Positions 1 through 64,000 of a stretch of DNA of 64,000 nt are shown here, piece by piece (position 1 is the stretch's first letter; the number at the start of each line of letters is the position of its first letter). The stretch is from NCBI GenBank assembly GCA_015075635.1, contig JABTUA010000003.1:2418001-2482000 (forward strand), in the 5' to 3' direction. The notes under the pieces are model-generated. The model saw only the letters and a list, made by a program, of their open reading frames with translations. It did not search any database and was not told where the DNA came from. The stretch is from Polyangiaceae bacterium. GTDB lineage: Bacteria > Myxococcota_A > Polyangia > Polyangiales > Polyangiaceae. A program made the translations under genes and the position numbers.

Positions 1-2
1 TG

Positions 3-902
3 GACGCCGATCGCATGATCCTCCACGCGCTTCCCCGCGAATACGTCGTGGACAACCAGGACGGCATCCGCGATCCCATCGGCATGAGCGGCGTGCGCCT
101 GCAGGTGCGCTGCAACCTGGTGACCGCCGCGACCAGCTGCGTGCAGAACGTGGTCCGCTGCGTCGAGCGCTGCAACCTGCAGGTCGCCGACGTGGTGCTC
201 GAGCCCCTGGCCAGCGCCGACGCGGTGCTGTCCGAGGACGAGAAGGAGATCGGCGTCGCCGTCATCGACATCGGCGGCGGCACCACGGACCTGATCCTGT
301 TCGCCGACGGCGGCGTGGCCCACGTGTCGGTGATCCCGGCCGGCGGCAACAACATCACCAGCGACGTGGCGGCGGGGCTGCGCACGCCGATGGCGGAGGC
401 GGAGCGGCTGAAGCGCAACTACGGCTGCGCCCTGGGTCGCATGGTCAACGACGACGAGGAGATCGAGGTGCCCGGCGTGGGCGGACACGGCCCGCGGCGC
501 GCGGCCCGGCGCCTGCTCAGCGACATCATCGAGCCCCGCGTCGAGGAGATCTTCAGCGAGGCACGCCGGCGCATCGAGGAGACCGGTCTGCTCGAGCAGG
601 TGTCGAGCGGCTGCGTGCTCACGGGCGGAGCGGCGCTCATGGAGGGCATGGTCGAGTGTGCCGAGGAGATCCTCGGCATGCCGGTGCGGCTCGGGTTCCC
701 GGTCGGCGTGCGCGGCATCGTGCAGCTGGTGCAGGGACCCCAATACGCCACCGGCGTCGGGCTGGTGCGCTACGGCGCCTCCCAGCTGGCGGAGGCGTAC
801 TCGCGCGGCGGAGCGGTCCCCATCGCGGACAAGGCGCTGCCGATCGAGCAGGCCGACAGGCAGAGAAACGGATTCTGGAGCTGGATCAGGGCGGCGTTCT
901 GA
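3..902 (+). CDS. ftsA: Cell division protein FtsA, 3' part (5' end outside window)
   Basis: This is the C-terminal 299 residues of FtsA, the actin-like protein that anchors FtsZ to the inner membrane and recruits the divisome. The frame is open to the left window edge, so the first part (domain 1A and much of 1C) is missing. Visible family features are the phosphate-2 loop VIDIGGGTTDL, the adenosine-contact loop GGAALMEG and, at the extreme C-terminus, the amphipathic membrane-targeting helix ending FWSWIRAAF. An ATG at 15 exists but is internal. ftsZ follows after about 138 bases, the usual order at the end of the dcw cluster, so co-transcription is likely. Confidence 0.96.
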   Translation, partial: DADRMILHALPREYVVDNQDGIRDPIGMSGVRLQVRCNLVTAATSCVQNVVRCVERCNLQVADVVLEPLASADAVLSEDEKEIGVAVIDIGGGTTDLILFADGGVAHVSVIPAGGNNITSDVAAGLRTPMAEAERLKRNYGCALGRMVNDDEEIEVPGVGGHGPRRAARRLLSDIIEPRVEEIFSEARRRIEETGLLEQVSSGCVLTGGAALMEGMVECAEEILGMPVRLGFPVGVRGIVQLVQGPQYATGVGLVRYGASQLAEAYSRGGAVPIADKALPIEQADRQRNGFWSWIRAAF

Positions 903-1040
903 GCGGTATCCGGGAGCAGCAGGCGACAAGAAGTACCAACGGAAGCACAGGCGAAAGCGACGAGCTCCACCAAGGGGAGGCAGGCCCCGGAGCAAGTCGA
1001 AAGGGATCGCGGCGAAGGCCGCACCGGGAGGATGAGGAAA

Positions 1041-2345
1041 ATGACGTTCTCGATCGAGTTTGCCGACGAGACCCAGCAGTATCAGGCCCGCATCAAGGTG
1101 ATCGGGGTCGGAGGCTCGGGAGGCAACGCAGTCAACACGATGATCCACTTCGGCCTCGAAGGCGTGGAGTTCATCAGTGTCAACACCGACGCCCAGGCCC
1201 TGGGCTCGAACGCCGCGGCGCAGAAGATCCCCATCGGGGCGAACCTGACCCGCGGGCTCGGCGCCGGCGCCGATCCGGAGCGCGGCCGCAAGGCGGCGCT
1301 CGAGGACGTGAACCGCCTGAAGGAGTCCCTGGAAGGCGCCGACATGGTCTTCATCACCGCCGGCATGGGCGGCGGCACCGGCACCGGCGCGGCCCCCATC
1401 ATCGCGCAGATCGCCCGGGAGCTCGGCGCCCTGACGGTGGGCGTGGTGACCAAGCCCTTCGTGTTCGAGGGTAAGAAGCGCGCGCGTCAGGCCGAGGCCG
1501 GCATCGCCGCGCTGAACGACCACGTGGACACGCTGATCACCATCCCGAACGAGAAGCTCATGACCCTGGCCGACGAGGAGATGACCTTCGTGGACGCCTT
1601 CCGCAAGGCGGACGAGGTGCTCTTCCAGGCCGTGAAGGGCATCAGCGATCTCATCACGCAGGACGGCATCGTCAACGTGGACTTCGCCGACGTGCGCACG
1701 GTGATGAACAACATGGGCCGCGCGCTCATGGGCACCGGCTGCGCCAAGGGCGAGGGCCGAGCGCGCCTGGCCGCGGAGCACGCCATCACGTCGCCGCTGC
1801 TCGACAACATCAGCGTCGAAGGCGCCACGGGCGTCCTCATCAACATCGTCGGCGGCCCCGACATGAAGATGAAGGAGATCCAGGACGCCGCGAGCCTGAT
1901 TCAGGAGCAGGCCCACGAGGACGCCAACATCATCTTCGGCGCGAGCATCGACGAGAGCATGGGCGACGCCATCAAGGTGACGGTCATCGCCACCGGCTTC
2001 GACTCCGCCGACGCGGAGATCCCCGTCGAGATCGCGGCTCCCACCCGCGTGGTCGCCTCCGCCCCGAGCCGCCGCGACTCCGTGCGCGACGCGCTGCGCG
2101 AGGGCTTCAGCAGCATGCCGCCGTCGCGCGCCGCGCACTCGACCGCGCGCCCGGCCATCAATCCCGATCTGGTTCCCGCGATGAGCACGCGCCGCCCGGC
2201 CGCGCTCGCCGCGAGCCTCCAGGCCGGAAGCTCGCCCTTGTCGAGCGCGGGCCCCGAGGTGCGCTCGCGCATCTCCTTCCCGGCATCCCTCGACGCCGAT
2301 GCGGACTGGGACACTCCGGCGTTCCAGCGTCGCAACGGCGGATGA
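1041..2345 (+). CDS. ftsZ: Cell division protein FtsZ
   Basis: Tubulin-like GTPase that polymerises into the Z-ring. The GTP-binding signature GGGTGTGAAP is near residue 115, preceded by the N-terminal VIGVGGSGGNAVN nucleotide loop. The globular core is followed by a Ser/Ala/Arg-rich linker of roughly 90 residues and a C-terminal DTPAFQRR peptide, the variant of the conserved tail that binds FtsA and other partners. Length (434 aa) is normal. Two ATGs compete: 1032 touches the Shine-Dalgarno GGGAGG (1026-1031), whereas 1041 sits about nine bases after it, so 1041 is chosen. It is followed by a strong terminator hairpin. Confidence 0.97.
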   Translation: MTFSIEFADETQQYQARIKVIGVGGSGGNAVNTMIHFGLEGVEFISVNTDAQALGSNAAAQKIPIGANLTRGLGAGADPERGRKAALEDVNRLKESLEGADMVFITAGMGGGTGTGAAPIIAQIARELGALTVGVVTKPFVFEGKKRARQAEAGIAALNDHVDTLITIPNEKLMTLADEEMTFVDAFRKADEVLFQAVKGISDLITQDGIVNVDFADVRTVMNNMGRALMGTGCAKGEGRARLAAEHAITSPLLDNISVEGATGVLINIVGGPDMKMKEIQDAASLIQEQAHEDANIIFGASIDESMGDAIKVTVIATGFDSADAEIPVEIAAPTRVVASAPSRRDSVRDALREGFSSMPPSRAAHSTARPAINPDLVPAMSTRRPAALAASLQAGSSPLSSAGPEVRSRISFPASLDADADWDTPAFQRRNGG

Positions 2346-2381
2346 CGCTCCCGTTCTGATCGCCTCCCGTTGGTATGTTGG

Positions 2382-2416
2382 ACCCCCCGTCTCGTGCAGA
2401 GGCGGGGGGTTCGTTT
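2382..2416 (+). terminator. Rho-independent terminator after ftsZ
   Basis: ACCCCCCGTCTC and GAGGCGGGGGGT form a 12-bp stem with one G-T wobble around a tiny loop, followed by a T-rich tail on the plus strand (TTCGTTT). It begins 36 bases after the ftsZ stop and touches the stop codon of the convergent membrane-protein gene, so it probably ends transcription of ftsZ and perhaps of both. A 27-base piece covering one arm is repeated exactly at 12370-12396. Confidence 0.8.
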
Positions 2417-4373
2417 ATTGGCGCCCAGCGAGGAGCTGGAGGAGCTCCGCGTTACGGTCGAGCGGCGCTCCGCGACGCAGGACCACGAAGTTCGGGCGCT
2501 CCGCGTGGAAGCCGAAGCGGCCGCTCTGGAGCTCGTCCGTCACGATGCGGCGCGCCGCCCCGAAGTCGAGGTCGTCGTGGGAGTACAGCAGGTAGTCAGC
2601 GCCCTGGTGCTCGTACTTGAGGGTGAACAAGTACTCGCGCTGCGCGAGGTGGGGAGTGTCGTGCTCCGTCGCGGCGACGCTGGCGTCGGGCGGGATGGTC
2701 CTGGCGATCTCACGCAGGTTCCTGAGGTTTTCGAGGTGCTGGCGGGTGAGGTCGAAGCGGACTCGCCCGCCGCCGGAGGTGAAATTCTCGCGCTGCAGGG
2801 CGCCAAACTGGTGCGTGCAAAGCAGGGTCCCGAACATCAGCGCGCCGAGCGCCGAGTCCCTCGCGATGGGACCACGTCGCTTGCCGAGACGCTCGAGAGC
2901 CAAGATCGCCGCGAGGAAGACGTACGGGGTGAAGTGAGTGACGTACTGGAAGCGGATCTCGACGACCGGCATGTAGCCGGTGGAGAGCAGGGTGACGAAC
3001 GCGCCCGGAAACAACAGGAAGAGGAAGCGCTTGTCGCGCAGGGGCAAGAAGGCGAGCGGCGTGAAAACGTGCAGGACGTAGGGGATCTTCTCGGGGAAGA
3101 GGATGGTGGAGAAGACGAAGAGCGGATTGGTCAGCAGGGTCTCGAGCACACCCTTGAACCCGACCTCGCCTGGCGCGACGAGCTTCTCGTAGATGTAGAC
3201 GAACGAAGCGTCGCCGTACTTGGGCATGATCACGAACTTGACCACCACGAAGTACGCCGCCGAGAGCACGAAGAGCGCCGCCCCGACCCGCGCGCGATGG
3301 CCTGCGATGAGCAGCGCCAAGCCCAAGCCGATGCCACCGAGGGGGACGTCCTCGCGGCACATCAACGACATCACGACGAAGACCCAGAACCACGGCCACC
3401 GCTCCGTGAAAAAGAAGTAGGCGGCCCAGAGGACGAAGAAGGCGGAGACGGTCAGGAAGTGGAAGTCGCTGAAGGTTGGCGCGTGGAGCGGAGGATAGAG
3501 GAGAAAGGCGCCGGCAACCGCTGCCGCCCTCCAGTCGCTCGCAAGGCGCCGCCGCGCGATCAGGTAGAGCGGAATAGCGGCCAGACCAAGAAGGGCCGCC
3601 TGCAAGAGCACCAACGTCGAGGCATCCGGGCGGAGCGCGTAGAGCGGAGCCAGCAAGTAGACCGCTGGCTCGGTGTGGATCGAGAGGTAGGAGCCGTCGC
3701 GCGGGTGCGTGATCGGGCAGTAAAAGGGGCGGCCTTGAAGCGTGTTCCAGAAGAACGTCGCGTAGTAGCCGAGGTCGAAGCCGGAGGTCTGGCGGCGCAG
3801 GTGTTGGAGCCAGGTGTAGTAGCCCATGTAGCCAACGAAGCTCGCGACCAGGAGGGCCACCACCCCGTGAGGCGCCCACGAGCGGAGCCTCACGGCGGTC
3901 TGGATGCGCGAGGACCACGCTCGGAGCGCGTCCAGCGCGTCGAGGCGCCGCGCCTCGCGCAGCGTCACGCGCAGCGAGCGCTCGAGCGCCAGCACCAGCA
4001 CGGCTGCGCTCAGCAAGAACGAGGGGTCGCGGCCGGTCCACGCCTGGACCGAGAGCATGGGTGGCACGGCCCACAAGACGACGCAGACCGCGAGAAGGCG
4101 CGCCGCGCTGCCGGCCTGCTCGCTGCGTTCGGCGGCGGCAGCGCGTCCGCCGGTGCGCCACGCGACGGCCACCGTGGCGAACAACACCACGCACGGGACG
4201 GTCGCGCCTACGACCAGCCACGAGATGAGGTGATCGCGACCGTGTGGGGAGAGCTCGTTCCTCGCCACGAACGCTGGTAGCCATCGAGCGCCCCGCAGCG
4301 CCCGCAGGAAGAAGGCGACGCTGGCGCCCTCGGCCGCGAAGAGCAGGAGCGTGCGCACGAAGCGTACGGCCAT
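2415..4373 (-). CDS. DUF2079 family polytopic membrane protein
   Basis: Integral membrane protein of about 652 residues with many hydrophobic segments. The family-typical stretch FDLGYYATFFWNTLQGRPFY (near residue 200) is followed by HTEPAVYLLAPLY, as in DUF2079 proteins. These are predicted membrane proteins whose topology resembles GT-C glycosyltransferases. The function is not established. The open frame extends upstream, but the ATG at 4373 (MAVRFVR, then a hydrophobic helix) is the best start because homology with the truncated copy at 7225-7723 begins just after it. It converges on ftsZ. The first 170 or so codons are duplicated 3.4 kb away. Confidence 0.8.
   Translation of the reverse strand: MAVRFVRTLLLFAAEGASVAFFLRALRGARWLPAFVARNELSPHGRDHLISWLVVGATVPCVVLFATVAVAWRTGGRAAAAERSEQAGSAARLLAVCVVLWAVPPMLSVQAWTGRDPSFLLSAAVLVLALERSLRVTLREARRLDALDALRAWSSRIQTAVRLRSWAPHGVVALLVASFVGYMGYYTWLQHLRRQTSGFDLGYYATFFWNTLQGRPFYCPITHPRDGSYLSIHTEPAVYLLAPLYALRPDASTLVLLQAALLGLAAIPLYLIARRRLASDWRAAAVAGAFLLYPPLHAPTFSDFHFLTVSAFFVLWAAYFFFTERWPWFWVFVVMSLMCREDVPLGGIGLGLALLIAGHRARVGAALFVLSAAYFVVVKFVIMPKYGDASFVYIYEKLVAPGEVGFKGVLETLLTNPLFVFSTILFPEKIPYVLHVFTPLAFLPLRDKRFLFLLFPGAFVTLLSTGYMPVVEIRFQYVTHFTPYVFLAAILALERLGKRRGPIARDSALGALMFGTLLCTHQFGALQRENFTSGGGRVRFDLTRQHLENLRNLREIARTIPPDASVAATEHDTPHLAQREYLFTLKYEHQGADYLLYSHDDLDFGAARRIVTDELQSGRFGFHAERPNFVVLRRGAPLDRNAELLQLLAGRQ
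3848..4351 (-). repeat. Source segment of a 0.5-kb duplication (5' end of DUF2079 gene)
   Basis: This stretch is repeated in the same orientation at 7225-7716. By eye I see about 20 substitutions and one 12-base gap over roughly 500 bases, so the duplication is fairly recent. It covers the N-terminal coding part of the membrane protein only. Confidence 0.85.
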
Positions 4374-4416
4374 CGCGGCGCCTACTCGGCGCCTGGATTC
4401 GCGGCCAGCCACCAGG

Positions 4417-4851
4417 TCAGCTGCCACTGTCGGAGCAAGGCACGTCGAACGCCGTCGCGCCGACGGACCACTTCCCGAGCCCACAACCGAAGTATGTGCG
4501 CTCGGCTTTCTCGCAGTCGTGGAGCTTACAGTTCAGGTAGGGGAGTTCGGTCTTGCAGCAAGGGTCCCCATCCTTCGGGAGCGTCGTCGGACACAGGCAC
4601 TCCCCGGCGTCCGCGTCCTCGTCGACGTCGGGAGGGGCGTCCGCCTGCGTGTCCGGGGCGATGTCGGGGCTGGCGTCCTGGGTCCCGCCAGACCCCGCGG
4701 CGCCGCCGTCGCTGTCCGGGTGGGCGTCACTACCGCCCAGACCTCCACCGCCGCCAGTTTCCTGGGAAGAACTCTCCGTGGAGCCGCCGCACGCGGGGCC
4801 GAGTGTCGTCGTGAGGACCGCGATGAGCGCGAGCAGGTTGGTCGGCTTCAT
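4417..4851 (-). CDS. Small Cys-rich lipoprotein, partner of protease copy 1
   Basis: 144-residue predicted lipoprotein. A hydrophobic leader ends in a lipobox-like GPAC, then comes a Gly/Ser/Asp-rich low-complexity linker (residues 20-90) and a compact C-terminal domain with about eight cysteines, including CLCPTTLP and DPCCKTELPYLNCKLHDC. The start ATG lies two bases after the stop of the upstream protease, so the two are translationally linked. A clear paralogue sits at 8067-8462, again directly after a protease, so protease plus Cys-rich partner behaves as a module. Function unknown. Being an inhibitor, adaptor or surface anchor for the protease is only a guess. Confidence 0.75.
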   Translation of the reverse strand: MKPTNLLALIAVLTTTLGPACGGSTESSSQETGGGGGLGGSDAHPDSDGGAAGSGGTQDASPDIAPDTQADAPPDVDEDADAGECLCPTTLPKDGDPCCKTELPYLNCKLHDCEKAERTYFGCGLGKWSVGATAFDVPCSDSGS

Positions 4852-4853
4852 GC

Positions 4854-6767
4854 TCAGTAATCCGCCCAGCGCTTGGTGTGATAGAAGGACTTCCAGGGCA
4901 GCCACTTCGTGCCGCAGTCGCACGACGCGTTCGTGCACGGGCCGGTCTCCCACGTCGTGTAGTAGACGTTGCCCCGGTCGTCCGTCGCGAAGATGACGGG
5001 CACCACCGTCCCCACTGGATCGTCCTGCCAGCGGCTCGCGGTGACCGACACGATGCCGGGCGGCGTGGTGCCCGAACAGTTGACGGCCGGCGCGAAGATC
5101 GGCGGCCCGAGCGGCGCGTCGAAGGAGATCCAGGCATACCAGGAGTTTCCCGATGTCGCGGTCTGGCCGCGGATCCAGAGGTGTCCTTGGTTGTCCACAG
5201 CGACCACGAACACGCGGTTGTCCGAGAGCCAGCCGGCATCGATGTCCACGATGCTGGCCGGTGCCGCGAAGTCCGTCGGCGTGACGACCGGGAACGGCTC
5301 CGCCATCCACTTCACTGCGCCGGTCGTCGTCACCAGGAACGCCATCTGTTGCAGGTCGCCATGGCGCCGGATCGCCGAGATGGAACGGTAGGCGTCGTTC
5401 ACCCACCCGCTGATCAACAGCTCCCACGAGGCCCAGGGGTCGTACGCGCCCGAGCCCGTGCGCCGGCGGCGCCACGCCCAGCCGCCGGCGACGTCCTCGG
5501 CGCCGAAGAAGTAGGGCCGGCCTGCCGAGTCGAGCGCGGCGTCCACGTCGCGGACGACGTGCCCCGACGGCTGACCAAAGCTCACGAACGCCGACCAGGC
5601 TCCGTTGGCCTGCACCTCGCGGTGGTAGAGGCCGTTCGTCGTCGTGGTCACGAGCAGCTGCGGGTAGTTGTTGGCGAGCCGGATCGCCGCGATCCTGTTC
5701 GCGGACGCCGGCGACCCGAACGTGGACCAGTGGGACCACCCGTCGGTCAGGCTGGCGCTGTTGCGCGAGCGCGTTCGGATCTGGTCCGCGTCCCCATCGA
5801 CGGCCCAGACCTGCGTTCGGTTGGTGCCCGACGCGTGGCGGGTGATGGCGACGTTCCTGGCGAACTGGGGAGCCTGGGCGAATCGCCTGGCGCCGGGGCT
5901 GACGGCCGTGTTGTCCGCGCCGGCGCCGGCGTCCTCGCAGGGCACGTTCTCGGGTGTCGTCACCGAGGTCCCGTGCATCACGCCTCGGATCACGTAGCCG
6001 TCTCTGACGTTCCAGGCGACGAGCGGGGAGCCGGACGCGCCTCCGCGCATCGAGCAGTTCGAGACGAGCTCGTCGTTGGTGACTGAGGCAATCGTGCACG
6101 TGGGATCGACGAAGCCGTTCTGCCACCACCGGTTCCACCCAGGCATAGGGTTGTCACAGGGGCAGGCCCCGCCTGGGCAGGAGTTGACCTCGTCGGTCGC
6201 GTTCGCGGGCGGGCACAGCGCGTCGGGGCTGAGCTTGGTCTTGTCGCGATCATAGCCCGCGCGGGACACGGCCTCCCCCACCGTGGGCGTACCGAAGGAC
6301 ATGGCGAGGGTCGGGAACCCGGCGACCGGCGGGCACCACTGCTGGGTGTGCTGGGCATTCCACTCGCAGTCGAGGCGCATGATCGCCCAGTCCGACGCCT
6401 GCATGCCTTGGTTTGACAGCCCGCCCACTTCCGCCAGGTAGCCGGTGACGCTGCGCGCGACGCGGTAGCGCGGCGGATCGACCCGGCTCGGGTGGAAGTT
6501 GGGGTAGAAGCGCAGGTTGGGCTGCCACTCCGCGGTGTCGGAGTTGCGTGCGCAGTGCGCTGCGGCCAGGACGTGGTAGCCGTCGATGAGCGTTGCGCTG
6601 CACCCGTTGTTGAGGAAGCCGACGGCGCCCCACGGCAAGCTCTGCGTCATCGGCAGCGTCTGCGAGAAATCCGGGCAGTAAACGGCGGGGCTTTCCTCGA
6701 CCCCGAGCGTCGAATCTGCCTCGTCAGCCCCGTCACCACACGCGGCGAGCGCCGCACCGGACGCCAT
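4854..6767 (-). CDS. Secreted trypsin-like serine protease, copy 1
   Basis: S1-fold protease domain in the first 280 residues. The catalytic triad is visible as His in AAHC, Asp in SDWAIMRLDC and Ser in GGASGSPLV. The remaining 350 residues form a Trp-rich repeat region (TRSRNSASLTDGWSHWS and similar) reminiscent of a beta-propeller or lectin-type domain. The ATG at 6767 gives a leader too short for export. The frame stays open upstream and encodes an Arg-rich then hydrophobic segment ending LAAC, a lipoprotein signal, but has no ATG, GTG or TTG in frame. A well-placed ATG at 6909 is one base out of frame across a CTGT repeat (see findings). Paralogue at 8468-10303. Confidence 0.85.
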   Translation of the reverse strand: MASGAALAACGDGADEADSTLGVEESPAVYCPDFSQTLPMTQSLPWGAVGFLNNGCSATLIDGYHVLAAAHCARNSDTAEWQPNLRFYPNFHPSRVDPPRYRVARSVTGYLAEVGGLSNQGMQASDWAIMRLDCEWNAQHTQQWCPPVAGFPTLAMSFGTPTVGEAVSRAGYDRDKTKLSPDALCPPANATDEVNSCPGGACPCDNPMPGWNRWWQNGFVDPTCTIASVTNDELVSNCSMRGGASGSPLVAWNVRDGYVIRGVMHGTSVTTPENVPCEDAGAGADNTAVSPGARRFAQAPQFARNVAITRHASGTNRTQVWAVDGDADQIRTRSRNSASLTDGWSHWSTFGSPASANRIAAIRLANNYPQLLVTTTTNGLYHREVQANGAWSAFVSFGQPSGHVVRDVDAALDSAGRPYFFGAEDVAGGWAWRRRRTGSGAYDPWASWELLISGWVNDAYRSISAIRRHGDLQQMAFLVTTTGAVKWMAEPFPVVTPTDFAAPASIVDIDAGWLSDNRVFVVAVDNQGHLWIRGQTATSGNSWYAWISFDAPLGPPIFAPAVNCSGTTPPGIVSVTASRWQDDPVGTVVPVIFATDDRGNVYYTTWETGPCTNASCDCGTKWLPWKSFYHTKRWADY

Positions 6768-6865
6768 CAGGAGAGTTCCCAGAACCTGCCTGAATCGCTC
6801 ACGCCTGAGCGAACGCGGAGGGCGTTCGCGGCGCGGCGATGCGGAATTCAGGCACGATTTGTGCT

Positions 6866-6885
6866 CTGTCTGTCTGTCTGTCTGT
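6866..6885. repeat. Tetranucleotide tract (CTGT)5 in 5' region of protease copy 1
   Basis: Five perfect CTGT units on the plus strand (ACAG on the coding strand), starting eight codons after the ATG at 6909. ATG 6909 and the annotated ATG 6767 are 142 bases apart, one base off frame. Loss of one unit would place them in frame with no intervening stop. Such tracts mutate by slipped-strand mispairing. Confidence 0.9.
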
Positions 6886-6906
6886 GGAACTACTGAGCTG
6901 CTCGTT

Positions 6907-6921
6907 CATCTTCACCCTCCC
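6907..6921 (-). promoter_or_regulatory. Shine-Dalgarno and ATG upstream of protease copy 1
   Basis: The minus strand carries GGGAGGG (plus 6915-6921) six bases before an ATG (6907-6909). This is a better initiation site than the in-frame ATG at 6767. In the present sequence it opens only a short frame that stops at a TGA just before the leader hydrophobic segment. The same arrangement is found before protease copy 2 at 10458-10471. Confidence 0.6.
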
Positions 6922-7026
6922 GAGCTCGGTAGCGACATGGCACCAGGTTCACCGCTGGTCGTCAAGCATCGCAGCGCGCGAGGTGACGCAACGGCACTTT
7001 GGATCCGCGACCGCGCCTCGTGGAAG

Positions 7027-7187
7027 TGCGGCACCTCGCGCGCAGGCGGCGCACCTTCCCCTGCCGCGCGCAGCGGCCAGCGCGAGCGCCGTGCCGCGCG
7101 TTGCTTCGCCGTACTGCGAGGCGCTGGCGGCGAGCACTGGCTTTGCGCAAGGTCGCGCGGCCGGAGACCTCGCGCGACAGCGAGTAT
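7027..7187. repeat. Intergenic repeat A-B, uninterrupted copy (empty IS site)
   Basis: 7027-7066 matches 10664-10703 at 37 of 40 positions, and 7067-7122 matches 12271-12326 with three differences, with further similarity to 7187. The two halves are contiguous here but separated by the IS element there, so this copy is the unoccupied site. Block A contains an imperfect inverted repeat (CGCGCAGG ... CCTGCCGCG) whose 3' edge is the insertion point. The 315 bases from 6910 to 7224 otherwise hold no gene that I can support. Confidence 0.85.
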
Positions 7188-7224
7188 CCCGCGACGCACC
7201 GCGCTCGAGGACGCGCGGGTTGGT

Positions 7225-7723
7225 CCAGGAGGGCCACCACCCCGTGAGGCGCCCACGAGCGGAGCCTCGAGCCGGTCTGAATGCGCGAGGACCACGCTCG
7301 GAGCGCGACCAGCGCGTCGAGGCGCCGCGCCTCGCGCAGCGAGCGCTCGAGCGCCAGCACCAGCACGGCTGCGCTCAGCAAGAACGAGAGGTCACGGCCG
7401 ATCCACGCCTGGACCGAGAGCATGGGTGGTACGGCCCACAGGACGACGCAGACCGCGAGAAGGCGCGCCGCGCTGCCGGCCTGCTCGGTGCGTTCGGCGG
7501 CGGCAGCGCGTCCGCCGGTGCGCCACGCGACGGCCACCGTGGCGAAAAACACTACGCACGGGACGGTCGCGCCTACGACCAGCCACGAGATGAGGTGATC
7601 GCGACCGTGTGGGGAGAGCTCGTTCCTCGCCACGAACGCTGGTAGCCATCGAGCGCCCCGCAGCGCCCGCAGGAAGAAGGCCACGCTGGCGCCCTCGGCC
7701 GCGAGGAGCAGGAGCGCGGGCAT
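7225..7723 (-). pseudogene. Truncated second copy of the DUF2079 membrane protein
   Basis: The ATG at 7723 opens MPALLLLAAEG, and the next 160 or so residues match the start of the intact gene at 2415-4373 almost perfectly. Homology stops after WAPHGVVALL at about 7225. The frame then runs through unrelated Arg-rich sequence to a stop at 6962. About three quarters of the protein, including the conserved loop, is missing, so this is a 5' gene fragment. It keeps a 12-base in-frame deletion and scattered substitutions relative to the parent. Confidence 0.8.
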
Positions 7724-7761
7724 GACACGTGCAGGCACCGCGGCGCTCGCAGCGATCGACT

Positions 7762-7995
7762 TCACACGCTGCCTCGATTGAGTCGCCTCGTGGTGACGAG
7801 CCCGAGCGAAAGCTGTGCCCAGTATGCCGACAGCCCGAGCCGCAGGCCGGGCATCAGCAGGAGGGTCCAGAGCGGGTTCGTGAAGCCCTGCACCCACGCG
7901 ACGCGCAGCACGGCGATCGAGTACACGAGCAGGCCGGCCGCGATGGCGAGCCACGGGCTGGGCGCTTCGACGGCGGCACCTCGAAGGCCGTGCCG
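7762..7995 (-). pseudogene. C-terminal fragment of a membrane protein (glycosyltransferase-like tail)
   Basis: The frame ending at 7762 carries two hydrophobic helices (around SPWLAIAAGLLVYSIAVL and FTNPLWTLLLMPGLRLGLSA) and a short basic tail. Upstream the frame becomes Arg-rich with no credible start or domain. The layout resembles the C-terminal membrane segments of family 2 glycosyltransferases with the catalytic part lost. It lies 38 bases before the truncated DUF2079 start, so the two may be debris of one former operon. The identity is tentative. Confidence 0.4.
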
Positions 7996-8066
7996 CCTGC
8001 TCCTCCGGCGAGGGTGCCCGAACGAAGCGCGAGAAGCGACCAAGTGGGTCCGGTCGCCTTCGTTCG

Positions 8067-8462
8067 CTACTTGCCGGCGTCCGGGCACTGGTAGTCGAAA
8101 CCGTTCAGCTGGGTCGTCCAGCTGTCATCGACGCAAGTTGCAATCCAGAACTCGCCGGCGGGGCACACCAGGTACTTGCATGGGACGGACCCGGAGGGCG
8201 CGCAGCAGGGTGCTCCGTCCGCGGGGAGATCCGGCGGACAGTCGCACGACGCCGCCTCCTCGGCCGGTGAGTCCTCCGCGCCCGCATCGCTCTCCGGCGG
8301 AAGGTCGAGCGTGACGTCCGGGGGAGCGGCCCCGTCGCCACCCGTGGCCGAATCGCCTTGCGCTCCCGAGTCGCCGGGAGCGTCCGACATCGTGCTGCCG
8401 CCACAGGCACTGGCCAGCGCGGACGCAGTCGCGAGCGAATGGAGTAGCTGTCGAACGCGCAT
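8067..8462 (-). CDS. Small Cys-rich lipoprotein, partner of protease copy 2
   Basis: 131-residue paralogue of the product of 4417-4851. A leader ends in a lipobox-like ASAC, then an acidic Gly/Ala/Asp linker, then a C-terminal domain with SCDCPPDLPADGAPCC and CKYLVCPAGEF. The ATG lies five bases after the stop of the protease upstream. The linker is diverged while the cysteine pattern is kept, so the cysteine domain is likely the selected part. Function unknown. Confidence 0.75.
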   Translation of the reverse strand: MRVRQLLHSLATASALASACGGSTMSDAPGDSGAQGDSATGGDGAAPPDVTLDLPPESDAGAEDSPAEEAASCDCPPDLPADGAPCCAPSGSVPCKYLVCPAGEFWIATCVDDSWTTQLNGFDYQCPDAGK

Positions 8463-8467
8463 GCTCC

Positions 8468-10303
8468 TCAAAAGTCGGCCCAGCGGCCCGAGTGATAGAA
8501 GGACTTCCACGGGTGCCACTGGGTCCCGCAATCACATGATGGGGTCTTGCAGGGGCCGGCCTCCCAGGTCGTGTAGTAGACGTTGCCCTTGTCGTCCGTG
8601 ACGAGCACCACCGGGATCACCGTGCTCTGAGGATCGTCCTGCCAGCGACTGATGGTGACCGAGACGATCCGCGGCGGCAGCGGGTTGGCGCAGTTCTGGT
8701 CCGGAGTGTACGCCTTCGGGCTGTAGTTGAGCCAACCGAACCAGGAATTGCCGCTGGTCGAGGTCTGCCCTCGCCACCAGAGCCCGCCGTTTGCATCAAC
8801 GGCGATGACGAAGACTCGGTTGTCCGAGAGCCAGCCCGCGTCGATGTCCACCATGGTCGCGGGGGCAGCGAAGTCCGAGGGAGTCGAGACCGGAAACGGC
8901 TCGGCCATCCACTTGACCGTCCCAGTAGAGGTGACCAGAAACGCCTGTTGGACCAGATCGCCGGCCCGGCGAATGGCGCTGACCTTGGTGTACGCATCGG
9001 GCACCCAGCCAGAGATCAAGAGCTGCCAATCGAGCCAGCGGCTGTAGGCTGCCGTTCCGCTCCGGCGCCTCCGCCACGCCCAGCCTCCCGCGACGTTGTC
9101 CACGGCGTACAGATGTGCCACCCCAGATCCGTCGTAGGCCGCGTCGATGTCTCTCACGACATGGCCCGACGGCACCACGAAGCTCGCCCAGGAAGTCCAG
9201 TTGCCCGCGAGGTCGACGTAACGAAAGGACATGGCGCCGCTCGTGTTCGTGACCATGACTTGCGGCTTCCCGTTGGTGAGGTACATGGCCGCGATGCGGT
9301 CCACGTTCGCCACCGCGCCGAAGTCGGACCACGCCTGCCAGCCAGCGGTCAGGCTCGCGGACTTCCGCGACCGTGTGCGGACGCGGCCCGAGTCACTGTC
9401 GGTCGCCCAGACCTGGGTTCGATTGGAGCCGCTCTCGTGCCGAGTGAGCGCCACGTTCGCCGCGAAGCGCGGGACGTTGGCGAAGCGGTTCACGCTGGGC
9501 GCGATCCCGTCGTAACCGCCCGGCGGGTTGCACGCGCCGACCGTGATGCCCATGCCGTGTTCGACCCCCAGGAGCACGGGCGTGCCGAGGTCCGCGAGCA
9601 GCGGGGAGCCGGACGCCCCGCCCGTAGTCGAGCAACTGGTGCGGACGAGGTCGTCTGTGCTCCCGTTGTCGTTGGTCGAGTCGACGACGCAGCTCGGATC
9701 GACCAGGCCGTAGTTCCACCAACGGTGGTTGTCGGTGGCCGGATCGAAATCGCAAGGGCAGGAGCCGCCTCCTGCGCACCCGGCGACGAGCTCGTCGCCA
9801 TACGGCGGACAGCGAACGTCCGGCCCGAGCGCAAAGGGATCGCGATCGTACCCGCCACGATAGACCGACCACCCTTGGTAGGCAGTCATGGGGAGGGCTG
9901 GAATGCTCGGGAAGTCCACGACAGGTGGACACCACTGCTGCGTGAATGTGTCGTTCCACGCGCAGTCGAGCCTCATGATCGACCAGTCGGACGCCAGAAA
10001 ACCCGCTTCGGGATCTCCAGCACCCCAGCCGGTCGCTGCCAAAGTGCCGACCACCGCACGCGAGATCGAGTACCTCGGCGGGTTGGTGCGCGTCGGATCG
10101 AAGTTCGGGTAGAAATTCAATCCGGTCTGCCACACCGCGTTGTCCCAGTGCGCGCAGTGAGCGGCTGCGGCGATGTGGTGCGGGTCGATCAGCACCGCCG
10201 TGCACCCGTTGTTGAGGTACCCGACCGCGCCCCACGGCAACGTGGTCGTCGCCGAGAACATCTGGTAGAAATCGGGGCAGTACACCGTGGCTTGCTCGGT
10301 CAC
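8468..10303 (-). CDS. Secreted trypsin-like serine protease, copy 2
   Basis: Paralogue of 4854-6767 with the same layout: S1 domain (AAHC, SDWSIMRLDC, GGASGSPLL) and a C-terminal Trp-rich repeat region that is very similar in both copies. The first usable in-frame start is GTG 10303, which gives no signal peptide. The frame is open upstream and encodes a hydrophobic leader ending LSAC (lipobox), preceded by no standard start in frame. An ATG with strong Shine-Dalgarno at 10460 is 157 bases upstream, one base off frame, across an AAGC repeat. With one unit lost the protein would be about 662 residues with a complete lipoprotein signal. Confidence 0.85.
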   Translation of the reverse strand: MTEQATVYCPDFYQMFSATTTLPWGAVGYLNNGCTAVLIDPHHIAAAAHCAHWDNAVWQTGLNFYPNFDPTRTNPPRYSISRAVVGTLAATGWGAGDPEAGFLASDWSIMRLDCAWNDTFTQQWCPPVVDFPSIPALPMTAYQGWSVYRGGYDRDPFALGPDVRCPPYGDELVAGCAGGGSCPCDFDPATDNHRWWNYGLVDPSCVVDSTNDNGSTDDLVRTSCSTTGGASGSPLLADLGTPVLLGVEHGMGITVGACNPPGGYDGIAPSVNRFANVPRFAANVALTRHESGSNRTQVWATDSDSGRVRTRSRKSASLTAGWQAWSDFGAVANVDRIAAMYLTNGKPQVMVTNTSGAMSFRYVDLAGNWTSWASFVVPSGHVVRDIDAAYDGSGVAHLYAVDNVAGGWAWRRRRSGTAAYSRWLDWQLLISGWVPDAYTKVSAIRRAGDLVQQAFLVTSTGTVKWMAEPFPVSTPSDFAAPATMVDIDAGWLSDNRVFVIAVDANGGLWWRGQTSTSGNSWFGWLNYSPKAYTPDQNCANPLPPRIVSVTISRWQDDPQSTVIPVVLVTDDKGNVYYTTWEAGPCKTPSCDCGTQWHPWKSFYHSGRWADF

Positions 10304-10434
10304 GCCCGGCGCGTCGGGTGCCGCCTGACCGCAGGCTGAAAGCGCCGCGGAAGCGCCGCCTACGACGAGCAGCAGTGCGGCGCCACGAACAACGCCGCGC
10401 GCGCCGGACGCATCATGCAGGCACGCTTGTTGCA

Positions 10435-10457
10435 GCTTGCTTGCTTGGTACTTGCTT
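10435..10457. repeat. Tetranucleotide tract (GCTT)3 plus one further unit in 5' region of protease copy 2
   Basis: Three perfect GCTT units at 10435-10446 (AAGC on the coding strand), a GGTA interruption, and another GCTT at 10454-10457, within the first codons after the ATG at 10460. Loss of a single unit brings that ATG into frame with the lipoprotein leader and protease. The tract is shorter and less perfect than the one in copy 1. Confidence 0.7.
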
Positions 10458-10471
10458 CATCTTGCCCTCCC
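10458..10471 (-). promoter_or_regulatory. Shine-Dalgarno and ATG upstream of protease copy 2
   Basis: GGGAGGG on the minus strand (plus 10465-10471) lies four bases before an ATG at 10458-10460. In the current sequence this ATG reads only 15 codons (MKQVPSKQAATSVPA) before a TGA. The element is conserved with 6907-6921, which argues that it is the true initiation region. Confidence 0.55.
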
Positions 10472-10663
10472 GTTCGCTGCTGAGGAGAGAAGAGCAGCGG
10501 ACGCCCGCGCGGTCAAGCAGAGACCGCACGCCGCACGCTGTGTGCCGTCGCGGGTCAGTGACGCGTTGGAGCGCGGCGGTGACGCAGTGGAGGGAGGCAA
10601 CGGCGATGGAGCTCAGCGTGGTGGAGTGCAAGCCTGGGCCGGCGCCGGCCCAGGCAGCACGTT

Positions 10664-10703
10664 TGCGGCGCCTCGCGCGCAGGCGGTACACCTTCCCCTG
10701 CCG
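10664..10703. repeat. Repeat block A, left flank of the IS element
   Basis: Copy of 7027-7066 with three substitutions. It ends exactly where similarity to the empty site is lost, marking the left end of the insertion. Confidence 0.8.
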
Positions 10704-11006
10704 ACTATGAGGTGGCACTACAGTCAAAGAATAAATTCGTCCATCGCGGCATTCTGGTTGGTCTGGGTCTCCAATCCGAGGGTGGGCAAGGCGCGGGGCA
10801 ACGGGCTGCTTCAATCGACTATCCGCGCTTCGAGGCGCACAGGTGGAAATCCGTCGACGGGGTGCAATCGCGCGCACAGGGTCGGAGCCAGCAGAAGCTG
10901 GACGCCCGGAGCGGCAGGGACGCACTCACCGTCGCTGGACAGCCGTTGCTCGGCTTGCTTTGCCCGGTCTCTGGGACCGGAACAGTGTGGCTCGCGCTGT
11001 GCGGCG
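10704..11006 (-). ncRNA. Candidate bridge RNA region of the IS
   Basis: 303 bases without a supportable gene lie between the transposase stop and the element end. In IS1111-type elements the bridge RNA, which pairs with target and donor DNA, is reported from the non-coding end downstream of the transposase. In IS110-type elements it lies upstream. I see no decisive structure. The alternative location is 12033-12270, which contains a small hairpin (GCAGGA ... TCCTGC). This is a positional inference only. Confidence 0.3.
10707..10716 (+). repeat. Subterminal inverted repeat of the IS (right, transposase 3' side)
   Basis: ATGAGGTGGC, perfect inverse of GCCACCTCAT at 12254-12263, three bases inside the deduced boundary. 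Confidence 0.7.
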
Positions 11007-12032
11007 CTAGGTGGAGCGCGGCTGACGCGAATGGTTTGGCTGGTACGTCGAGCCGTCGCGCCAGATGGCGAACAGCACGCCCGCCAGCTTGCGCGCTACG
11101 GCGACCGTCGCGATGAACTTGCCACGCCGCTGCTCGATCTGTGCGGCCCAGCGGCTGATGGGATCGAGCGGACGCAGCCGGCGGAAGTTCCAAGCGGCCT
11201 GTACCAAGGCGCGGCGTACCGGTGCCGGGCCGGCCTTGGTGATGCCCGTGCGTTGTTGCCTTTCGGAACTGGACTTCTCGCCGGGGGTCAGTCCGAGGAA
11301 GGCCTGAACGGAGTGCGCACTCGGGAAGCGCGCGCGGTCGTCGAGCGCCGCTACGAAGCGCAGGCTGGTGACCGGTCCCACGCCCGGTACCGACATCAGC
11401 CGCACGCACACCGGATCCTCCGCCGACAGCGCCGTAAGCTCCTGGTCGGCCGGAGCGATCTGGGCATTGAGCGAGTCGATCACCTGCAGCATGCGCTCGA
11501 TGTACTCCGGCATCCCGTCGCACGTCTTCAGCGCGGCGGCGCGAAAGCGTTTCGGGAAGGCCTCGGCGCCACCGGAGGGAATCGTGAGCAGCTGCGTCCG
11601 TGCCCAACCGCGGACGCAATTGATCAGCGAGGTCCGCTGAGCAAGCAACTCTTCGCGGACCGTGCACATGCTGCGGCGCTGACGCGCCAGGTCGGTGGGG
11701 ATGTGCACGGACGGCAGATCGATCCTGCACGACACCTCGCTCAGCACTTGCGCATCGCGCCGGTCGGTCTTGATGCGACGTGCGCCGACGCCCAGGCTCT
11801 TGACCAGCGTGGTGGGCACTACGCGGACCTCGTGCCCGTGGCTCAGCGCCAGGTCGGCTACACGGAACGCCTCGGAGCAGGTCTCGACAATCACGCGACT
11901 CGCCGCCTGGCGCTCGAGAAAGCGCCCCAGCGCTTTGGTCTCGAGCTTCTGCTCCTGCACGACCTTGCCGTCCGCCTCGCGGACGCAGATCTGGGATTTC
12001 ATCTTGCCGAGATCGATCGCAATATGCTGCAT
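11007..12032 (-). CDS. IS110/IS1111-family transposase
   Basis: 341-residue DEDD transposase. The N-terminal RuvC-like half starts MQHIAIDLGKMKSQICV with the first acidic residue in IDLGK, then VIVETCSEAF and KTDRRDAQVL. The C-terminal half is the IS116/IS110/IS902 domain, with the helix-hairpin-helix VPGVGPVTSLRFVAALDD and AFLGLTPGEKSS, then the region around ITKAGPAPVRRALVQAAW. The length is normal and there is no stop or frameshift, so it may be active. The ATG at 12032 is chosen over 12059 because it has AGGAGA at a good distance and matches the family N-terminus. Confidence 0.93.
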   Translation of the reverse strand: MQHIAIDLGKMKSQICVREADGKVVQEQKLETKALGRFLERQAASRVIVETCSEAFRVADLALSHGHEVRVVPTTLVKSLGVGARRIKTDRRDAQVLSEVSCRIDLPSVHIPTDLARQRRSMCTVREELLAQRTSLINCVRGWARTQLLTIPSGGAEAFPKRFRAAALKTCDGMPEYIERMLQVIDSLNAQIAPADQELTALSAEDPVCVRLMSVPGVGPVTSLRFVAALDDRARFPSAHSVQAFLGLTPGEKSSSERQQRTGITKAGPAPVRRALVQAAWNFRRLRPLDPISRWAAQIEQRRGKFIATVAVARKLAGVLFAIWRDGSTYQPNHSRQPRST

Positions 12033-12253
12033 GGCTGTCTCCTGACGCTGCGCTCGCAAGCGCGTTTTGGGTTTGAGGCCCGAGTATCGGTGACCTCGTC
12101 GCGCAGGAGGCAGCCACTTCCTGCTTTCGCGGCTCGCCCGCGAGCTCGAACACGCCGGCTATTACGGCGGACGTCACGACCATCGCGAACGCCGCAACGA
12201 CGACCCTTGGAGCCGAGACAATGGCGCGGACTCCATGAGCTGCCAGGTCGCGA

Positions 12254-12263
12254 GCCACCTCAT
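12254..12263 (-). repeat. Subterminal inverted repeat of the IS (left, transposase 5' side)
   Basis: GCCACCTCAT on the plus strand, perfect inverse of 10707-10716, seven bases inside the deduced boundary. Confidence 0.7.
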
Positions 12264-12270
12264 CACATCT

Positions 12271-12369
12271 CGCGCAGCGGCCAGCGCGAGCGCCGTGCCG
12301 CGCGTTGCTACGCTGTACCGCGAGGCTTTGGGGAAGGTCGCGCGGCCGGAGCCCTCGCGCGACGGCGAG
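12271..12369. repeat. Repeat block B, right flank of the IS element
   Basis: 12271-12309 is identical to 7067-7105 (39 of 39), and similarity continues with small gaps to 12369. Together with block A it reconstructs the pre-insertion sequence. The 240 bases between the IS and the gene at 12509 hold this repeat, the terminator-like fragment and no supportable gene. Confidence 0.85.
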
Positions 12370-12396
12370 CCGTCTCGTGCAGAGGCGGGGGGTTCG
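12370..12396 (+). repeat. Half copy of the ftsZ terminator
   Basis: 27 bases identical to 2387-2413, containing the loop and the G-rich arm but not the C-run of the other arm, so the hairpin cannot form here. It continues into a T-run (GGTTTTT). It looks like a recombination scar linking this region with the ftsZ/DUF2079 junction. Confidence 0.75.
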
Positions 12397-12508
12397 GTTT
12401 TTCACGGCTGCGCGCCGATGGCGGTGAGGTGGCCGCCCCGGTCAATCCATTGGCCGCCCGGGCCAGGGAGGATGCGCGCTCGCTGCCGTACGCCGAGCAG
12501 GAGGTCAG

Positions 12509-13795
12509 ATGAAGCGCTCGATGGTGTTCGGAGTCGGCATTCTCCTCGGGGTCTCGGGCTGCGGGGGGAGCGACGGCGGTGGTGGCGGCAACGCCGCCGG
12601 GGCCGCGGGTGCGGCGAGCGGCGGGACGTCCGGCGTCGGCGCGACGGGTGGCACAGGCGGCGCAGGTGGAGCTGCCGGAGCCGCCGGAGCGGGTGGCGCG
12701 GGCGGGATCGCCGGCGCAGCGGGCTCGGGTGGAGCAGGCGGCTCTTCGGGGTCCGGCGCGGGTGGTTGCGTCGAGGTCGCGGCAGGAGCCATGCACAGCT
12801 GCGCGCTCCGCGCGGACGGCAGCGTCGCGTGCTGGGGAGCCAACACCAAGGGACAGCTTGGTACCGGCGTGCTTCAACCGGCGCCGACTCCGGTCCCCTC
12901 GGCGGCCGGTCACGTGATGAAGCAGCTCAGCGCGGGCTACGCGCACACCTGCGGGCTCGACGGTGCGGGCGACGCCTGGTGCTGGGGCGACAAGGGCCAG
13001 CTCGGTGCAGCGGAGAACGCCGCGTCACCGAAGCCGTTGAAGGTGTCGGGGCTGGCGGGCGCGACCGAGGTCGCGGCTCGCATCTTCCACTCGTGCGCGT
13101 TGAAGGCGGACGGCACGGTCGCTTGCTGGGGCTCCAACACCTACGGCGGCCTGGGCGACGGGACGAAGACCAGCGCGCCGGTGCCGGTGGCGGCGAAGAA
13201 CGTCAGCACAGCGGCGGCGGTGACCGCGGGCCTCGACTTCAGCTGCGCGCTCGGCGGCGACGGGAAGGTCCGCTGCTGGGGCTACAACTCCTACGGTTGC
13301 CTCGGCGATGGCGGTACCGTCGGCAGCCAGCTCACGCCGGTGGAAGCCAAGCTCCCGAGCGCGGCCGCGGAGATCTCCGGCGGGGGCGGGCACGCCTGCG
13401 CGGTGCTGAAGACGGGTGCGCTCTGGTGCTGGGGCTGGAACGCGTACGGACAGGTCGGCACGAAGACCCCCGAGATTCCGGCGCAGGTGATGGCGGGCGG
13501 CGTGGCGCACGTGTCGGCGGGCGGGGCTCACACCTGCGCGCTCGAGACTGATGGCTCGCTCTGGTGTTGGGGACGCAACGCCGACGGCCAGGTCGGGAAC
13601 GGCGCGAAGGAGGATGTGCCCGCGCCGACGCAGGTCATGACCGGCGTCGCCCAGGTCTCGGCCGGCAACTGGCACACGTGCGCGCTGAAGACCGACGGCA
13701 CGGTGTGGTGCTGGGGCGACGGTACCGACGGGCAAGTCGGATCCGGTCTCGCCGCAGCGCACTTGAACCCGGTGCAGATCGCGGCGTGCGAGTGA
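12509..13795 (+). CDS. RCC1-repeat lipoprotein
   Basis: 428-residue exported protein. The signal peptide ends in VSGC (lipobox), then a Gly/Ala/Ser linker of about 80 residues, then a chain of RCC1-type repeats of about 50 residues, each with an AGxxHTCALxxDG...WCWGxNxxGQxG core, expected to close into a seven-bladed propeller. Each blade carries a conserved Cys-Trp (CWG) and a further Cys, as is common in myxobacterial RCC1 proteins. AGGAGG stands directly upstream of the ATG. The role is probably surface binding, and the ligand is unknown. Lipid anchoring at the outer membrane is inferred from the lipobox. Confidence 0.85.
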   Translation: MKRSMVFGVGILLGVSGCGGSDGGGGGNAAGAAGAASGGTSGVGATGGTGGAGGAAGAAGAGGAGGIAGAAGSGGAGGSSGSGAGGCVEVAAGAMHSCALRADGSVACWGANTKGQLGTGVLQPAPTPVPSAAGHVMKQLSAGYAHTCGLDGAGDAWCWGDKGQLGAAENAASPKPLKVSGLAGATEVAARIFHSCALKADGTVACWGSNTYGGLGDGTKTSAPVPVAAKNVSTAAAVTAGLDFSCALGGDGKVRCWGYNSYGCLGDGGTVGSQLTPVEAKLPSAAAEISGGGGHACAVLKTGALWCWGWNAYGQVGTKTPEIPAQVMAGGVAHVSAGGAHTCALETDGSLWCWGRNADGQVGNGAKEDVPAPTQVMTGVAQVSAGNWHTCALKTDGTVWCWGDGTDGQVGSGLAAAHLNPVQIAACE

Positions 13796-13923
13796 GCTGA
13801 AGCGCAGGGCGGGGGAGGGCGCTGGCGCCGGCGCCGTGGCCCCGATGCTCACCGGGGTGGCGACCGGCACGACCGGAGCGCCGGAGCAGCGTGGCACTCA
13901 CGTGTGCTACGCTCGCGCGGAGG

Positions 13924-14490
13924 ATGTCGCTGCCCGTCCCGTTCCACAGCTACTCCTACGCGGACTACCTCGCGCTGGAAGATCACAGCCCGGTGCGGCA
14001 CGAGTTCGTTTCAGGGGAGATCTACGCGATGGCCGGCGGAACGCCGGAGCACGCGGCACTGGCCGCGGCGGTGCTCCGCCACCTCGGGAACCAGCTGCCG
14101 GCGGGGTGCCGCGCGTACACGTCGGATCTGCGCGTCCGCGTCGCGGGCAGCGACGTCACGACGTATCCGGACGGCACGGTCGTTTGCGGCAAGACCAGTC
14201 GTGCTGCAGACGATCCCACGGCCGTGACGAACCCCGTCGTGTTGATCGAGGTCACGAGCCCGTCCACCGAGGCCTACGACCGCGGCGCCAAGCTCGGCTT
14301 CTACAAGAACCTGCCCAGCGTGCGCGAGGTGTTGATTCTCTCGCACCAGGGTCCACACGCGGCCCTCCACCGCCGCGGGCAGGACGGAGCCTGGAGCGTC
14401 CACGAAGCCGGGCAGGGTGAAACCATCGAGGTCGAGTCCGTGGGTGCCTCGCTCGCGATCGACGAGGTTTATCGGGACTTCGCGGAGTGA
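13924..14490 (+). CDS. Uma2 family protein (DUF820, PD-(D/E)XK nuclease fold)
   Basis: 188-residue protein opening with FHSYSYADYLALED and containing the family core DLRVRVAG...YPDGTVVCG followed by VVLIEVTSPSTEAYDRGAKLGFYKNLPSVREVLIL, in which the Asp and the Glu of IEV are the expected nuclease-fold metal ligands. Uma2 proteins are widespread restriction-endonuclease-like proteins, often present in many copies, with no settled role. The frame also allows an ATG at 13891. 13924 is chosen because the family begins close to the SYADY motif. Its stop overlaps a GTG in the frame of the next gene. Confidence 0.85.
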   Translation: MSLPVPFHSYSYADYLALEDHSPVRHEFVSGEIYAMAGGTPEHAALAAAVLRHLGNQLPAGCRAYTSDLRVRVAGSDVTTYPDGTVVCGKTSRAADDPTAVTNPVVLIEVTSPSTEAYDRGAKLGFYKNLPSVREVLILSHQGPHAALHRRGQDGAWSVHEAGQGETIEVESVGASLAIDEVYRDFAE

Positions 14491-14498
14491 GGGTCGCC

Positions 14499-15464
14499 AT
14501 GCCGGAGCGCATCGGGCTCGTGGAAGCGCTGGGTCTCAGGCCCTGGGGCAAGACCCTGCGCGAGGCCGCGCTCGCGCTGGGCGGGGACGCGAGCACGCCG
14601 AAGACGCGCTTCGATCTCAGCTCGCTCGGCAACCTGCACCCGCGCCTCGGCGCCGCGCTGTGGCTCGGGAAGAAGCCGATGGGGCGGCGCGTCCCGATCA
14701 CCAACCTGTACAACTACCGCCAGCCTCCGCCCGAGCTCGGCTGGTCGGTGCGGGTGAGCGACGTGCGCGACTTCCGCGGCGGGGACAACACCTACGACAG
14801 CCACAACGGCACTGACTTCGCCATCCCGCCCGGCACCAGCGTGGTCGCGGCGGCGCCGGGGACCGTGCTCCGGGTCTCGAGCGAGTTCCACCGCGGCGGA
14901 CGCAAGATCCTGCTCGACCATGGCCAAGGCCTCGTCACCTCTTACAACCACCTGAGTCGGCCCTTGGTCACGCCCGGCCAGCGCGTGAAGCGCGGCGAGC
15001 CCATCGCGCTGTCGGGCTACAGCGGCCTCGACGCGCTCGTCGGCTTTCCGTGGGCTCCGCCCCACGTGCACTTCAACGTCTGGCTCGACGGAGTGTACGT
15101 CGATCCCTTCACGCCAATCGAGCGCGACGAGCCGTCGCTCTGGCGGCGGCACAACGACCCCGTGCCCGCGCCAGCGAGCGAGCTCGACGACGACGCCATC
15201 CCGCCGAGCGACTGGGACGAAGGCGCCATGACGCTCGCCGTCGGCGCGTGCCAGCACGCGGGCACGCGGGCGGAGATCGAGCGAGCGGCGACGGCCACGG
15301 AGCGCGCCGGCGCGCTCTTGATGCACCTCGCGTATTTTCCGACTCGCTTCCAGCGGGACCGCCTCGGCGAGGGCTTCTCGCTGTTCCGCGTGCCCCACGC
15401 CCGCGAGCCCCGCCTCGACCTTCCGTTCTCCCACCGCGACTACGACGGCGTGGCCTTCTTGTGA
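14499..15464 (+). CDS. M23 family (LytM-type) peptidase without signal peptide
   Basis: 321-residue protein with a LytM zinc-peptidase core at about residues 80-205. The HNGTDF motif gives the HxxxD ligands, and PHVHFNVW gives the HxH motif late in the domain. The C-terminal 110 residues are unassigned. No signal peptide or membrane helix is visible at either possible start (GTG 14487 or ATG 14499), which is unusual for an enzyme normally acting on peptidoglycan. It follows the Uma2 gene by nine bases and is convergent with the SCO1-fusion gene at a one-base gap. Confidence 0.8.
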   Translation: MPERIGLVEALGLRPWGKTLREAALALGGDASTPKTRFDLSSLGNLHPRLGAALWLGKKPMGRRVPITNLYNYRQPPPELGWSVRVSDVRDFRGGDNTYDSHNGTDFAIPPGTSVVAAAPGTVLRVSSEFHRGGRKILLDHGQGLVTSYNHLSRPLVTPGQRVKRGEPIALSGYSGLDALVGFPWAPPHVHFNVWLDGVYVDPFTPIERDEPSLWRRHNDPVPAPASELDDDAIPPSDWDEGAMTLAVGACQHAGTRAEIERAATATERAGALLMHLAYFPTRFQRDRLGEGFSLFRVPHAREPRLDLPFSHRDYDGVAFL

Positions 15465-15465
15465 C

Positions 15466-16575
15466 TCAGTGGGCGTAGGCGCCGGGGCTCTCGCCGAAGC
15501 GCTTGCGACACTGTTCGGAGCAGAAGTAGATCGTCTCGCCCCCGTCCAGCTCGAGCTTCAGAGCGTCGGCGGTCACCCGCACCTTCATGCGGCATACCGG
15601 ATCGATCGCGACCACGGCGTCCAGCGCCGGCGCCGAAGGAGGAGGCAGCGCGACCAGGTACTTCACCAGCCGGTCGAGCTCTTCGCCCGACAGGTCGCCG
15701 GCGTAGGACGGCATCATCAGCGGGTAGCCGATCACGCGCTTGGCCGCCGGCGAGACGATGGACTCCCTCAAGTAGGCCTCGTCGGCGCTGACGAACAGCC
15801 GCGTGTCGAGCTCACGGCGCTGACCGGAGAGACCGCCCAGCGGCGGCGCCAGCTCCGGACGCTCGTGGCAATTGGCGCAGGACAGCTCGTGGTACAGCAC
15901 CTCTGCGCTGCGCGCTCCGGCAGGCGGCGGTGGTGGCGTGCTGCCCAAGAGCGCGCGCACGCTCCGCGCCAGGGCCTTGAAGTCTTCGGCGTCGTCGGAG
16001 TCGAAGATGCCGCGCACCATGCCGCGCTGATCCACCAGCGCGAACACGCTGCTGTGGAACACGGCGTCGAGGCCGCCGTCGGTGCGCACGGCGGTGATGT
16101 GAAAGCCGCGGGCCAGCTCCGTCAGCCCACCCGGCGTGGTCTCGAGGAGCAGCCAGCGAGACTCCCCGGGGTTCCACTGCCTGGCGTACTCGGCGAGCAC
16201 CTCCACCGTGTCGTGCTCCGGATCCACGGAGAAGCTGACGAAGCGCACGGGCACGCCGGACAGGTCGCGCTGCAACCGGACCATCTTGGCGGTGAGCATG
16301 GGACACACGGTGCGGCACGTGGTGAAGACGAAGTTGGCGACGTACGGCTCGCCAGCGAGGGTGGCCTTCGTCACCGCGCGGCCGTGCTGATCGCGGAAGG
16401 CAAAATCGGGCGACGGGAACAGCTCTGCCGGTGACTCCGGCTTCTGCCGATGGGCGTACTCCTCGGCCGGGATCGGCGCGCGTGCTCGCGCGAGGAAATA
16501 CAGCGCCACGGCCACGCCGAGCGTCAAGAGCGCTGCGCCGACGAGGGCCTGCTTCGTAGCGCGCCTGGCGTTCAC
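15466..16575 (-). CDS. SCO1/SenC - cytochrome c - YHS domain fusion protein
   Basis: 369-residue membrane-anchored protein with three modules. After an N-terminal helix (VGAALLTLGVAVALYFLA) comes a SCO domain, residues 55-210, with the copper-binding TCRTVC and the distal His in FHSSVFALVDQRG. A cytochrome c domain follows with CANCHE and a likely Met ligand in MMPSYAGDLS. The C-terminal YHS domain has IDPVCRMKV...YFCSEQCRKRFGESP. SCO proteins deliver copper to, or reduce, CuA of cytochrome oxidase, and YHS domains bind metal. The GTG at 16575 is preferred over ATG 16641, which would overlap the divergent gene start. Confidence 0.85.
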   Translation of the reverse strand: MNARRATKQALVGAALLTLGVAVALYFLARARAPIPAEEYAHRQKPESPAELFPSPDFAFRDQHGRAVTKATLAGEPYVANFVFTTCRTVCPMLTAKMVRLQRDLSGVPVRFVSFSVDPEHDTVEVLAEYARQWNPGESRWLLLETTPGGLTELARGFHITAVRTDGGLDAVFHSSVFALVDQRGMVRGIFDSDDAEDFKALARSVRALLGSTPPPPPAGARSAEVLYHELSCANCHERPELAPPLGGLSGQRRELDTRLFVSADEAYLRESIVSPAAKRVIGYPLMMPSYAGDLSGEELDRLVKYLVALPPPSAPALDAVVAIDPVCRMKVRVTADALKLELDGGETIYFCSEQCRKRFGESPGAYAH

Positions 16576-16639
16576 GGCGCCGAGCCTACCAACGTTCTTC
16601 AGCGCAGCGGGAAAGCAGTGATAGACTGCGACCGAGCCC

Positions 16640-18283
16640 ATGTCGCCTTCCCGATCGCTCCGCGCTCGCACATGGCATCTGGCGGCATCGCTGCTGCTGG
16701 TGGTCGCGTGCGGCGCAAAGGACGAAGGGTTCGGCGACTTCGATCTGGATGACGCGGGCATCGGCGGGATCGCTGGCTTCGGCGGTGGTGGTTTCGGTGG
16801 CGGCGGCTTCGGTGGCGGTGGCTTCGGCGGCTTCGGTGGCGGCGGCTTCGGTGGCGGTGGCTTCGGCGGCTTCGGTGGCGGCGGTTTCGGTGGCGGCGGC
16901 TTCGGCGGCTTCGGTGGCGGCGGCTTCGGTGGCGGCGGCTTCGGTGGCGGCGGCTTCGGTGGTGGCGGCTTCGGTGGCGGTGGCTTCGGCGGCTTCGGCG
17001 GCTTCGGCGGCGGCGGCTTCGGCGGCGGTGGGTTCGGCGGCGGCGGGTTCGGCGGCGGCGGCTTCGGCGGCGGCGGGTTCGGCGGCGGTGGGTTCGGCGG
17101 CGGCGGGTTCGGCGGCGGCGGGTTCGGTGGCGGCGGGTTCGGTGGCGGCGGCTTCGGCGGCACAGGTGGGTTTGGTGGATTTGGTGGGGGCGGCGTAGGC
17201 GGTGTTGGAGGCGTTGGCGGCACGGGTGGCACTGGCGGCACGGGCGGTGTCGGCGGTGTTGGCGGTGTCGGCGGTGTCGGAGGCACGGGCGGTGTCGGCG
17301 GCGCTGGCGGCACCGGCGGCACGGGCGGTGTTGGCGGCACCGGCGGCACGGGCGGTGTTGGCGGCACCGGCGGCACGGGCGGTGTTGGCGGCACCGGCGG
17401 CGTTGGCGGCACGGGCGGCAGTTGCCAAGGGGTTTGCGCGCCCGCGGCGCCGGCTGGCTGGCAGGGCCCGCTCGCGCTCTGGAATGGCCCTGGCGCGGCG
17501 CCGCCGCCGGGTTGCGACGCGGACTACCCGAACCTGGTGCTCGACGGCATGCAGGGCCTCTCGGCTGGCTCGGCGACTTGCGGGGCCTGCGGCTGCAGCT
17601 CGCCCATCGGCATGGTGTGCGCGCTCGCGACCGTGCAGTTCTTCCAGGTCCCCGGCTGCGCGGGTACGGCCGGGCAGCTGACCATCGCCGCCAACGTCTG
17701 CCAGTCGTTCATCATCCTGGGCTACGACCCACCGAGCGCGAAGCTCCTATCCGCTCCGCCCGATGGAGGCGCGTGCAACCCGCTGCCGACTCAGAACGTC
17801 GTCCCGCCGCTCGTCTGGAACGAGCGCGCCCGGGCCTGCGGCGGCGCTCAGCTCGGCGGCGGTTGTGGCGCCGGCGTGTGCGCTCCCGTGCCCGAGGCGC
17901 CGTACGGTGCGCTGTGCGTCGCCAAAGCAGGCGACGACGCGTGCCCGGCCGGCTACCCGCAGAAGCTCTCGTATTACCAGGGCGCGAACGACACCCGCGG
18001 CTGCACGCCGTGCAACTGCGGCTCCCCGCAGGGTGCGGCCTGTCCCGGCAGCGTCGAGCTCTGGACCAACTCGCAGTGCAGCGCGGATCCGGTCAGCATC
18101 ACCCAAGTGGGCGCGTGCGCGTCGCTGCCGCCGGATCCGACCCCGCCCCCGCCGCCGTACCAGACCTCGCGCAGCATGTTCTACGACGGGCAGCCGCCCT
18201 TCGGCGGGTCGTGTTCCGCATCGGGCGGGCTGGTGTCGGGGAGCGCGACACCGACGTCGCCGGTCACGATCTGCTGCATGTGA
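16640..18283 (+). CDS. Glycine-repeat lipoprotein with Cys-rich C-terminal domain
   Basis: 547 residues. A leader ending VVAC (lipobox) is followed at about residues 45-260 by an almost pure glycine tract: first some thirty GGGGF/GGF units, then GGTGG/GGVGG units. The C-terminal 280 residues are ordered and cysteine-rich, with motifs such as CGACGCSSPIG and CTPCNCGSPQG that look internally repeated. Glycine tracts of this kind occur as flexible or fibrous spacers in surface proteins of this phylum. Function unknown. The start is divergent from the SCO fusion gene. Confidence 0.8.
   Translation: MSPSRSLRARTWHLAASLLLVVACGAKDEGFGDFDLDDAGIGGIAGFGGGGFGGGGFGGGGFGGFGGGGFGGGGFGGFGGGGFGGGGFGGFGGGGFGGGGFGGGGFGGGGFGGGGFGGFGGFGGGGFGGGGFGGGGFGGGGFGGGGFGGGGFGGGGFGGGGFGGGGFGGGGFGGTGGFGGFGGGGVGGVGGVGGTGGTGGTGGVGGVGGVGGVGGTGGVGGAGGTGGTGGVGGTGGTGGVGGTGGTGGVGGTGGVGGTGGSCQGVCAPAAPAGWQGPLALWNGPGAAPPPGCDADYPNLVLDGMQGLSAGSATCGACGCSSPIGMVCALATVQFFQVPGCAGTAGQLTIAANVCQSFIILGYDPPSAKLLSAPPDGGACNPLPTQNVVPPLVWNERARACGGAQLGGGCGAGVCAPVPEAPYGALCVAKAGDDACPAGYPQKLSYYQGANDTRGCTPCNCGSPQGAACPGSVELWTNSQCSADPVSITQVGACASLPPDPTPPPPPYQTSRSMFYDGQPPFGGSCSASGGLVSGSATPTSPVTICCM
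16772..17420 (+). repeat. Coding tandem repeat: 15-base Gly-Phe units then 9-base Gly-Thr/Val units
   Basis: About 390 bases of 15-base units encoding GGGGF (with occasional 9-base GGF units), then about 260 bases of 9-base units encoding GGT or GGV. All length changes visible between units are multiples of three, so the frame is kept. The regularity predicts length variation between strains. Confidence 0.85.
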
Positions 18284-18295
18284 CGCAACCCCGCT

Positions 18296-18336
18296 GCGCC
18301 AACGCTGGCTTGGCGGGGCCAAGCTGCGGTTGGCGC
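18296..18336 (+). terminator. Large stem-loop after the glycine-repeat gene
   Basis: Outer arms GCGCCAAC/GTTGGCGC (8 bp), a 4x4 internal loop and inner arms GCTTGGC/GCCAAGC (7 bp) around GGG. It starts 12 bases after the stop codon. There is no T-run, so it is either a weak intrinsic terminator or an mRNA 3' structure. Confidence 0.4.
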
Positions 18337-18405
18337 GCCGAGCGCGAAATGAGCCGACTTCCGCGGTGAAATGCCCGGCTCGGCTCTTGCACGGAGAAGT
18401 CCACG

Positions 18406-19095
18406 ATGGGCCTCCGTGTCGAGAGCGCGCTCGCGCTGGGGTGCTGGCTGTTCGTCGCTTGTCAGGCGCCCGACGCCGGGGAGCCGGAGCTCGTGGAGCT
18501 CAGCTCGGCGCAGGCCGAGACCGATCAGCAACCGGCGGGCAGCCTGTGGCTGGGCTCGACGGAGCTCCGCGACGTGGTCGCGACGGCGCGCGGGCCGGCG
18601 GCCACGTTCGCCGTGACCGCCGGCGGCGCGCTGGTTCGGCTGGCGGGCGGCCGCAGCACGACCTTGCTGGTTGGCGCGCTGGGGCGACCAGCGGCGTTGC
18701 CGGATGGCGGCGTGGTCGTCGCCCGACGCTCGGACGAGCCCGGCGAGACGGATTTGTGGCTGGTGTCGGCGGCGGGCTCTGCTCGCGCTCTCGCGTCCGC
18801 GCCGGGACCAGACGATCTGCCGATCGCGATCCCGGACGGGCGCGTGGCGTTCGTCTCGGCGCGCACCAGCGTGGCTTCGCTCTGGGTCGTCGATCCCGGG
18901 AGCGACGCGCCCCCGCGGCAGCTCACCAACCGCGGTCTCGCCGCGGGCGGCGCGCGAGTGGGCTTCGTGCCGCCGCCCGTGGAGGTGATCGAGGCGACCC
19001 ATGACCACCTGGTCTACGACGCCGGCGGCGGCGCGCGCTGGCGCGTTGCCCTCGCAGACGGCGCGGCGTCGCCTTCGCCGGAAGGCGCGCGATGA
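18406..19095 (+). CDS. Predicted lipoprotein with TolB-like propeller repeats
   Basis: 229 residues. A leader ends FVAC (lipobox), followed by short repeats of the type AALPDGGVVVARRSDEPGETDLWLVSAAG and IPDGRVAFVSARTSVASLWVVDPG that resemble the blades of TolB/WD40-like propellers. That is too few blades for a closed propeller, so it may work as part of a larger assembly. GGAGAAG precedes the ATG. The stop overlaps the ATG of the M23/FG-GAP gene (ATGA), so the two are translationally coupled. Confidence 0.65.
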   Translation: MGLRVESALALGCWLFVACQAPDAGEPELVELSSAQAETDQQPAGSLWLGSTELRDVVATARGPAATFAVTAGGALVRLAGGRSTTLLVGALGRPAALPDGGVVVARRSDEPGETDLWLVSAAGSARALASAPGPDDLPIAIPDGRVAFVSARTSVASLWVVDPGSDAPPRQLTNRGLAAGGARVGFVPPPVEVIEATHDHLVYDAGGGARWRVALADGAASPSPEGAR

Positions 19096-21314
19096 AGCGC
19101 GCGCTGGCGTTCGGCCTCGTGCTCGCGGGGGTGCTCGCGGTGACCCCTGCGCTCGGGCAGCAATATCGCTTCCCGCTCTTGAAGCCCGGCTCGGGCACGC
19201 AGCCCTACATCACGGCGTACCGCGACCACGCCGCCAGCGGGCTGAAGGACTGGAACTGCGGCACCAAGACCTACGACGGGCACAAGGGCACCGACATCGG
19301 CATCGGCGGCTTCGCGGTGATGGACGCCGGGAGCCGGCAGGTGGTCGCGGCGGCCGACGGCACCGTCGCCGCCGCGATCGACGGGTGCTTCGATCGCTGC
19401 ACGAGCGGCGCCTGCGGCTGCGGCGGCGGCTTCGGCAACTACGTGAAGATCACCCACGCCGACGGCAAGTCCACCTACTACGGACACCTGATGAACGGCT
19501 CGGTCGCGGTCTCGGCGGGCCAGAGCGTGAAGTGCGGGCAGGTGCTGGGCAAGGTCGGCTCCAGCGGCAACTCCACGGGCCCGCACCTGCACTTCGAGCC
19601 GCGCTACTCGAACAACGTCTCCGACGAGCCGTTCTCCGGTCCGTGCGGCGGCTCGACCTCGTTCTGGGTCTCACAGGGCGCGTACCTGGGCCTGCCGGCG
19701 GAGCAGTGTCAGTGCGAGCCCAAGCCCGAGGTGTGCAACGGCGGCGACGACGACTGCGACGGCGCGGTCGACGAAGGTGACGTGTGCGTGCTCACCGAGC
19801 TGGTGCTGCCGCAAGCCGGGATGCTCGACGGCACCACCTCCAGCGATCTGGACGGGGACGGCGACGCGGACGTCTGCGCGCGCGCCGCGGCCGGCATCGT
19901 CTGCGAGAAGGCGGGAGCGAGCGGCTTCTCGGAGGCGCTCGTCGGGCCGGAGCTCTCCGACGCCAATGGCTGGGGCGAGCCCCGGTTCTACGGCACCCTC
20001 CGCATGGGCGACGTGGACGGCGACGGCAAGGCCGACGTCTGCGCGCGGTCGAGCGCGGGCGTGCACTGCTGGAAGAGCGATGGCAGCGGGTTCCCGACCC
20101 AGATCGAGGGGCCGGCATGGAGCGACGCGAACGGCTGGGGCGAGCCGCGCTTCTGGAGCACGCTCCGGCTCGCGGACGTGGACGGCGACGGCAAGGCCGA
20201 CGTGTGCGCGCGACACAGCGCGCGCTTCGGCTGTCATCTCTCGAACGGCAGCGGCTTCGGACCGGAGCTCGCCGGGCCCGAGCTCAGCGACGCCAGCGGC
20301 TGGGGCGACGCCAAGTACTTCGGGACCATCCGCATGGCGGACGTGAACGGCGACGGCAAGACGGACGTCTGCGCCCGTAGCTCGGCGCGTTTCCACTGCT
20401 GGCTCTCCGACGGCGCCGGCTTTCCCACGGAAATCCCGGGCCCCGAGCTCAGCGACGCTCAGGGCTGGGGTGACGCGAAGTACTGGGCGACCTTGCGCAT
20501 GGGCGACGTGAACGGCGACGGCAAGGCCGACGTGTGCGCTCGCGGCGCCGCCGGCGTCCAGTGCTGGCTCTCGGACGGCGCTGGCTTCCCCACGGCGGTC
20601 GCCGGTCCCGAGCTGAGCGACGCCCAGGGTTGGGGCGAGGCGAGGTACTGGAGCACGCTCCGCCTCACCGATTGGGACGGCGATCGGCGCGCGGATCTGT
20701 GCGCGCGAGCAGCAGCTGGGTTTCTTTGCTGGCCCTCGAACGGCGCGGGCTTCGACGCAGCGGTCAGCGGACCCGACATGGCAGATGCGGGCGGCTGGCA
20801 CGAGCAGCGCTACTTCGGCAGCTTTCGCGTCGCCGACGTGACCGGGGACGGCAAGGCCGAGATCTGCGGCCGCGGAGCCGCGGGGGTTGTGTGCTGGCCC
20901 TTCGACGGCACGGCGTTCGGCGCCACGATCGACGGGCCCGCCTGGAGCAGCGCCTCGGGCTGGGACGCGCCGAAGTACTACGTGACGCTTCAGGCCGCCG
21001 GCGGCTGCGCGCCGCACCCCGAGTCGTGCAACGGCAAAGACGACGACTGCGACGGCGAGATCGACGAAGGCGGCGTGTGCTCGAGCCAGGGCTCCGGCGG
21101 CAGCGTCGGTTCGGGCGGCTCGGGTTGGCAAGACGGTGGGGTGATCGGCGGCGCGCAGGGGATCGCACCCGAAGAGACGCCGCGCGAGGCAGTGGACGGC
21201 GGCTGCGCGTGCCGCAGCGTTCCCCGAGCGGGCAGCGCTCCCGGCGGGTTGTTCCTGCTGCTGGGCCTCGCGCTCGTCCGAGCGCGGCATTGCCGGCGCG
21301 GACGCGGCGCGTGA
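19092..21314 (+). CDS. Secreted M23 peptidase with FG-GAP-like repeats and C-terminal anchor
   Basis: 740 residues. A signal peptide (VLAGVLAVTPALG) is followed by a LytM domain at residues 30-195 with HKGTDIG and PHLHFEP zinc motifs. Next come a MopE-type motif CNGGDDDCDGAVDEG, seven tandem FG-GAP/VCBS-like repeats with DxDGDGKAD calcium-binding loops, a second MopE-type motif CNGKDDDCDGEIDEG, a Gly/Ser linker and a C-terminal GCACR, hydrophobic helix and Arg-rich tail, the layout of the myxobacterial C-terminal sorting signal. It probably acts on peptidoglycan at the cell surface. The second disulphide-rich motif mirrors the first, so the repeats are framed like a cassette. Confidence 0.85.
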   Translation: MKRALAFGLVLAGVLAVTPALGQQYRFPLLKPGSGTQPYITAYRDHAASGLKDWNCGTKTYDGHKGTDIGIGGFAVMDAGSRQVVAAADGTVAAAIDGCFDRCTSGACGCGGGFGNYVKITHADGKSTYYGHLMNGSVAVSAGQSVKCGQVLGKVGSSGNSTGPHLHFEPRYSNNVSDEPFSGPCGGSTSFWVSQGAYLGLPAEQCQCEPKPEVCNGGDDDCDGAVDEGDVCVLTELVLPQAGMLDGTTSSDLDGDGDADVCARAAAGIVCEKAGASGFSEALVGPELSDANGWGEPRFYGTLRMGDVDGDGKADVCARSSAGVHCWKSDGSGFPTQIEGPAWSDANGWGEPRFWSTLRLADVDGDGKADVCARHSARFGCHLSNGSGFGPELAGPELSDASGWGDAKYFGTIRMADVNGDGKTDVCARSSARFHCWLSDGAGFPTEIPGPELSDAQGWGDAKYWATLRMGDVNGDGKADVCARGAAGVQCWLSDGAGFPTAVAGPELSDAQGWGEARYWSTLRLTDWDGDRRADLCARAAAGFLCWPSNGAGFDAAVSGPDMADAGGWHEQRYFGSFRVADVTGDGKAEICGRGAAGVVCWPFDGTAFGATIDGPAWSSASGWDAPKYYVTLQAAGGCAPHPESCNGKDDDCDGEIDEGGVCSSQGSGGSVGSGGSGWQDGGVIGGAQGIAPEETPREAVDGGCACRSVPRAGSAPGGLFLLLGLALVRARHCRRGRGA
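19844..20998 (+). repeat. Seven tandem 165-base coding repeats (FG-GAP-like)
   Basis: Each 55-residue unit starts with a DxDGDGKADVCAR calcium-type loop and ends with GPxxSDAxGWGxxxYxxTLR. The third to fifth units are closest to each other in DNA sequence, suggesting expansion from the middle. Confidence 0.8.
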
Positions 21315-21320
21315 CCCAGC

Positions 21321-21749
21321 TCAGCGCCTCTTCTTCGGCGCGACCTTCCGCTTTCTCGGCGGGCTGGCCCTCTCGACCCTCGCGGCAGAGCTCGGCGGCT
21401 CGTCGAGCAGACGCGCCAGGCGCTTGGGCGCGACGATGCGATAGCTCTCCACGATGAGCTGCTCGACTTCGGCCCAGTTGGGCCTTGGACCGAGGCGCAG
21501 GTCGATGCCGCCGTATTTGCCAGTGTACTTCGCGACCGAGAAGCGCGGATCCGAGGCGACCAGCGTGGCTTGCAGCGCCGGCGTGGTGCGCAGGCCGATG
21601 CACATCACTCCCGTCCGATCGCGGCTCCAGCCCACGAAGATCTTGCCTGCGACCTTGCAGTGAATGCTGCCCCACGGCCAGGCCTCCTCCGCTTCGGGCA
21701 GCTTCTTGACGATGGCGAGCAAGCGGTCGTGAATTGCGTCTGCGGCCAT
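21321..21749 (-). CDS. MmcQ/YjbR family protein
   Basis: 142-residue cytoplasmic protein of the MmcQ/YjbR (DUF419) family, with the typical features LPEAEEAWPWGSIHCKVAGKIFVGW and WAEVEQLIVESYRIVAPKRLARLL. The family adopts a CyaY-like double-winged fold and is often called DNA-binding, but its role is not settled. The C-terminal 25 residues are a Lys/Arg-rich tail beyond the usual domain. Convergent with the preceding gene at six bases. Confidence 0.85.
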   Translation of the reverse strand: MAADAIHDRLLAIVKKLPEAEEAWPWGSIHCKVAGKIFVGWSRDRTGVMCIGLRTTPALQATLVASDPRFSVAKYTGKYGGIDLRLGPRPNWAEVEQLIVESYRIVAPKRLARLLDEPPSSAARVERASPPRKRKVAPKKRR

Positions 21750-21816
21750 GCCCTACCATAGCTGGCCGCGGGCGAAACATCTCGCCGAGACGGCAGCGGT
21801 GATCTAGGAAGGCGCC

Positions 21817-23010
21817 GTGTCATCGCCGCCGCTCACGCTGCTCCGGAACGCCCAGCTGTTCGCGCCCGAGCCGCGTGGCCTCTGCCAGGTCCTGGTCGGC
21901 GGCGGGAGCATCCTGGCCATCGAACCCGAGCTCGCCGAGCTCGGCCCGAGCCTGTGCCAGGTCGTCGACCTCGGCGGAGCGCGGCTGATCCCCGGTCTGA
22001 TCGACGCACACGTGCACATCACCGGAGGCGGCGGCGAGTCGGGTCCGTCGTCGCGCGTCCCGGAGGTCGGGCCGAGCGAGCTCAGCAGCGGGGGTGTGAC
22101 GAGCACGGTCGGTGTCCTCGGCACGGACGGCACGACCCGCTCCGTCGCGGGGCTGGTGGCCTCGACGCTCGCGCTGCGCGAGCAGGGGCTCTCGGCCTGG
22201 TGCTGGACCGGGAGCTACCAGATCCCTCCCATCACGCTGACCGGCAGCGTGCGCTCCGACATCGTCTTCGTCGATCCCATCATCGGCGCCGGCGAGATCG
22301 CGCTCAGCGATCACCGCTCCTCGCAGCCGACGCTGGACGAGCTCGCGCGCCTCGCGGCGGACTGTCACGTGGCCGGCCTGATGAGCGGCAAGGCCGGCGT
22401 CCTACACCTGCACCTCGGAGACGGGCCGCGTGGGCTCGAGCTCGTCCGCCAGTTGCTCGACGTGACGGAGCTCCCCCCGCGCGTGTTTCATCCAACCCAC
22501 GTGAATCGGCAGCGGCGCTTGTTCGCCGAGGCGCTCGAGCTCGCGCGGCGCGGCTGCACGGTGGACGTCACCGCGTTTCCCGTCGCCGAGGGGGAAGACG
22601 CGCTCGGGGCGGCCGACGCCATCTCGGAGTACCTGGGCTCCGGTGCCCCGCCCGAACGCCTGACCGCGAGCTCCGACGGGGGCGGCTGCCTGCCGACGTT
22701 CGACGCCGCCGGTCGGGTGCTGGCCATGGACGTCGGGTCGCCCCGCGCGCTCGCCGACACCCTCGCCGAGCTGCTCGCGCGCGGCCACGCCCTCGAGCAG
22801 GTGTTGCCGGTCTTCACGCGCAACGTCGCCGACGCCCTCCGCCTCTCCGGGAAAGGACGGATAGCGGTGGGCGCGGACGCCGACCTCGTCGTGCTTGACG
22901 AAAGCCATCGCATCAGTCAGGTGATGGCCCGCGGGCGCTTCCTGGTCCGCTCCGGCGAGCCCATCGCTCTCGGGACCTTCGAGCGACCGACAGCGAGTAG
23001 AGCGAGATGA
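21817..23010 (+). CDS. iadA: Isoaspartyl dipeptidase (beta-aspartyl-peptidase)
   Basis: 397-residue amidohydrolase. Metal ligands and active-site motifs are seen at LIDAHVHITGGGGE, a central GLMSGKAGVLHLHLGDG, FHPTHVNR and TASSDGGG. IadA splits beta-Asp dipeptides. In a cyanophycin locus the substrate would be beta-Asp-Arg released by cyanophycinase. The GTG start at 21817 has AGGAAGG just upstream. The stop overlaps the cyanophycinase start (ATGA), so the enzymes of consecutive steps are co-translated. Confidence 0.92.
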   Translation: MSSPPLTLLRNAQLFAPEPRGLCQVLVGGGSILAIEPELAELGPSLCQVVDLGGARLIPGLIDAHVHITGGGGESGPSSRVPEVGPSELSSGGVTSTVGVLGTDGTTRSVAGLVASTLALREQGLSAWCWTGSYQIPPITLTGSVRSDIVFVDPIIGAGEIALSDHRSSQPTLDELARLAADCHVAGLMSGKAGVLHLHLGDGPRGLELVRQLLDVTELPPRVFHPTHVNRQRRLFAEALELARRGCTVDVTAFPVAEGEDALGAADAISEYLGSGAPPERLTASSDGGGCLPTFDAAGRVLAMDVGSPRALADTLAELLARGHALEQVLPVFTRNVADALRLSGKGRIAVGADADLVVLDESHRISQVMARGRFLVRSGEPIALGTFERPTASRAR

Positions 23011-23834
23011 GCCCAGCGAAGATCGAGCGTGGCAATCAGCGGGGCTTCATCGTTCCCATCGGCGGTGCCGAGGACAAGGAAGGGGCAGCCAACATCCTGC
23101 GACGATTCATCGATGTCTCTGGCGGCGAGGGCTCGCGCATCGTGATCATCCCCACTGCCTCGAAGCTCGAGGACACGGGGCGCCGCTACGAGAAGCTGTT
23201 CCGAAAGCTGGGTGCGGACGAGGCGAAGGCGCTGCCTCTCGCTTCGCGCGACGACGCCGCGAAGCGCGAGTGGCTCGAGTACATCGAGGCTGCGGACGGC
23301 ATCTTCGTGACGGGGGGAAACCAGCTCCGGCTCACCACCATCCTGGGTGGGACGCCGGTCGCGCAGGCCATCCGCCGGGCGAACGCCCGAGGCGTCGCGG
23401 TCGGAGGCACCAGCGCCGGCGCCGCCATCCTCAGCGAGCACATGATCGCCTTCGGCGCCGAGGGGCACTCGCCCCACGCCGGCGCGGTGGCGCTCGTCCC
23501 CGGCTTTGGCCTGACGAATCGCATCATGATCGACCAGCACTTTCGCCAGCGCGATCGGCTGGGCCGCCTGCTGACGGCGCTCGCCTACAACCCCTTCGCC
23601 GTGGGGATTGGCCTCGACGAGGACACCGCCGCATTCATCGACCACGAGCGCAAGCTCACGGTCGTGGGCACCGGCGCGCTCACCATCATCGATGCCTCGG
23701 AGCTCGGGCATTCGTCGATCGCCGAGGCGAAGCAGGGCCATCCCGTGTGTATGACCAACGTTCGGCTGCACGTGTTGATCGAAGGGGGCATCTTCGATCT
23801 CGAAACCCGGCGCGCGACGCCGTCCGGTGAGTGA
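23007..23834 (+). CDS. cphB: Cyanophycinase
   Basis: 275-residue serine peptidase of family S51 that degrades the storage polymer cyanophycin to beta-Asp-Arg. The nucleophile elbow GGTSAGAAILSEHMI contains the catalytic Ser, preceded by GIFVTGGNQLRL. GFGLTNRIMIDQHFRQRDRLGRL and the C-terminal IGLDEDTAAFI are family hallmarks. There is no signal peptide, so this is the intracellular form that recycles the cell's own polymer. It lies between iadA and cphA with overlaps on both sides. Confidence 0.95.
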   Translation: MSPAKIERGNQRGFIVPIGGAEDKEGAANILRRFIDVSGGEGSRIVIIPTASKLEDTGRRYEKLFRKLGADEAKALPLASRDDAAKREWLEYIEAADGIFVTGGNQLRLTTILGGTPVAQAIRRANARGVAVGGTSAGAAILSEHMIAFGAEGHSPHAGAVALVPGFGLTNRIMIDQHFRQRDRLGRLLTALAYNPFAVGIGLDEDTAAFIDHERKLTVVGTGALTIIDASELGHSSIAEAKQGHPVCMTNVRLHVLIEGGIFDLETRRATPSGE

Positions 23835-23841
23835 GGACCAG

Positions 23842-26661
23842 ATGGAACTTCTCGAGCGCCGCGTCTACCGCGGACCCAGCCTGTACGCGCACTTCCCCGT
23901 CGTTCGCCTGACGGTGGACCTCGGAGTCCTCGAAGCGTGGCCGAGCGCCAAGATCCCCGGCTTCAACCAGGGGCTGCTCGCCGCGATCCCGACGCTCGCG
24001 GCCCACACCTGCTCCTTCGGCACCGAGGGTGGGTTCGTCCGGCGGCTCTCGGAGGACGGTGGGACCTGGCTCGGTCACGTGCTCGAGCACGTCGCGATCG
24101 AGCTTCAGCAGCTCACGGGCGCGAACGTCGTGTTCGGCAAGACGCGGAGCGAGGGAGCGCCCGGGCGCTACCACGTCGTCTACGAGTACGAGGAGGAGCG
24201 CGTCGCCGAGGCAGCCGGGGAGCTCGCGGTGAAGTTGCTCCACCACCTGCTCCCGCCCGAGCTCAGGCCCACGAGCGACGACGAGGAGGCGCCCTTCGAT
24301 TTCGAGAAGGAGCTCGTCGAGCTGATCGCCTTCGCGCAGCGGCGCCAGCTCGGCCCGTCCACCGGCGCGCTGGTGCGTGCCGCCGAGGCGCGCGACATCC
24401 CTTGGATGCGCCTCAACGACTACAGCCTGGTCCAGTTCGGACACGGCAAGTACCAGAAGCGGATCCAGGCCACCGTCACCAGCGAGACCCGCCACATCGC
24501 GGTCTCCATCGCCTCGGACAAGGAGGAGACGAACCGCATCCTGGGCGATCTCGGCTTGCCGGTCCCGCGCCAGGATCTGGTGCGCAGCGCGGACGGGGCC
24601 GTGCGCGCAGCCGCCCGGCTCGGCTATCCGGTCGTGGTGAAGCCCCTCGACGCGAACCACGGGCGCGGCGTGTCCCTGGACCTCCGGAGCGAGGCCGAGG
24701 TGCGCGTCGCCTTCGAGAAGGCGCGGGAGCACGCGCGCAGCGTCGTGGTCGAGTCCTTCCTCTCCGGGTTCGATCACCGCATGCTGGTAGTGGGTGGCGA
24801 GCTCATCGCGGTTGCGAAGCGCGTGCCCGGTCACGTCGTCGGCGACGGCGAGCACAGCATCGCGGAGCTCGTGGACATCGTGAACGCCGATCCGCGGCGC
24901 GGCATAGGTCACGAGAAGGTCCTCACCCGCATCGAGCTCGACGAGCAGGCCGAACGGCTGATGCAGGCCAGAGGCTTCACGCGGAGCACCGTGCTCCCCG
25001 CCGGCGAGATCTGCTTCTTGCGCGGGACGGGCAACCTCTCGACCGGCGGCACCGCGATCGATCTCACCGACGTCGTACACCCCGACAACCGTGAGATGGC
25101 CGTCCGCGCCGCGAAGGCCATCGGTCTCGACGTCTGCGGCGTGGACTTCATCACTCCCGACGTCAGCGAGAGCTACCGCGAGGTCGGCGGGGGGATCTGC
25201 GAGGTCAACGCGGCGCCGGGGTTTCGCATGCACGTCGCGCCCACCGAGGGCAAACCGCGGGACGTGGCGGGGCCCGTCATGGACATGCTGTTCCCGCCCG
25301 GGGCGCCCGCCAGGATCCCCATCGCGGCCGTCACGGGCACGAACGGCAAGACGACGACGGCGAGGATGCTCGCGCACATCCAGAAGATGAACGGGCACAC
25401 GGTCGGGCTGGCGACCACCGACGGCGTCTACATCGACGGCGAGCGCACGGTCGCGGGCGACATGACCGGTCCCCGCTCCGCGCAGATGGTGCTCAGGGAT
25501 CCCTCGGTCGACCTCGCGGTGCTCGAGACGGCGCGCGGCGGTCTGCTCCGCGCCGGCATGGGCTATCGCAGCTGCAACGTCGGCGCGGTCTTGAACGTCA
25601 CCGCCGATCACCTCGACTCCAAGGGCGTGACGACGCTCGAGCAGCTGGCCGAGGTGAAGCGCATCGTCGTGGAGGTCACGCGCGACTGTGCGGTGCTCAA
25701 CGCCGACGACCGGCTGTGCCTGCGCATGGCCGACCACACCAACGCCGCGCGCATCGCCTACGTGACGATGAACCCGCGGCACGAGCTGGTGCGCCAGCAC
25801 CTGCGTGCCGGAGGCCTCGCGGCCGTGCTCGAAGAGGGCATCAACGGCCACATGATCACCATCTTCGACAAGGGAGCGCACCTGCCCCTGCTCTGGACGC
25901 ACCTCATCCCGGCCACCTTCGAGGGCAAGGCGCTGCACAACGTCCAGAACGCGATGTTCGCTGCGGTGATGGCCTACGCGATGGGCGTGAAGATCGAGAA
26001 CATCCGCCAGGGGCTGCGCACGTTCGACACCTCGTACTTCCAGGTGCCAGGGCGCATGAACGTGTTCAACGACCTGCCTTTCAAGGTGATCCTCGACTAC
26101 GCGCACAACCCCGCGGCGGTGCAGGTGATGGCGGATCTCGCGCTGAAGCTCGAGTGCAGCGGCCGCCGGATCTGCGTGCTCTCGGCCCCCGGCGACCGTC
26201 GCGACGAGGACATCCGGGCCATGGCACGGATCGCGGGCAAGGCCTTCGATCGGCTGATCCTGCGCCGGGACGACGATCTTCGGGGCCGGGGATCCGACGA
26301 GGTCCCGCTGATGCTGCAGGACGAGCTCCTTCAGAGCGGTTTTCCCAAGGAGAACATCGAGCTGATCCCCGACGAGCAGGCCGCGATCGACGCCGCGCTC
26401 CGGGGCAGCAAGCGCGGCGACCTCTTGGTCGTGTTCGCGGACATGATCTCTCGCAGCTGGAAGCAGGTCATCTACTTCAAGCCCGAGTCGGCTGGGGGAT
26501 CGAGCCCGCCCTCCGCCCCCGGGGCGGGGACGGAGCCGAGCGGCGGCTCTGCGCTCGAGAGCAGCGGGCTCGGCGTCGAGTCGAACCGCGACCTGCTCGA
26601 GGGTGCGCAGGTGATCCAGGACGACCGCGGCGTGCGCCTGGCGCGCGAGCGCGAGGACTGA
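23842..26661 (+). CDS. cphA: Cyanophycin synthetase
   Basis: 939 residues in three parts: an N-terminal domain starting with the typical RGP motif, an ATP-grasp domain (about residues 210-480, with VVVKPLDANHGRGVSLDL and the ICEVNAAPGFRMH metal site) that adds Asp to the growing backbone, and a Mur-ligase domain (P-loop AVTGTNGKTTTARM) that adds Arg to the Asp side chain. It ends with a non-conserved Ser/Gly/Glu-rich tail of some 60 residues. The ATG at 23842 is preferred over the GTG at 23827 because of the GAGG five bases before it. It follows cphB almost without a gap. Confidence 0.95.
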   Translation: MELLERRVYRGPSLYAHFPVVRLTVDLGVLEAWPSAKIPGFNQGLLAAIPTLAAHTCSFGTEGGFVRRLSEDGGTWLGHVLEHVAIELQQLTGANVVFGKTRSEGAPGRYHVVYEYEEERVAEAAGELAVKLLHHLLPPELRPTSDDEEAPFDFEKELVELIAFAQRRQLGPSTGALVRAAEARDIPWMRLNDYSLVQFGHGKYQKRIQATVTSETRHIAVSIASDKEETNRILGDLGLPVPRQDLVRSADGAVRAAARLGYPVVVKPLDANHGRGVSLDLRSEAEVRVAFEKAREHARSVVVESFLSGFDHRMLVVGGELIAVAKRVPGHVVGDGEHSIAELVDIVNADPRRGIGHEKVLTRIELDEQAERLMQARGFTRSTVLPAGEICFLRGTGNLSTGGTAIDLTDVVHPDNREMAVRAAKAIGLDVCGVDFITPDVSESYREVGGGICEVNAAPGFRMHVAPTEGKPRDVAGPVMDMLFPPGAPARIPIAAVTGTNGKTTTARMLAHIQKMNGHTVGLATTDGVYIDGERTVAGDMTGPRSAQMVLRDPSVDLAVLETARGGLLRAGMGYRSCNVGAVLNVTADHLDSKGVTTLEQLAEVKRIVVEVTRDCAVLNADDRLCLRMADHTNAARIAYVTMNPRHELVRQHLRAGGLAAVLEEGINGHMITIFDKGAHLPLLWTHLIPATFEGKALHNVQNAMFAAVMAYAMGVKIENIRQGLRTFDTSYFQVPGRMNVFNDLPFKVILDYAHNPAAVQVMADLALKLECSGRRICVLSAPGDRRDEDIRAMARIAGKAFDRLILRRDDDLRGRGSDEVPLMLQDELLQSGFPKENIELIPDEQAAIDAALRGSKRGDLLVVFADMISRSWKQVIYFKPESAGGSSPPSAPGAGTEPSGGSALESSGLGVESNRDLLEGAQVIQDDRGVRLARERED

Positions 26662-26672
26662 CGGGCGTCGGC

Positions 26673-28373
26673 ATGCGGCTCCTCGACGCCCGCCGGCTGA
26701 CCGGGCCGAACCACCTGTCGCGAACGCCGCTCGTGATCGTGGAGCTCGCGCTGGAGGCCTCGGAGACGCTCGACGCGGTGAGGGGAGCCTACGCGAGGGA
26801 GCTCGCTCGCATGCGGGTGGCGCTCGGCTTTCCGGCAGACGTCTCACTCCTGTCGCGCGCGTCTCGGGGCGGAGCCGTCATCGGCTACGAAGCGCCCATC
26901 GACGTGATGCTCGCGTGCGCCGAGATGAGCGAGTGGGCGGCGCTCTCCGCGGCCGAGCTCTTGGCGGAGCGCGACGCGCTCTCGCTCGAGCCGAAGCGGA
27001 GCGAGATCCGCGAGATCCTCCGGCGGGACGCCTGCCCCCGCCTCCTGGCTCTGGCGGCGGAGTCGGCGCGCCGAGCGCTGCCGCTGCTCTGGGACGACGA
27101 GCATGTGAGCGTCGGCACCGGATCGCGCTCTCGGTGCTGGCCTCGCTCGGCGTTGCCGGACGTGGCCGACGTGCCCTGGGAGTCCCTGGGGGCGATTCCG
27201 GTGGCGCTCGTGACGGGGACCAACGGCAAGACGACGTCCACGCGCCTGCTCGCGCGCATCGCGCGGGAGGCTGGCCTTCGCGTGGGCAGCGCGTCGAGCG
27301 ACGAGATCGCGGTCGGCGCCGAGGTGCTGGACCGCGGCGATTGGACCGGGCCCGCCGCCGCGCGGAACGTGCTCCGCCGCACGGACGTGGATCTCGCCGT
27401 GCTCGAGACGGCACGCGGAGGCCTGCTCCGGAGGGGTCTCGCGGTCGAGAGCTGCGCGGCGGCGCTGATCACCAACGTGGGCGACGATCACATCGGGAGC
27501 TACGGCATCGACGACCTGGCGGGCATGACGCGCGTGAAGGCGGTGGTGGCGGAGGCCGTGGAGAGCACCGGAACGGTGGTGCTGAACGCTCACGACGACA
27601 AGCTCGTCGCGCTCGCCCCGCGCCTGCGCGCCCGGGTCGTCTTCTTCGCGGATCTCGATCGCGACGACCCCGCCGCGCGCGTCGTGATCGCGGGGGCGCG
27701 CGCGCGCGGTGAGCGCCCGGTCGTCGCCGAAGGCGGGAAGATCCTGGACGGCGAGGAGGCCGTCGTCGATGTCGCCGCCGTGCCCATCACGTTCGGCGGC
27801 GCGGCGGCCTACAACGTGGAGAACGCCGTCGCGTGCGTGGCTTTGGCCCGGGCGCTCGGGATCGGGCACGACGCCATCGTTCGCGGGCTCACTGCCTTCC
27901 AGCCCTCCGACAACCCGCGGCGCGGCGAGCTCGTGGAGCGAGGGGGCGTCCGGGTGCTGCTGGACTTCGGGCACAACGCGGACGGGATCCGCGGGGTGAT
28001 GCAGCTGGTGTCCGCGCTGCGCGAGGGTCACCCGGGCCGCTTGAGCGTGGTCGCCGGGGCCGCGGGCGATCGCAGCGAGCACGACATCTCCGAGGTCACC
28101 CGTGAGATTCTGGCCGCCAAGCCCGATCGGGTGCTGCTCCGCGAGCTCGGCGGCTACACGAGAGGGCGTGAGCCGGGCGAGGTGCCCCGGATGTTCGCGC
28201 GGGAGCTCGCCACGCAGGGGTTCCCGCTCGAGGCGGTGGCGACGGTGGACTCGGAGGTGGAGGCCTTGCGCTCGGTCTTCGATGCCGCGCTCCCCGGCGA
28301 CTTCGTCGTCGTGCTCGTGCACCTGGAACAGGCCGCGGTGCACGCCTTCCTCGACGCCGCGGGCGCGCATTGA
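26673..28373 (+). CDS. Second CphA-like Mur ligase without ATP-grasp domain
   Basis: 566 residues. The C-terminal two thirds match the Mur-ligase half of CphA: P-loop VALVTGTNGKTTSTRLL, LAVLETARGGLLRRGL, LITNVGDDHIGSYG and LLDFGHNADGIRGV. The N-terminal 165 residues begin with a CphA-like TGPNH motif but have no ATP-grasp domain, so it cannot make the Asp backbone by itself. It may add a side chain, assist CphA or act on degradation products, as proposed for truncated CphA relatives. It starts 11 bases after cphA. Confidence 0.85.
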   Translation: MRLLDARRLTGPNHLSRTPLVIVELALEASETLDAVRGAYARELARMRVALGFPADVSLLSRASRGGAVIGYEAPIDVMLACAEMSEWAALSAAELLAERDALSLEPKRSEIREILRRDACPRLLALAAESARRALPLLWDDEHVSVGTGSRSRCWPRSALPDVADVPWESLGAIPVALVTGTNGKTTSTRLLARIAREAGLRVGSASSDEIAVGAEVLDRGDWTGPAAARNVLRRTDVDLAVLETARGGLLRRGLAVESCAAALITNVGDDHIGSYGIDDLAGMTRVKAVVAEAVESTGTVVLNAHDDKLVALAPRLRARVVFFADLDRDDPAARVVIAGARARGERPVVAEGGKILDGEEAVVDVAAVPITFGGAAAYNVENAVACVALARALGIGHDAIVRGLTAFQPSDNPRRGELVERGGVRVLLDFGHNADGIRGVMQLVSALREGHPGRLSVVAGAAGDRSEHDISEVTREILAAKPDRVLLRELGGYTRGREPGEVPRMFARELATQGFPLEAVATVDSEVEALRSVFDAALPGDFVVVLVHLEQAAVHAFLDAAGAH

Positions 28374-28461
28374 GGCGTGCGCTCCGCGCCGAGCGCGAGC
28401 GGCTGGCCCGAGCACCGCGCTCGTGCGAAGCTGGGCGAGCTGGAGGGGTGAGGTCGGATTC

Positions 28462-29226
28462 ATGTTCTCTCAGGCCGACGCCTACGAACGCTTCATGGGC
28501 CGATGGAGTCGCCTGCTCGCGCCCGCGCTGGTCGCGTTCGCCGAGGTGCGTGACGGTGACGCGGTGCTCGATGCCGGCTGCGGGACGGGCTCGCTCTCGT
28601 TCGCCGTGCGCGACGGAACCGGAGCAGCGCGTGTCAGCGCCGTCGACAGCTCGGCGGAGTACGTGGGTCACGCGAAGACGGCGAACCACGACCCGCGTGT
28701 GGAGTTTCGGGTCGAGGACGCCCAAGAGCTTCCATTTCCGGACGGGACGTTCGAAAAGACACTCTCGCTGCTGGTCTTGAACTTCATCCCAGACCCGGCG
28801 CGCGCCGTGAAGGAGTGGCTGCGGGTCACCAAAACCGGCGGCGTCGTGAGCGCCGCGGTCTGGGACTACGGCGAGGGCATGCAGATGCTCCGGGCGTTCT
28901 GGGACGAGGCCATCGCCTTCGACCCCGCGGCCAGGCCGCGCGACGAGGCGCACATGCCCTTGTGCCGGGGCGGCGAGCTGTCGGCGCTGTGGCGGCAGGT
29001 GGGACTTCAGCACGTCGAGGAGGTGGCACTCGGCGTGGCGCAGCGCTTCGAGTCCTTCGACGAGTACTGGGCTCCGTTCCTGCTCGGGCAGGGCCCGGCC
29101 GGGGCCTGGGTCGCCACGCTGGACGCGGCTCGGCGTATGGAGCTGGGCGAACGGCTCCGCCGACGCCTGCGTCCGCCGATCGAGCTCGAGGCTCGCGCCT
29201 GGGCCGTGAGAGGTAGGGTGCCCTAG
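28462..29226 (+). CDS. Class I SAM-dependent methyltransferase
   Basis: 254-residue Methyltransf_11-type protein: SAM-binding motif I VLDAGCGTGSLSFAV, then VSAVDSSAEYV, the motif II region VEDAQELPFPDGTFEKTLSLLVLNF and post-motif TGGVVSAAVWDY. The substrate cannot be deduced. The frame is open far upstream, but the ATG at 28462 (MFSQADAYERFMGRW) matches the family start. It follows the cyanophycin cassette by 88 bases and converges on the ABC transporter genes, so it is probably the last gene of the plus-strand run. Confidence 0.85.
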   Translation: MFSQADAYERFMGRWSRLLAPALVAFAEVRDGDAVLDAGCGTGSLSFAVRDGTGAARVSAVDSSAEYVGHAKTANHDPRVEFRVEDAQELPFPDGTFEKTLSLLVLNFIPDPARAVKEWLRVTKTGGVVSAAVWDYGEGMQMLRAFWDEAIAFDPAARPRDEAHMPLCRGGELSALWRQVGLQHVEEVALGVAQRFESFDEYWAPFLLGQGPAGAWVATLDAARRMELGERLRRRLRPPIELEARAWAVRGRVP

Positions 29227-29265
29227 AGGCGCGCGGGAAGATCGGGATTCTCGGAAGCGGGGCAA

Positions 29266-29982
29266 TCAGCGGTGAGCGGGCACGGCGCCGTCGGCGGAGT
29301 AGCCCCGGCGAAGTCTGCCGTCTTCCATCTGATACAGCACGTCGAAGACGTCGAGCGCGCGGTGGTCGTGCGTGACTACCAGCACGGCAGCGCCGCGCTC
29401 GTGCGCCACCTTCTGGAACAGCTCCATGACCGCGCGGCTGCGCTTGCTGTCGAGCGCGGCCGTCGGCTCGTCGGCCAGGATCAGCGATGGCTCGTTGGCC
29501 AGGGCGCGGGCGATGGCCACCCGTTGCTGCTCGCCTCCGCTCAGAGTGTCCGGGTAGGCCGAGGCGCGGTTGCCGACCTCGAGGTAGTCGAGGAGCTCGA
29601 GGGCGCGCCGCCTTCCGTCCGCCTTGCCGCCGAACTCACACGCGACCTCGACGTTCTCTCGGGCGGTCAAGAAGGAGATGAGGTTCGCCTTCTGAAACAC
29701 GAATCCCAGGTGCAAGCGGCGCAAGCGGGCGACGTCGGTGAGCGCCACGCCGTCCTTCACGACGCGCCGACCTTCGAAGATCACCTCCCCGGCCTCCGCG
29801 AGCGAGACCAATCCGAGTGCCTTGACCAACGTCGACTTGCCTGCGCCGCTCGGCCCGAGAAGCGCCGACACGGTCCCCGTGGCGAGCGCCAGATCCACGT
29901 CGTCGAGAGCGACGACCTCCGAAGAGCCCGCGCCGAAGGTCTTCCTGAGCCCGATGGCCTGCACTGCGTCCGCCAAGATCAT
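29266..29982 (-). CDS. ABC transporter ATP-binding protein (MacB/LolD/DevA type)
   Basis: 238-residue ATPase with Walker [16 protein letters not shown], signature [16 protein letters not shown], Walker [13 protein letters not shown] and a switch His in VVTHDHR. Sequence type and length fit the MacB/LolD subgroup that powers mechanotransmission rather than substrate translocation through the membrane. Its ATG overlaps the stop of the permease gene (ATGA), the last step of a three-gene operon of adaptor, permease and ATPase. Confidence 0.93.
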
Positions 29983-31190
29983 CCCTCCAGTACACGCCCG
30001 GGATCGACGCGCATCACGTGAGCCAGACCGAGGATGCTGGCGAGAGTGACGACCACGAAGGTGACCGCCGGGGCAGCGTAGGCGAGGGTCTCCGTGATCA
30101 AGACGCGCCGCGGGAACATCGGAAATGCGAGCTCACCGAGGAAGAAGGCGAAGCCATAACCCAGCGCGCCGAGCAGCCAGGCTTGCTGCACCACCAGCCC
30201 CAGCAGCCGCGATCGGGGCGCCCCCATCAGCTTCAAGATCGCCAGGTCGTGGGTCTTCTCGAGGGTGATGTTGTACATGACCATCATGACGATCACGGTC
30301 GCGGTGAGCGTCAGAATCACGGTGAAGAGCCCGATCTGCATACGAGCGCGCTGGATGACTCCGCCAAGGAGCAGGTCCTCCTCCTCGGCCTGCGAGAACA
30401 CCGTCACGTCACCCCAGCGGATCAGCGTGCTTCGAACCTCGCTCAGCCGATGCGGCGCGACGTCGACCAGGACTGCTGCGAGCGGCGGTGACGAGAGCGC
30501 CGGCGCGCGCCATGCTGGATCGAGGGCCAGATCCTCGAGCGCGGGCTGGCCGCGCCCGATGTCGGTACGGCGAATCCGCTCGGCGACTCGCTGGCGTTCG
30601 AGCTGAAGTGCCTCCGCCGGCTGCTCGAGTGCGATGAGCTGCGTGTCTGCGACGGTGAGGAACGCCACCGAGTCTCCGGCTGAAGTCAGCGCGTTCTTGG
30701 TCAGGCCGACGACCCGGTAGGTCTCGCGCGCCAGCACCAGAGTCTCGCCAATGTCGAACCCGAGGGACGCATCGACGATGACCTCGCCGTGCGGCTGCGC
30801 CAGCGGGCGACCCCGCACCAGCGTCAGTTGGGCACCGGAGTCATCGGGCCAGCCGAGCCCCACGAGCGCGATGCGCAGGACCTTGCCTCGATGCTCGCGC
30901 TGGATGAGCTGGTAGGTGTACGCGCGCGCGCTCAGTACGCCCGGAACGGCCGCGACGCGGGCTTCGACGCTCGGGTCGAGCCGCGACGCTTCTGCGAAGG
31001 GGCCGCGCGTGTCCCGCTGGACGACCCAGAGGTCGGCTCGCATGCTCCGGGTGAGCAGGATCGCTTCTTCGACCATGCCCGCGTAGATGCCCTGCATCGC
31101 GATGACGACGGTGAGCAGGAGCCCCACGCCGGCGGCCGTCCCGACGAACCGGCCGAGGTGTCTCCGCACGTCGCGCAGCGCGAGGTTCAA
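29979..31190 (-). CDS. FtsX-like ABC permease (MacB/DevC type)
   Basis: 403-residue permease with one N-terminal helix (FVGTAAGVGLLLTVVIAM), a periplasmic domain of about 200 residues and three C-terminal helices, the FtsX/MacB layout, with the cytoplasmic coupling motif THDLAILKLMGAPRSRLL. The start is TTG 31190: it follows GGAGGG by five bases and overlaps the stop of the adaptor gene (TTGA), so the two are translationally coupled. The frame is open further upstream but only as antisense to the adaptor. Confidence 0.88.
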   Translation of the reverse strand: MNLALRDVRRHLGRFVGTAAGVGLLLTVVIAMQGIYAGMVEEAILLTRSMRADLWVVQRDTRGPFAEASRLDPSVEARVAAVPGVLSARAYTYQLIQREHRGKVLRIALVGLGWPDDSGAQLTLVRGRPLAQPHGEVIVDASLGFDIGETLVLARETYRVVGLTKNALTSAGDSVAFLTVADTQLIALEQPAEALQLERQRVAERIRRTDIGRGQPALEDLALDPAWRAPALSSPPLAAVLVDVAPHRLSEVRSTLIRWGDVTVFSQAEEEDLLLGGVIQRARMQIGLFTVILTLTATVIVMMVMYNITLEKTHDLAILKLMGAPRSRLLGLVVQQAWLLGALGYGFAFFLGELAFPMFPRRVLITETLAYAAPAVTFVVVTLASILGLAHVMRVDPGRVLEG

Positions 31191-32359
31191 CCGGCCCTCC
31201 AGCGGCGGCCCGGCTCGAGCGAAGCGCCCGGGGTCTTCGCGACGAGGACCACGTCGCCTTCGGACAGTCCCTCGAGCACCTCGACCTGGTCCCGACCGGT
31301 CAGCCCCAGCCGCGGCCGCGCCACCGCGATGCGCCCGCGACGGTCGACCAGCACGTAGGCGCCCTGCTCGTCGTGCTGGATCATCGCCATCGGCACCCGG
31401 AGAGCGCCATCCTTCTTCGCGAGCTCGACGCGCACGTCCGCGCGCTGACCGATGGCCACTCGGCGCTCCAGCTTGTCGGGGGTCAGCTCGGCGAAGATCT
31501 CGTGGGTCTGGCGGTCCGCCTCCCACGAGATGCGGGTGACCCTACCGCTGACGGGATCGGCGGCGCCCGGGAAGAAGAGTGCGCCCCGTTGGTCCTCCGA
31601 CAGCGCGTGCAGGACGGTCTCGTCCATGGCAGCGCGCACGTACACCTGGGTCGGATCCACGATGCGGAGCACGGTCGAACCGATCGTCACCGTGTCACCG
31701 GGCTCGCGAAGTCTCCGGGTGATCAGCCCGTCGAAGGGAGCGAGCAGGGTCGCGCGGACGACCGCCACCTGCTTCTGCTTGGCGCCGCTGGCCGCGACGT
31801 CGATTCCGCGAGTCGCTTCGGCGCGCTGGGCCAGCACGCGATCTAGCTCCGCCCGCGCGACTCGCAGCTTGTCGGCCGTATCGTCCCGCTGCTGTGCGGC
31901 GATTACGCCGCTCGCGAACAGGGAGTCGTTGCGGCGGGCGTCCCGTTCTGCCGCCGAGACCAGCGCGCGCGCGCGCTTTTCGTCCGCCGCGAGCCGCTCG
32001 AGCGACGAGCGCGCGGCCGAGATTCCGGTCTTGGCCAGGCGCAGATCGGCTTCGGCTTGATTCGTCTCGAGGCGAGCGAGCTCTTGACCGAGCGTGACGC
32101 GCGCGCCCTCGTCGACGAGCACCTCACTCAACCTTCCGACCAGGTCGAAGCCCACCGCCGCCTCGCGCTGACTCTCGATGGTGCCTCGGCCGAACGCTTC
32201 CTGAACCACCGGGCCGCGGTCCACCCGAGCCACACGGACCGCGGCGGGGTTCCAGAAGCGGAGCCATGCGACGAGGGCGATGCCCCCGACGAGTAACGCT
32301 GGCCAGAGCAGCCCGCGCGCGACCCGGACGATGGTCTGGGACCGGGAGAGGCTTGACAT
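31187..32359 (-). CDS. HlyD/MFP-family periplasmic adaptor
   Basis: 390 residues. An N-terminal signal-anchor helix (LLWPALLVGGIALVAWLRF) is followed by a biotinyl-lipoyl-like half motif (VGFDLVGRLSEVLVDEGARV), a long coiled-coil hairpin at residues 90-180, the second lipoyl half (RATLLAPFDGLITRRLREPGD) and beta-barrel domains. It would bridge the FtsX-type permease to an outer-membrane exit duct. None is encoded in the window. First gene of the operon. Its start codon is embedded in the palindrome shared with tetR, so repression by that TetR protein is likely. Confidence 0.9.
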   Translation of the reverse strand: MSSLSRSQTIVRVARGLLWPALLVGGIALVAWLRFWNPAAVRVARVDRGPVVQEAFGRGTIESQREAAVGFDLVGRLSEVLVDEGARVTLGQELARLETNQAEADLRLAKTGISAARSSLERLAADEKRARALVSAAERDARRNDSLFASGVIAAQQRDDTADKLRVARAELDRVLAQRAEATRGIDVAASGAKQKQVAVVRATLLAPFDGLITRRLREPGDTVTIGSTVLRIVDPTQVYVRAAMDETVLHALSEDQRGALFFPGAADPVSGRVTRISWEADRQTHEIFAELTPDKLERRVAIGQRADVRVELAKKDGALRVPMAMIQHDEQGAYVLVDRRGRIAVARPRLGLTGRDQVEVLEGLSEGDVVLVAKTPGASLEPGRRWRAG

Positions 32360-32395
32360 GAAGTAAGTAAGCAGTTACTTGCTTGATATGTCAAG
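32352..32395. promoter_or_regulatory. Palindromic operator spanning both divergent start codons
   Basis: Outer arms CTTGACAT (32352-32359) and ATGTCAAG (32388-32395) contain the start codons of the adaptor gene (minus) and the tetR gene (plus). The inner near-perfect palindrome at 32361-32384 has arms AAGnAAGTAA and TTACTTnCTT around GCAG. The gap between the two ATGs is only 28 bases, and neither start has a Shine-Dalgarno. It is probably the TetR binding site. Confidence 0.75.
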
Positions 32396-33032
32396 GGCTG
32401 CGCCTGCGAAAAGACAGCGCGAGAAGCGGCGTTCGACACAGGTCCGACAGGTCGAGCTAGCCGACGCCGCGCTCCAAATCATCGCCACCCGTGGCATCGC
32501 GGCGCTGACGACCCGCACGCTGGCAGCGCAGGTTGGGCTGACGGGGGGCGCCATCTTCCGGCACTTCCCTTCGCTGTCCGCGCTGCTCGACGCGGTCGTC
32601 GAGCGGGTCGAGGCGGTCCTCGACACGACCTACCCGCCCGCTGGCCTGCCCGCGCGAGAGCGGCTGGAGCGCTTCATCGAGGCCAGAAGCAGCGCGGTGG
32701 GGAACCAGCTGGGGATCCTGCGACTGGTATCCTCCGAGCAGTTTCAGCTCGCGCTGCCCAACGACGGCGCGGCACGACTTGGACGCTGTGCCGAACGGAC
32801 GCGCGCCTTCTTGGTCGGTGCCATCCGCGAGGCGCAGGAGGAGGGCACGATTCGCGATGACGTGGAGCCCGCGGCGCTCTCGGTCGTCGTCATGGGCACC
32901 ATGCGGATGCTGGCGTTGTCCACGGCCAAAGCGGGCCCGCACGGGCGCCCCGCCGAGACGAAGCTCGTGCGGCGAGCGCTCGCCACGTTGCTGGAGCCGC
33001 CCAAGCCGTCGAGGCGAAAGACTCCCCGCTGA
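32388..33032 (+). CDS. TetR family transcriptional regulator
   Basis: 214 residues. The N-terminal helix-turn-helix is seen in AALTTRTLAAQVGLTGGAIFRHFPSLSALLDAV, followed by an all-helical ligand-binding region of the TetR_C type. It is transcribed divergently from the adaptor, permease and ATPase operon and convergently with the MFS gene, and should repress one or both until an exported ligand binds. The ATG at 32388 is used. A TTG at 32379 is possible, but it has no Shine-Dalgarno and lies in the operator. Confidence 0.92.
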   Translation: MSRAAPAKRQREKRRSTQVRQVELADAALQIIATRGIAALTTRTLAAQVGLTGGAIFRHFPSLSALLDAVVERVEAVLDTTYPPAGLPARERLERFIEARSSAVGNQLGILRLVSSEQFQLALPNDGAARLGRCAERTRAFLVGAIREAQEEGTIRDDVEPAALSVVVMGTMRMLALSTAKAGPHGRPAETKLVRRALATLLEPPKPSRRKTPR

Positions 33033-33061
33033 TCCGCACGAGAGTCCGGGCAAGCCCCAGC

Positions 33062-34279
33062 TCAGCTCAGTCCCTTCGGCAGCGCCGCGAGCTCCAGGTT
33101 CGCCCGCCGGAAGTGACGCACCGCGAGCACGAGGCCCAGGGCCTGGAGCAGCGCGCAGAAGTAGAACGGCGCGCCCATGCGCCAGTCTCCTCGCGGGTAG
33201 TGGGACACCAGGGCCATCATCGGTCCAGCCAGCGTCGGCGCGAGCACCGCCATCAAGCTGTTCAGGGAGCTCACCGCGCCCAGCGTCTGACCCTGATTCT
33301 GGGCGCTCGCCGCGCCCGAGATGATGCTCTGGATGTTGGCGGCAACGGTGGTCCCGAGCAGGTTGAGCGCGATCACCACGAACATCATCCAGCCCTGGGT
33401 GACCGCGCCGAACGCCGCGTACGCGACGGACGACGACGCCAGTCCGGCCACCGCGAGCTGGCGCGGGCTCCAGCGCCGGAGCAGGCGCCCGAGAAACAGG
33501 CCTTGCGCGACGCCGGAGGAGACGCCGAAGGCCGCCAGCGCCCAGCCGTTCTCCCGCGGACCCCAGCCGAACTTGAAGCTCGAGTAGAGCACCCAGGTCG
33601 TGTAGGTCGTGAACTGCGCGAGCCCGGTGCAGGCGATGACCGCGACCAGACCGCCCACGCCCCTGAGGCGTGCCAGCGAGCGCAGCGAGGCGAGCGGCGT
33701 GGCACGGCTCCACGAGAACGCGCGCCGCTCGCTCGGCGGCAGCGACTCCGGCACCACGAAGTAGCCGTAGACCAGGTTGGCGAGCGCGAGTGAGCCGGCC
33801 ACGAAAAAGGGCAGGTCGAGGCGGAGCGCGCCCAGCAGCCCGCCGAGCACCGGCCCGAGGACGAAGCCGATGCCGAACATCGCCCCCAGCATGCCGAAGC
33901 GGCGCGCGCGCTCCTCCGCCGGGGTGATGTCGGCGACGTAGGCGTTCGCGACGGACACGTTGGCCTGCATCGCGCCGCCGACCAGCCGCGCCAAGATCAG
34001 CATCCAGAGCTCGGTCGCCAGGGCCGTGCCGAAGAACGTGAGCCCGAGCGCGAAGAAGCCCAGCAGCATGACCGGGCGGCGGCCGTAGCTGTCGGACAGC
34101 GCGCCGAGGACGGGCGACGCGAAGAAGTTCGCGATGCCGAACGCGAACGCGACGGCGCCGTACCAGAAGGACTGATCCGCCTTCGACTGCGTGAACTCGC
34201 CGACCAGGAGCGGGAGCACGGGCACGATCAGGCCGATCGACAGCATGTCGATCAGCACCGCGATCATGATGAACGGCAT
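33062..34279 (-). CDS. MFS transporter, TetA/DHA1-like
   Basis: 405 residues with twelve predicted helices. Signature motif A GALSDSYGRRPVML lies between helices 2 and 3, and the DHA1-like segment GFVLGPVLGGLLGA in helix 5. The C-terminal half includes GTTVAANIQSIISG, as in tetracycline-type H+ antiporters and related proteins. It is 37 bases downstream of the ALDH gene stop. The ATG at 34279 (MPFIMIAVLIDM) starts directly at helix 1. Longer starts up to 34360 would run into the ALDH gene. Substrate unknown, with drug or metabolite export most likely. Confidence 0.85.
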   Translation of the reverse strand: MPFIMIAVLIDMLSIGLIVPVLPLLVGEFTQSKADQSFWYGAVAFAFGIANFFASPVLGALSDSYGRRPVMLLGFFALGLTFFGTALATELWMLILARLVGGAMQANVSVANAYVADITPAEERARRFGMLGAMFGIGFVLGPVLGGLLGALRLDLPFFVAGSLALANLVYGYFVVPESLPPSERRAFSWSRATPLASLRSLARLRGVGGLVAVIACTGLAQFTTYTTWVLYSSFKFGWGPRENGWALAAFGVSSGVAQGLFLGRLLRRWSPRQLAVAGLASSSVAYAAFGAVTQGWMMFVVIALNLLGTTVAANIQSIISGAASAQNQGQTLGAVSSLNSLMAVLAPTLAGPMMALVSHYPRGDWRMGAPFYFCALLQALGLVLAVRHFRRANLELAALPKGLS

Positions 34280-34316
34280 CGCGGCGGAGCGACGAGCGAC
34301 GGGCAAGCGCGGCGTC

Positions 34317-35858
34317 TCAGGCGCTGAAGTCCACGCCCTGCGCCAGGTGGACCTCACCACCCCAATTGATGGTGTTGGTCTGGCGCCGCATGTACTGCTT
34401 CCAGGAATCCGAGCCCGACTCGCGGCCGCCGCCCGTCTCCTTCTCGCCGCCGAACGCGCCGCCGATCTCGGCGCCGGAGGTGCCCACGTTGACGTTGGCG
34501 ATGCCGCAGTCGGAGCCCTTGAAGCTCAAGAAGCGCTCGGCCTCGGCCATGCTGTCGGTGAAGATGCCCGAGGACAGGCCCTGCGGTACGGCGTTCTGGA
34601 GCGTGATGGCCTGCTCGATGGTCTCGTACTTCATCACGTACAAGATGGGCGCGAAGGTCTCGGTCTGGACGATGGACGCGCCGTTGTCGATCTCCACGAT
34701 GGTGGGCTTCACGAACGTGCGCCGGCCGAACGGCGGCTCGAGCACCTGGCCGCCGTAGACGACCTTGCCGCCCTGACTCTTCGCGGCCTCGAGCGCCTTC
34801 TCGTAGTCGCGCACGGCGGACTCGTCGATCAGCGGCCCCATCAGCGTCTTCGGATCGAGGGGGTCGCCGATGGCCACCTTCTGGTAGTTGGTCACGAGCT
34901 TGTCCAGGAAGGCCGCGTAGATGCTCTGGTGGATGATCAGCCGGCGCGTGGAGGTGCAGCGCTGGCCCGCCGTGCCCACGGCGCCGAAGAACGCGGACGC
35001 CAGCGCTCCGCGCAGGTCGGCCTTGTCGGAGATGATCAGCGCGTTGTTGCCGCCGAGCTCCAGGATGGTGCGGCCGAGCCGCTTGCCCACGACCTCGCCG
35101 ATGTGGCGGCCGAGCTTGGTCGAGCCCGTCGCGCTGATCAGAGCGAGGCGCGGGTCCTCGACGATGCGCTCGCCGACGCCGGAGCCCCGCCCGATGATCA
35201 CCGTCGAGACGGCGGCGGGCACTCCCGCGGCGCGGAGCACGTCCCGGGCGATGTTCTGGCAGGCGACGGCGCACAGCGGCGTCTTGCTCGAAGGCTTCCA
35301 GATGACCGGATCGCCGCACACGAACGCCAGCGCGCTGTTCCAAGCCCAGACGGCGACGGGGAAGTTGAATGCGGTGATGACGCCGATGGGACCGAGCGGG
35401 TGCCACTGCTCCATCATGCGGTGCATGGGGCGCTCGCTCTGGAGCGTGGGGCCCGAGAGCGTCCGCGACAGCCCGACGGCGTAGTCGCAGATGTCGATCA
35501 TCTCCTGGACCTCACCCAGGCCCTCGGTGAGGATCTTGCCCATCTCGAGCGAGACCAACCGGCCCAGCATCTCCTTCTTCTCCCTGAGCGCGGCGCCGAG
35601 CAGCCGCACCACCTCGCCGCGCTTGGGGGTGGGCACGGCGCGCCATGTCTCGAAGGCTTTGGCGGCAGCCGACGCGACCTTCTCGTAGTCGCTCTCGCTC
35701 GCCTGCTCGATCTTCGCGAGCAGCTCCCCGGTGGTCGGGCTCTTCACCTCGATGAAGTCGCCGCTCGACGCGAACCACTCGTCGCCCGCGCTCGCGCCCT
35801 TCAGGCTCGCGCTCAAGCCGAGCGCCTCGAAGATCCCGTCCTTGTTCTGAGTTGCCAT
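34317..35858 (-). CDS. Aldehyde dehydrogenase, ALDH7 (aminoadipate-semialdehyde) type
   Basis: 513 residues. General-base Glu in ELGGNNALI, nucleophile Cys in GQRCTSTRR, NAD-binding GSTKLG. The C-terminal FGGEKETGGGRESGSDSW and MRRQTNTINW are typical of the ALDH7/antiquitin group, which oxidises alpha-aminoadipic semialdehyde (piperideine-6-carboxylate) in lysine breakdown. An upstream ATG at 35912 exists, but MATQNKDGIFEALGL at 35858 with GAGAGG is the normal start. No other lysine-catabolic gene is visible nearby, so the physiological aldehyde is inferred from family only. Confidence 0.87.
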   Translation of the reverse strand: MATQNKDGIFEALGLSASLKGASAGDEWFASSGDFIEVKSPTTGELLAKIEQASESDYEKVASAAAKAFETWRAVPTPKRGEVVRLLGAALREKKEMLGRLVSLEMGKILTEGLGEVQEMIDICDYAVGLSRTLSGPTLQSERPMHRMMEQWHPLGPIGVITAFNFPVAVWAWNSALAFVCGDPVIWKPSSKTPLCAVACQNIARDVLRAAGVPAAVSTVIIGRGSGVGERIVEDPRLALISATGSTKLGRHIGEVVGKRLGRTILELGGNNALIISDKADLRGALASAFFGAVGTAGQRCTSTRRLIIHQSIYAAFLDKLVTNYQKVAIGDPLDPKTLMGPLIDESAVRDYEKALEAAKSQGGKVVYGGQVLEPPFGRRTFVKPTIVEIDNGASIVQTETFAPILYVMKYETIEQAITLQNAVPQGLSSGIFTDSMAEAERFLSFKGSDCGIANVNVGTSGAEIGGAFGGEKETGGGRESGSDSWKQYMRRQTNTINWGGEVHLAQGVDFSA

Positions 35859-36008
35859 GCGATCCGTCCTCTCGGAGCCGCCCATCCAAGCGTCGGACCG
35901 GCCGGCGAGCAAGCTCGGCGCGTGAGTGGGCCGGATTCTGCTGGGATGGCGAGTCTGCTCGAGGGCGAGTTGTCGGGCAGGTGACAGCGCCCAAGTGCGG
36001 CTCGGTGC

Positions 36009-36896
36009 TCACGCGCCGCCGAAGCCGCACGCAAAGCCCATCGAGTAGCGCGCGTTGATCTCGCTCCGTGGGTTGAAGCCGAGCTCGCCCGTCCCCGAGC
36101 GATAGCTGTAGGCGTCGACGCCGAAGGGACCGAAGTAACCTTCGGCGTGCAGCGCGGCGGCGACGCGCTCGGCCTCGGCCTGAAGCTGGGCGGCGAACGG
36201 CAACGCGCGGAGCTCGGCGCCGGAGAGGCGCGCGGTCGAGAGCCAGGCGCCGTGCGCATCACAGCGTTGCACGACGATGGCGCCGAAGCGCGCGGCGCCG
36301 CTCGGGGCGATCTTGCCGTGTTGGGCGTACTCCGTGACGACGTCGGCGTGGGGCTCGATCACGACTCCGGCGCTCTTCAGGCTGGCCTGGACGAAGCGCC
36401 AGTCATGCGGCGAGAGCTCTGGGCTCGGATCGATCACCCGCTGACCCCGGCCGGCCATGCCGAAGGCGCGCTTCACGCGCCAGGCGCGGAAGCCCCTCGG
36501 AGGCCGACGGGTGAGGAGCGCGCGCGCCGCGGCCTCGTCACTGACGAAGGCGGCGCCGGGCAGCGTCTCGCCCAGGGATGCGCAGAACTCGCGTCCGTTC
36601 ACCCGGGTCAGCACGGCGACGCCGGGGTGCGGCTCGACGACCGCGCCGGCGCGCTCGAGCATCGCCCGCGCGCGGGGCGTCATGCAGAACGCCCGGCCGG
36701 CGCGTCCGGCTGCGGACCCGGGTGGCGACGTCTCGTCCACCAAGACGTCTCCCGCGGCCAGGAGCCCCCTCGCGAGCTGGCCCCGCCACGCGAGCATCGC
36801 GGCGAGGACGCGCCGAGACGGCGCGTAGGGCGAGCCCCGCGCGCCGAGCTCCAGATCGGCGTCCAGGTTCAGGACCCAGGCGTGTCCGGCATCCAT
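36009..36896 (-). CDS. ATP-grasp domain protein of unknown substrate
   Basis: 295 residues with ATP-grasp hallmarks in the second half: a Lys/Gly-rich loop (RVKRAFGMAGRGQRVI), VIEPHADVVTEYAQHG, and the metal-binding end GPFGVDAYSYRSGTGELGFNPRSEINARYSMGF, where EINAR corresponds to the usual E-x-N motif. The first 120 residues are unassigned. ATP-grasp enzymes join a carboxylate to an amine or thiol through an acyl-phosphate. The ATG at 36896 overlaps the end of the ferritin-like gene by 28 bases, so it is the last gene of the PLP decarboxylase, ferritin-like and ATP-grasp operon. Confidence 0.75.
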   Translation of the reverse strand: MDAGHAWVLNLDADLELGARGSPYAPSRRVLAAMLAWRGQLARGLLAAGDVLVDETSPPGSAAGRAGRAFCMTPRARAMLERAGAVVEPHPGVAVLTRVNGREFCASLGETLPGAAFVSDEAAARALLTRRPPRGFRAWRVKRAFGMAGRGQRVIDPSPELSPHDWRFVQASLKSAGVVIEPHADVVTEYAQHGKIAPSGAARFGAIVVQRCDAHGAWLSTARLSGAELRALPFAAQLQAEAERVAAALHAEGYFGPFGVDAYSYRSGTGELGFNPRSEINARYSMGFACGFGGA

Positions 36897-37672
36897 CTTT
36901 CGAGCTCGTCGAGGAAGTCTTCGGGCTGTCCCGCGCGCGCGCGGGCGTCGCGGCGCAAGGGGAGGCCGCGCATCAAGAGCGGGGAGAGCGGAGCCGGCAG
37001 GGCCCGGCGCCACGAGGCGAAGTCGAGCCCGCCCGTCAGGGTAGTGAACCAACGCACGCCGAAGCGCACGTGGGCGATCTCCTCGAGCCCCACGAGCTCC
37101 TGCACGCGCGCCGACTCCTCGTCGCCGGCCTCGCGGAACGCCGCGGCGAAGTGCGCGGAGTGGTCGAGGTTCGCGCTCTCCAGGCCCAGGCCCATGACCG
37201 CGACGAACGACGCGGCGTCGGGGCAGGAGGGCACGCGCTCCCAGAACCAGTCGCGCACCGCGAACTCGCCGATGCGATGCCCGAGCCGCTCGATGGCCCC
37301 GACGTACAGGCGCATGTGTCGCACCTCGTCGAGCGCGATGCGCAGGAGGCCTTCGCGGAACTCGCGCGGCGCGTCCGGAAACGCGAGCACTGCCCAGGCC
37401 ATGAGCTCGGCCGCCTGCAGCTCGTGGTGGAAGAACGCGTGCAGCACCTGGGCGCGGCCCCGCGGCGTGCCGAGGCCGCGCTTCTTCTCGGCGCGCGCCA
37501 CGACTCGGAGCTCGGCGGGGCGCCCGGGCGCGTCGATGCGGCGCGCGGGCGGCGCGGGCTCCCAAGTCTCCGGCGGCGTCGCGGGCGCGAGCTTCTCGTC
37601 CAGGGACGTCGAGAGCACGTAGTCCCAAGCCCAGCGCTCGACGCTGCCGGCGCGGGGGGGCTCGGCGCTCAC
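36869..37672 (-). CDS. DUF455 ferritin-like protein
   Basis: 267-residue helical protein of the DUF455 family, related to ferritin-like di-iron proteins such as the tRNA hydroxylase MiaE. Carboxylate/His pairs expected to bind two metal ions are seen in FFHHELQAAELMAW, ALDEVRHMRLYVGA and VGLEEIAHVRFGVRWF. Its reaction is not known, and an O2-dependent oxidation is the obvious suggestion. The ATG overlaps the decarboxylase stop (ATGA), and the end overlaps the ATP-grasp gene, so all three proteins are likely made together. Confidence 0.85.
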   Translation of the reverse strand: MSAEPPRAGSVERWAWDYVLSTSLDEKLAPATPPETWEPAPPARRIDAPGRPAELRVVARAEKKRGLGTPRGRAQVLHAFFHHELQAAELMAWAVLAFPDAPREFREGLLRIALDEVRHMRLYVGAIERLGHRIGEFAVRDWFWERVPSCPDAASFVAVMGLGLESANLDHSAHFAAAFREAGDEESARVQELVGLEEIAHVRFGVRWFTTLTGGLDFASWRRALPAPLSPLLMRGLPLRRDARARAGQPEDFLDELERWMPDTPGS

Positions 37673-39111
37673 GCTGCACCCGAGCGCGCGTCTGCGCGTG
37701 CAGCTTCCAGAGCGTCCACCAACCGATCGATGTCCAGCGCCTCGGTGCGGTGGTTGTTCACGCAGGCGCGGAGGGCGCGGGCGCCGTTCGCGAAGCGCGG
37801 TACCGAGAGCCAGCCCCCGGCGCTGGCGATCGTCGCGCGCGCGACAGCGTCCAGGAAGCGCCCGTCCGCGCGCTCTGCTCCGTCAGAGGCGTCCACGAAG
37901 CACACGATCGGCAGCGGGGTGTCGTTGACGAGTTGCCAGCCGCGTTCGCGGAGCCGCGCGCGGAGCCGCTCGGCGAGCGCGACCTGGCGGCGGAGCGACT
38001 CGGCGTAGCCGTCCCAGCCGATCGCGAGCAGCGGCAGGAGCACTCGGAGCCCGAGGAAGCGGCGCGACCACTGCATCGAGCGCGCGTAGGGGTCGCTGGC
38101 TCCGTCCCGCGGCATGTAGCCGGTTCGATCCGCGAACACGCGCTCGAGGACGCCGTCTCGCCGCGTGAGGAACGCGCCGGTGCCGATCGGCGCCGACAGG
38201 ACCTTGTGCGCGTCGAAGGTGATCGAGTCGGCGCGTGCGATGCCTTCGAGTGCCCCGCGGAGCTCGGGGACCAGCGCCGCCAGTCCCCCCCAGGCCGCGT
38301 CCACGTGCAGCCAACAGCCCTCGCGCCCGGCGATCGCGGCGATCTCGCCGATCGGATCGATGGCGCCGGAGCCGGTCGTGCCCGCGGTCGCCACCACCAG
38401 GAACGGCAAGGCGCCGCGCGCGCGATCCTGGGCGATGGCCTCGCGCAGCGCGTCCGGTTTCATGCGCTGGCGTGCATCGGCGGGGATGGTCCTGACGGCC
38501 CGAGCGCCGAGCCCTGCCAGGCGCGCGGCCCGGGTGACGGTCGCGTGACCCTCGGCGGACACGTACAGACAGGGCTCGCCGGCGAGCGAGCGCGCGCCGC
38601 GCTCGCCGAAGTCCGGGAACGCTGCGTCCAGCGCGCAGGCGACGGCGGTCATGTTGGCCTCGCCCCCGCCGGAGGTGAATGCGCCTCGGGTCGAGCCCGC
38701 AGTCCAGCCGAAGCGCGCGCCGAAGGCTGCGATCAAGCAGTCCTCGACCGCGACGGGCCAGGGCGCGTGACCTCGCGTCGCGAGCTGAGGGTTGAACCCG
38801 GACACCAGCGCGTCCGCGACCACGGCGAGCGCGGCTGGCGCGGGGTTGAACAGCCCGAAGTAGCGCGGATGGTCCGGATGGACGATCCCGAGCTCCAGGG
38901 CCCCGGCGACCTCGGCGACCACGGCGTCCGGCTCGCGTGGCGTCCCGTCGAGGAGGCGCTCCAATGACATCGCCGCCGAGATCGGCACGATCGCAGCCCC
39001 GGCGTCCTCGCTCAGCCGAGTCTGGTGCGCCTCGAGCAGCTCGGCGACCTGGCGCCAGAGCGCCGCCCGCGTCTCGGGGTCGAGGTCCAGGAGCGAGCCC
39101 TGTCGAGGCAT
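37669..39111 (-). CDS. PLP-dependent group II decarboxylase
   Basis: 480-residue fold-type I PLP enzyme of the aromatic-amino-acid/glutamate decarboxylase group. FTSGGGEANMTAVACAL is the phosphate-binding loop, HVDAAWGG carries the Asp that pairs with the pyridine nitrogen, and FDAHKVLSAPIGTG carries the Schiff-base Lys. The substrate cannot be read from sequence. It is the first gene of the operon continuing with DUF455 and ATP-grasp proteins, so its amine product may be what the next enzymes oxidise or ligate. Confidence 0.9.
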   Translation of the reverse strand: MPRQGSLLDLDPETRAALWRQVAELLEAHQTRLSEDAGAAIVPISAAMSLERLLDGTPREPDAVVAEVAGALELGIVHPDHPRYFGLFNPAPAALAVVADALVSGFNPQLATRGHAPWPVAVEDCLIAAFGARFGWTAGSTRGAFTSGGGEANMTAVACALDAAFPDFGERGARSLAGEPCLYVSAEGHATVTRAARLAGLGARAVRTIPADARQRMKPDALREAIAQDRARGALPFLVVATAGTTGSGAIDPIGEIAAIAGREGCWLHVDAAWGGLAALVPELRGALEGIARADSITFDAHKVLSAPIGTGAFLTRRDGVLERVFADRTGYMPRDGASDPYARSMQWSRRFLGLRVLLPLLAIGWDGYAESLRRQVALAERLRARLRERGWQLVNDTPLPIVCFVDASDGAERADGRFLDAVARATIASAGGWLSVPRFANGARALRACVNNHRTEALDIDRLVDALEAARADARSGAA

Positions 39112-39123
39112 GCGGGCCCGAGC

Positions 39124-39483
39124 TTAGCGCGTGCTGCCCTCGGCGCGCTGCCTGGCCGCGCGCTCGGCGCGCCTGTTGGCCGCCCAGCGCTCCGGACCCT
39201 GGACGATGCACTCCAGGTAGCCCGCGGCGTCGAACGCCCGGGGCGAGTAGCGGCTGGCACTCTGATTGTTGTAGTTGAAGCAGACCCGGTGGTGAGCTTC
39301 CAGGCGCTCCTCGCAGACGTCCTCGGAGCCGAGCCGCTCCACGCAGCCGGGCAAGGCCCCGCGCCGCGCGTCGCGATCCTCCGAGCGCACGCGCCACCAG
39401 AGCAGCGTCATCACGGCCGCGAGCCCGAGCGCCGAGACGGTCAGCGCGCGTACCAGGAATCGAGGCTCGCTGAGCAGGCGCAC
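39124..39483 (-). CDS. Small membrane-anchored Cys-containing protein
   Basis: 119 residues: one N-terminal helix (VSALGLAAVMTLLWWRV), then a basic, probably periplasmic domain with four cysteines (PGCVERLGSEDVC...HRVCFNYN...LECIVQG) and an Arg/Ala-rich tail. No family recognised. It stands 12 bases before the decarboxylase start and could be the true first gene of that operon, though its function gives no clue. Confidence 0.55.
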   Translation of the reverse strand: MRLLSEPRFLVRALTVSALGLAAVMTLLWWRVRSEDRDARRGALPGCVERLGSEDVCEERLEAHHRVCFNYNNQSASRYSPRAFDAAGYLECIVQGPERWAANRRAERAARQRAEGSTR

Positions 39484-39511
39484 TGAGCGGAGCCTAGCAG
39501 AGCCGCGTCCG

Positions 39512-41212
39512 TCAATCCGCCCGGTGCGCGATCTCGGGGGGCGCTTCGAAGAAGCGGTTCTTGCTCGGATCGTTGTAGCGCTCGTAGTCGATCTCGAGCG
39601 GGGTGATCTTGCTCTCGCCGTTCCTGAAGCGGATCAGCAGCGCCTTCGGGGTCACGCTGCGGTAGGTGCTGTCCTCCGGCAGGTCGTCGTTGGTGGCGCC
39701 GCCGGCGGAGAAGACGGTCATCAGGAGTTGGCTCTCGTCGTCGTAGACGCGCCGGAAACCCTCGTCGACCTTCTCGTGCCCGCGGACCAGCGTGTGAGCG
39801 CCGATGCGCTGCAGGAACGCCTGGCACTGGAGCCGTCCGAAGGGGAAGCGTGCCGACTGCTCCTGGAGCGAGGCGGGGATCACGTCGGCGCTCGAGGGGT
39901 CGCTCCACATCATCTGGAAGCGAATGTCCCAGTCGTTGAGGCTGGATAGATCCTTGTACTTCTGCTTCAGCGTGAGGTCCCGCGGCAGACCGCCGTGCAC
40001 GAAGACGAAGCGCTCGAAGAGCAGCAGCGTCGGCATCGCGTCGAAGAGCTTCATGTAGTGGGCGAACACCTCCTGGGAAAGGTGGGGGCGGAGCGTATTC
40101 ATCGCCTCGGAGGGCCGCACCGCGCCGTACACCTTGCCCTCGTGCTCCACGTAGTACTCGTGGTTGCCGCGCAGCACGTAGACGTGCTCCGGCGCGGTCA
40201 CGAACATCTGCATCACCGAGCGCAGCACGCCCTGGTAGCTGAACATGCCCCGGTCGATGTAGTCCCCGAGCAGCACCAGCTTGGGGTTCGGGTGGTGCGC
40301 GGGATCCGCGCGATATTTGGCCACCTTGCCGAAGAAATCGCTCTGCATCAGCACGGCCTTCAGGCAGCTGTAGCAGCCGTGGAGATCTCCGATGACGATC
40401 AGCTCGTAGTCCTCGCCGGGCTTGGTGGGGCACACGTAGACGTGGCCGTCGAGGAAGGGGTCCTGCCCGGAAAGCTCGCTGAGCTTCTGCTTGCCGGCCA
40501 AGGAGCCCTTCGCGGCGGCGCGTTGCCGGTCCAGCGCGGCCATGAAGCTGTCCATGAGCTGCTCGTCGGCGCGCACCTGCTGCAAGAGCCGCTCCGGGTG
40601 CGCGACGTAGTTGTGCTCGAATTGGTCGAAGAACGGGTGGTTCTCCGTCAAGGGAGGCAGCGCCAGAACGTCGTGGATCGAGACCGGCGGCCTGTCGGCC
40701 CCGTCTTCGAGCAGCTCGACGCCCAGGTCCTCCTCGAGCAGAGCCAACAGCTCGCCGCGGAACTTCGCCTCGGCCGGGTGGACCTGGCCGTCGGCGTTGA
40801 TCAAGAGGTCCACCACATCCATCAGCTGTTCTTGGCCACCTTTGTCGAAGCTCTTGAAGATCTCGAAGCAGCGCAGCTTGAGCTGGGCGTGGACGAATGC
40901 GTCCTGCTTCTCGCCAGCGGACACGGCTTCGTGGAAGAGCTCCTTCACCTGTCGGTCGATGCCCTCGAACACCTCGGTGAAGTGGCTGGTGAACTTGCGG
41001 GTGAGCTCTTCCCGTAGCTGCACGTCCTCGGCGGGTACCGCGCCCGCGACCCGATGCGCGACGAGCTTGCCGATGTAGCCCCGGACGAACGACTTCTCGG
41101 CGTCGTCGAAGTCGCCGTCGATGTAGCCGAAAGTCGTCAGGTAGAAGATGACCGCGCGCATCTGCTTGTCTGCGGTCGGCCCGTCCGCGCTGAAGGTGAG
41201 GAGTGTGTCCAC
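39512..41212 (-). CDS. PPP-family metallophosphoesterase with N-terminal TerB-like region
   Basis: 566 residues. The C-terminal half has the full PPP phosphatase set: GDLHGCY, GDYIDRG, GNHEYY, VHGGLPR and VRGHEKVDEGF, so a two-metal Ser/Thr phosphatase or nucleotide phosphatase activity is expected. The N-terminal 200 residues form a helical, acidic region (FGYIDGDFDDAEKSFVRGYI and a second, similar MDVVDLLINADGQVHPAEAKF) resembling TerB tellurite-resistance domains, perhaps duplicated. Substrate unknown. A protein phosphatase role in signalling would suit the kinase-rich physiology of this group. Confidence 0.85.
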   Translation of the reverse strand: MDTLLTFSADGPTADKQMRAVIFYLTTFGYIDGDFDDAEKSFVRGYIGKLVAHRVAGAVPAEDVQLREELTRKFTSHFTEVFEGIDRQVKELFHEAVSAGEKQDAFVHAQLKLRCFEIFKSFDKGGQEQLMDVVDLLINADGQVHPAEAKFRGELLALLEEDLGVELLEDGADRPPVSIHDVLALPPLTENHPFFDQFEHNYVAHPERLLQQVRADEQLMDSFMAALDRQRAAAKGSLAGKQKLSELSGQDPFLDGHVYVCPTKPGEDYELIVIGDLHGCYSCLKAVLMQSDFFGKVAKYRADPAHHPNPKLVLLGDYIDRGMFSYQGVLRSVMQMFVTAPEHVYVLRGNHEYYVEHEGKVYGAVRPSEAMNTLRPHLSQEVFAHYMKLFDAMPTLLLFERFVFVHGGLPRDLTLKQKYKDLSSLNDWDIRFQMMWSDPSSADVIPASLQEQSARFPFGRLQCQAFLQRIGAHTLVRGHEKVDEGFRRVYDDESQLLMTVFSAGGATNDDLPEDSTYRSVTPKALLIRFRNGESKITPLEIDYERYNDPSKNRFFEAPPEIAHRAD

Positions 41213-41362
41213 GCCTCGACGCTAGCCTGCTGACCCCGAGATTGCGACGGGGAGCCCGGGGCCGCTCGGCTCAGCGCATTTCTGCTCTGCTCGGGAACCG
41301 GAAGCGGTGCGTGACGGGGACGGAGCCCAGGAGGTCCATCGGCCCCGTCTTGTAGCCGAAGG

Positions 41363-42172
41363 CTACTTGCCGCGCGCCGCCATGTGACAGGCGGAGCAGG
41401 TCTCCAGCAGCTCCGCGTAGAGCTTGGCGCGATCGCCGGCGCTCTTCTTCGCGGCTGCCGTCGGGACGAGCGCGCCGAAGCGCACCGCCGCGCTGCGGGC
41501 GTGCACGCCGCCTTTCGCCAGCACTTCCTTGGGAAATTCTTCTCCCACCAAGGCATCGGCGCCGGCCTTCCAGGCCGCGTCGGAGGGGACGTACAGCCCC
41601 TCCCACAAGCGCTCGGAGGCCCAGGCGTGTCGCTTCATGCGATCCTCGAGCGTCTTGCCGGCGACCGGTGGCGCCTCGACCTGAAGCTTCGGCCCACCCG
41701 CTGCCTTGTGGCAGCTGCCGCACGCGACGCCGATGTCTGCGATGGCGGCGGTGGCGCTCGGCAGATCCGGGCTCTGGCCGAAGCGCTTCGCGGCCTTGCC
41801 CAGCGCGTCGAGGGATGGCTTCCAGCTGCCTTGCACGGTGCCGAGCCCCTTCATGCTCTCGAGCGCCGCTGCCGGCTTGACCGTCGCGGCGAGCGCGCCG
41901 TCGATGACGGCCTTGCGGATCACGGCTGTCTCCTTGAAGTGCGCGCGCATCAGGCGCTCCCGGGGCGAGCCGGAGGTGTCCTCCTCCGGAGGCGGTGTCT
42001 CGGGCGTCGCCGCGGTGCTGCCGGCGTCTTCGACGGGCGCTGGCTCCGCGGTCGCGGTCGGCGCTGCCGGCGGTGGAGCGGCTGTCGCGGTGGGAGCGGT
42101 CGTCGCCGGCGGTGGGGGGCTGCCGCAGCTGACGAGACAGAACGCGGTGAGGGCAACGGCGCGGTGAAGCAT
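41363..42172 (-). CDS. Diheme cytochrome c lipoprotein
   Basis: 269 residues. A signal peptide ends LVSC (lipobox), followed by a Pro/Ala/Thr-rich tether (residues 20-75) and a helical domain with two c-type heme motifs, CGSCH and, near the C-terminus, CSACH. The second, C-terminal motif near the end of a helical domain is like class II (c556/c') cytochromes. Extracytoplasmic electron transfer or heme-based sensing is likely. The partner is unknown. No other cytochrome gene is directly adjacent. Confidence 0.8.
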   Translation of the reverse strand: MLHRAVALTAFCLVSCGSPPPPATTAPTATAAPPPAAPTATAEPAPVEDAGSTAATPETPPPEEDTSGSPRERLMRAHFKETAVIRKAVIDGALAATVKPAAALESMKGLGTVQGSWKPSLDALGKAAKRFGQSPDLPSATAAIADIGVACGSCHKAAGGPKLQVEAPPVAGKTLEDRMKRHAWASERLWEGLYVPSDAAWKAGADALVGEEFPKEVLAKGGVHARSAAVRFGALVPTAAAKKSAGDRAKLYAELLETCSACHMAARGK

Positions 42173-42267
42173 GGTGCAGAGCGCATACCACGCGGCAGAG
42201 GAGCCCGACAAACGCCCGCGACCGCAATGCCTGCGCGCAGGACGGCGGCCATCCCCGCGGAGCCACG

Positions 42268-43704
42268 TCACGCAGATGCAGGGGTTGCGCGAGGCGTGGG
42301 GAGTCGGGTCCGCGCCACGATCTCCGCCAGGGTCAGCCGGTTGATCTGGTTCGTGCCCTCGTAGATCTGCGTGAGCTTCGCGTCGCGAAGCGCCTTGTCC
42401 ACCAGGCGGCGTTCGGGCGCCTCGAGGGGGACCAGATCGCAGGCGCGGTCGCACACCCACACCGCCGCGTCGGAGCAGGCGACCTTCGCGCTCGACGCCC
42501 GCGCGAGCTGCGCGGCGAGCTTCCCCGAGCGGCCGAGCTTCGCCAGGAAGCGAGCGAAGCCGGCCTCGGTCAGGCGCTTCAAGCGACGCTCCGGCAGGGC
42601 GGCGTGGAGCCCCCTCGCGGCCGAACCGATGCCGGTCTCGAGCCAGCCTTGGGGCGCGATCTGCGCGTCGAACCCGAGCGCCGCATCCAGGTAGGTGAGG
42701 CGGCTCGAGTGAACGCGCGTGGTCATCTCGGCCACGACGTCCTTCACCCAACCTTGTCGCAGGGACGCAGGATGCGCGTCCGGCAACCTCGCGAGCGCGG
42801 CGAGTGTGGCCTCCAACGCTCCGCGCGCGATGCCCGTGGCGATGGCGCCGACGGGTGCGCGTGACGCCGCCAGGATCAGCTCGGTGAGCTCGAAGCCCGA
42901 GCCCTCTGGTCCGATGCGATCGAGCTCGGGCACGAACGCGCCGTCGAATTCGGTCTCGGTGGCCGGCGAGGCGCGCTGCCCCAGCTTGAGCTCGTCCCGT
43001 ACGGCGCGAAACCCTGGGCGCTGCGTGTCCACCAGGAACGCCGTCCAGGACTCGCGGGGGCGCGCGCGGTCGAGCGCCGCGTGGACCACGATCCAGCGCG
43101 CGATCGACCCGTTGGACGTGAAGCTCTTGCGCCCGTGGAGCAGGTAGCCGCCGGTCACGCGCTCCGCCCAGGTCGGCGCCACGACGCGGCCGAGGCCCTC
43201 CGGGTGCTCGACGTCCGAGCCGCTCGAAGGCTCGGTGATGGCCCAGGCGAACAGGGTGGGGCGCTCCCGGGCTTCGAGCCGCTCCCGAGCTGCGGGGCGC
43301 ACGACGCGCACCCAGAGCCCGACGTCCAGGCTGAAGAGCAGCGCGGACAGCCCCAGCGAGCTCACGCCGATCAAGAGCGCGAGCCCGCCGCAGGCCCGCG
43401 CCAGCTCCTCGGAGGCCGCGGCGACCTCCGCGGAGCGCGCGGCATCGCCGCCGAGCGCGCGGGGAGCCATGCAGGTCAGAAACCCTTCGCGCGCCGCAGC
43501 TCGCAGCACCTCCCAGTCGGCGCTCCCGATGGGGTGGGGCCGACCCGCTTGCTCGTCGATGGCGAGCGCCCGCGGCTCGAGCACGCGCGCGGCGAAATCC
43601 CGGGCACGCGCGCGCATGCGGGTGACGTGCGGCGGCTCGAGCCAGGGGCCGGCGTCGCGGATAAGGTCGGGCGCGCGGCGGTCTGGCCTGAAGGGGCGGT
43701 CCAC
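42268..43704 (-). CDS. Acyl-CoA dehydrogenase family protein
   Basis: 478-residue flavoprotein-type dehydrogenase: ITEPSSGSDVEHPEG (FAD contact), GYLLHGRKSFTSNGSIARWIVV, and the C-terminal LTQIYEGTNQINRLTLAEIV with the catalytic-base position. The starting acyl-CoA cannot be deduced. The frame is open far upstream as antisense. A GTG at 43704 is chosen because family similarity begins shortly after it, but the exact start is uncertain. Divergent from the acetoacetate-decarboxylase-fold gene with a 99-base gap that must hold both promoters. Confidence 0.83.
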   Translation of the reverse strand: MDRPFRPDRRAPDLIRDAGPWLEPPHVTRMRARARDFAARVLEPRALAIDEQAGRPHPIGSADWEVLRAAAREGFLTCMAPRALGGDAARSAEVAAASEELARACGGLALLIGVSSLGLSALLFSLDVGLWVRVVRPAARERLEARERPTLFAWAITEPSSGSDVEHPEGLGRVVAPTWAERVTGGYLLHGRKSFTSNGSIARWIVVHAALDRARPRESWTAFLVDTQRPGFRAVRDELKLGQRASPATETEFDGAFVPELDRIGPEGSGFELTELILAASRAPVGAIATGIARGALEATLAALARLPDAHPASLRQGWVKDVVAEMTTRVHSSRLTYLDAALGFDAQIAPQGWLETGIGSAARGLHAALPERRLKRLTEAGFARFLAKLGRSGKLAAQLARASSAKVACSDAAVWVCDRACDLVPLEAPERRLVDKALRDAKLTQIYEGTNQINRLTLAEIVARTRLPTPRATPASA

Positions 43705-43803
43705 TCGGCCGATGCTGCTATCCCTCGCGCCGGGCTGCAAATGACCGCGCACAGTTTGGCATCGATCATTGCCCCCCACGTCTCGGCCTCCCATGCTCCG
43801 GCC

Positions 43804-44526
43804 ATGGCCACCCAGCTTCCCATCGTCTACCGCCGCGCGCGGGCCTGGGTCCTCGCCGTGTCTGCGCCGAGCCGCGAGCTTCGCGGGCTCTTGCCCGACC
43901 GCCGGCTCCGGCCCGTCGAGGTCCGGCCGGGGCGCGGCGTCTTGGCCGCAGCGCTCTTCGACTACCAGGACACGAGCATCGGCCCGTATCGAGAGGCCGC
44001 GCTCTCGGTCCCCTGTCGCTGGGAGCGCTCGACCCGTGTCCCGCTCTTGCCGCTCTTGGCGGAGCGGTACCTCGACGACGTCGGGCACTGGGTGGCGCTC
44101 TTGCCCGTCACGACGCAGGTGGCGGACGAGGCGGGTCGGACCATCTGGGGCTACCCGAAGTTCGTGGGCGAGATCGACATCGAGGAGCGCGGCGACCGCG
44201 TGCGCTGCAACGTCTCCGACGCCGGCGAGCGGGTCTTCGGCTTCGAGGTCGAGCGTCCCGGACCATCGCGTCCGATGCGCTTCCCGCTTCGCACCTACTC
44301 GCTGCTCGACGACGAGATCCACTTCACCGAGATCGACGTGGACGCCCTGGGCTCGCGACGCATGATCGGCGCGCGGGGTTCCCTCTCGCTGTCGACGCAC
44401 CGACGCCTGGCCGGACTGCCGCCCGCCGAGCGGTTCGGGCGGCGACCGCTCGAGGCCCGCTGGTTCGACGAATATCGCTTGGAGCTCGACCGAGCGAGCA
44501 CGCGCTACCGCCTGAAGCGCCATTGA
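43804..44526 (+). CDS. Acetoacetate decarboxylase superfamily protein
   Basis: 240 residues with the ADC-fold hallmark ADEAGRTIWGYPKFVGEID, preceded by GHWVALLPVTTQV. Family members with this motif include acetoacetate decarboxylases and many uncharacterised decarboxylase/aldolase relatives. A second in-frame ATG at 43741 would add 21 residues without family similarity. The divergent acyl-CoA dehydrogenase may belong to the same fatty- or keto-acid pathway, but nothing in the sequence proves it. Confidence 0.75.
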   Translation: MATQLPIVYRRARAWVLAVSAPSRELRGLLPDRRLRPVEVRPGRGVLAAALFDYQDTSIGPYREAALSVPCRWERSTRVPLLPLLAERYLDDVGHWVALLPVTTQVADEAGRTIWGYPKFVGEIDIEERGDRVRCNVSDAGERVFGFEVERPGPSRPMRFPLRTYSLLDDEIHFTEIDVDALGSRRMIGARGSLSLSTHRRLAGLPPAERFGRRPLEARWFDEYRLELDRASTRYRLKRH

Positions 44527-44553
44527 AGAGGTCCGGCTGCTAAGCTCCGGCCC

Positions 44554-44970
44554 ATGTTCGCGCGCGCTCTGTTCGGGTGTCTCTGCCTCGTCGTCCTGGT
44601 CGATTGCGAGCGCCCGGTGTACGTGAAGTACGTCCCGCTGGAGCGAAAGACCGAGCTCGACGACAAGACGCTCTTCGCCGCGACCGAGGGCGCGCTGCTC
44701 GATCGGGGCTACCTGTTCCAGCGCCGAGACGAGGCCGCCCACCAGCTCTTGACCAAGCCGCGCATCTTGACGGGGGGCGAGGGCGATCCCGAGTTCAAGT
44801 ACGTGTGGCTCGCCGACACCGCCGGCGGAACGCTCAGGCTCAGGGTGATGTGTCAGGAGAACCGTCCCGAGGCCGAACCGGTGAGCTGCGGCGAGCAGAC
44901 GCCGGAGAAGATCATGAAGGAGCAGCACGCCATCGCCGAGCAGGCGTTGAAGGAAGCACGCGGCGAGTGA
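44554..44970 (+). CDS. Small predicted lipoprotein
   Basis: 138 residues. A leader ending LVDC (lipobox), then a mixed alpha/beta domain with two further cysteines (RVMCQENR and VSCGEQ) that may form a disulphide. No family recognised. It starts 28 bases after the ADC-fold gene, so it may be read with it. Confidence 0.6.
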   Translation: MFARALFGCLCLVVLVDCERPVYVKYVPLERKTELDDKTLFAATEGALLDRGYLFQRRDEAAHQLLTKPRILTGGEGDPEFKYVWLADTAGGTLRLRVMCQENRPEAEPVSCGEQTPEKIMKEQHAIAEQALKEARGE

Positions 44971-45051
44971 CCCGATCGGGGACGGTGCGCGCAAGTCGTG
45001 CGCGGTACCGGTCGCTCCCCGGGTGCTAGCCTCGGAGCGGGAGAGCCTCGC

Positions 45052-45663
45052 ATGCTCCGCGCGTCGATCTGGGTGGTGCTGGCAGCGCTGGCGTCGTCCG
45101 CGCCGGGCTGCGGCGAGGACGAAGAGTCGGGGGGCGGTCGGTCGGACGCGGGCAGCGACGTGAGCGCGAGCGATGCTCCGGAAGACTCGCCGCTCGACAC
45201 CGGCTCCGACGCGCCGCCCAGCGACGCCGGGGCCGACGGGTTCGACTCCGCCGACGCGGCGAGCGATGAGGCGGAAGCCTTCGACTCCGCGGAAGCGGCG
45301 ACCGACGCTGGCAGCGACGCCGCGGAAGCGGAGGCCGGGAGCGGCCTCGGCGCCATGTCCGTCGCTGAGCTCGCGGCCGCCCTGCCGAGCAAGACCTTCA
45401 TCATGCTCAACGTCCACGTGCCCTACGCCGGCGAGATCCCCGGCACCGACGCGAACCTCGACTACAAGGACGTTCCGAGCATCGAGGCGTACATCGGCAC
45501 GAACAAGGGCGTGGACGTGGTGCTCTACTGCTACTCGAACTCGATGGCGCTCTCCGCCGCCAACGCGCTCCTGGCCGACGGCTACACGAAGGTGCGCTAC
45601 GTGGACGGCGGGCTCGCCGCTTGGAAGAACGCCGGTCACCCGGTCGAGTTTCACGACAAGTGA
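45052..45663 (+). CDS. Rhodanese-domain lipoprotein
   Basis: 203 residues. The signal peptide ends APGC (lipobox), followed by a very acidic Asp/Ser/Ala tether (residues 25-95) and a rhodanese domain of about 100 residues: MLNVHVPYAGEIPGTD, the active-site loop VVLYCYSNSMA with the catalytic Cys, and VRYVDGGLAAWKNAGHPV. It is a predicted extracytoplasmic sulfurtransferase. The start is the ATG at 45052 after GGGAGAG. Upstream ATGs would add a non-signal extension. Converges with the next gene at three bases. Confidence 0.85.
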   Translation: MLRASIWVVLAALASSAPGCGEDEESGGGRSDAGSDVSASDAPEDSPLDTGSDAPPSDAGADGFDSADAASDEAEAFDSAEAATDAGSDAAEAEAGSGLGAMSVAELAAALPSKTFIMLNVHVPYAGEIPGTDANLDYKDVPSIEAYIGTNKGVDVVLYCYSNSMALSAANALLADGYTKVRYVDGGLAAWKNAGHPVEFHDK

Positions 45664-45666
45664 GGC

Positions 45667-46449
45667 TCAGCTCCCCGGCATCGCGAAGCGCAGGAGCGGT
45701 GGTCCCGTCCTGAAGCCGGGTCCGCCACCGATGCTCTGCACCAGCGACGCGGCCACGATGAAGTCGCCGGAGAGATCGAGGACCAGCACCTTGGCGCAGG
45801 GGTCCGCGCGGCTCGCGCACTCGAGCGCGATCCAGCCCGGAACGCCCTCGAACCGGAGCTCGGGGGAGGCGGCTCTGACGACGCTGCCCTCGCGCAGCAG
45901 AGCCGAGTAGCCCCGCCCGGCGCGCTCGCTCACCCAGAGCTCGGTCGTGGGCTTGGCCTCCTCGTCGGGCGTCGGGGGCCCCGGCACCGCGTAGAGCATT
46001 TCGAAGCTGACGTTACCCGCGCGGACCGTCGCCTGGGGGTAGCCCGCGTAGGCGACCGTCATCAGCGCGCCGGCGCCCACGACGAACGCGCTCTGGCCGT
46101 CGAGGTGGACATTGGGATGGGCGTCGAAGGGTCGGCCGGGATTGACCTGCTTCCAGATCTCTCGGTTCGCCTTGAGCGCGCTGAACAACCCGTGGATGCG
46201 CTTCGGCGCCGGACCCGTAGGGAGCTCCGCCGCGGGCGCCACGGGCCTCCCGCTCAGGGTCACACCTTCCCGGGTCACCTCGATCGCCGGCTCGAGGTGC
46301 TCCTTGCAGGGGTACTTGCCGGTTTCGCTCAGCTCTTGCAGGCGCAGCAGGTCGTCGTGGTCGAGCTCGCCGTGACACTTCGGCTGGCCGCGGCAGCCCG
46401 CGGCGAGCGTGAGCGCGAGGGAGAGCCCCGCGACTCTACTCAAGCGCAT
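45667..46449 (-). CDS. Predicted lipoprotein of unknown function
   Basis: 260 residues. A leader ends LAAGC (lipobox). The mature part has paired cysteines at both ends (CHGELDHDD...YPCKEH and ALECASRADPCAK). The segment NPGRPFDAHPNVHLDGQSAFVVGAGALM has a feel of ExbD/TolR-like periplasmic domains, but no membrane helix follows and I do not assign it. Its start overlaps the end of the upstream gene by ten bases, so the two form an operon. Confidence 0.6.
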   Translation of the reverse strand: MRLSRVAGLSLALTLAAGCRGQPKCHGELDHDDLLRLQELSETGKYPCKEHLEPAIEVTREGVTLSGRPVAPAAELPTGPAPKRIHGLFSALKANREIWKQVNPGRPFDAHPNVHLDGQSAFVVGAGALMTVAYAGYPQATVRAGNVSFEMLYAVPGPPTPDEEAKPTTELWVSERAGRGYSALLREGSVVRAASPELRFEGVPGWIALECASRADPCAKVLVLDLSGDFIVAASLVQSIGGGPGFRTGPPLLRFAMPGS

Positions 46450-47807
46450 CGGCCTCCCGGACGGGGCGCGGGACGCCGACGGGCTACCGCAGCGAAGACC
46501 AGCGCGAGCAGGGCGGCGAACGAGCCGCCGCGAGCCCCTACCGCGTGGCAGCCGCAGCCAGCGTCGTCGTCGTTCTGGCTCGTGCCGCTGCCGCCGGATG
46601 CGCCGCCGCTTCCGGCGCCGCCGCTCGACGCGCCGCCGGCGCCGCTGCCGCCGCTACCCGACGCTCCGGCGCTCGCGCAGAGAGAGCCGGGAGGCCAGAC
46701 CAGCGGGCTCTTCGCGTAGGCAGCCAGGCGCGCCCGCATGTCGGCGGCGGTGCCACCGGCGGTGGAGGACGCAGGCGGCACCGTCGCGAGCTTCGCGCTC
46801 TCGTAGGCGCGGTATCCGTCGGGATCGCCGCTGCCGCGCAGGTCGAAGAGGACCGCGCCCAGCCCGGCCTTCGCGAAGCGCTCGAGCTCGCTCGGCTGAG
46901 TGTCGAAGAAGTGGAAGTCGGTCGTGCCGATCTGCGCCTGCCAGAGCACGATGGGCACGTTTGCCTCGGCGCTGACCGCGCTGAACCAGGCCACGTTGGT
47001 GTCGAGCAGCGTCGGGTCCCAGGGCTCCCACCACTTGGCCTCGTCAGCCTCCAGGTGCGGCTGTTCGGTGAAGATGACGTCCCACTCGCCCAGCGAGGAG
47101 TAGAAGCCCGTGACGACCTCCGGCTTCTGACCCACCCGGAAGTTCGAAGCGTGCCAGCCCAGACGCACCGCCGGCGCGTGCTGGTCGCGGAGGGCGAGCA
47201 GCGCGCGGCCGAAGCCGGACGCATCATCGGGAAACCCCGCGACGTCGGCGTGCCCGGAGCTCGCCACGGCGACCGGGATGCTCGTAGCGTCCGCGTTGCC
47301 CTCGACGCCCATCGCCCACATCATGAATCCCCACGAGTCCGGCTCGACGTGCAGAATGGTCGGCACGCCGGTCTTCGCGGCCGTCTGAAGCAGGAAGACG
47401 AAGCTGTCGAAGTAGCTCTTCATCAGCGCGGGATCGGCCAGCGCTGCTTTGACCACGTCCGCTTCGCTCCCGGACAGCTTCTGCTGGCCGAGCTGGAGCA
47501 GCTGGTAGAACGTGTAGACGGGCATCGCCCCGAGGCTCGTGGCGATCTTGGCCTTGTCGAGCAGCCAAGCCTCCACGTCCGGCTTGGGATCGCTCGTCGG
47601 CACGGCGTAGAGGTAGAGGAACTTCCAGTCGACGCCGTGCTGCTGCTCGGCGACGGCTGGCCAGTCGCCCGCGGCCGAGAAGCTCGACACTCCGACCCCG
47701 AGCGTCGGACCGAGGTCGGCGCACACGTCGTGCTTGGGCAGCGCGAGGCCGGTGCTCGTGGCGAGCAGGCTTGCCGAGAAGAGCAACGCTGCCGGGGCCC
47801 GGAGCAT
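46440..47807 (-). CDS. Secreted protein with myxobacterial-type C-terminal sorting signal
   Basis: 455 residues. A signal peptide (LLFSASLLATSTGLA) is followed by a 350-residue domain with many Trp and a barrel-like rhythm (TILHVEPDSWGFMMW, EWDVIFTEQPHLEAD, VPIVLWQAQIGTTDFHFF) that may be a glycoside-hydrolase-type TIM barrel. No catalytic pair can be assigned. A Gly/Ser/Ala linker leads to GCGCH, a hydrophobic helix and an Arg-rich tail, as in the C-terminal anchor of 19092-21314. It is probably cleaved and displayed or released at the surface. Confidence 0.7.
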   Translation of the reverse strand: MLRAPAALLFSASLLATSTGLALPKHDVCADLGPTLGVGVSSFSAAGDWPAVAEQQHGVDWKFLYLYAVPTSDPKPDVEAWLLDKAKIATSLGAMPVYTFYQLLQLGQQKLSGSEADVVKAALADPALMKSYFDSFVFLLQTAAKTGVPTILHVEPDSWGFMMWAMGVEGNADATSIPVAVASSGHADVAGFPDDASGFGRALLALRDQHAPAVRLGWHASNFRVGQKPEVVTGFYSSLGEWDVIFTEQPHLEADEAKWWEPWDPTLLDTNVAWFSAVSAEANVPIVLWQAQIGTTDFHFFDTQPSELERFAKAGLGAVLFDLRGSGDPDGYRAYESAKLATVPPASSTAGGTAADMRARLAAYAKSPLVWPPGSLCASAGASGSGGSGAGGASSGGAGSGGASGGSGTSQNDDDAGCGCHAVGARGGSFAALLALVFAAVARRRPAPRPGGRCA

Positions 47808-47849
47808 GCCCGAGCTTACCAGGCAGTAGGAGCCGCGGCGAGGGCGGGA

Positions 47850-48332
47850 TCAGTCGCGCGCTTGGAGGTCGCGGATCTCCTCGAGCTCGGCGATGGCCTC
47901 GAGATCTTTGGCGCGACCGGCGGCGCGCTTCACCTCGATGAGCTTCGGAAGCCCGAGCACCAAGCACTCGACCCCGAAGAGCGCGAGGCGCTTCGTGTGG
48001 CTCTCCAGCGCCTGGTAAGTCCCGCCACCGGCTATCTCACCGAGGACGTCCAGGTCTCCGACGCTGGTGGTCAGCGTGAAGTTGAGGCCGTGTTTCACCG
48101 TCTCCTCGTCGAAACGGAACGGGAGGCCCGGCGGGGCTCCCCGCAGGTAGGGTGAGAAGGGTCCGAGCGCGTGCACCAGCCGGGCGATGTTCGTTTGCGA
48201 ACGTTCGTACACGACGTCGAGATCTTGGGTCAATCGCGCGGAGCCGTGGGCCGTCGCGGCGGCGCCGCCCACCACGATGAACTGCACACCCTCGTTCGCG
48301 AGGGCGCGCAGAGCCGCCTCGAAGTCAATCAC
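47850..48332 (-). CDS. Nucleotidyltransferase-fold protein
   Basis: 160 residues. The polymerase-beta-like nucleotidyltransferase motif is visible as VVGGAAATAHGSARLTQDLDVVYE (GG...T-x-D-x-D), with a third acidic residue near VGDLDVLG. Such proteins in pairs with a short helical protein recur in bacterial genomes and resemble AbiEii/MNT toxin-antitoxin enzymes. The GTG start at 48332 overlaps the stop of the small gene upstream (GTGA), so the two are made together. Whether it modifies tRNA or a partner protein is not known. Confidence 0.8.
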   Translation of the reverse strand: MIDFEAALRALANEGVQFIVVGGAAATAHGSARLTQDLDVVYERSQTNIARLVHALGPFSPYLRGAPPGLPFRFDEETVKHGLNFTLTTSVGDLDVLGEIAGGGTYQALESHTKRLALFGVECLVLGLPKLIEVKRAAGRAKDLEAIAELEEIRDLQARD

Positions 48333-48496
48333 TTGCCATCCGCAGCGCGTCCGGCTCTGCGCAGTTCTCGCGCGAACTTCTGGAGCTCCATCAGCTGCCG
48401 GAAGCGTTCCTCCACGCTCAAGCGCAAGTTGCGCTGGAGGAGCGTGCGATCGATCCCCTTGCGGTACTCCCGCACCACCGCTTCCATGCTGTCCAT
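48329..48496 (-). CDS. Short helical partner of the nucleotidyltransferase
   Basis: 55 residues, all helical and highly charged, with VDRTLL-type opening (GIDRTLLQRNLRLSVEERFRQLMELQKFA) that recurs in small proteins encoded just before nucleotidyltransferase genes. A start at 48547 is possible but adds non-conserved residues. The GTGA overlap with the next gene indicates strict coexpression. Antitoxin-like or targeting-subunit role is inference. Confidence 0.65.
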   Translation of the reverse strand: MDSMEAVVREYRKGIDRTLLQRNLRLSVEERFRQLMELQKFARELRRAGRAADGK

Positions 48497-48586
48497 CGGC
48501 GCGCTCAAGGCAGCGGGATGATAGCAGCGAGCTCGCGAGTGAGCCACGCGGGTCGTACGCGACCGAGCGCCGAGCCCGCGAAGCGC

Positions 48587-49321
48587 TCAAGACCCGCAGT
48601 CGCCCAAGCGCACCGTGCCCGTCCCGGCGTCCGCGTCGGCGGACAGCGCGAGCTTGCCCCGGGTCGTGGCGACCGTGCCCCCGAGCTCCAGCTTGTCGGG
48701 CCGTGCGCCGGTGGCGCGCGCCACGGCTTCTTGCCAGCTCTGCTCCGGGGGCGGCTGGATGCGCAGACAGCGGGCGGGACGCTCGTCCTTCGGGATCGCG
48801 TACTCGAAGAGCAGCCGCTCCGCCCCGTGCTCCGCCCTGAGCGCGGAGGGCTCCACGTCCGTGAGCTTGTAGCCGCGGCGCTCGAAGTAGCCGCGCGCAG
48901 CGGCGTAGCCGAGCTCGACCAGCTGCGGCCCGGTGCAGCGCACGTCCTTGCCGGAGCTCTTGTAGCCTTGCCCCTTCGGGCAGTTGGGGTCGCCCTTGGC
49001 CACCAGCTCGGCGAGCTCCGCCTCGCTGAGCGGGCGCCGCGCCGGGTCGGACGCCTTGCGCTCCAGCCGCTCGAGGTGTGCGCGGAGATCGTTCTCGCCC
49101 TTCTGGAGCTGGGCGACCTCGTCGTCGCGGCCGGCCTCCTGGCACGCGCGCCGCGCCGTCTCCACCGCGGTGAGGTTCCTCTGCACGCTCTCCTTGCTCT
49201 TCGGATCGACCTCGCGCGAAGCCTCCGAAGCGACGCCGACCAAGCGCATGCACTCCTTGCTCTTGGGTCCCACGCACGAAATGACCCCCAGAAGCGCTGC
49301 GAGCGAGACTCCGCGCACCAT
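48587..49321 (-). CDS. Predicted lipoprotein, unknown function
   Basis: 244 residues. A short leader ends VISC (lipobox), then a helical region (residues 30-95) with charged heptads, then a mixed domain with Cys pairs (DPNCPKGQGY, VRCTGPQ, RCLRIQPP, LGDCGS at the extreme end). No family recognised. It is divergent from the multiheme cytochrome operon, and the 301-base gap between them carries the sigma-54 promoter and palindromes. Confidence 0.6.
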   Translation of the reverse strand: MVRGVSLAALLGVISCVGPKSKECMRLVGVASEASREVDPKSKESVQRNLTAVETARRACQEAGRDDEVAQLQKGENDLRAHLERLERKASDPARRPLSEAELAELVAKGDPNCPKGQGYKSSGKDVRCTGPQLVELGYAAARGYFERRGYKLTDVEPSALRAEHGAERLLFEYAIPKDERPARCLRIQPPPEQSWQEAVARATGARPDKLELGGTVATTRGKLALSADADAGTGTVRLGDCGS

Positions 49322-49376
49322 TTGCCGAGAGTCTAGCCGACGTCGCGTCCCGTCCGTCGAGCGCGCGGCGCCCGGC

Positions 49377-49393
49377 CGTTGAAAGACTCAACG
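49377..49393. promoter_or_regulatory. Upstream activator site 1 (17-bp palindrome)
   Basis: CGTTGAAAGACTCAACG: arms CGTTGA/TCAACG around five bases. It has the same arms as the site at 49442-49458, with centres 65 bp apart. It lies about 195 bp upstream of the expected start of transcription, within normal enhancer distance for a sigma-54 promoter. Confidence 0.7.
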
Positions 49394-49396
49394 CCG

Positions 49397-49427
49397 AACC
49401 CCTGCTGCGGCACCAGCAAGGGGTTTT
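49397..49427 (+). other. Hairpin with T-run between the two activator sites
   Basis: Arms AACCCCTGCTG and CAGCAAGGGGTT pair over about 11 bp with one bulge, followed by TT. It looks like an intrinsic terminator on the plus strand, but no plus-strand gene precedes it. It may insulate the promoter, bind a protein, or end a short unannotated transcript. Confidence 0.45.
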
Positions 49428-49441
49428 CAGCAGCGATTTGC

Positions 49442-49458
49442 CGTTGAGCTTCTCAACG
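49442..49458. promoter_or_regulatory. Upstream activator site 2 (17-bp palindrome)
   Basis: CGTTGAGCTTCTCAACG: arms CGTTGAG/CTCAACG around three bases. Its centre is about 130 bp before the expected transcription start. It is probably bound by the NtrC-type regulator encoded at 54819-56168. Confidence 0.7.
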
Positions 49459-49552
49459 CCCGGGTGTGGAGATCCTCCGATCCGGGTCCGGTGGCGCGTG
49501 GGCGCGGGGCGGGATCCAGGGCGATTCGCGGGGATCCGCGGCGGCCAGTGGC

Positions 49553-49568
49553 TGGCACGTGGGGTGCA
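49553..49568 (+). promoter_or_regulatory. Sigma-54 promoter of the multiheme cytochrome operon
   Basis: TGGCACGTGGGGTGCA has the -24 GG and -12 GC dinucleotides separated by exactly ten bases and matches TGGCACGnnnnTTGCA at all but one position. The start of transcription would be near 49580, giving a leader of about 43 bases with AAGGAG before the ATG at 49623. Confidence 0.8.
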
Positions 49569-49622
49569 ATGCGTCATCGGCAAACCCCTCGAAACGCACG
49601 GCCCCAAAGAAGGAGCGCCGTC

Positions 49623-50360
49623 ATGGCCCACCGAGAAGAAAACCTGAACTTCAAAGACTACGTCATCATCGTCGCGCTGACGCTGGGCGCGCTCGGCCTG
49701 ATCCCGCTCTTCGCGGTGTTCGGCTTCGCGCTGCAGTTCGCCTTCGTCCTGGTGATGCCCGCGCTCCTGATCGGGAGCGTCGTATACGCGCTGAGCACGA
49801 CCGCGGAGGTCATCGTCTCACAGGTGCAGGGCGTGAACGTCCCGATGGACGTGCGCCTCCACCGTGGTCACGGCTGGGCGCGACGCGCGCCGGGCTGCGT
49901 GGTCGCTGGAGTGGACGACTTCGCCCAGCGGCTGATCGGACCGGTGGACTCGATCGAGACCGCGGCCATCGGCATGTCGGTGAAGGCCGGCGATGTGATG
50001 GCGGTGCTCCGCCACGGTGAGCGCGAGATCGCCATCCGCGCACCGATCAGCGGCAAGGTGACCGGCGTGAACCCGCTGCTCCGCGGCAATCCCTCGCTCG
50101 TCAACTCGTTCCCGTACGGCCGGGGCTGGCTGGTCGAGATCACCCCGGAGCCCTCCAGCCTGAAGCACGGCATGAAGGAGCTGTTCGCTCGCGGCCGGGC
50201 GACCCGCTGGATGCGCCGCGAGATCGACCGCCTGTTCGCCCTCACCGCTCCCGACCCCGAGATGCCCACTCTGGCCGACGGTGGTGAGCTCTCCGTCGAC
50301 GCCTGCGCCCACCTCGACGATGCCGCCTGGAAGCGCGTCGTCAGCGAAATCTTCCCTTGA
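49623..50360 (+). CDS. Membrane-anchored GcvH-like (lipoyl-fold) protein
   Basis: 245 residues. Two adjacent hydrophobic stretches at residues 12-55 anchor it. Residues 80-175 follow the glycine-cleavage H-protein fold (RGHGWARRAP...GVDDFAQRLIGPVDSIE...VKAGDVMAVLRHGEREIAIRAPISGKVTGVNP...PYGRGWLVEI). At the place of the lipoylated Lys (ESVKAASD in GcvH) it reads HGEREIAI, so the lysine is missing and no lipoyl swinging arm is expected. GcvH-like proteins sit beside redox complexes in several anaerobe-type loci. First gene of the sigma-54 operon, 17 bases before the next. Confidence 0.8.
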   Translation: MAHREENLNFKDYVIIVALTLGALGLIPLFAVFGFALQFAFVLVMPALLIGSVVYALSTTAEVIVSQVQGVNVPMDVRLHRGHGWARRAPGCVVAGVDDFAQRLIGPVDSIETAAIGMSVKAGDVMAVLRHGEREIAIRAPISGKVTGVNPLLRGNPSLVNSFPYGRGWLVEITPEPSSLKHGMKELFARGRATRWMRREIDRLFALTAPDPEMPTLADGGELSVDACAHLDDAAWKRVVSEIFP

Positions 50361-50377
50361 ACCCAGGAAGGTGTGCC

Positions 50378-52345
50378 GTGAACGCCCCCCGCACTTTCGG
50401 TCTGTTGCTCCTGGTCGGAACCTGGACTGGCGCCGCGCTGGCGGCGCCTCCGCCTTCCATCCCGAACCAGGACTGTCTCGAGTGTCACCGCCAGCCCGGC
50501 ACGGAGAAGGGGCCAAAGGGCAAGGACGGGCAGCCCATCGACATGAAGCGCTATGCGCTGTCGGCCCACGCCGACGTCGCCTGCGTGAAGTGCCACGCCG
50601 ACGCCAAGGCCGACAGCCACGGCGCCGGGCTCGCGCCCGTCGCTTGCGGCAGCTGTCACGCCGAGGAGGCGAAGCGGTACCAGAAGGGGGCGCACGCCGA
50701 GAGCAAGAAGCCCGTCGCCTGCGCCGACTGCCACGGCACGCACGACACCCGCTCCGTCAAGGACCCCGAGAGCCAGGTCTCGCGCGCCAACCTGCCCGCC
50801 ACCTGCGGCAACTGCCACGACGGCAAGGCGAAGGCCAAGGGCCAGCCGGCGTTCTCGCGCAAGGACTACGAGAGCAGCGTCCACTTCCGCGGCATGACCG
50901 ACGACGGGCTGACCGTGTCGGCCACCTGCAACGATTGCCACGGCGGTCACGACATGGCCGCCGTGGCCAGCAAGAGCTCGCCCATCTTCCGCGACAACGT
51001 GCCCAAGACTTGCGGGCAGTGTCACGACGGCATGTTCGAGCAGTACATGGAGGGCGCGCACGGCGTGGCCCTCGCGAAGGGCAACAGCGACACGCCGGTC
51101 TGCACCGACTGCCACGGCGAGCACGGCATCCGCGATACTTCCGACCCGAAGTCCAGCGTGTTCGCCGCCGCCATCAGCAAGTCGACCTGCCCGCAGTGTC
51201 ACAGCGCGGAGCACGTCAACCGACGCTACGGCTTGGCGACGACCCAGGTCGAAGGCTACCGCCAGTCGTTCCACGGGCTGGCCGACCAGTTCGGCGACAC
51301 CACCGTCGCCAACTGCGCCAGCTGCCACGGCGGGCACCTGATCCTGAACTCTTCGAATCCGAAGTCGTCCGTCAACAAGGCCAACCTGGCGGCGACCTGC
51401 GGCACGTGCCACCCCGGCGCCAGCGACAACTTCGCGGCCGGCAGCGTCCACAACCCGGAGCAGGCCAGCGGCGGCGCCGTGATCGCGTTGGTGAAGAAGA
51501 TCTACATCGCGCTGATCACCCTGACCATCGGCGGCATGCTGGCCTACAACGGGCTCGACTACCTCGCCACGCTGCGCGAGCGGCTGCGCCAGCTGAAGAA
51601 GACCCGCCGCGTGTCCCGCTTCACGCTGGGCGAGCGCGTGCAGCACCTGTGCCTGGTGGTGACCTTCTTCGTGCTGGTGATCAGCGGTTTCTCGCTGCGC
51701 TACCCGGACGCCTTCTGGGTCAAAGCGCTGTCGGACACCGGCCTGAGCTTCGCGGCGCGCGGTTACGCGCACCGAGTGGCCGCCGCCATCTTCGTGGTCG
51801 CGTCGCTCTACCACCTCTACTACCTGTTCGCGACGGCGCGCGGCCGGAGCCAGGGCAAGGCCATGCTGCCGAACCGGCAAGACCTCCGGGACCTCTGGCA
51901 CCAGCTCCGCTACTACGTCGGCCTCGAGGCGAAGCCTGGTCACTTCGGCCGCTACTCCTACGTGGAGAAGGTCGAGTACCTGGCGCTGATCTGGGGCTCC
52001 ATCGTGATGGTCGTCACGGGCTTCATCATGTGGTTCGAGGTCGGCGCGATGCGCTTCATCCCCATGTGGGGCTGGGACCTGGCCGCCCTGATCCACCTGT
52101 ACGAGGCCTGGCTCGCCACGCTCTCGATCCTGGTGTGGCACCTCTACCACGTGGCCTTCAAGCCCTCTGGTCACGGTGTGAGCCTGGCCATGTACACGGG
52201 CGAGCTCAGCGAAGCGGAGATGAAGCACGAGCACCCGCAGGAGCTCGAGACCCTCGGTCAGACCGAGATCCTCCCGCCCGAACCCGACAAGGAGCCGTCC
52301 CATGACACGCCGACGCTGTCACGGCCGCTGCCAGCCCACCGCTAG
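50378..52345 (+). CDS. 11-heme cytochrome c fused to cytochrome b-type membrane domain
   Basis: 655 residues. A signal peptide is followed by a periplasmic part (to about residue 365) with eleven CXXCH motifs, many in the spacing TCxxCHGxH typical of NrfB/NapC-like and deca-heme wires. The C-terminal 290 residues are a cytochrome b561-like membrane domain (LGERVQHLCLVVTFFVLVISGF and later HLYHVAFKP histidines). It should pass electrons between the quinone pool and extracytoplasmic acceptors. The GTG at 50378 after AGGAAGG is chosen over TTG 50357. It overlaps the next gene by 44 bases. Confidence 0.87.
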   Translation: MNAPRTFGLLLLVGTWTGAALAAPPPSIPNQDCLECHRQPGTEKGPKGKDGQPIDMKRYALSAHADVACVKCHADAKADSHGAGLAPVACGSCHAEEAKRYQKGAHAESKKPVACADCHGTHDTRSVKDPESQVSRANLPATCGNCHDGKAKAKGQPAFSRKDYESSVHFRGMTDDGLTVSATCNDCHGGHDMAAVASKSSPIFRDNVPKTCGQCHDGMFEQYMEGAHGVALAKGNSDTPVCTDCHGEHGIRDTSDPKSSVFAAAISKSTCPQCHSAEHVNRRYGLATTQVEGYRQSFHGLADQFGDTTVANCASCHGGHLILNSSNPKSSVNKANLAATCGTCHPGASDNFAAGSVHNPEQASGGAVIALVKKIYIALITLTIGGMLAYNGLDYLATLRERLRQLKKTRRVSRFTLGERVQHLCLVVTFFVLVISGFSLRYPDAFWVKALSDTGLSFAARGYAHRVAAAIFVVASLYHLYYLFATARGRSQGKAMLPNRQDLRDLWHQLRYYVGLEAKPGHFGRYSYVEKVEYLALIWGSIVMVVTGFIMWFEVGAMRFIPMWGWDLAALIHLYEAWLATLSILVWHLYHVAFKPSGHGVSLAMYTGELSEAEMKHEHPQELETLGQTEILPPEPDKEPSHDTPTLSRPLPAHR

Positions 52346-54245
52346 CGCTCTCGTCGTCGCGCTCGGGCTCGCGTTCGCGCTCGGCTGCGCGGCGGAGACC
52401 CGGGCCCCGGCCCCCGCGAGCGAGCAGCGCTCGCTCTTGGTGGAGGTCAACTGGGAGCCGAACGTGGAGCTCGAGCCGCTGCGCGACTCCGTGCATGCGA
52501 AGCTCGACTGCCCCGACTGCCACGCCCGCATCGAAGAGCGGCGCCTGGACGCGAAGAAGCCGCTGGCCGAGAACCTGTGCCAAGGCTGCCACCAGAAGGC
52601 GGATGCTGCGTTCGCGCTCTCCGTGCACGGCGCGGCGGGCAGCGAGAAGGGCGCACGCTGCCAGGACTGTCACGGCGCTCACGACGTGCGGGCGGTCAAG
52701 GACCGGCAGAGCAGCGTGAACAAGAAGAACGTGGCCAAGACCTGCGCCAAGTGCCACGACAATCCGCTGTTTTCCGCCGAGCTCGACCCCGAGAACAAGC
52801 AGGTGGTGGGTCAGTACGCGGAGAGCATCCACGGCAAGAAGCTCCTGGACAAAGGCATGCTCAAGTCGCCGTCCTGCACGGACTGCCACGGCGGCGGTCA
52901 CGACGTGCAGGAGGTCAAAGACGCCAAGAGCGCCGCGCAGAAGTCGGCGGTGATGGCGATGTGCGACAGCTGCCACAGCGGCATCACCAAGACGTTCAGC
53001 GCGAGCGCACACGGCAAGGCCCTGGCCAAGGGCGACGAGAACGCTCCGACCTGCGCCAGCTGTCACAGCGCCCACGCCGTCAGCGAGAAGGCGCTCGCGT
53101 TCCGCCTGGGCAGCGACCGCCAGTGTGGCAGCTGCCACGAAGAGCGCTTCGGCGCGCATCTCGAGACCTACCACGGTCGCGCCCACGCGCTGGGCGGCGC
53201 CAAGGTGGCGACCTGTTTCGACTGCCACGGCAGCCACGACGTCCTGCCGAGCAAGGACCCGGCGTCGCTGGTCTCCGCGGAGCGCAAGCTCGACACCTGC
53301 CGGTCCTGCCACGCGGACGCCCCCGCCAACCTCGCCGGCTACCTGCCGCACGGCGATCCGCAAGACCGAGCCGGCTTCCCGCTGCTCTACTGGGCCAACC
53401 AGTCGATGACCTGGCTGATCCGGGCCGCACTGGCCCTGCTCGTGCTGCACAGCTTGGGCTGGATGCTGCGCAACCTGCTCGACTTCGCGCGGGACCCCGA
53501 CGAGTACCGCGAGGCGCGCTGGCGCCGGATGCGTGAAGCGCGACGCGACTACGCTCCGGCCTTCCGCGGCGTCGATCGCCTCTGCTACGCGCTCCTGCTC
53601 GTCTCCTTCGTGCTCTTGGTCGTGACGGGCTTGCCGCTCGGCTTCAACCAGACCGCCTGGGCGAAGGAGCTGTTCGGGCTCCTGGGCGGGGCCGACTCCG
53701 CGCGCAGCCTTCATCGCCTGGGTGCGGTCTCGACCGTGGCGTACGCCGCTCTCCACCTCGGCAGCCTGATCGCGCCGCTGTGGCAGCGTCGCGGCCAGTA
53801 TCGCGACGAGGCGGGCCGCTTCCGGCTCGGCCGCTTCTTCGCGCTCGTGTTCGGCCCGGAGTCGCCGCTGCCCAACCCGCGCGATCTCAGGAGCTTCTGG
53901 GCGCACGCGAAGTGGCTCTTCGGGCGCGGGCCGGAGCCGAAGTTCGAGCGCTACCGCTACTGGGAGAAGCTCGACTACCTGGCGCTCTTCCTGGGCATCT
54001 CGGTCATCGCAGCCTCGGGGTTCGTGATGTGGGCCCCCGAGCTCGCGCTCTTGGTCCTGCCGGGCTCCTGGGTGAACCTGGCGCAGATCATCCACAACGA
54101 GCAGGCGCTCTTGGTGCTGGTGACGATCCTGAGCGCCCACGTCTGCCACCTGGTCCCGCGCGTCTTCGCGCCGCAGAGTCCGTCCGGGTCCCGAGCCCGT
54201 CGAGCCGTGTCACTGGCCCGTTCGGCCCTCGCCTCGGGGCGCTGA
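52302..54245 (+). CDS. 10-heme cytochrome c fused to cytochrome b-type membrane domain
   Basis: 647 residues. The leader ends ALGC (lipobox-like). The periplasmic part carries ten CXXCH motifs (DCPDCH first, TCRSCH last), and the C-terminal half is a membrane domain with His-bearing helices like that of its neighbour (MTWLIRAALALLVLHSLGW, CYALLLVSFVLLVVTGL, NEQALLVLVTILSAHVCHL). Both proteins share the c-then-b layout but are not close copies. The 44-base overlap with the previous gene implies a fixed ratio, possibly a heterodimer with 21 hemes c. Confidence 0.87.
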   Translation: MTRRRCHGRCQPTASALVVALGLAFALGCAAETRAPAPASEQRSLLVEVNWEPNVELEPLRDSVHAKLDCPDCHARIEERRLDAKKPLAENLCQGCHQKADAAFALSVHGAAGSEKGARCQDCHGAHDVRAVKDRQSSVNKKNVAKTCAKCHDNPLFSAELDPENKQVVGQYAESIHGKKLLDKGMLKSPSCTDCHGGGHDVQEVKDAKSAAQKSAVMAMCDSCHSGITKTFSASAHGKALAKGDENAPTCASCHSAHAVSEKALAFRLGSDRQCGSCHEERFGAHLETYHGRAHALGGAKVATCFDCHGSHDVLPSKDPASLVSAERKLDTCRSCHADAPANLAGYLPHGDPQDRAGFPLLYWANQSMTWLIRAALALLVLHSLGWMLRNLLDFARDPDEYREARWRRMREARRDYAPAFRGVDRLCYALLLVSFVLLVVTGLPLGFNQTAWAKELFGLLGGADSARSLHRLGAVSTVAYAALHLGSLIAPLWQRRGQYRDEAGRFRLGRFFALVFGPESPLPNPRDLRSFWAHAKWLFGRGPEPKFERYRYWEKLDYLALFLGISVIAASGFVMWAPELALLVLPGSWVNLAQIIHNEQALLVLVTILSAHVCHLVPRVFAPQSPSGSRARRAVSLARSALASGR

Positions 54246-54246
54246 G

Positions 54247-54804
54247 CTAGGCGCGCCGCGCGGCCGGGGCGTGGGTTGCTCTTAGCGCGAGCAAGCAGCG
54301 ATCGCAGAGCTCGTCCGACTTGAGATCGACGTCGTCCGCGGTCGAGGAGGCGTGCATCACGCAGCGAGGGTCCAGGCAGTGGAGGAGCCCCTGGCAGTGT
54401 CCGAGCTCGTGCACGGCTTCCTTCAGCAGACGCGCCCGGAGCACCTCCGGGCGAACCGACAGCCCATTCGGGCCCTCCGCCAAGCGGAAGGTGGACACGA
54501 GCGCGGCGCGCCCCCCCAGCTGGGCCTCACCGATCACGAAGGTGAAGATGGGGACGAACAAGTCCTGGCCGGTGACCCCCAACACCAGCCCCGAGTCCGA
54601 GAGCGCAGCAAGGGCGGAGAGTAGGCGTCGGGTGTCGTACTGGCTCCGCGCCTCGCTGTAGCTCTGGCCCATGTCCAGCTCGGTCTCGGCGGTTCGGCAG
54701 CTCGCGCGGAACACCCGTTCGAGACGCGGTCCCAGCCACGGCAAGAGCAACCCGGCCTCGGGCAAGCCCATCGGGACGAGCAGCAGGTCCGTCGGCGAAG
54801 GCAT
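54247..54804 (-). CDS. Archaemetzincin-family (M54) metalloprotease
   Basis: 185 residues. The complete family signature is present: HELGHCQGLLHC followed by CVM and LCDRC, i.e. HExxHxxGx3Cx4CxM plus a CxxC pair about 16 residues later, for one catalytic and one structural zinc. It lacks a signal peptide, so it is cytoplasmic. Function of archaemetzincins in bacteria is unknown. It is convergent with the cytochrome operon (one base apart) and lies 14 bases after the regulator gene, so it is probably read in the same minus-strand operon as the two-component system. Confidence 0.88.
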   Translation of the reverse strand: MPSPTDLLLVPMGLPEAGLLLPWLGPRLERVFRASCRTAETELDMGQSYSEARSQYDTRRLLSALAALSDSGLVLGVTGQDLFVPIFTFVIGEAQLGGRAALVSTFRLAEGPNGLSVRPEVLRARLLKEAVHELGHCQGLLHCLDPRCVMHASSTADDVDLKSDELCDRCLLALRATHAPAARRA

Positions 54805-54818
54805 GAGCGCTCTCGAGA

Positions 54819-56157
<1,339 letters not shown>

Positions 56158-56168
<11 letters not shown>

Positions 56169-57795
56169 TGCTCACCACCTTGGTGTTCGACGGAGTCGGT
56201 GTGCTCGCGCTCGGCGGCGGCTTCGGGTGCCGCGGGAGCGTGATGCGGAAGGTCGTTCCGGCGCCGGGCTTGCTCGATACGTCGATGTCGGCCTCGTGGC
56301 GACGGATGATGCCGTATACCACGGCCAAGCCGAGGCCGACGCCCTTGTCACCCTTGGTGGAGACGAAGGGCTCGAAGATCTCCGGCAGCACCTCGGGCGG
56401 GATGCCGACGCCCGTGTCGGTGATGCTGATGGTCAGGTCGTCGGCGCTCGCCTCGGCTTCGACGCGCAGCTGCCCGCCGCTGGGCATGGCTTCGGCTGCG
56501 TTGACCAGGAGCGCGACCAAAGCCTGCTGGATCTCGTTGGCGTCGCAGGTCAAGCGGTCGTCTCCAGCCACGTGTTCCACGCTGTGCTCGATGCCGTTGC
56601 TCTTCAAGAGGTGCTGCACGGTCATGAGGCTGCGGTCGATGATCGGGTTCAGGTTGTGCTCGGCGAAGACGTTCTTCGACTGCCGGGCGAACGTCAGCAG
56701 GTTCTTCACGATGTCGCCGCAGCGTGCCGACTCCGAGCGGACGACCTCGACGTAACGCAGGATCTCTTCCTTGTCCTTCTCCGGCAGGTCGGCCTTGGGG
56801 AGCTCGCGCTGGATCAGCTTGGCGTAGACCAGAATGCCCCCCAGGGGATTGTTGAGCTCGTGGGCCACGGTCGCCGCCAGCTTACCCAGCGAGGCCATCT
56901 TCTCCATGTGGACGATGTGGCGCTGCGCGGCGCCGAGCTCCCGAGTCTTCCGGGCGATGGCGGCTGCCAGCTCCTCCTCCCACTGCTCGCTCCGCGCTCG
57001 GGCCGCGGCCAGCTCCGCGCTCATCTGGTTGAAGGACTCGGCCAGCACCTGAAGCTCTCGCCCCCGATCGACCTCGACTCGCACCCCGAGATCACCCGCG
57101 GCGACCTTGCGTGTGCCGTCGACCAGGCGCCGAACCGGCCGCTGCACGAAGCGCCAAATCGAGAGGTAGGTCGCGAGCCCACCCACCAGGGCCATCAGCC
57201 CGGCCGCGTAGAACGTGCCGCGCCTGGCGCTCTTCGTGCCCTGTTCGATCACCGCCATCGACATCTGGAAGTCCATGACGCCCAGGTACTCCCGCTGCTC
57301 CGGCGGAGCGTGGCAGTCCGCGCCGGCGCACTGACTCGAGTTCTTGATCATCCGAGCCTGGCCCATCACCAGCGCCCCGCTCGGGTCGCGCAACGTGCGC
57401 GTCTTGCTCTGCTCCTTCGCTCTGCCGAACGGGGTGTCGTGGCACAACACGCAGAGCTCGGCGCTCTGCTTGGTCTTGGTCTTCAGGTCGTGGGTGTCCG
57501 TCGAGAACTTGACCTCGCCGTACTTGTCGTAGATGCGAATGCTTCGAATGCCAGGCGCCGTCGAGACATCGCGTAGCGCGGCATGCACGGCCTCCTTCTT
57601 CTTCAGCAGCATGCCTTGCCGGAGCACGCGCTCGATGACCGCCGTGGTCTGGCCGGCGTGCTGCTCGAAGGAGCTCTCCCAGGCGTCTTCGGCGCGCCGC
57701 GAGCTCAAGAACGAGAACGCCAGAAACACCACCACCACGGAGCCGAAGATCCCGAAGAAGAGGTTCACGCCAATGGAGGTCCGCGAGCGCTTCAT
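56158..57795 (-). CDS. Sensor histidine kinase with heme c motifs in its periplasmic domain
   Basis: 545 residues. After an N-terminal helix (FFGIFGSVVVVFLAFSFL) comes an extracytoplasmic domain of about 165 residues with a CXXCH motif (ELCVLCHDTP) and a CX4CH-like motif (CAGADCHAPP), then a second helix, HAMP, HisKA with VAHELNNPLGGILVYAKLI and HATPase (NEIQQALVALLVNAAEA, DTGVGIPP). Covalent heme in the sensor would let it read redox state or a gas. An ATG at 57810 is equally possible. A TGGCACG-type element lies on the minus strand at 57811-57826, but its -12 is imperfect. Confidence 0.9.
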
Positions 57796-57980
57796 GCTGG
57801 CGTCCGGCAACGAAGCAGCGTGCCACAGTCGCGGGCCCGGGGTACGCGGAGCACGAGGAATGTCGCGAAAAGTTTGCTGAACCCGTCAGGACGGTCGGGT
57901 GCGGGAGTGTCTGCCGGCCCGCCGTGGGATCTCGCCTGGCCTCCTTGCGCTCGGTCATGCCCGTCGCTACGTGGCTTCCG

Positions 57981-58652
57981 ATGACGCCTCGTCGAATCGC
58001 CATCTTGCTTGGTGCGGTCGCGCTCGCGGCCTGCAACTCGCCGAAGGCGAGCCCGCCCGCGTCCGAGCTCGGGCCGGCGGCGCCACCCGGGCGCGCAGCG
58101 GAGCGCGCGGCGCTCGGAGCGCCGGCTCCGGACTTCGAGCTCCGAGATCTCGACGGCAAGCCGGTGAAGCTGTCGGCTTTCGCTGGGAAGATTGTGGTGC
58201 TCGAGTGGTTCAACCCCGGATGCCCGTACGTGCAGAGGGCCCACGCCAAGGGCTCGCTCCAGGGCACTGGGAGCCGCTGGGACGCCGATCCCGACGTGGT
58301 CTGGTTGGCGATCAACTCCGGCGCGCCCGGCAAGCAAGGTCACGGGGTCGAGACGAACCGCGAAGCCGCCGAGCGCTTCGGCATCAAGCACCCCGTGCTC
58401 CTCGACGAGAGCGGCGTCGTCGGCCGCAAGTACGGCGCGACGAACACGCCGCACATGTTCGTGATCGATGCCAAGGGAGTGCTCGTCTACGCCGGAGCCA
58501 TCGACAACTCTCCGGACGGGGAGGGCGAGTCGCCCAGCGACGGCAAGCTCGTGCGCTACGTCGAGCAGGCGCTAGACGCCGTCAAGGCGGGCCGCGCGGT
58601 GCCCGTGGCCAAGACCGAGGCCTACGGCTGCTCCGTCAAGTACGGTTCTTGA
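57981..58652 (+). CDS. Thioredoxin-fold (AhpC/TSA-type) lipoprotein
   Basis: 223 residues. A leader ends LAAC (lipobox), then a peroxiredoxin/TlpA-like domain: APDFELRDLDGKPVKLSAFAGK, VLEWFNPGCPYVQRAH with a single active-site Cys, and the cis-Pro loop GATNTPHMFVIDAKG. The lack of a CxxC pair makes it a one-Cys peroxiredoxin-like rather than a disulphide reductase. A helix of the form WFNPxCPxV is common in secreted relatives. Divergent from the sensor kinase. Confidence 0.82.
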   Translation: MTPRRIAILLGAVALAACNSPKASPPASELGPAAPPGRAAERAALGAPAPDFELRDLDGKPVKLSAFAGKIVVLEWFNPGCPYVQRAHAKGSLQGTGSRWDADPDVVWLAINSGAPGKQGHGVETNREAAERFGIKHPVLLDESGVVGRKYGATNTPHMFVIDAKGVLVYAGAIDNSPDGEGESPSDGKLVRYVEQALDAVKAGRAVPVAKTEAYGCSVKYGS

Positions 58653-58661
58653 CCGAAGCTG

Positions 58662-59090
58662 TCACGGCTGCTGGCGCTGGACGCGCAGTCGGACTTCCTG
58701 TCGCCAGCCGGCCGGATCGTAGTCGAGCTCGTAGCCCTGCCAGGACCGCTTCGGGTCGTCCGAGGTGAGCTCGACGGTCTCGTCTTTCCCGTCGGCCCTG
58801 AGCCGCAGCGTGGCGCGCATCATCCCCGAGCCGTCCAGCGTGCGCTTCTCGACCAGATCGACCACGTCGATGCGCAGTCCTCGAAACTGCCCGCTGCCCC
58901 GGTCGGCGGGCAGCACCAGGCTCGCGCCCGCGGGCTCTGCGGGCTCTGCGGGCGCGACGTCTGGCGGGCGCGCGTTGGGCGCCGCGGCTGCCGGTGCGGG
59001 CGGGGAAGCGGGTGGGCTCTGCGGGGCCTTGCCACAGGCGAGGAGGCAGGCGGTCAGCATCAGCCAGCGCACCGCTGCACCATCGCTCAC
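58662..59090 (-). CDS. Small predicted lipoprotein
   Basis: 142 residues. A leader ends LLAC (lipobox), then a Pro/Ala tether (residues 20-50) and a beta-rich C-terminal domain without cysteines (LRIDVVDLVEKRTLDG, LRLRADGKDETVELT). No family recognised. Convergent with the preceding gene at nine bases. Confidence 0.55.
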   Translation of the reverse strand: MSDGAAVRWLMLTACLLACGKAPQSPPASPPAPAAAAPNARPPDVAPAEPAEPAGASLVLPADRGSGQFRGLRIDVVDLVEKRTLDGSGMMRATLRLRADGKDETVELTSDDPKRSWQGYELDYDPAGWRQEVRLRVQRQQP

Positions 59091-59289
59091 GGCGTCGACC
59101 GGGGCAAGGGTCAGCCCCGCTCCGCCTGCCCCCGTAGAGGCTCGATGGCGCTTGCTCCCGTGCGGGTCACCACTTCCCTGCCGGTGGTGGCGACGCAGCT
59201 CGACTCGGGGAGAACCGATCGAGACCGGGGCAAGTGTCTCGCGCGTGGAAATCGCCCGCCGGTACGGCTAAGCTCGAAGCGAGCGGGGC

Positions 59290-59859
59290 ATGGACGACGA
59301 CGAAAAAGCCGAGCTCGCGCGACGAGGCATGCGGGCAGCGGAGCTGGTCGAGCCGGGCAAGATCGCGGAGAAGGTCCGGGGCTCCGTGAGAGAGGCCGCC
59401 GGGAACGCGGCGCTCGAGGGCCTCGCCGCGCTCGGACGGCTCGGCGGGAACGAACGCTCGCCGGCCCGCGCCCGGGCCGTGGCCGCTGTGGACTTCGAGC
59501 GCGCCTTCGCGGCCTTCGACGCCGACGACGCGGCGGCCTTCGAGGCGCGGGTTCGCAAGGCGGCGGCGCGCAGCGCAGCAGCGGACGAGCAGGCCCGCCA
59601 GATGGAGCTCGCCGAGCTCCGGCGCTCATTTCCAGAAGCGTCTCGGGAGCTGGCGCTCCTGGTGTTCAACTGCGTCGATCTGCTGGAGGATCTCTCGGAG
59701 GACGCCGAAGGGCGGCCGCCGCCTGCGGCAGAGCTGGAGCGCAAAGAGAGGCTGCTCCAGCGCATCGCGGAGCTGCTGGCGCCGCGAGCCGGCGAGGCGC
59801 TGGTCTCTTTCGTCGATCACGTCGTCGAGATCAGCCGGCGGCAACGCAGCGGCGGGTGA
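59290..59859 (+). CDS. Hypothetical helical protein
   Basis: 189 residues, Ala/Glu/Arg-rich and almost fully helical, with one hydrophobic helix segment ASRELALLVFNCVDLLEDL. No signal peptide, metal site or family motif. Codon positions are strongly GC3-biased as in neighbouring genes, which supports it being real. It converges with the coiled-coil gene at 12 bases. Confidence 0.5.
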   Translation: MDDDEKAELARRGMRAAELVEPGKIAEKVRGSVREAAGNAALEGLAALGRLGGNERSPARARAVAAVDFERAFAAFDADDAAAFEARVRKAAARSAAADEQARQMELAELRRSFPEASRELALLVFNCVDLLEDLSEDAEGRPPPAAELERKERLLQRIAELLAPRAGEALVSFVDHVVEISRRQRSGG

Positions 59860-59871
59860 CGCCCGGCGCGC

Positions 59872-60546
59872 TCACACGCGCGTGCGCCACGCGGCGAGCT
59901 TTTCCCGGGTGTTCGTCAGGCGGGCCTCGGCGCTGGCGAGCGCGTGCTCGGCGCGGTCGCGCTCGGCCCGAGCTTGCTCGAGCGCGATGTCCATTTGCGC
60001 CATCTCGAGCGCCGTGCGCGCGCCGCTCTTGCGCGCGTCGGCCTCCGCTCTGGCGACGCGCGCGCGGGCGGCTTCGCACTCGGCGCGCAGCGTGGAGGCG
60101 TCGGCCTCGTCGGCCTCCGCGCGCTTGGAGTACAGGCCGAGGGCGAGCGTGGCGTCGAACGACGACAGCGTCGAGACCTCCTCTCGGAGCTCCGCCACCT
60201 CGGCGAGCAGGCGCCGCCGTTCGGCCTCCTTCTCCGCGGCGAGCCGGTCGGCTTGCGCGCGCGCCGCCTCCGCGTCCACGGCAGCTCGTGCCACGGCGAT
60301 GTCCTGGTGCGCGCGCGAGGAGTGGGTTGCCAGATCCAGCTCGGCAGCGTGCTGGGCGCGGAGCGTCTCGAGCTGCTTCTGGTGGTGGGTCTCGGTCTCC
60401 GCGATCGCCGACCGCGCGGCGGCGATCTCCGCCGCGATGTGATCCCAGGCCTCGCGATGCTGGCCGTCGGGATCCGTCGCCGCGCGCCAGTCGTCGAAGA
60501 TCCGTTCCAGGGCTGCCAGGGGGTCGAAAGGATCGCGGTCGCTCAC
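59872..60546 (-). CDS. Coiled-coil protein
   Basis: 224 residues. Residues 35-220 are continuous Ala/Glu/Arg heptads (long coiled coil) and residues 1-30 a short acidic/aromatic start (DPFDPLAALERIFDDW). No enzyme motif. It could be a structural or scaffold protein. The overlapping plus-strand frame is a shadow caused by the repetitive composition. Confidence 0.6.
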   Translation of the reverse strand: MSDRDPFDPLAALERIFDDWRAATDPDGQHREAWDHIAAEIAAARSAIAETETHHQKQLETLRAQHAAELDLATHSSRAHQDIAVARAAVDAEAARAQADRLAAEKEAERRRLLAEVAELREEVSTLSSFDATLALGLYSKRAEADEADASTLRAECEAARARVARAEADARKSGARTALEMAQMDIALEQARAERDRAEHALASAEARLTNTREKLAAWRTRV

Positions 60547-60648
60547 GGCTTTCGGGCGACTCTATACGCTCTCGCCCCCGCCGTCCGCTGGCGCGAGCGC
60601 AACCGAGGCTCGGCAATCTGCCCGGTGCGGGCTAGGCTAGCCCGCGAA

Positions 60649-61323
60649 GTGGCCTCGCGTTGCGCACGGCACGAGCTCGCCGCCGGGCCCGACGGCCTCT
60701 GCGCGTTGTGCCGCCGCGAGGCGGCGGCGCGAGCGCCGGGCGAACGGCGGCCCGCGGTCGCGTGGATCCCCTTGGTGGCGTTCACCCTGGTGGCTGGCGT
60801 CGGCTTCGCCGTCTGGCGAAGCGCCGAGCCGCAGGTGGCGGTGGCGCCCTCTGCGCCGGAGCCGTCGCTCGGGCGGGCGGAGGTCGAGCCCGCGCCGGTG
60901 GCGGAGCGGTCGCTGCCGCAGGTGGAGGAGCCGATCCGACCGGAGCCCGCCCGGCCAGCTGCGACTGCCGTGCCCGAGGAGGAGGTTCGCGCTCCGAGCC
61001 CCGCGAGCGCGAAGCCGCGCGCTCCGAACGCGGAGGAGCTTCAGGCCGCCCTCGGCGAAGTGCGCATCACCATCTACACCACCACCTGGTGTCCCCACTG
61101 CACCCGTGCCCGCGCCTGGCTCCGCGCCAACAACCTTCGCCACACCGAGTACGACGTGGAGGCGAGCGAGTCGGCACGCCGCGAGCGCGATCGCATCAGC
61201 CCGCGGCGCGGCGTGCCCACTGCCGACATCGACGGCGAAGTGCTCACCGGCTTCGGCGAACGGAGCTGGTCGGCCGCCATCGCCCGGGCGACCCAGCGCC
61301 GGCTGGAGCAGCGCCAGCGCTGA
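60649..61323 (+). CDS. Glutaredoxin-domain membrane protein with N-terminal zinc-ribbon-like motif
   Basis: 224 residues. The N-terminal C-x..-CALC cysteine cluster looks like a small zinc ribbon, then one helix (IPLVAFTLVAGVGFAVW), a Pro/Ala/Glu linker and a glutaredoxin-like domain with the redox motif TTTWCPHCTRARAWL and the VPTADIDG cis-Pro loop. The cytoplasmic ribbon and extracytoplasmic thiol domain would sit on opposite sides of the membrane. The GTG at 60649 is the likeliest start, and GTG 60625 also possible. The stop overlaps the next ATG (TGATG). Confidence 0.75.
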   Translation: MASRCARHELAAGPDGLCALCRREAAARAPGERRPAVAWIPLVAFTLVAGVGFAVWRSAEPQVAVAPSAPEPSLGRAEVEPAPVAERSLPQVEEPIRPEPARPAATAVPEEEVRAPSPASAKPRAPNAEELQAALGEVRITIYTTTWCPHCTRARAWLRANNLRHTEYDVEASESARRERDRISPRRGVPTADIDGEVLTGFGERSWSAAIARATQRRLEQRQR

Positions 61324-61619
61324 TGGCGAGCAGCACTGACACCTGGTTCGTGTACCTGGCGCGCTGCGCCGACGGCAGCCTGTACACGGGTATCGCCAAG
61401 AACGTCGCCGAGCGCATCCGGGCCCACGACGCCGGCAAAGGCGCGCGCTACACCCGCGGGCGCGGCCCCCTCTCCGTGTGCGCGACGCGCCGCTGCCTGT
61501 CGAAGGGGGTGGCCCTCCGGCTCGAGCTCCAGGTGAAGCGGCTGAGCCGAAAGGAGAAGGAGGCGATCGCCGATCCGGTGCAGTTTCGTGCCTTCGCGCG
61601 GCGCTGCCTCCGAAGCTGA
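61323..61619 (+). CDS. GIY-YIG nuclease superfamily protein (UPF0213/YhbQ type)
   Basis: 98 residues: WFVYLARCADGSLYTGIAKNVAERI contains the GIY-YIG core in the form VYL...YTG, with the conserved Arg in RIRAHDAGKGARYTRGRGP. Single-domain proteins of this type are widespread, and some are reported to act on damaged or single-stranded DNA. Translationally coupled to the glutaredoxin gene by a TGATG overlap. Confidence 0.9.
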   Translation: MASSTDTWFVYLARCADGSLYTGIAKNVAERIRAHDAGKGARYTRGRGPLSVCATRRCLSKGVALRLELQVKRLSRKEKEAIADPVQFRAFARRCLRS

Positions 61620-61676
61620 GTGGGTGTCACCTGCAAGGTCTGCGCGGGACCGTGTCGATCCAGAGGAGGAACCCCC

Positions 61677-62027
61677 ATGGAGCGTCGCGTCAGTCCCCGC
61701 AGCAAGACCAGCACGCAGATGGCCGTCGGTCGGGGCAAGACCCGATTCCTGGCCCGCTGCGTCGAGCTCTCTCAGACCGGCATGCTGGCCATCGTGCCCA
61801 AGGCCGTCCGCGAGAGCAGCTTCGAATACCTGCCTGCTCGACTGATGCTGGAGACCGGCGTCGCGCACCTCTTGCTGCGCCGCGTCCGCTGCCAGAACGA
61901 GCTGGTGGCCTATCTCATCGTGGACCTCGACGATGCGTCCCAGGGACTGCTCACCGACTTCTTGTTCGACCAGCTCCACTCGGCGCTGCCGAAGCCCCCG
62001 AGGGGGCGTCCCCAGCGCGCGGCGTGA
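61677..62027 (+). CDS. PilZ-like domain protein
   Basis: 116 residues. The N-terminal RRVSPRSKTSTQM and following ARCVELSQTGMLAIVPK resemble the RxxxR and (D/N)xSxxG motifs of c-di-GMP-binding PilZ domains, here with E-L-S-x-T-G. The binding motif is thus imperfect. The ATG is preceded by GAGGAGG at ideal distance. A role in motility or envelope regulation is the family expectation. Confidence 0.6.
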   Translation: MERRVSPRSKTSTQMAVGRGKTRFLARCVELSQTGMLAIVPKAVRESSFEYLPARLMLETGVAHLLLRRVRCQNELVAYLIVDLDDASQGLLTDFLFDQLHSALPKPPRGRPQRAA

Positions 62028-62063
62028 CACGCGGGGGCTCCGGCGGCGATACTCGAGCTCAGC

Positions 62064-62300
62064 GTGGCTCGTCGCATCGCATTCGACCCCATGCTCGGAT
62101 ATCCAGCCGGTCCGCGCATCCGCTACGAGTGTGTTGCCTGCGGCTCGGCGGTCTGGTCGATGCCCCATCACGACGAGCCTTGGCGCTGCGCGTGCGGGAA
62201 CCTGACGGTGGACGGTGACGCGGGCCGGGTGTCCGTGAAGGACCACGGCTTGCTCGAGATCGTCGAGGTCGACGAGCGACCCGCGCCTGGCGGCCCTTGA
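62064..62300 (+). CDS. Small zinc-ribbon-like protein
   Basis: 78 residues with four cysteines in two pairs (YECVACGSAVW and WRCACGNL), a plausible zinc ribbon. GTG start at 62064. No known family. The C-terminal half is acidic and may bind a partner. Confidence 0.55.
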   Translation: MARRIAFDPMLGYPAGPRIRYECVACGSAVWSMPHHDEPWRCACGNLTVDGDAGRVSVKDHGLLEIVEVDERPAPGGP

Positions 62301-62325
62301 GCCGCCGGGTAGCGCGAAGCGCGAG

Positions 62326-62535
62326 TCAGCCGTTGGTGACCTCCAGGATCACCCGGTAGCGACCGCTGAGCCACCACGGCGCTGGTGCTCCTGGGTGAGC
62401 CCGGCGCCAGGCGCCCTCCTCCCCGCCGCCGTGCTCGAAGCCCAGCGTGGGGTAGGGCGCGAGCACGAGATAGCTCACGTGATCGCCCTCGACGTGGACC
62501 ACGTCCAGCATGGACAGGAGCAGGACGAAGAGCAC
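62326..62535 (-). CDS. Possible small hydrophobic-leader protein
   Basis: 69 residues from a GTG start: a hydrophobic start (LFVLLLSMLDVV), then DHVSYLVLAPYPTLGFE and a Gly/Pro-rich end. The frame stays open some 20 codons upstream. Composition looks protein-like but no homologue is recognised, so it may be chance. Confidence 0.35.
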   Translation of the reverse strand: MLFVLLLSMLDVVHVEGDHVSYLVLAPYPTLGFEHGGGEEGAWRRAHPGAPAPWWLSGRYRVILEVTNG

Positions 62536-62578
62536 GACGTTCGGGAGAACGCCTGCGCCTCCGACGGCCTTCCGGGCC

Positions 62579-64000
62579 TCAGAGCGTGGTCGGCAGCTGC
62601 CAGCGCACGACCTCGGGCGTCGTGGGCCAGCCCACCGTCAGGTGGTAGAGGTAGCCGTCCGGCGCGATGGTGATGCGGCCGAGGGCAGGCGCGGTCTGGA
62701 ACGTCTTCAAATCCTTGCCGTCCTCGGAGAACGACACGATCGACTTGTCGGAGAGCTCGGCGTAGACCCGCCCGCTCCAGGAGTCGCGCACCAGGCTGGT
62801 CATGTGCGCGGGCAGGGTGATCAGGGGCTTGGGCGTGCCGGTGCCTCCGAGCACGGGAGCGAGCTGGACTTCGCCGCCCTCCAGGCCCACCAGCATGCGC
62901 GCCTTGTCGAACGGCGCGCTCGCGAGCACGCGCTTGGCGAAGGTTCCGACCTGCTGCGAGGTCTGCGCCGTCAGATCCAGGGCGTGGTAGTCGCCGTTCG
63001 CCTGGACGTTGCCGACGTAGAGCACGCGGTCGAGGCCCCACGACAGCCCGTACGGGCCGGTGTCCACGGTCGGGATGCCGAAGGGCCCGGCGCCGCTCGA
63101 GAACTGGGTGGTGGGGATCTTCATCGGCAGGCTGCCGTTCTGCGGGTCGAGCGCCGCGACGCCCTGAGGGTTCCCGCCGGAGCCGGAGAGGATGCAGCCG
63201 CAGGTCGCGCAGCAGATGTAGGTCAGGGCCACGTCGGTGAGGCCACCGCCGAACACGCCGCTCTCGCCCTGGATCGCCGCGACCTCGCCCATGTTCAGGT
63301 TGGTGACCCCGGCGTACTCCGTGACCTTGCCCGCGGCGTCGATGTGCCGCAGGTAGTCCGTGCCGGAGATCATCGTCACGCCCCAGGCGCCGCACTTCTG
63401 GTCGAAGTCGAGGTCGAAGATGCCGCCATCGCAGCTCGACAGCGTTCCGCACTTGATGAATTTCGGGTCGTTCAGCGTGCCCGCGTCGCCCAGCTTGCCG
63501 AGCGGTGCCGGAGCGCAGGCCGGCGCGGGCCGCGTGCAGGAGCAGTCCGTGCCCCAACAGCTGCCGTCCTTGCACGAGACGCTCTTGCACGGCAGCGCGG
63601 CGTAGCACCCGCCGTCGCCATCGCAGCGCGTGCCGGGCCCGCAGGTCACGCTGCCGCCGTCGCCCTTCGGGCAGGCTTCCGGCAGCGAGGTCACCACGCA
63701 GCCGGAGCCCGGCGTGACGCACTGCCCGGGGTGCTCGCTGCCGACGTCGCAGACGTCGCCCGCCGCGCAGGGCACGGCGCCCGGGAGGCGGCAGTCGCTG
63801 AGGCACGCTCCGGATACGCACAGGGTTCCGGGCGCGGTGCAGGGCGTCGGGCAAGCGCCGTCGCCGCCCGCGTCCTCCGGTACCCCTCCGCTGCCGCCGA
63901 GGTTGCCGCCGGAGCCGCCGCCCGAGCCGGCGCTGCCGCCGCTGCCGCCGGTCGGGGCCCCACCGCCGCCGCTCGAGCCGCCGCCTTCGTCACTCGACCC
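62579..64000 (-). CDS. Secreted Cys-rich propeller-type protein (5' end outside window)
   Basis: The frame is open to the right edge, so at least 473 residues are seen and the start is missing. It begins with a Gly/Ser-rich linker, then a cysteine-rich region with CPTPCTAPGTLC, CLSDCRLP, CAAGDVCDVG and CVVTSLPEACPKGDG-type repeats (EGF-like or DUF-type disulphide knots). The last 300 residues look like a beta-propeller with repeated DG and LYVG/VYAELSD strands. Extracellular, probably a surface lipoprotein. Function unknown. A GTG at 63775 is internal. Confidence 0.8.
   Translation of the reverse strand, partial: GSSDEGGGSSGGGGAPTGGSGGSAGSGGGSGGNLGGSGGVPEDAGGDGACPTPCTAPGTLCVSGACLSDCRLPGAVPCAAGDVCDVGSEHPGQCVTPGSGCVVTSLPEACPKGDGGSVTCGPGTRCDGDGGCYAALPCKSVSCKDGSCWGTDCSCTRPAPACAPAPLGKLGDAGTLNDPKFIKCGTLSSCDGGIFDLDFDQKCGAWGVTMISGTDYLRHIDAAGKVTEYAGVTNLNMGEVAAIQGESGVFGGGLTDVALTYICCATCGCILSGSGGNPQGVAALDPQNGSLPMKIPTTQFSSGAGPFGIPTVDTGPYGLSWGLDRVLYVGNVQANGDYHALDLTAQTSQQVGTFAKRVLASAPFDKARMLVGLEGGEVQLAPVLGGTGTPKPLITLPAHMTSLVRDSWSGRVYAELSDKSIVSFSEDGKDLKTFQTAPALGRITIAPDGYLYHLTVGWPTTPEVVRWQLPTTL

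Follow-up and report, generated by a model that had tools for sequence, protein, structure and literature searches.

In CbcL of Geobacter sulfurreducens, a periplasmic domain with nine c-hemes is joined to a di-heme cytochrome b domain, and the protein donates electrons to a periplasmic cytochrome (PMC9129911). Along with MtoC and MtrH, it has been proposed to serve periplasmic electron transfer, either by oxidising quinol or by reducing quinone (PMC9129911, PMC6295460). Homologues of these three proteins occur in reducers as well as in oxidisers and are thought to serve both directions (PMC6295460); those of MtoC have been linked to iron oxidation, and for the MtoC-type proteins of metal oxidisers, inward electron flow has been proposed. 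LbpA, the lipoate-binding GcvH-like protein of sHdr sulfur oxidation, carries a lipoyl group and is associated with Hdr-like genes (PMC6067878).

We have analyzed a window of 64,000 nucleotides (C3:2418001-2482000 of a five-contig, 9.47 Mb genome, G000), in which three co-directional genes encode a GcvH-like protein (49623-50360), the multiheme cytochrome c/b fusion CytA (ending at 52345) and a second such fusion, CytB (52302-54245), so that the span of 49623-54245 assigned to them in an earlier note is correct. Likened by architecture and description, both fusions resemble CbcL, MtoC and MtrH in having an N-terminal periplasmic multiheme c domain, with about 28-31 residues per heme and predicted bis-His ligation, and a C-terminal HydC/FdnI-type b domain. 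However, CbcL is one protein with nine c-hemes and six transmembrane helices, whereas CytA and CytB, with 11 and 10 hemes and five hydrophobic segments, are two fusions from overlapping genes, one of them lacking a b-heme ligand, and have a GcvH-like companion. The b domain of CytA keeps the four heme-ligand histidine positions of FdnI (formate dehydrogenase-N, 1KQF) but is fused to a multiheme c domain, and its electrons presumably pass from quinol to the c-hemes, in contrast to those of FdnI, which run from the catalytic subunit to quinone. Similarly, the GcvH-like protein shares its fold and sequence family (PF01597) with GcvH but has neither the lipoyl lysine nor the ES-x-K context, and carries N-terminal membrane segments and a DGGE...W extension. 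As with LbpA, a GcvH relative has been taken into redox metabolism other than glycine cleavage; unlike LbpA, it belongs to a lysine-less family and is membrane-tethered. The same GcvH-like family is found in operons of related genomes for complexes of the QrcABCD and HybAB/NrfD types (L036, L038, L043, L045, L081, L082), but the complex of the window has c/b fusions instead of FeS and NrfD subunits.

Because single c/b fusions are known (CbcL; MtoC/MtrH), the electron-transfer principle is not new, and the earlier statement that no complex of this make-up is known stands for the pairing, the loss of a b-ligand in one partner and the GcvH-like companion, but not for the c/b fusion itself. The novelty is the paired, asymmetric, GcvH-like-linked variant and a recurring module rather than the fusion principle; in open-access full text, we found no paper in which GcvH is connected in such a way with NrfD or multiheme cytochromes. 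The best reading of the locus, with regard to the direction of flow that we infer, is electron transfer from quinol to the periplasm. More specifically, we postulate, with a probability of about 0.6, that it encodes a CbcL-like oxidoreductase, induced by a signal, that passes electrons from quinol to periplasmic cytochromes and has a GcvH-like adaptor or regulatory subunit facing the cytoplasm.

Results

CytA (50381..52345, plus strand) is an A-type fusion and CytB (52302..54245, plus strand) a B-type fusion, with exactly the 11 and 10 CxxCH motifs (21 in total) expected from the heme numbers of the earlier note. In both, Pfam matches cytochrome c7/c3 repeats, N-terminal to the HydC/FdnI-type cytochrome b domain, and Ni_hydr_CYTB (E 2e-14 and 6e-12); the Pfam domain matches of CytA, CytB and the GcvH-like protein are all far beyond chance. 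The overlap once ascribed to the genes holds for CytA and CytB, with the ATG of CytB positioned 44 nt inside the CytA gene (52302-52345), but there is no clear overlap between the GcvH-like gene and CytA. Two candidate starts were found for CytA, an in-frame TTG at 50357 and a GTG at 50381, 20 nt past the GcvH-like stop; the latter appears to be the likelier start, since it is closely preceded by the Shine-Dalgarno-like AGGAAGG and gives a clean signal peptide. The heme-rich regions comprise about 29-31 residues per heme, and the 12 additional histidines in the heme region of each protein that are conserved with the ortholog in L033, a metagenome-assembled genome (MAG) described below, are enough for bis-His ligation of all c-hemes. 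A simple hydropathy scan gave five hydrophobic segments in each protein. AlphaFold2 modelling, in which the alignments were shallow and drew on sequences of the window and L033 alone, yielded a CytA model (four sequences) with a mean pLDDT of 44, too poor for use.

The b domain of CytA aligns over its full length with FdnI (1KQF), with histidine at all four ligand positions, as in an FdnI-like di-heme cytochrome b with four transmembrane histidines. Among the compared c/b homologues (20 rows), the TM2 histidine and the two TM4 histidines are invariant, and only CytB and its L033 ortholog (L033_4) lack the TM1 histidine, both having tyrosine in its place. In FdnI, the TM1 histidine ligates the cytoplasmic-side heme near the quinone site. 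CytB probably holds just one normal b-heme and, by itself, may perform no quinone chemistry; the CytA/CytB pair is asymmetric because the TM1 heme-b histidine has been replaced by tyrosine in CytB and its ortholog alone. The lost TM1 ligand and a long stem branch could be taken to mean that CytB is a decaying duplicate without function, a reading we consider highly improbable given that all 10 heme motifs and the other ligands are retained and that the L033 CytB, full length and 52% identical to CytB of the window, shares the same TM1 loss, indicating that this state has been maintained. CytB as a pseudogene was rejected.

The nearest named relative of the c/b operon comes from the Deltaproteobacteria MAG L033, assigned to Myxococcota by the label of the tree tool; a myxobacterial source of the window is therefore likely. 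This second Myxococcota MAG keeps the order of the CytA-CytB pair. Maximum-likelihood analysis placed A-type and B-type fusions in separate clades (support 100/100), with CytB and its ortholog on a long stem inside the B clade near a paralogue from the same genome. This paralogue, on another contig, is 46% identical to CytB, as compared with about 31-35% for CytA; the separate clades and the closer relationship of CytB to the other-contig paralogue led us to reject local duplication as the origin of the pair. An A+B pair is also present in G008 (L068), in reverse order and again overlapping. The recurrence of such pairs in L033 and G008 supports a two-protein unit, and a physical association of CytA with CytB is likely, as judged from sequence. 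In L068 (G008:C77), the B-type fusion (6998-9892) contains 19 c-heme motifs and overlaps an 11-heme A-type fusion, and the pair adjoins a 13-heme protein and FeS/NrfD genes.

The GcvH-like protein (49623..50360, plus strand; 245 aa) matches GCV_H of Pfam at E 5.6e-17 (62 bits vs. a cut-off of 22) and the NCBIfam gcvH equivalog at 53 bits, below the cut-off of 116. Its H-protein fold was recovered by Foldseek (E 2.9e-8) on a model of low-to-moderate confidence, with pLDDT of about 63-82 in the core around residues 100-160 and poor values for much of the rest. Two features proposed earlier were borne out: aligned to the canonical GcvH of the genome, the protein has glutamic acid in the column of the lipoyl lysine, and two N-terminal hydrophobic segments constitute the gained membrane anchor. 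The canonical GcvH, encoded on contig 1, retains ESVK; with this protein elsewhere and the lysine lost, we have rejected the GcvH-like protein as the glycine-cleavage H-protein of the genome.

The C-terminal extension DGGE...W defines an extended family in which DGG and one tryptophan are nearly invariant and which, in the proteins scanned, is covered by no Pfam model over this region. The ES-x-K context was found in none of 26 extended members (one without a readable column), and an isolated lysine occupies the lipoyl column in three of them. By our reading of the search output, 15 of 377 sampled genomes of the phylum have an extended member, and two genomes of the same genus have none; plasmid records searched with the GcvH-like protein and CytB returned low-identity GcvH-type matches, mostly canonical GcvH, or none. 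Extended members have one or two N-terminal transmembrane segments or are fused to other domains, for instance to NuoG-like 2Fe-2S/4Fe-4S domains in L039. In L040 (G128, 907-2166) and L041 (G310, 2058-3218), a membrane-anchored receiver with an N-terminal transmembrane segment is joined to a lysine-less GcvH-like domain. Receiver domains are cytoplasmic, and single-TM members display strongly basic stretches directly after the transmembrane segment; on account of these fusions and basic stretches, the GcvH domain should face the cytoplasm. A cysteine-rich segment, CVWMxAGL..KLC...FxCxxCP, precedes the GcvH-like domain in L038_6 (L038:7067-7969), for which GCV_H is the sole Pfam match, in L036_9 (L036:10848-11603) and in L048_2 (L048:1987-2784), and is a possible metal or FeS site.

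The unit reported earlier is real but too small, with its regulatory half missed on both sides: a palindrome pair and a sigma-54-type promoter lie upstream, and an archaemetzincin, a response regulator and a heme sensor kinase lie downstream. The first palindrome, CGTTGA-N5-TCAACG (49377..49393, exact match), and the second, CGTTGAG-CTT-CTCAACG (49442..49458), 65 bp from the first, are putative upstream activating sequences (UAS) of the response regulator. The exact CGTTGA-N5-TCAACG has just two copies in the whole 9.47 Mb genome, both upstream of the c/b operon; GTTGAG-N3-CTCAAC occurs also at about -190 of the lead GcvH-like gene in L035, and two one-mismatch sites are found upstream of the lead GcvH-like gene in L033. 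A putative sigma-54 (-24/-12) promoter, TGGCACGTGGGGTGCA (49553..49568, plus strand), with one mismatch to TGGCACGN4TTGCA, is positioned 70 bp before the GcvH-like start. Of 9 lead genes from related clusters, 7 have a comparable site between -54 and -82, with about 0.3% per gene expected, in a comparison for which starts and lead genes were picked after inspection.

The downstream genes form a minus-strand operon (kinase, regulator, archaemetzincin) convergent with the c/b operon. The sensor histidine kinase (56158..57810, likely start ATG 57795) contains HAMP, HisKA and HATPase_c domains and two transmembrane segments, with the heme-c motifs CVLCH and CAGADCH (C-x4-CH) in its periplasmic part. 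The neighbouring regulator (54819..56168, minus strand), with Response_reg, Sigma54_activat and HTH_8, combines a receiver, a sigma-54 activator and a Fis-type HTH, as in an NtrC-type two-component system, and is the obvious candidate to bind the two palindromes. The archaemetzincin-like zinc protease (Peptidase M54; 54247..54804, minus strand; PF07998, E 1.2e-16) has an intact HELGHCQGLLH, thus the HExxHxxGxxH zinc motif, together with a Cys cluster; our literature search found nothing on archaemetzincin with cytochromes or two-component systems.

The neighbourhood of GcvH-like protein, histidine kinase, sigma-54 response regulator and archaemetzincin is found again in L033, L035, L036, L038, L042, L081 and L082, with the same kinase/regulator/archaemetzincin set but varying electron-transfer genes beside the GcvH-like gene: c/b fusions in the window, L033 and L042; FeS and NrfD subunits in L036, L038, L043 and L045 and in part in L041, L042 and L083; and a Qrc-like molybdopterin-family, FeS and NrfD set in L081 and L082. 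The L035 stretch (G376:C70), from the same family, harbors three different GcvH-like genes with 7-heme and 23-heme cytochromes and contains no c/b fusion. Among the 15 genomes with an extended GcvH-like member, 11 have the heme-sensor domain, vs. 11 of 362 without such a member (Fisher p 2e-12, ignoring relatedness); in most cases, the two lie less than 15 kb apart on one contig. Matches to archaemetzincin are located in the same clusters in G000, G376, G044, G093 (two), G229, G175 (two), G239, G364 and L033; a subset of archaemetzincins thus recurs beside GcvH-like/heme-kinase clusters. The GcvH-like protein is not restricted to the complex of the window, its lysine-less family also adjoining NrfD/FeS genes, Qrc-like genes and the heme-sensor two-component system. 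Near the close c/b relatives in the phylum, no GcvH-like gene was found, so neither the fold nor the basic chemistry requires it.

The constancy of the kinase, regulator, archaemetzincin and GcvH-like set amid changing electron-transfer genes (c/b pair, NrfD/FeS, Qrc-like, 23-heme) could also mean that the heme kinase has a pathway for protein control or signalling made up of the GcvH-like protein and the archaemetzincin, with the electron-transfer genes as its regulated output and making no contact with the GcvH-like protein. We find this rather unlikely, as the GcvH-like gene of the window and L033 stands in line with the electron-transfer genes and not with the kinase genes, and that of L043 accompanies NrfD/FeS genes on a stretch without a kinase. 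A more serious possibility, if not the one we would choose, is that the GcvH-like protein is a subunit serving simply the structure or assembly of the inner-membrane complex, without any signalling role, its barrel-sandwich fold serving as a docking platform at the cytoplasmic face. This would agree with its first place in operons with complexes of different kinds, with several copies per cluster if there were one per subunit, and with its lack of known catalytic residues; however, the receiver-domain fusions and the two-component linkage point to signalling, and most c/b and NrfD complexes manage without a GcvH-like protein.

With respect to acceptors, the earlier note had called for a search for an outer-membrane conduit elsewhere in the genome, and none of the MtrB/PioB porin type was found in G000 (no PF11854 match); nor was a terminal reductase seen next to the c/b operon. 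A large cluster on contig 2 contains a Rieske/cytochrome b pair and two proteins with 33 and 34 hemes, along with a second c/b fusion. The 34- and 33-CxxCH proteins (G000:C2:1850564-1852747 and 1866637-1868820; L061:7564-9747 and L062:6637-8820), of 727 aa each, are unusually heme-dense at about 21 residues per heme, the first having a NapC-like N-terminus. At G000:C2:1863795-1865289 (L062:3795-5289), Rieske and cytochrome b6-like genes stand before genes for 9-heme and 33-heme proteins; a full-consensus sigma-54 promoter, TGGCACGGCCGTTGCT, lies immediately upstream. The missing terminal reductase, as well as the occurrence of CbcL, MtoC and MtrH homologues in both reducers and oxidisers (PMC6295460), would fit a complex that runs in reverse, from periplasmic or extracellular donors to the quinone pool, as proposed for the MtoC type. 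Recognizing that MtrB/PioB is absent from the genome, we consider such inward flow unlikely.

Discussion

Gene content, heme counts, the losses of ligand and lysine, the recurrence of the neighbourhood and the repeated motifs can be read directly from the DNA, and we infer electron-flow direction, physical association, the pairing of regulator with DNA and the role of the GcvH-like protein. For the quinol-oxidizing, signal-induced complex that we favor, we envision that the sensor kinase, via its periplasmic c-heme(s), would respond to a ligand or to redox conditions beyond the inner membrane by phosphorylating the NtrC-type regulator, which, acting on the two palindromes with sigma-54, would switch on the GcvH-like gene, cytA and cytB. 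CytA would then oxidise quinol in its FdnI-type b domain and pass the electrons into its own periplasmic heme chain, with CytB, probably bearing one normal b-heme, as a partner that mainly extends or branches the wire; together, they would make up a 21-c-heme unit feeding periplasmic multiheme cytochromes. We surmise that the GcvH-like protein, devoid of lipoate and tethered at the cytoplasmic face by its N-terminal segments, would be an adaptor or regulatory subunit linking this complex to cytoplasmic signalling.

We also put forward, tentatively and with more doubt than belief, a broader proposal in which the lysine-less, membrane-tethered GcvH-like protein would serve bacterial quinone oxidoreductases in general as a sensor or adaptor module on the cytoplasmic side, accompanied by a periplasmic heme-c kinase, a sigma-54 regulator and an archaemetzincin, and governing here a new asymmetric two-subunit 21-heme c/b complex in which the cytochrome b of one partner is half-equipped. 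Within this complex, the c/b pair with one lost b-heme ligand offers a natural experiment on quinone chemistry vs. electron wiring in CbcL-like proteins. Our findings point to an undescribed accessory family, the lipoate-less H-protein, that is common to three or more unrelated quinone-linked types of respiratory complex and that goes together with a single kind of heme-sensing two-component system and with a protease family without an established bacterial role. If this is true, periplasm-directed respiration would have a shared principle, be it regulatory or structural.
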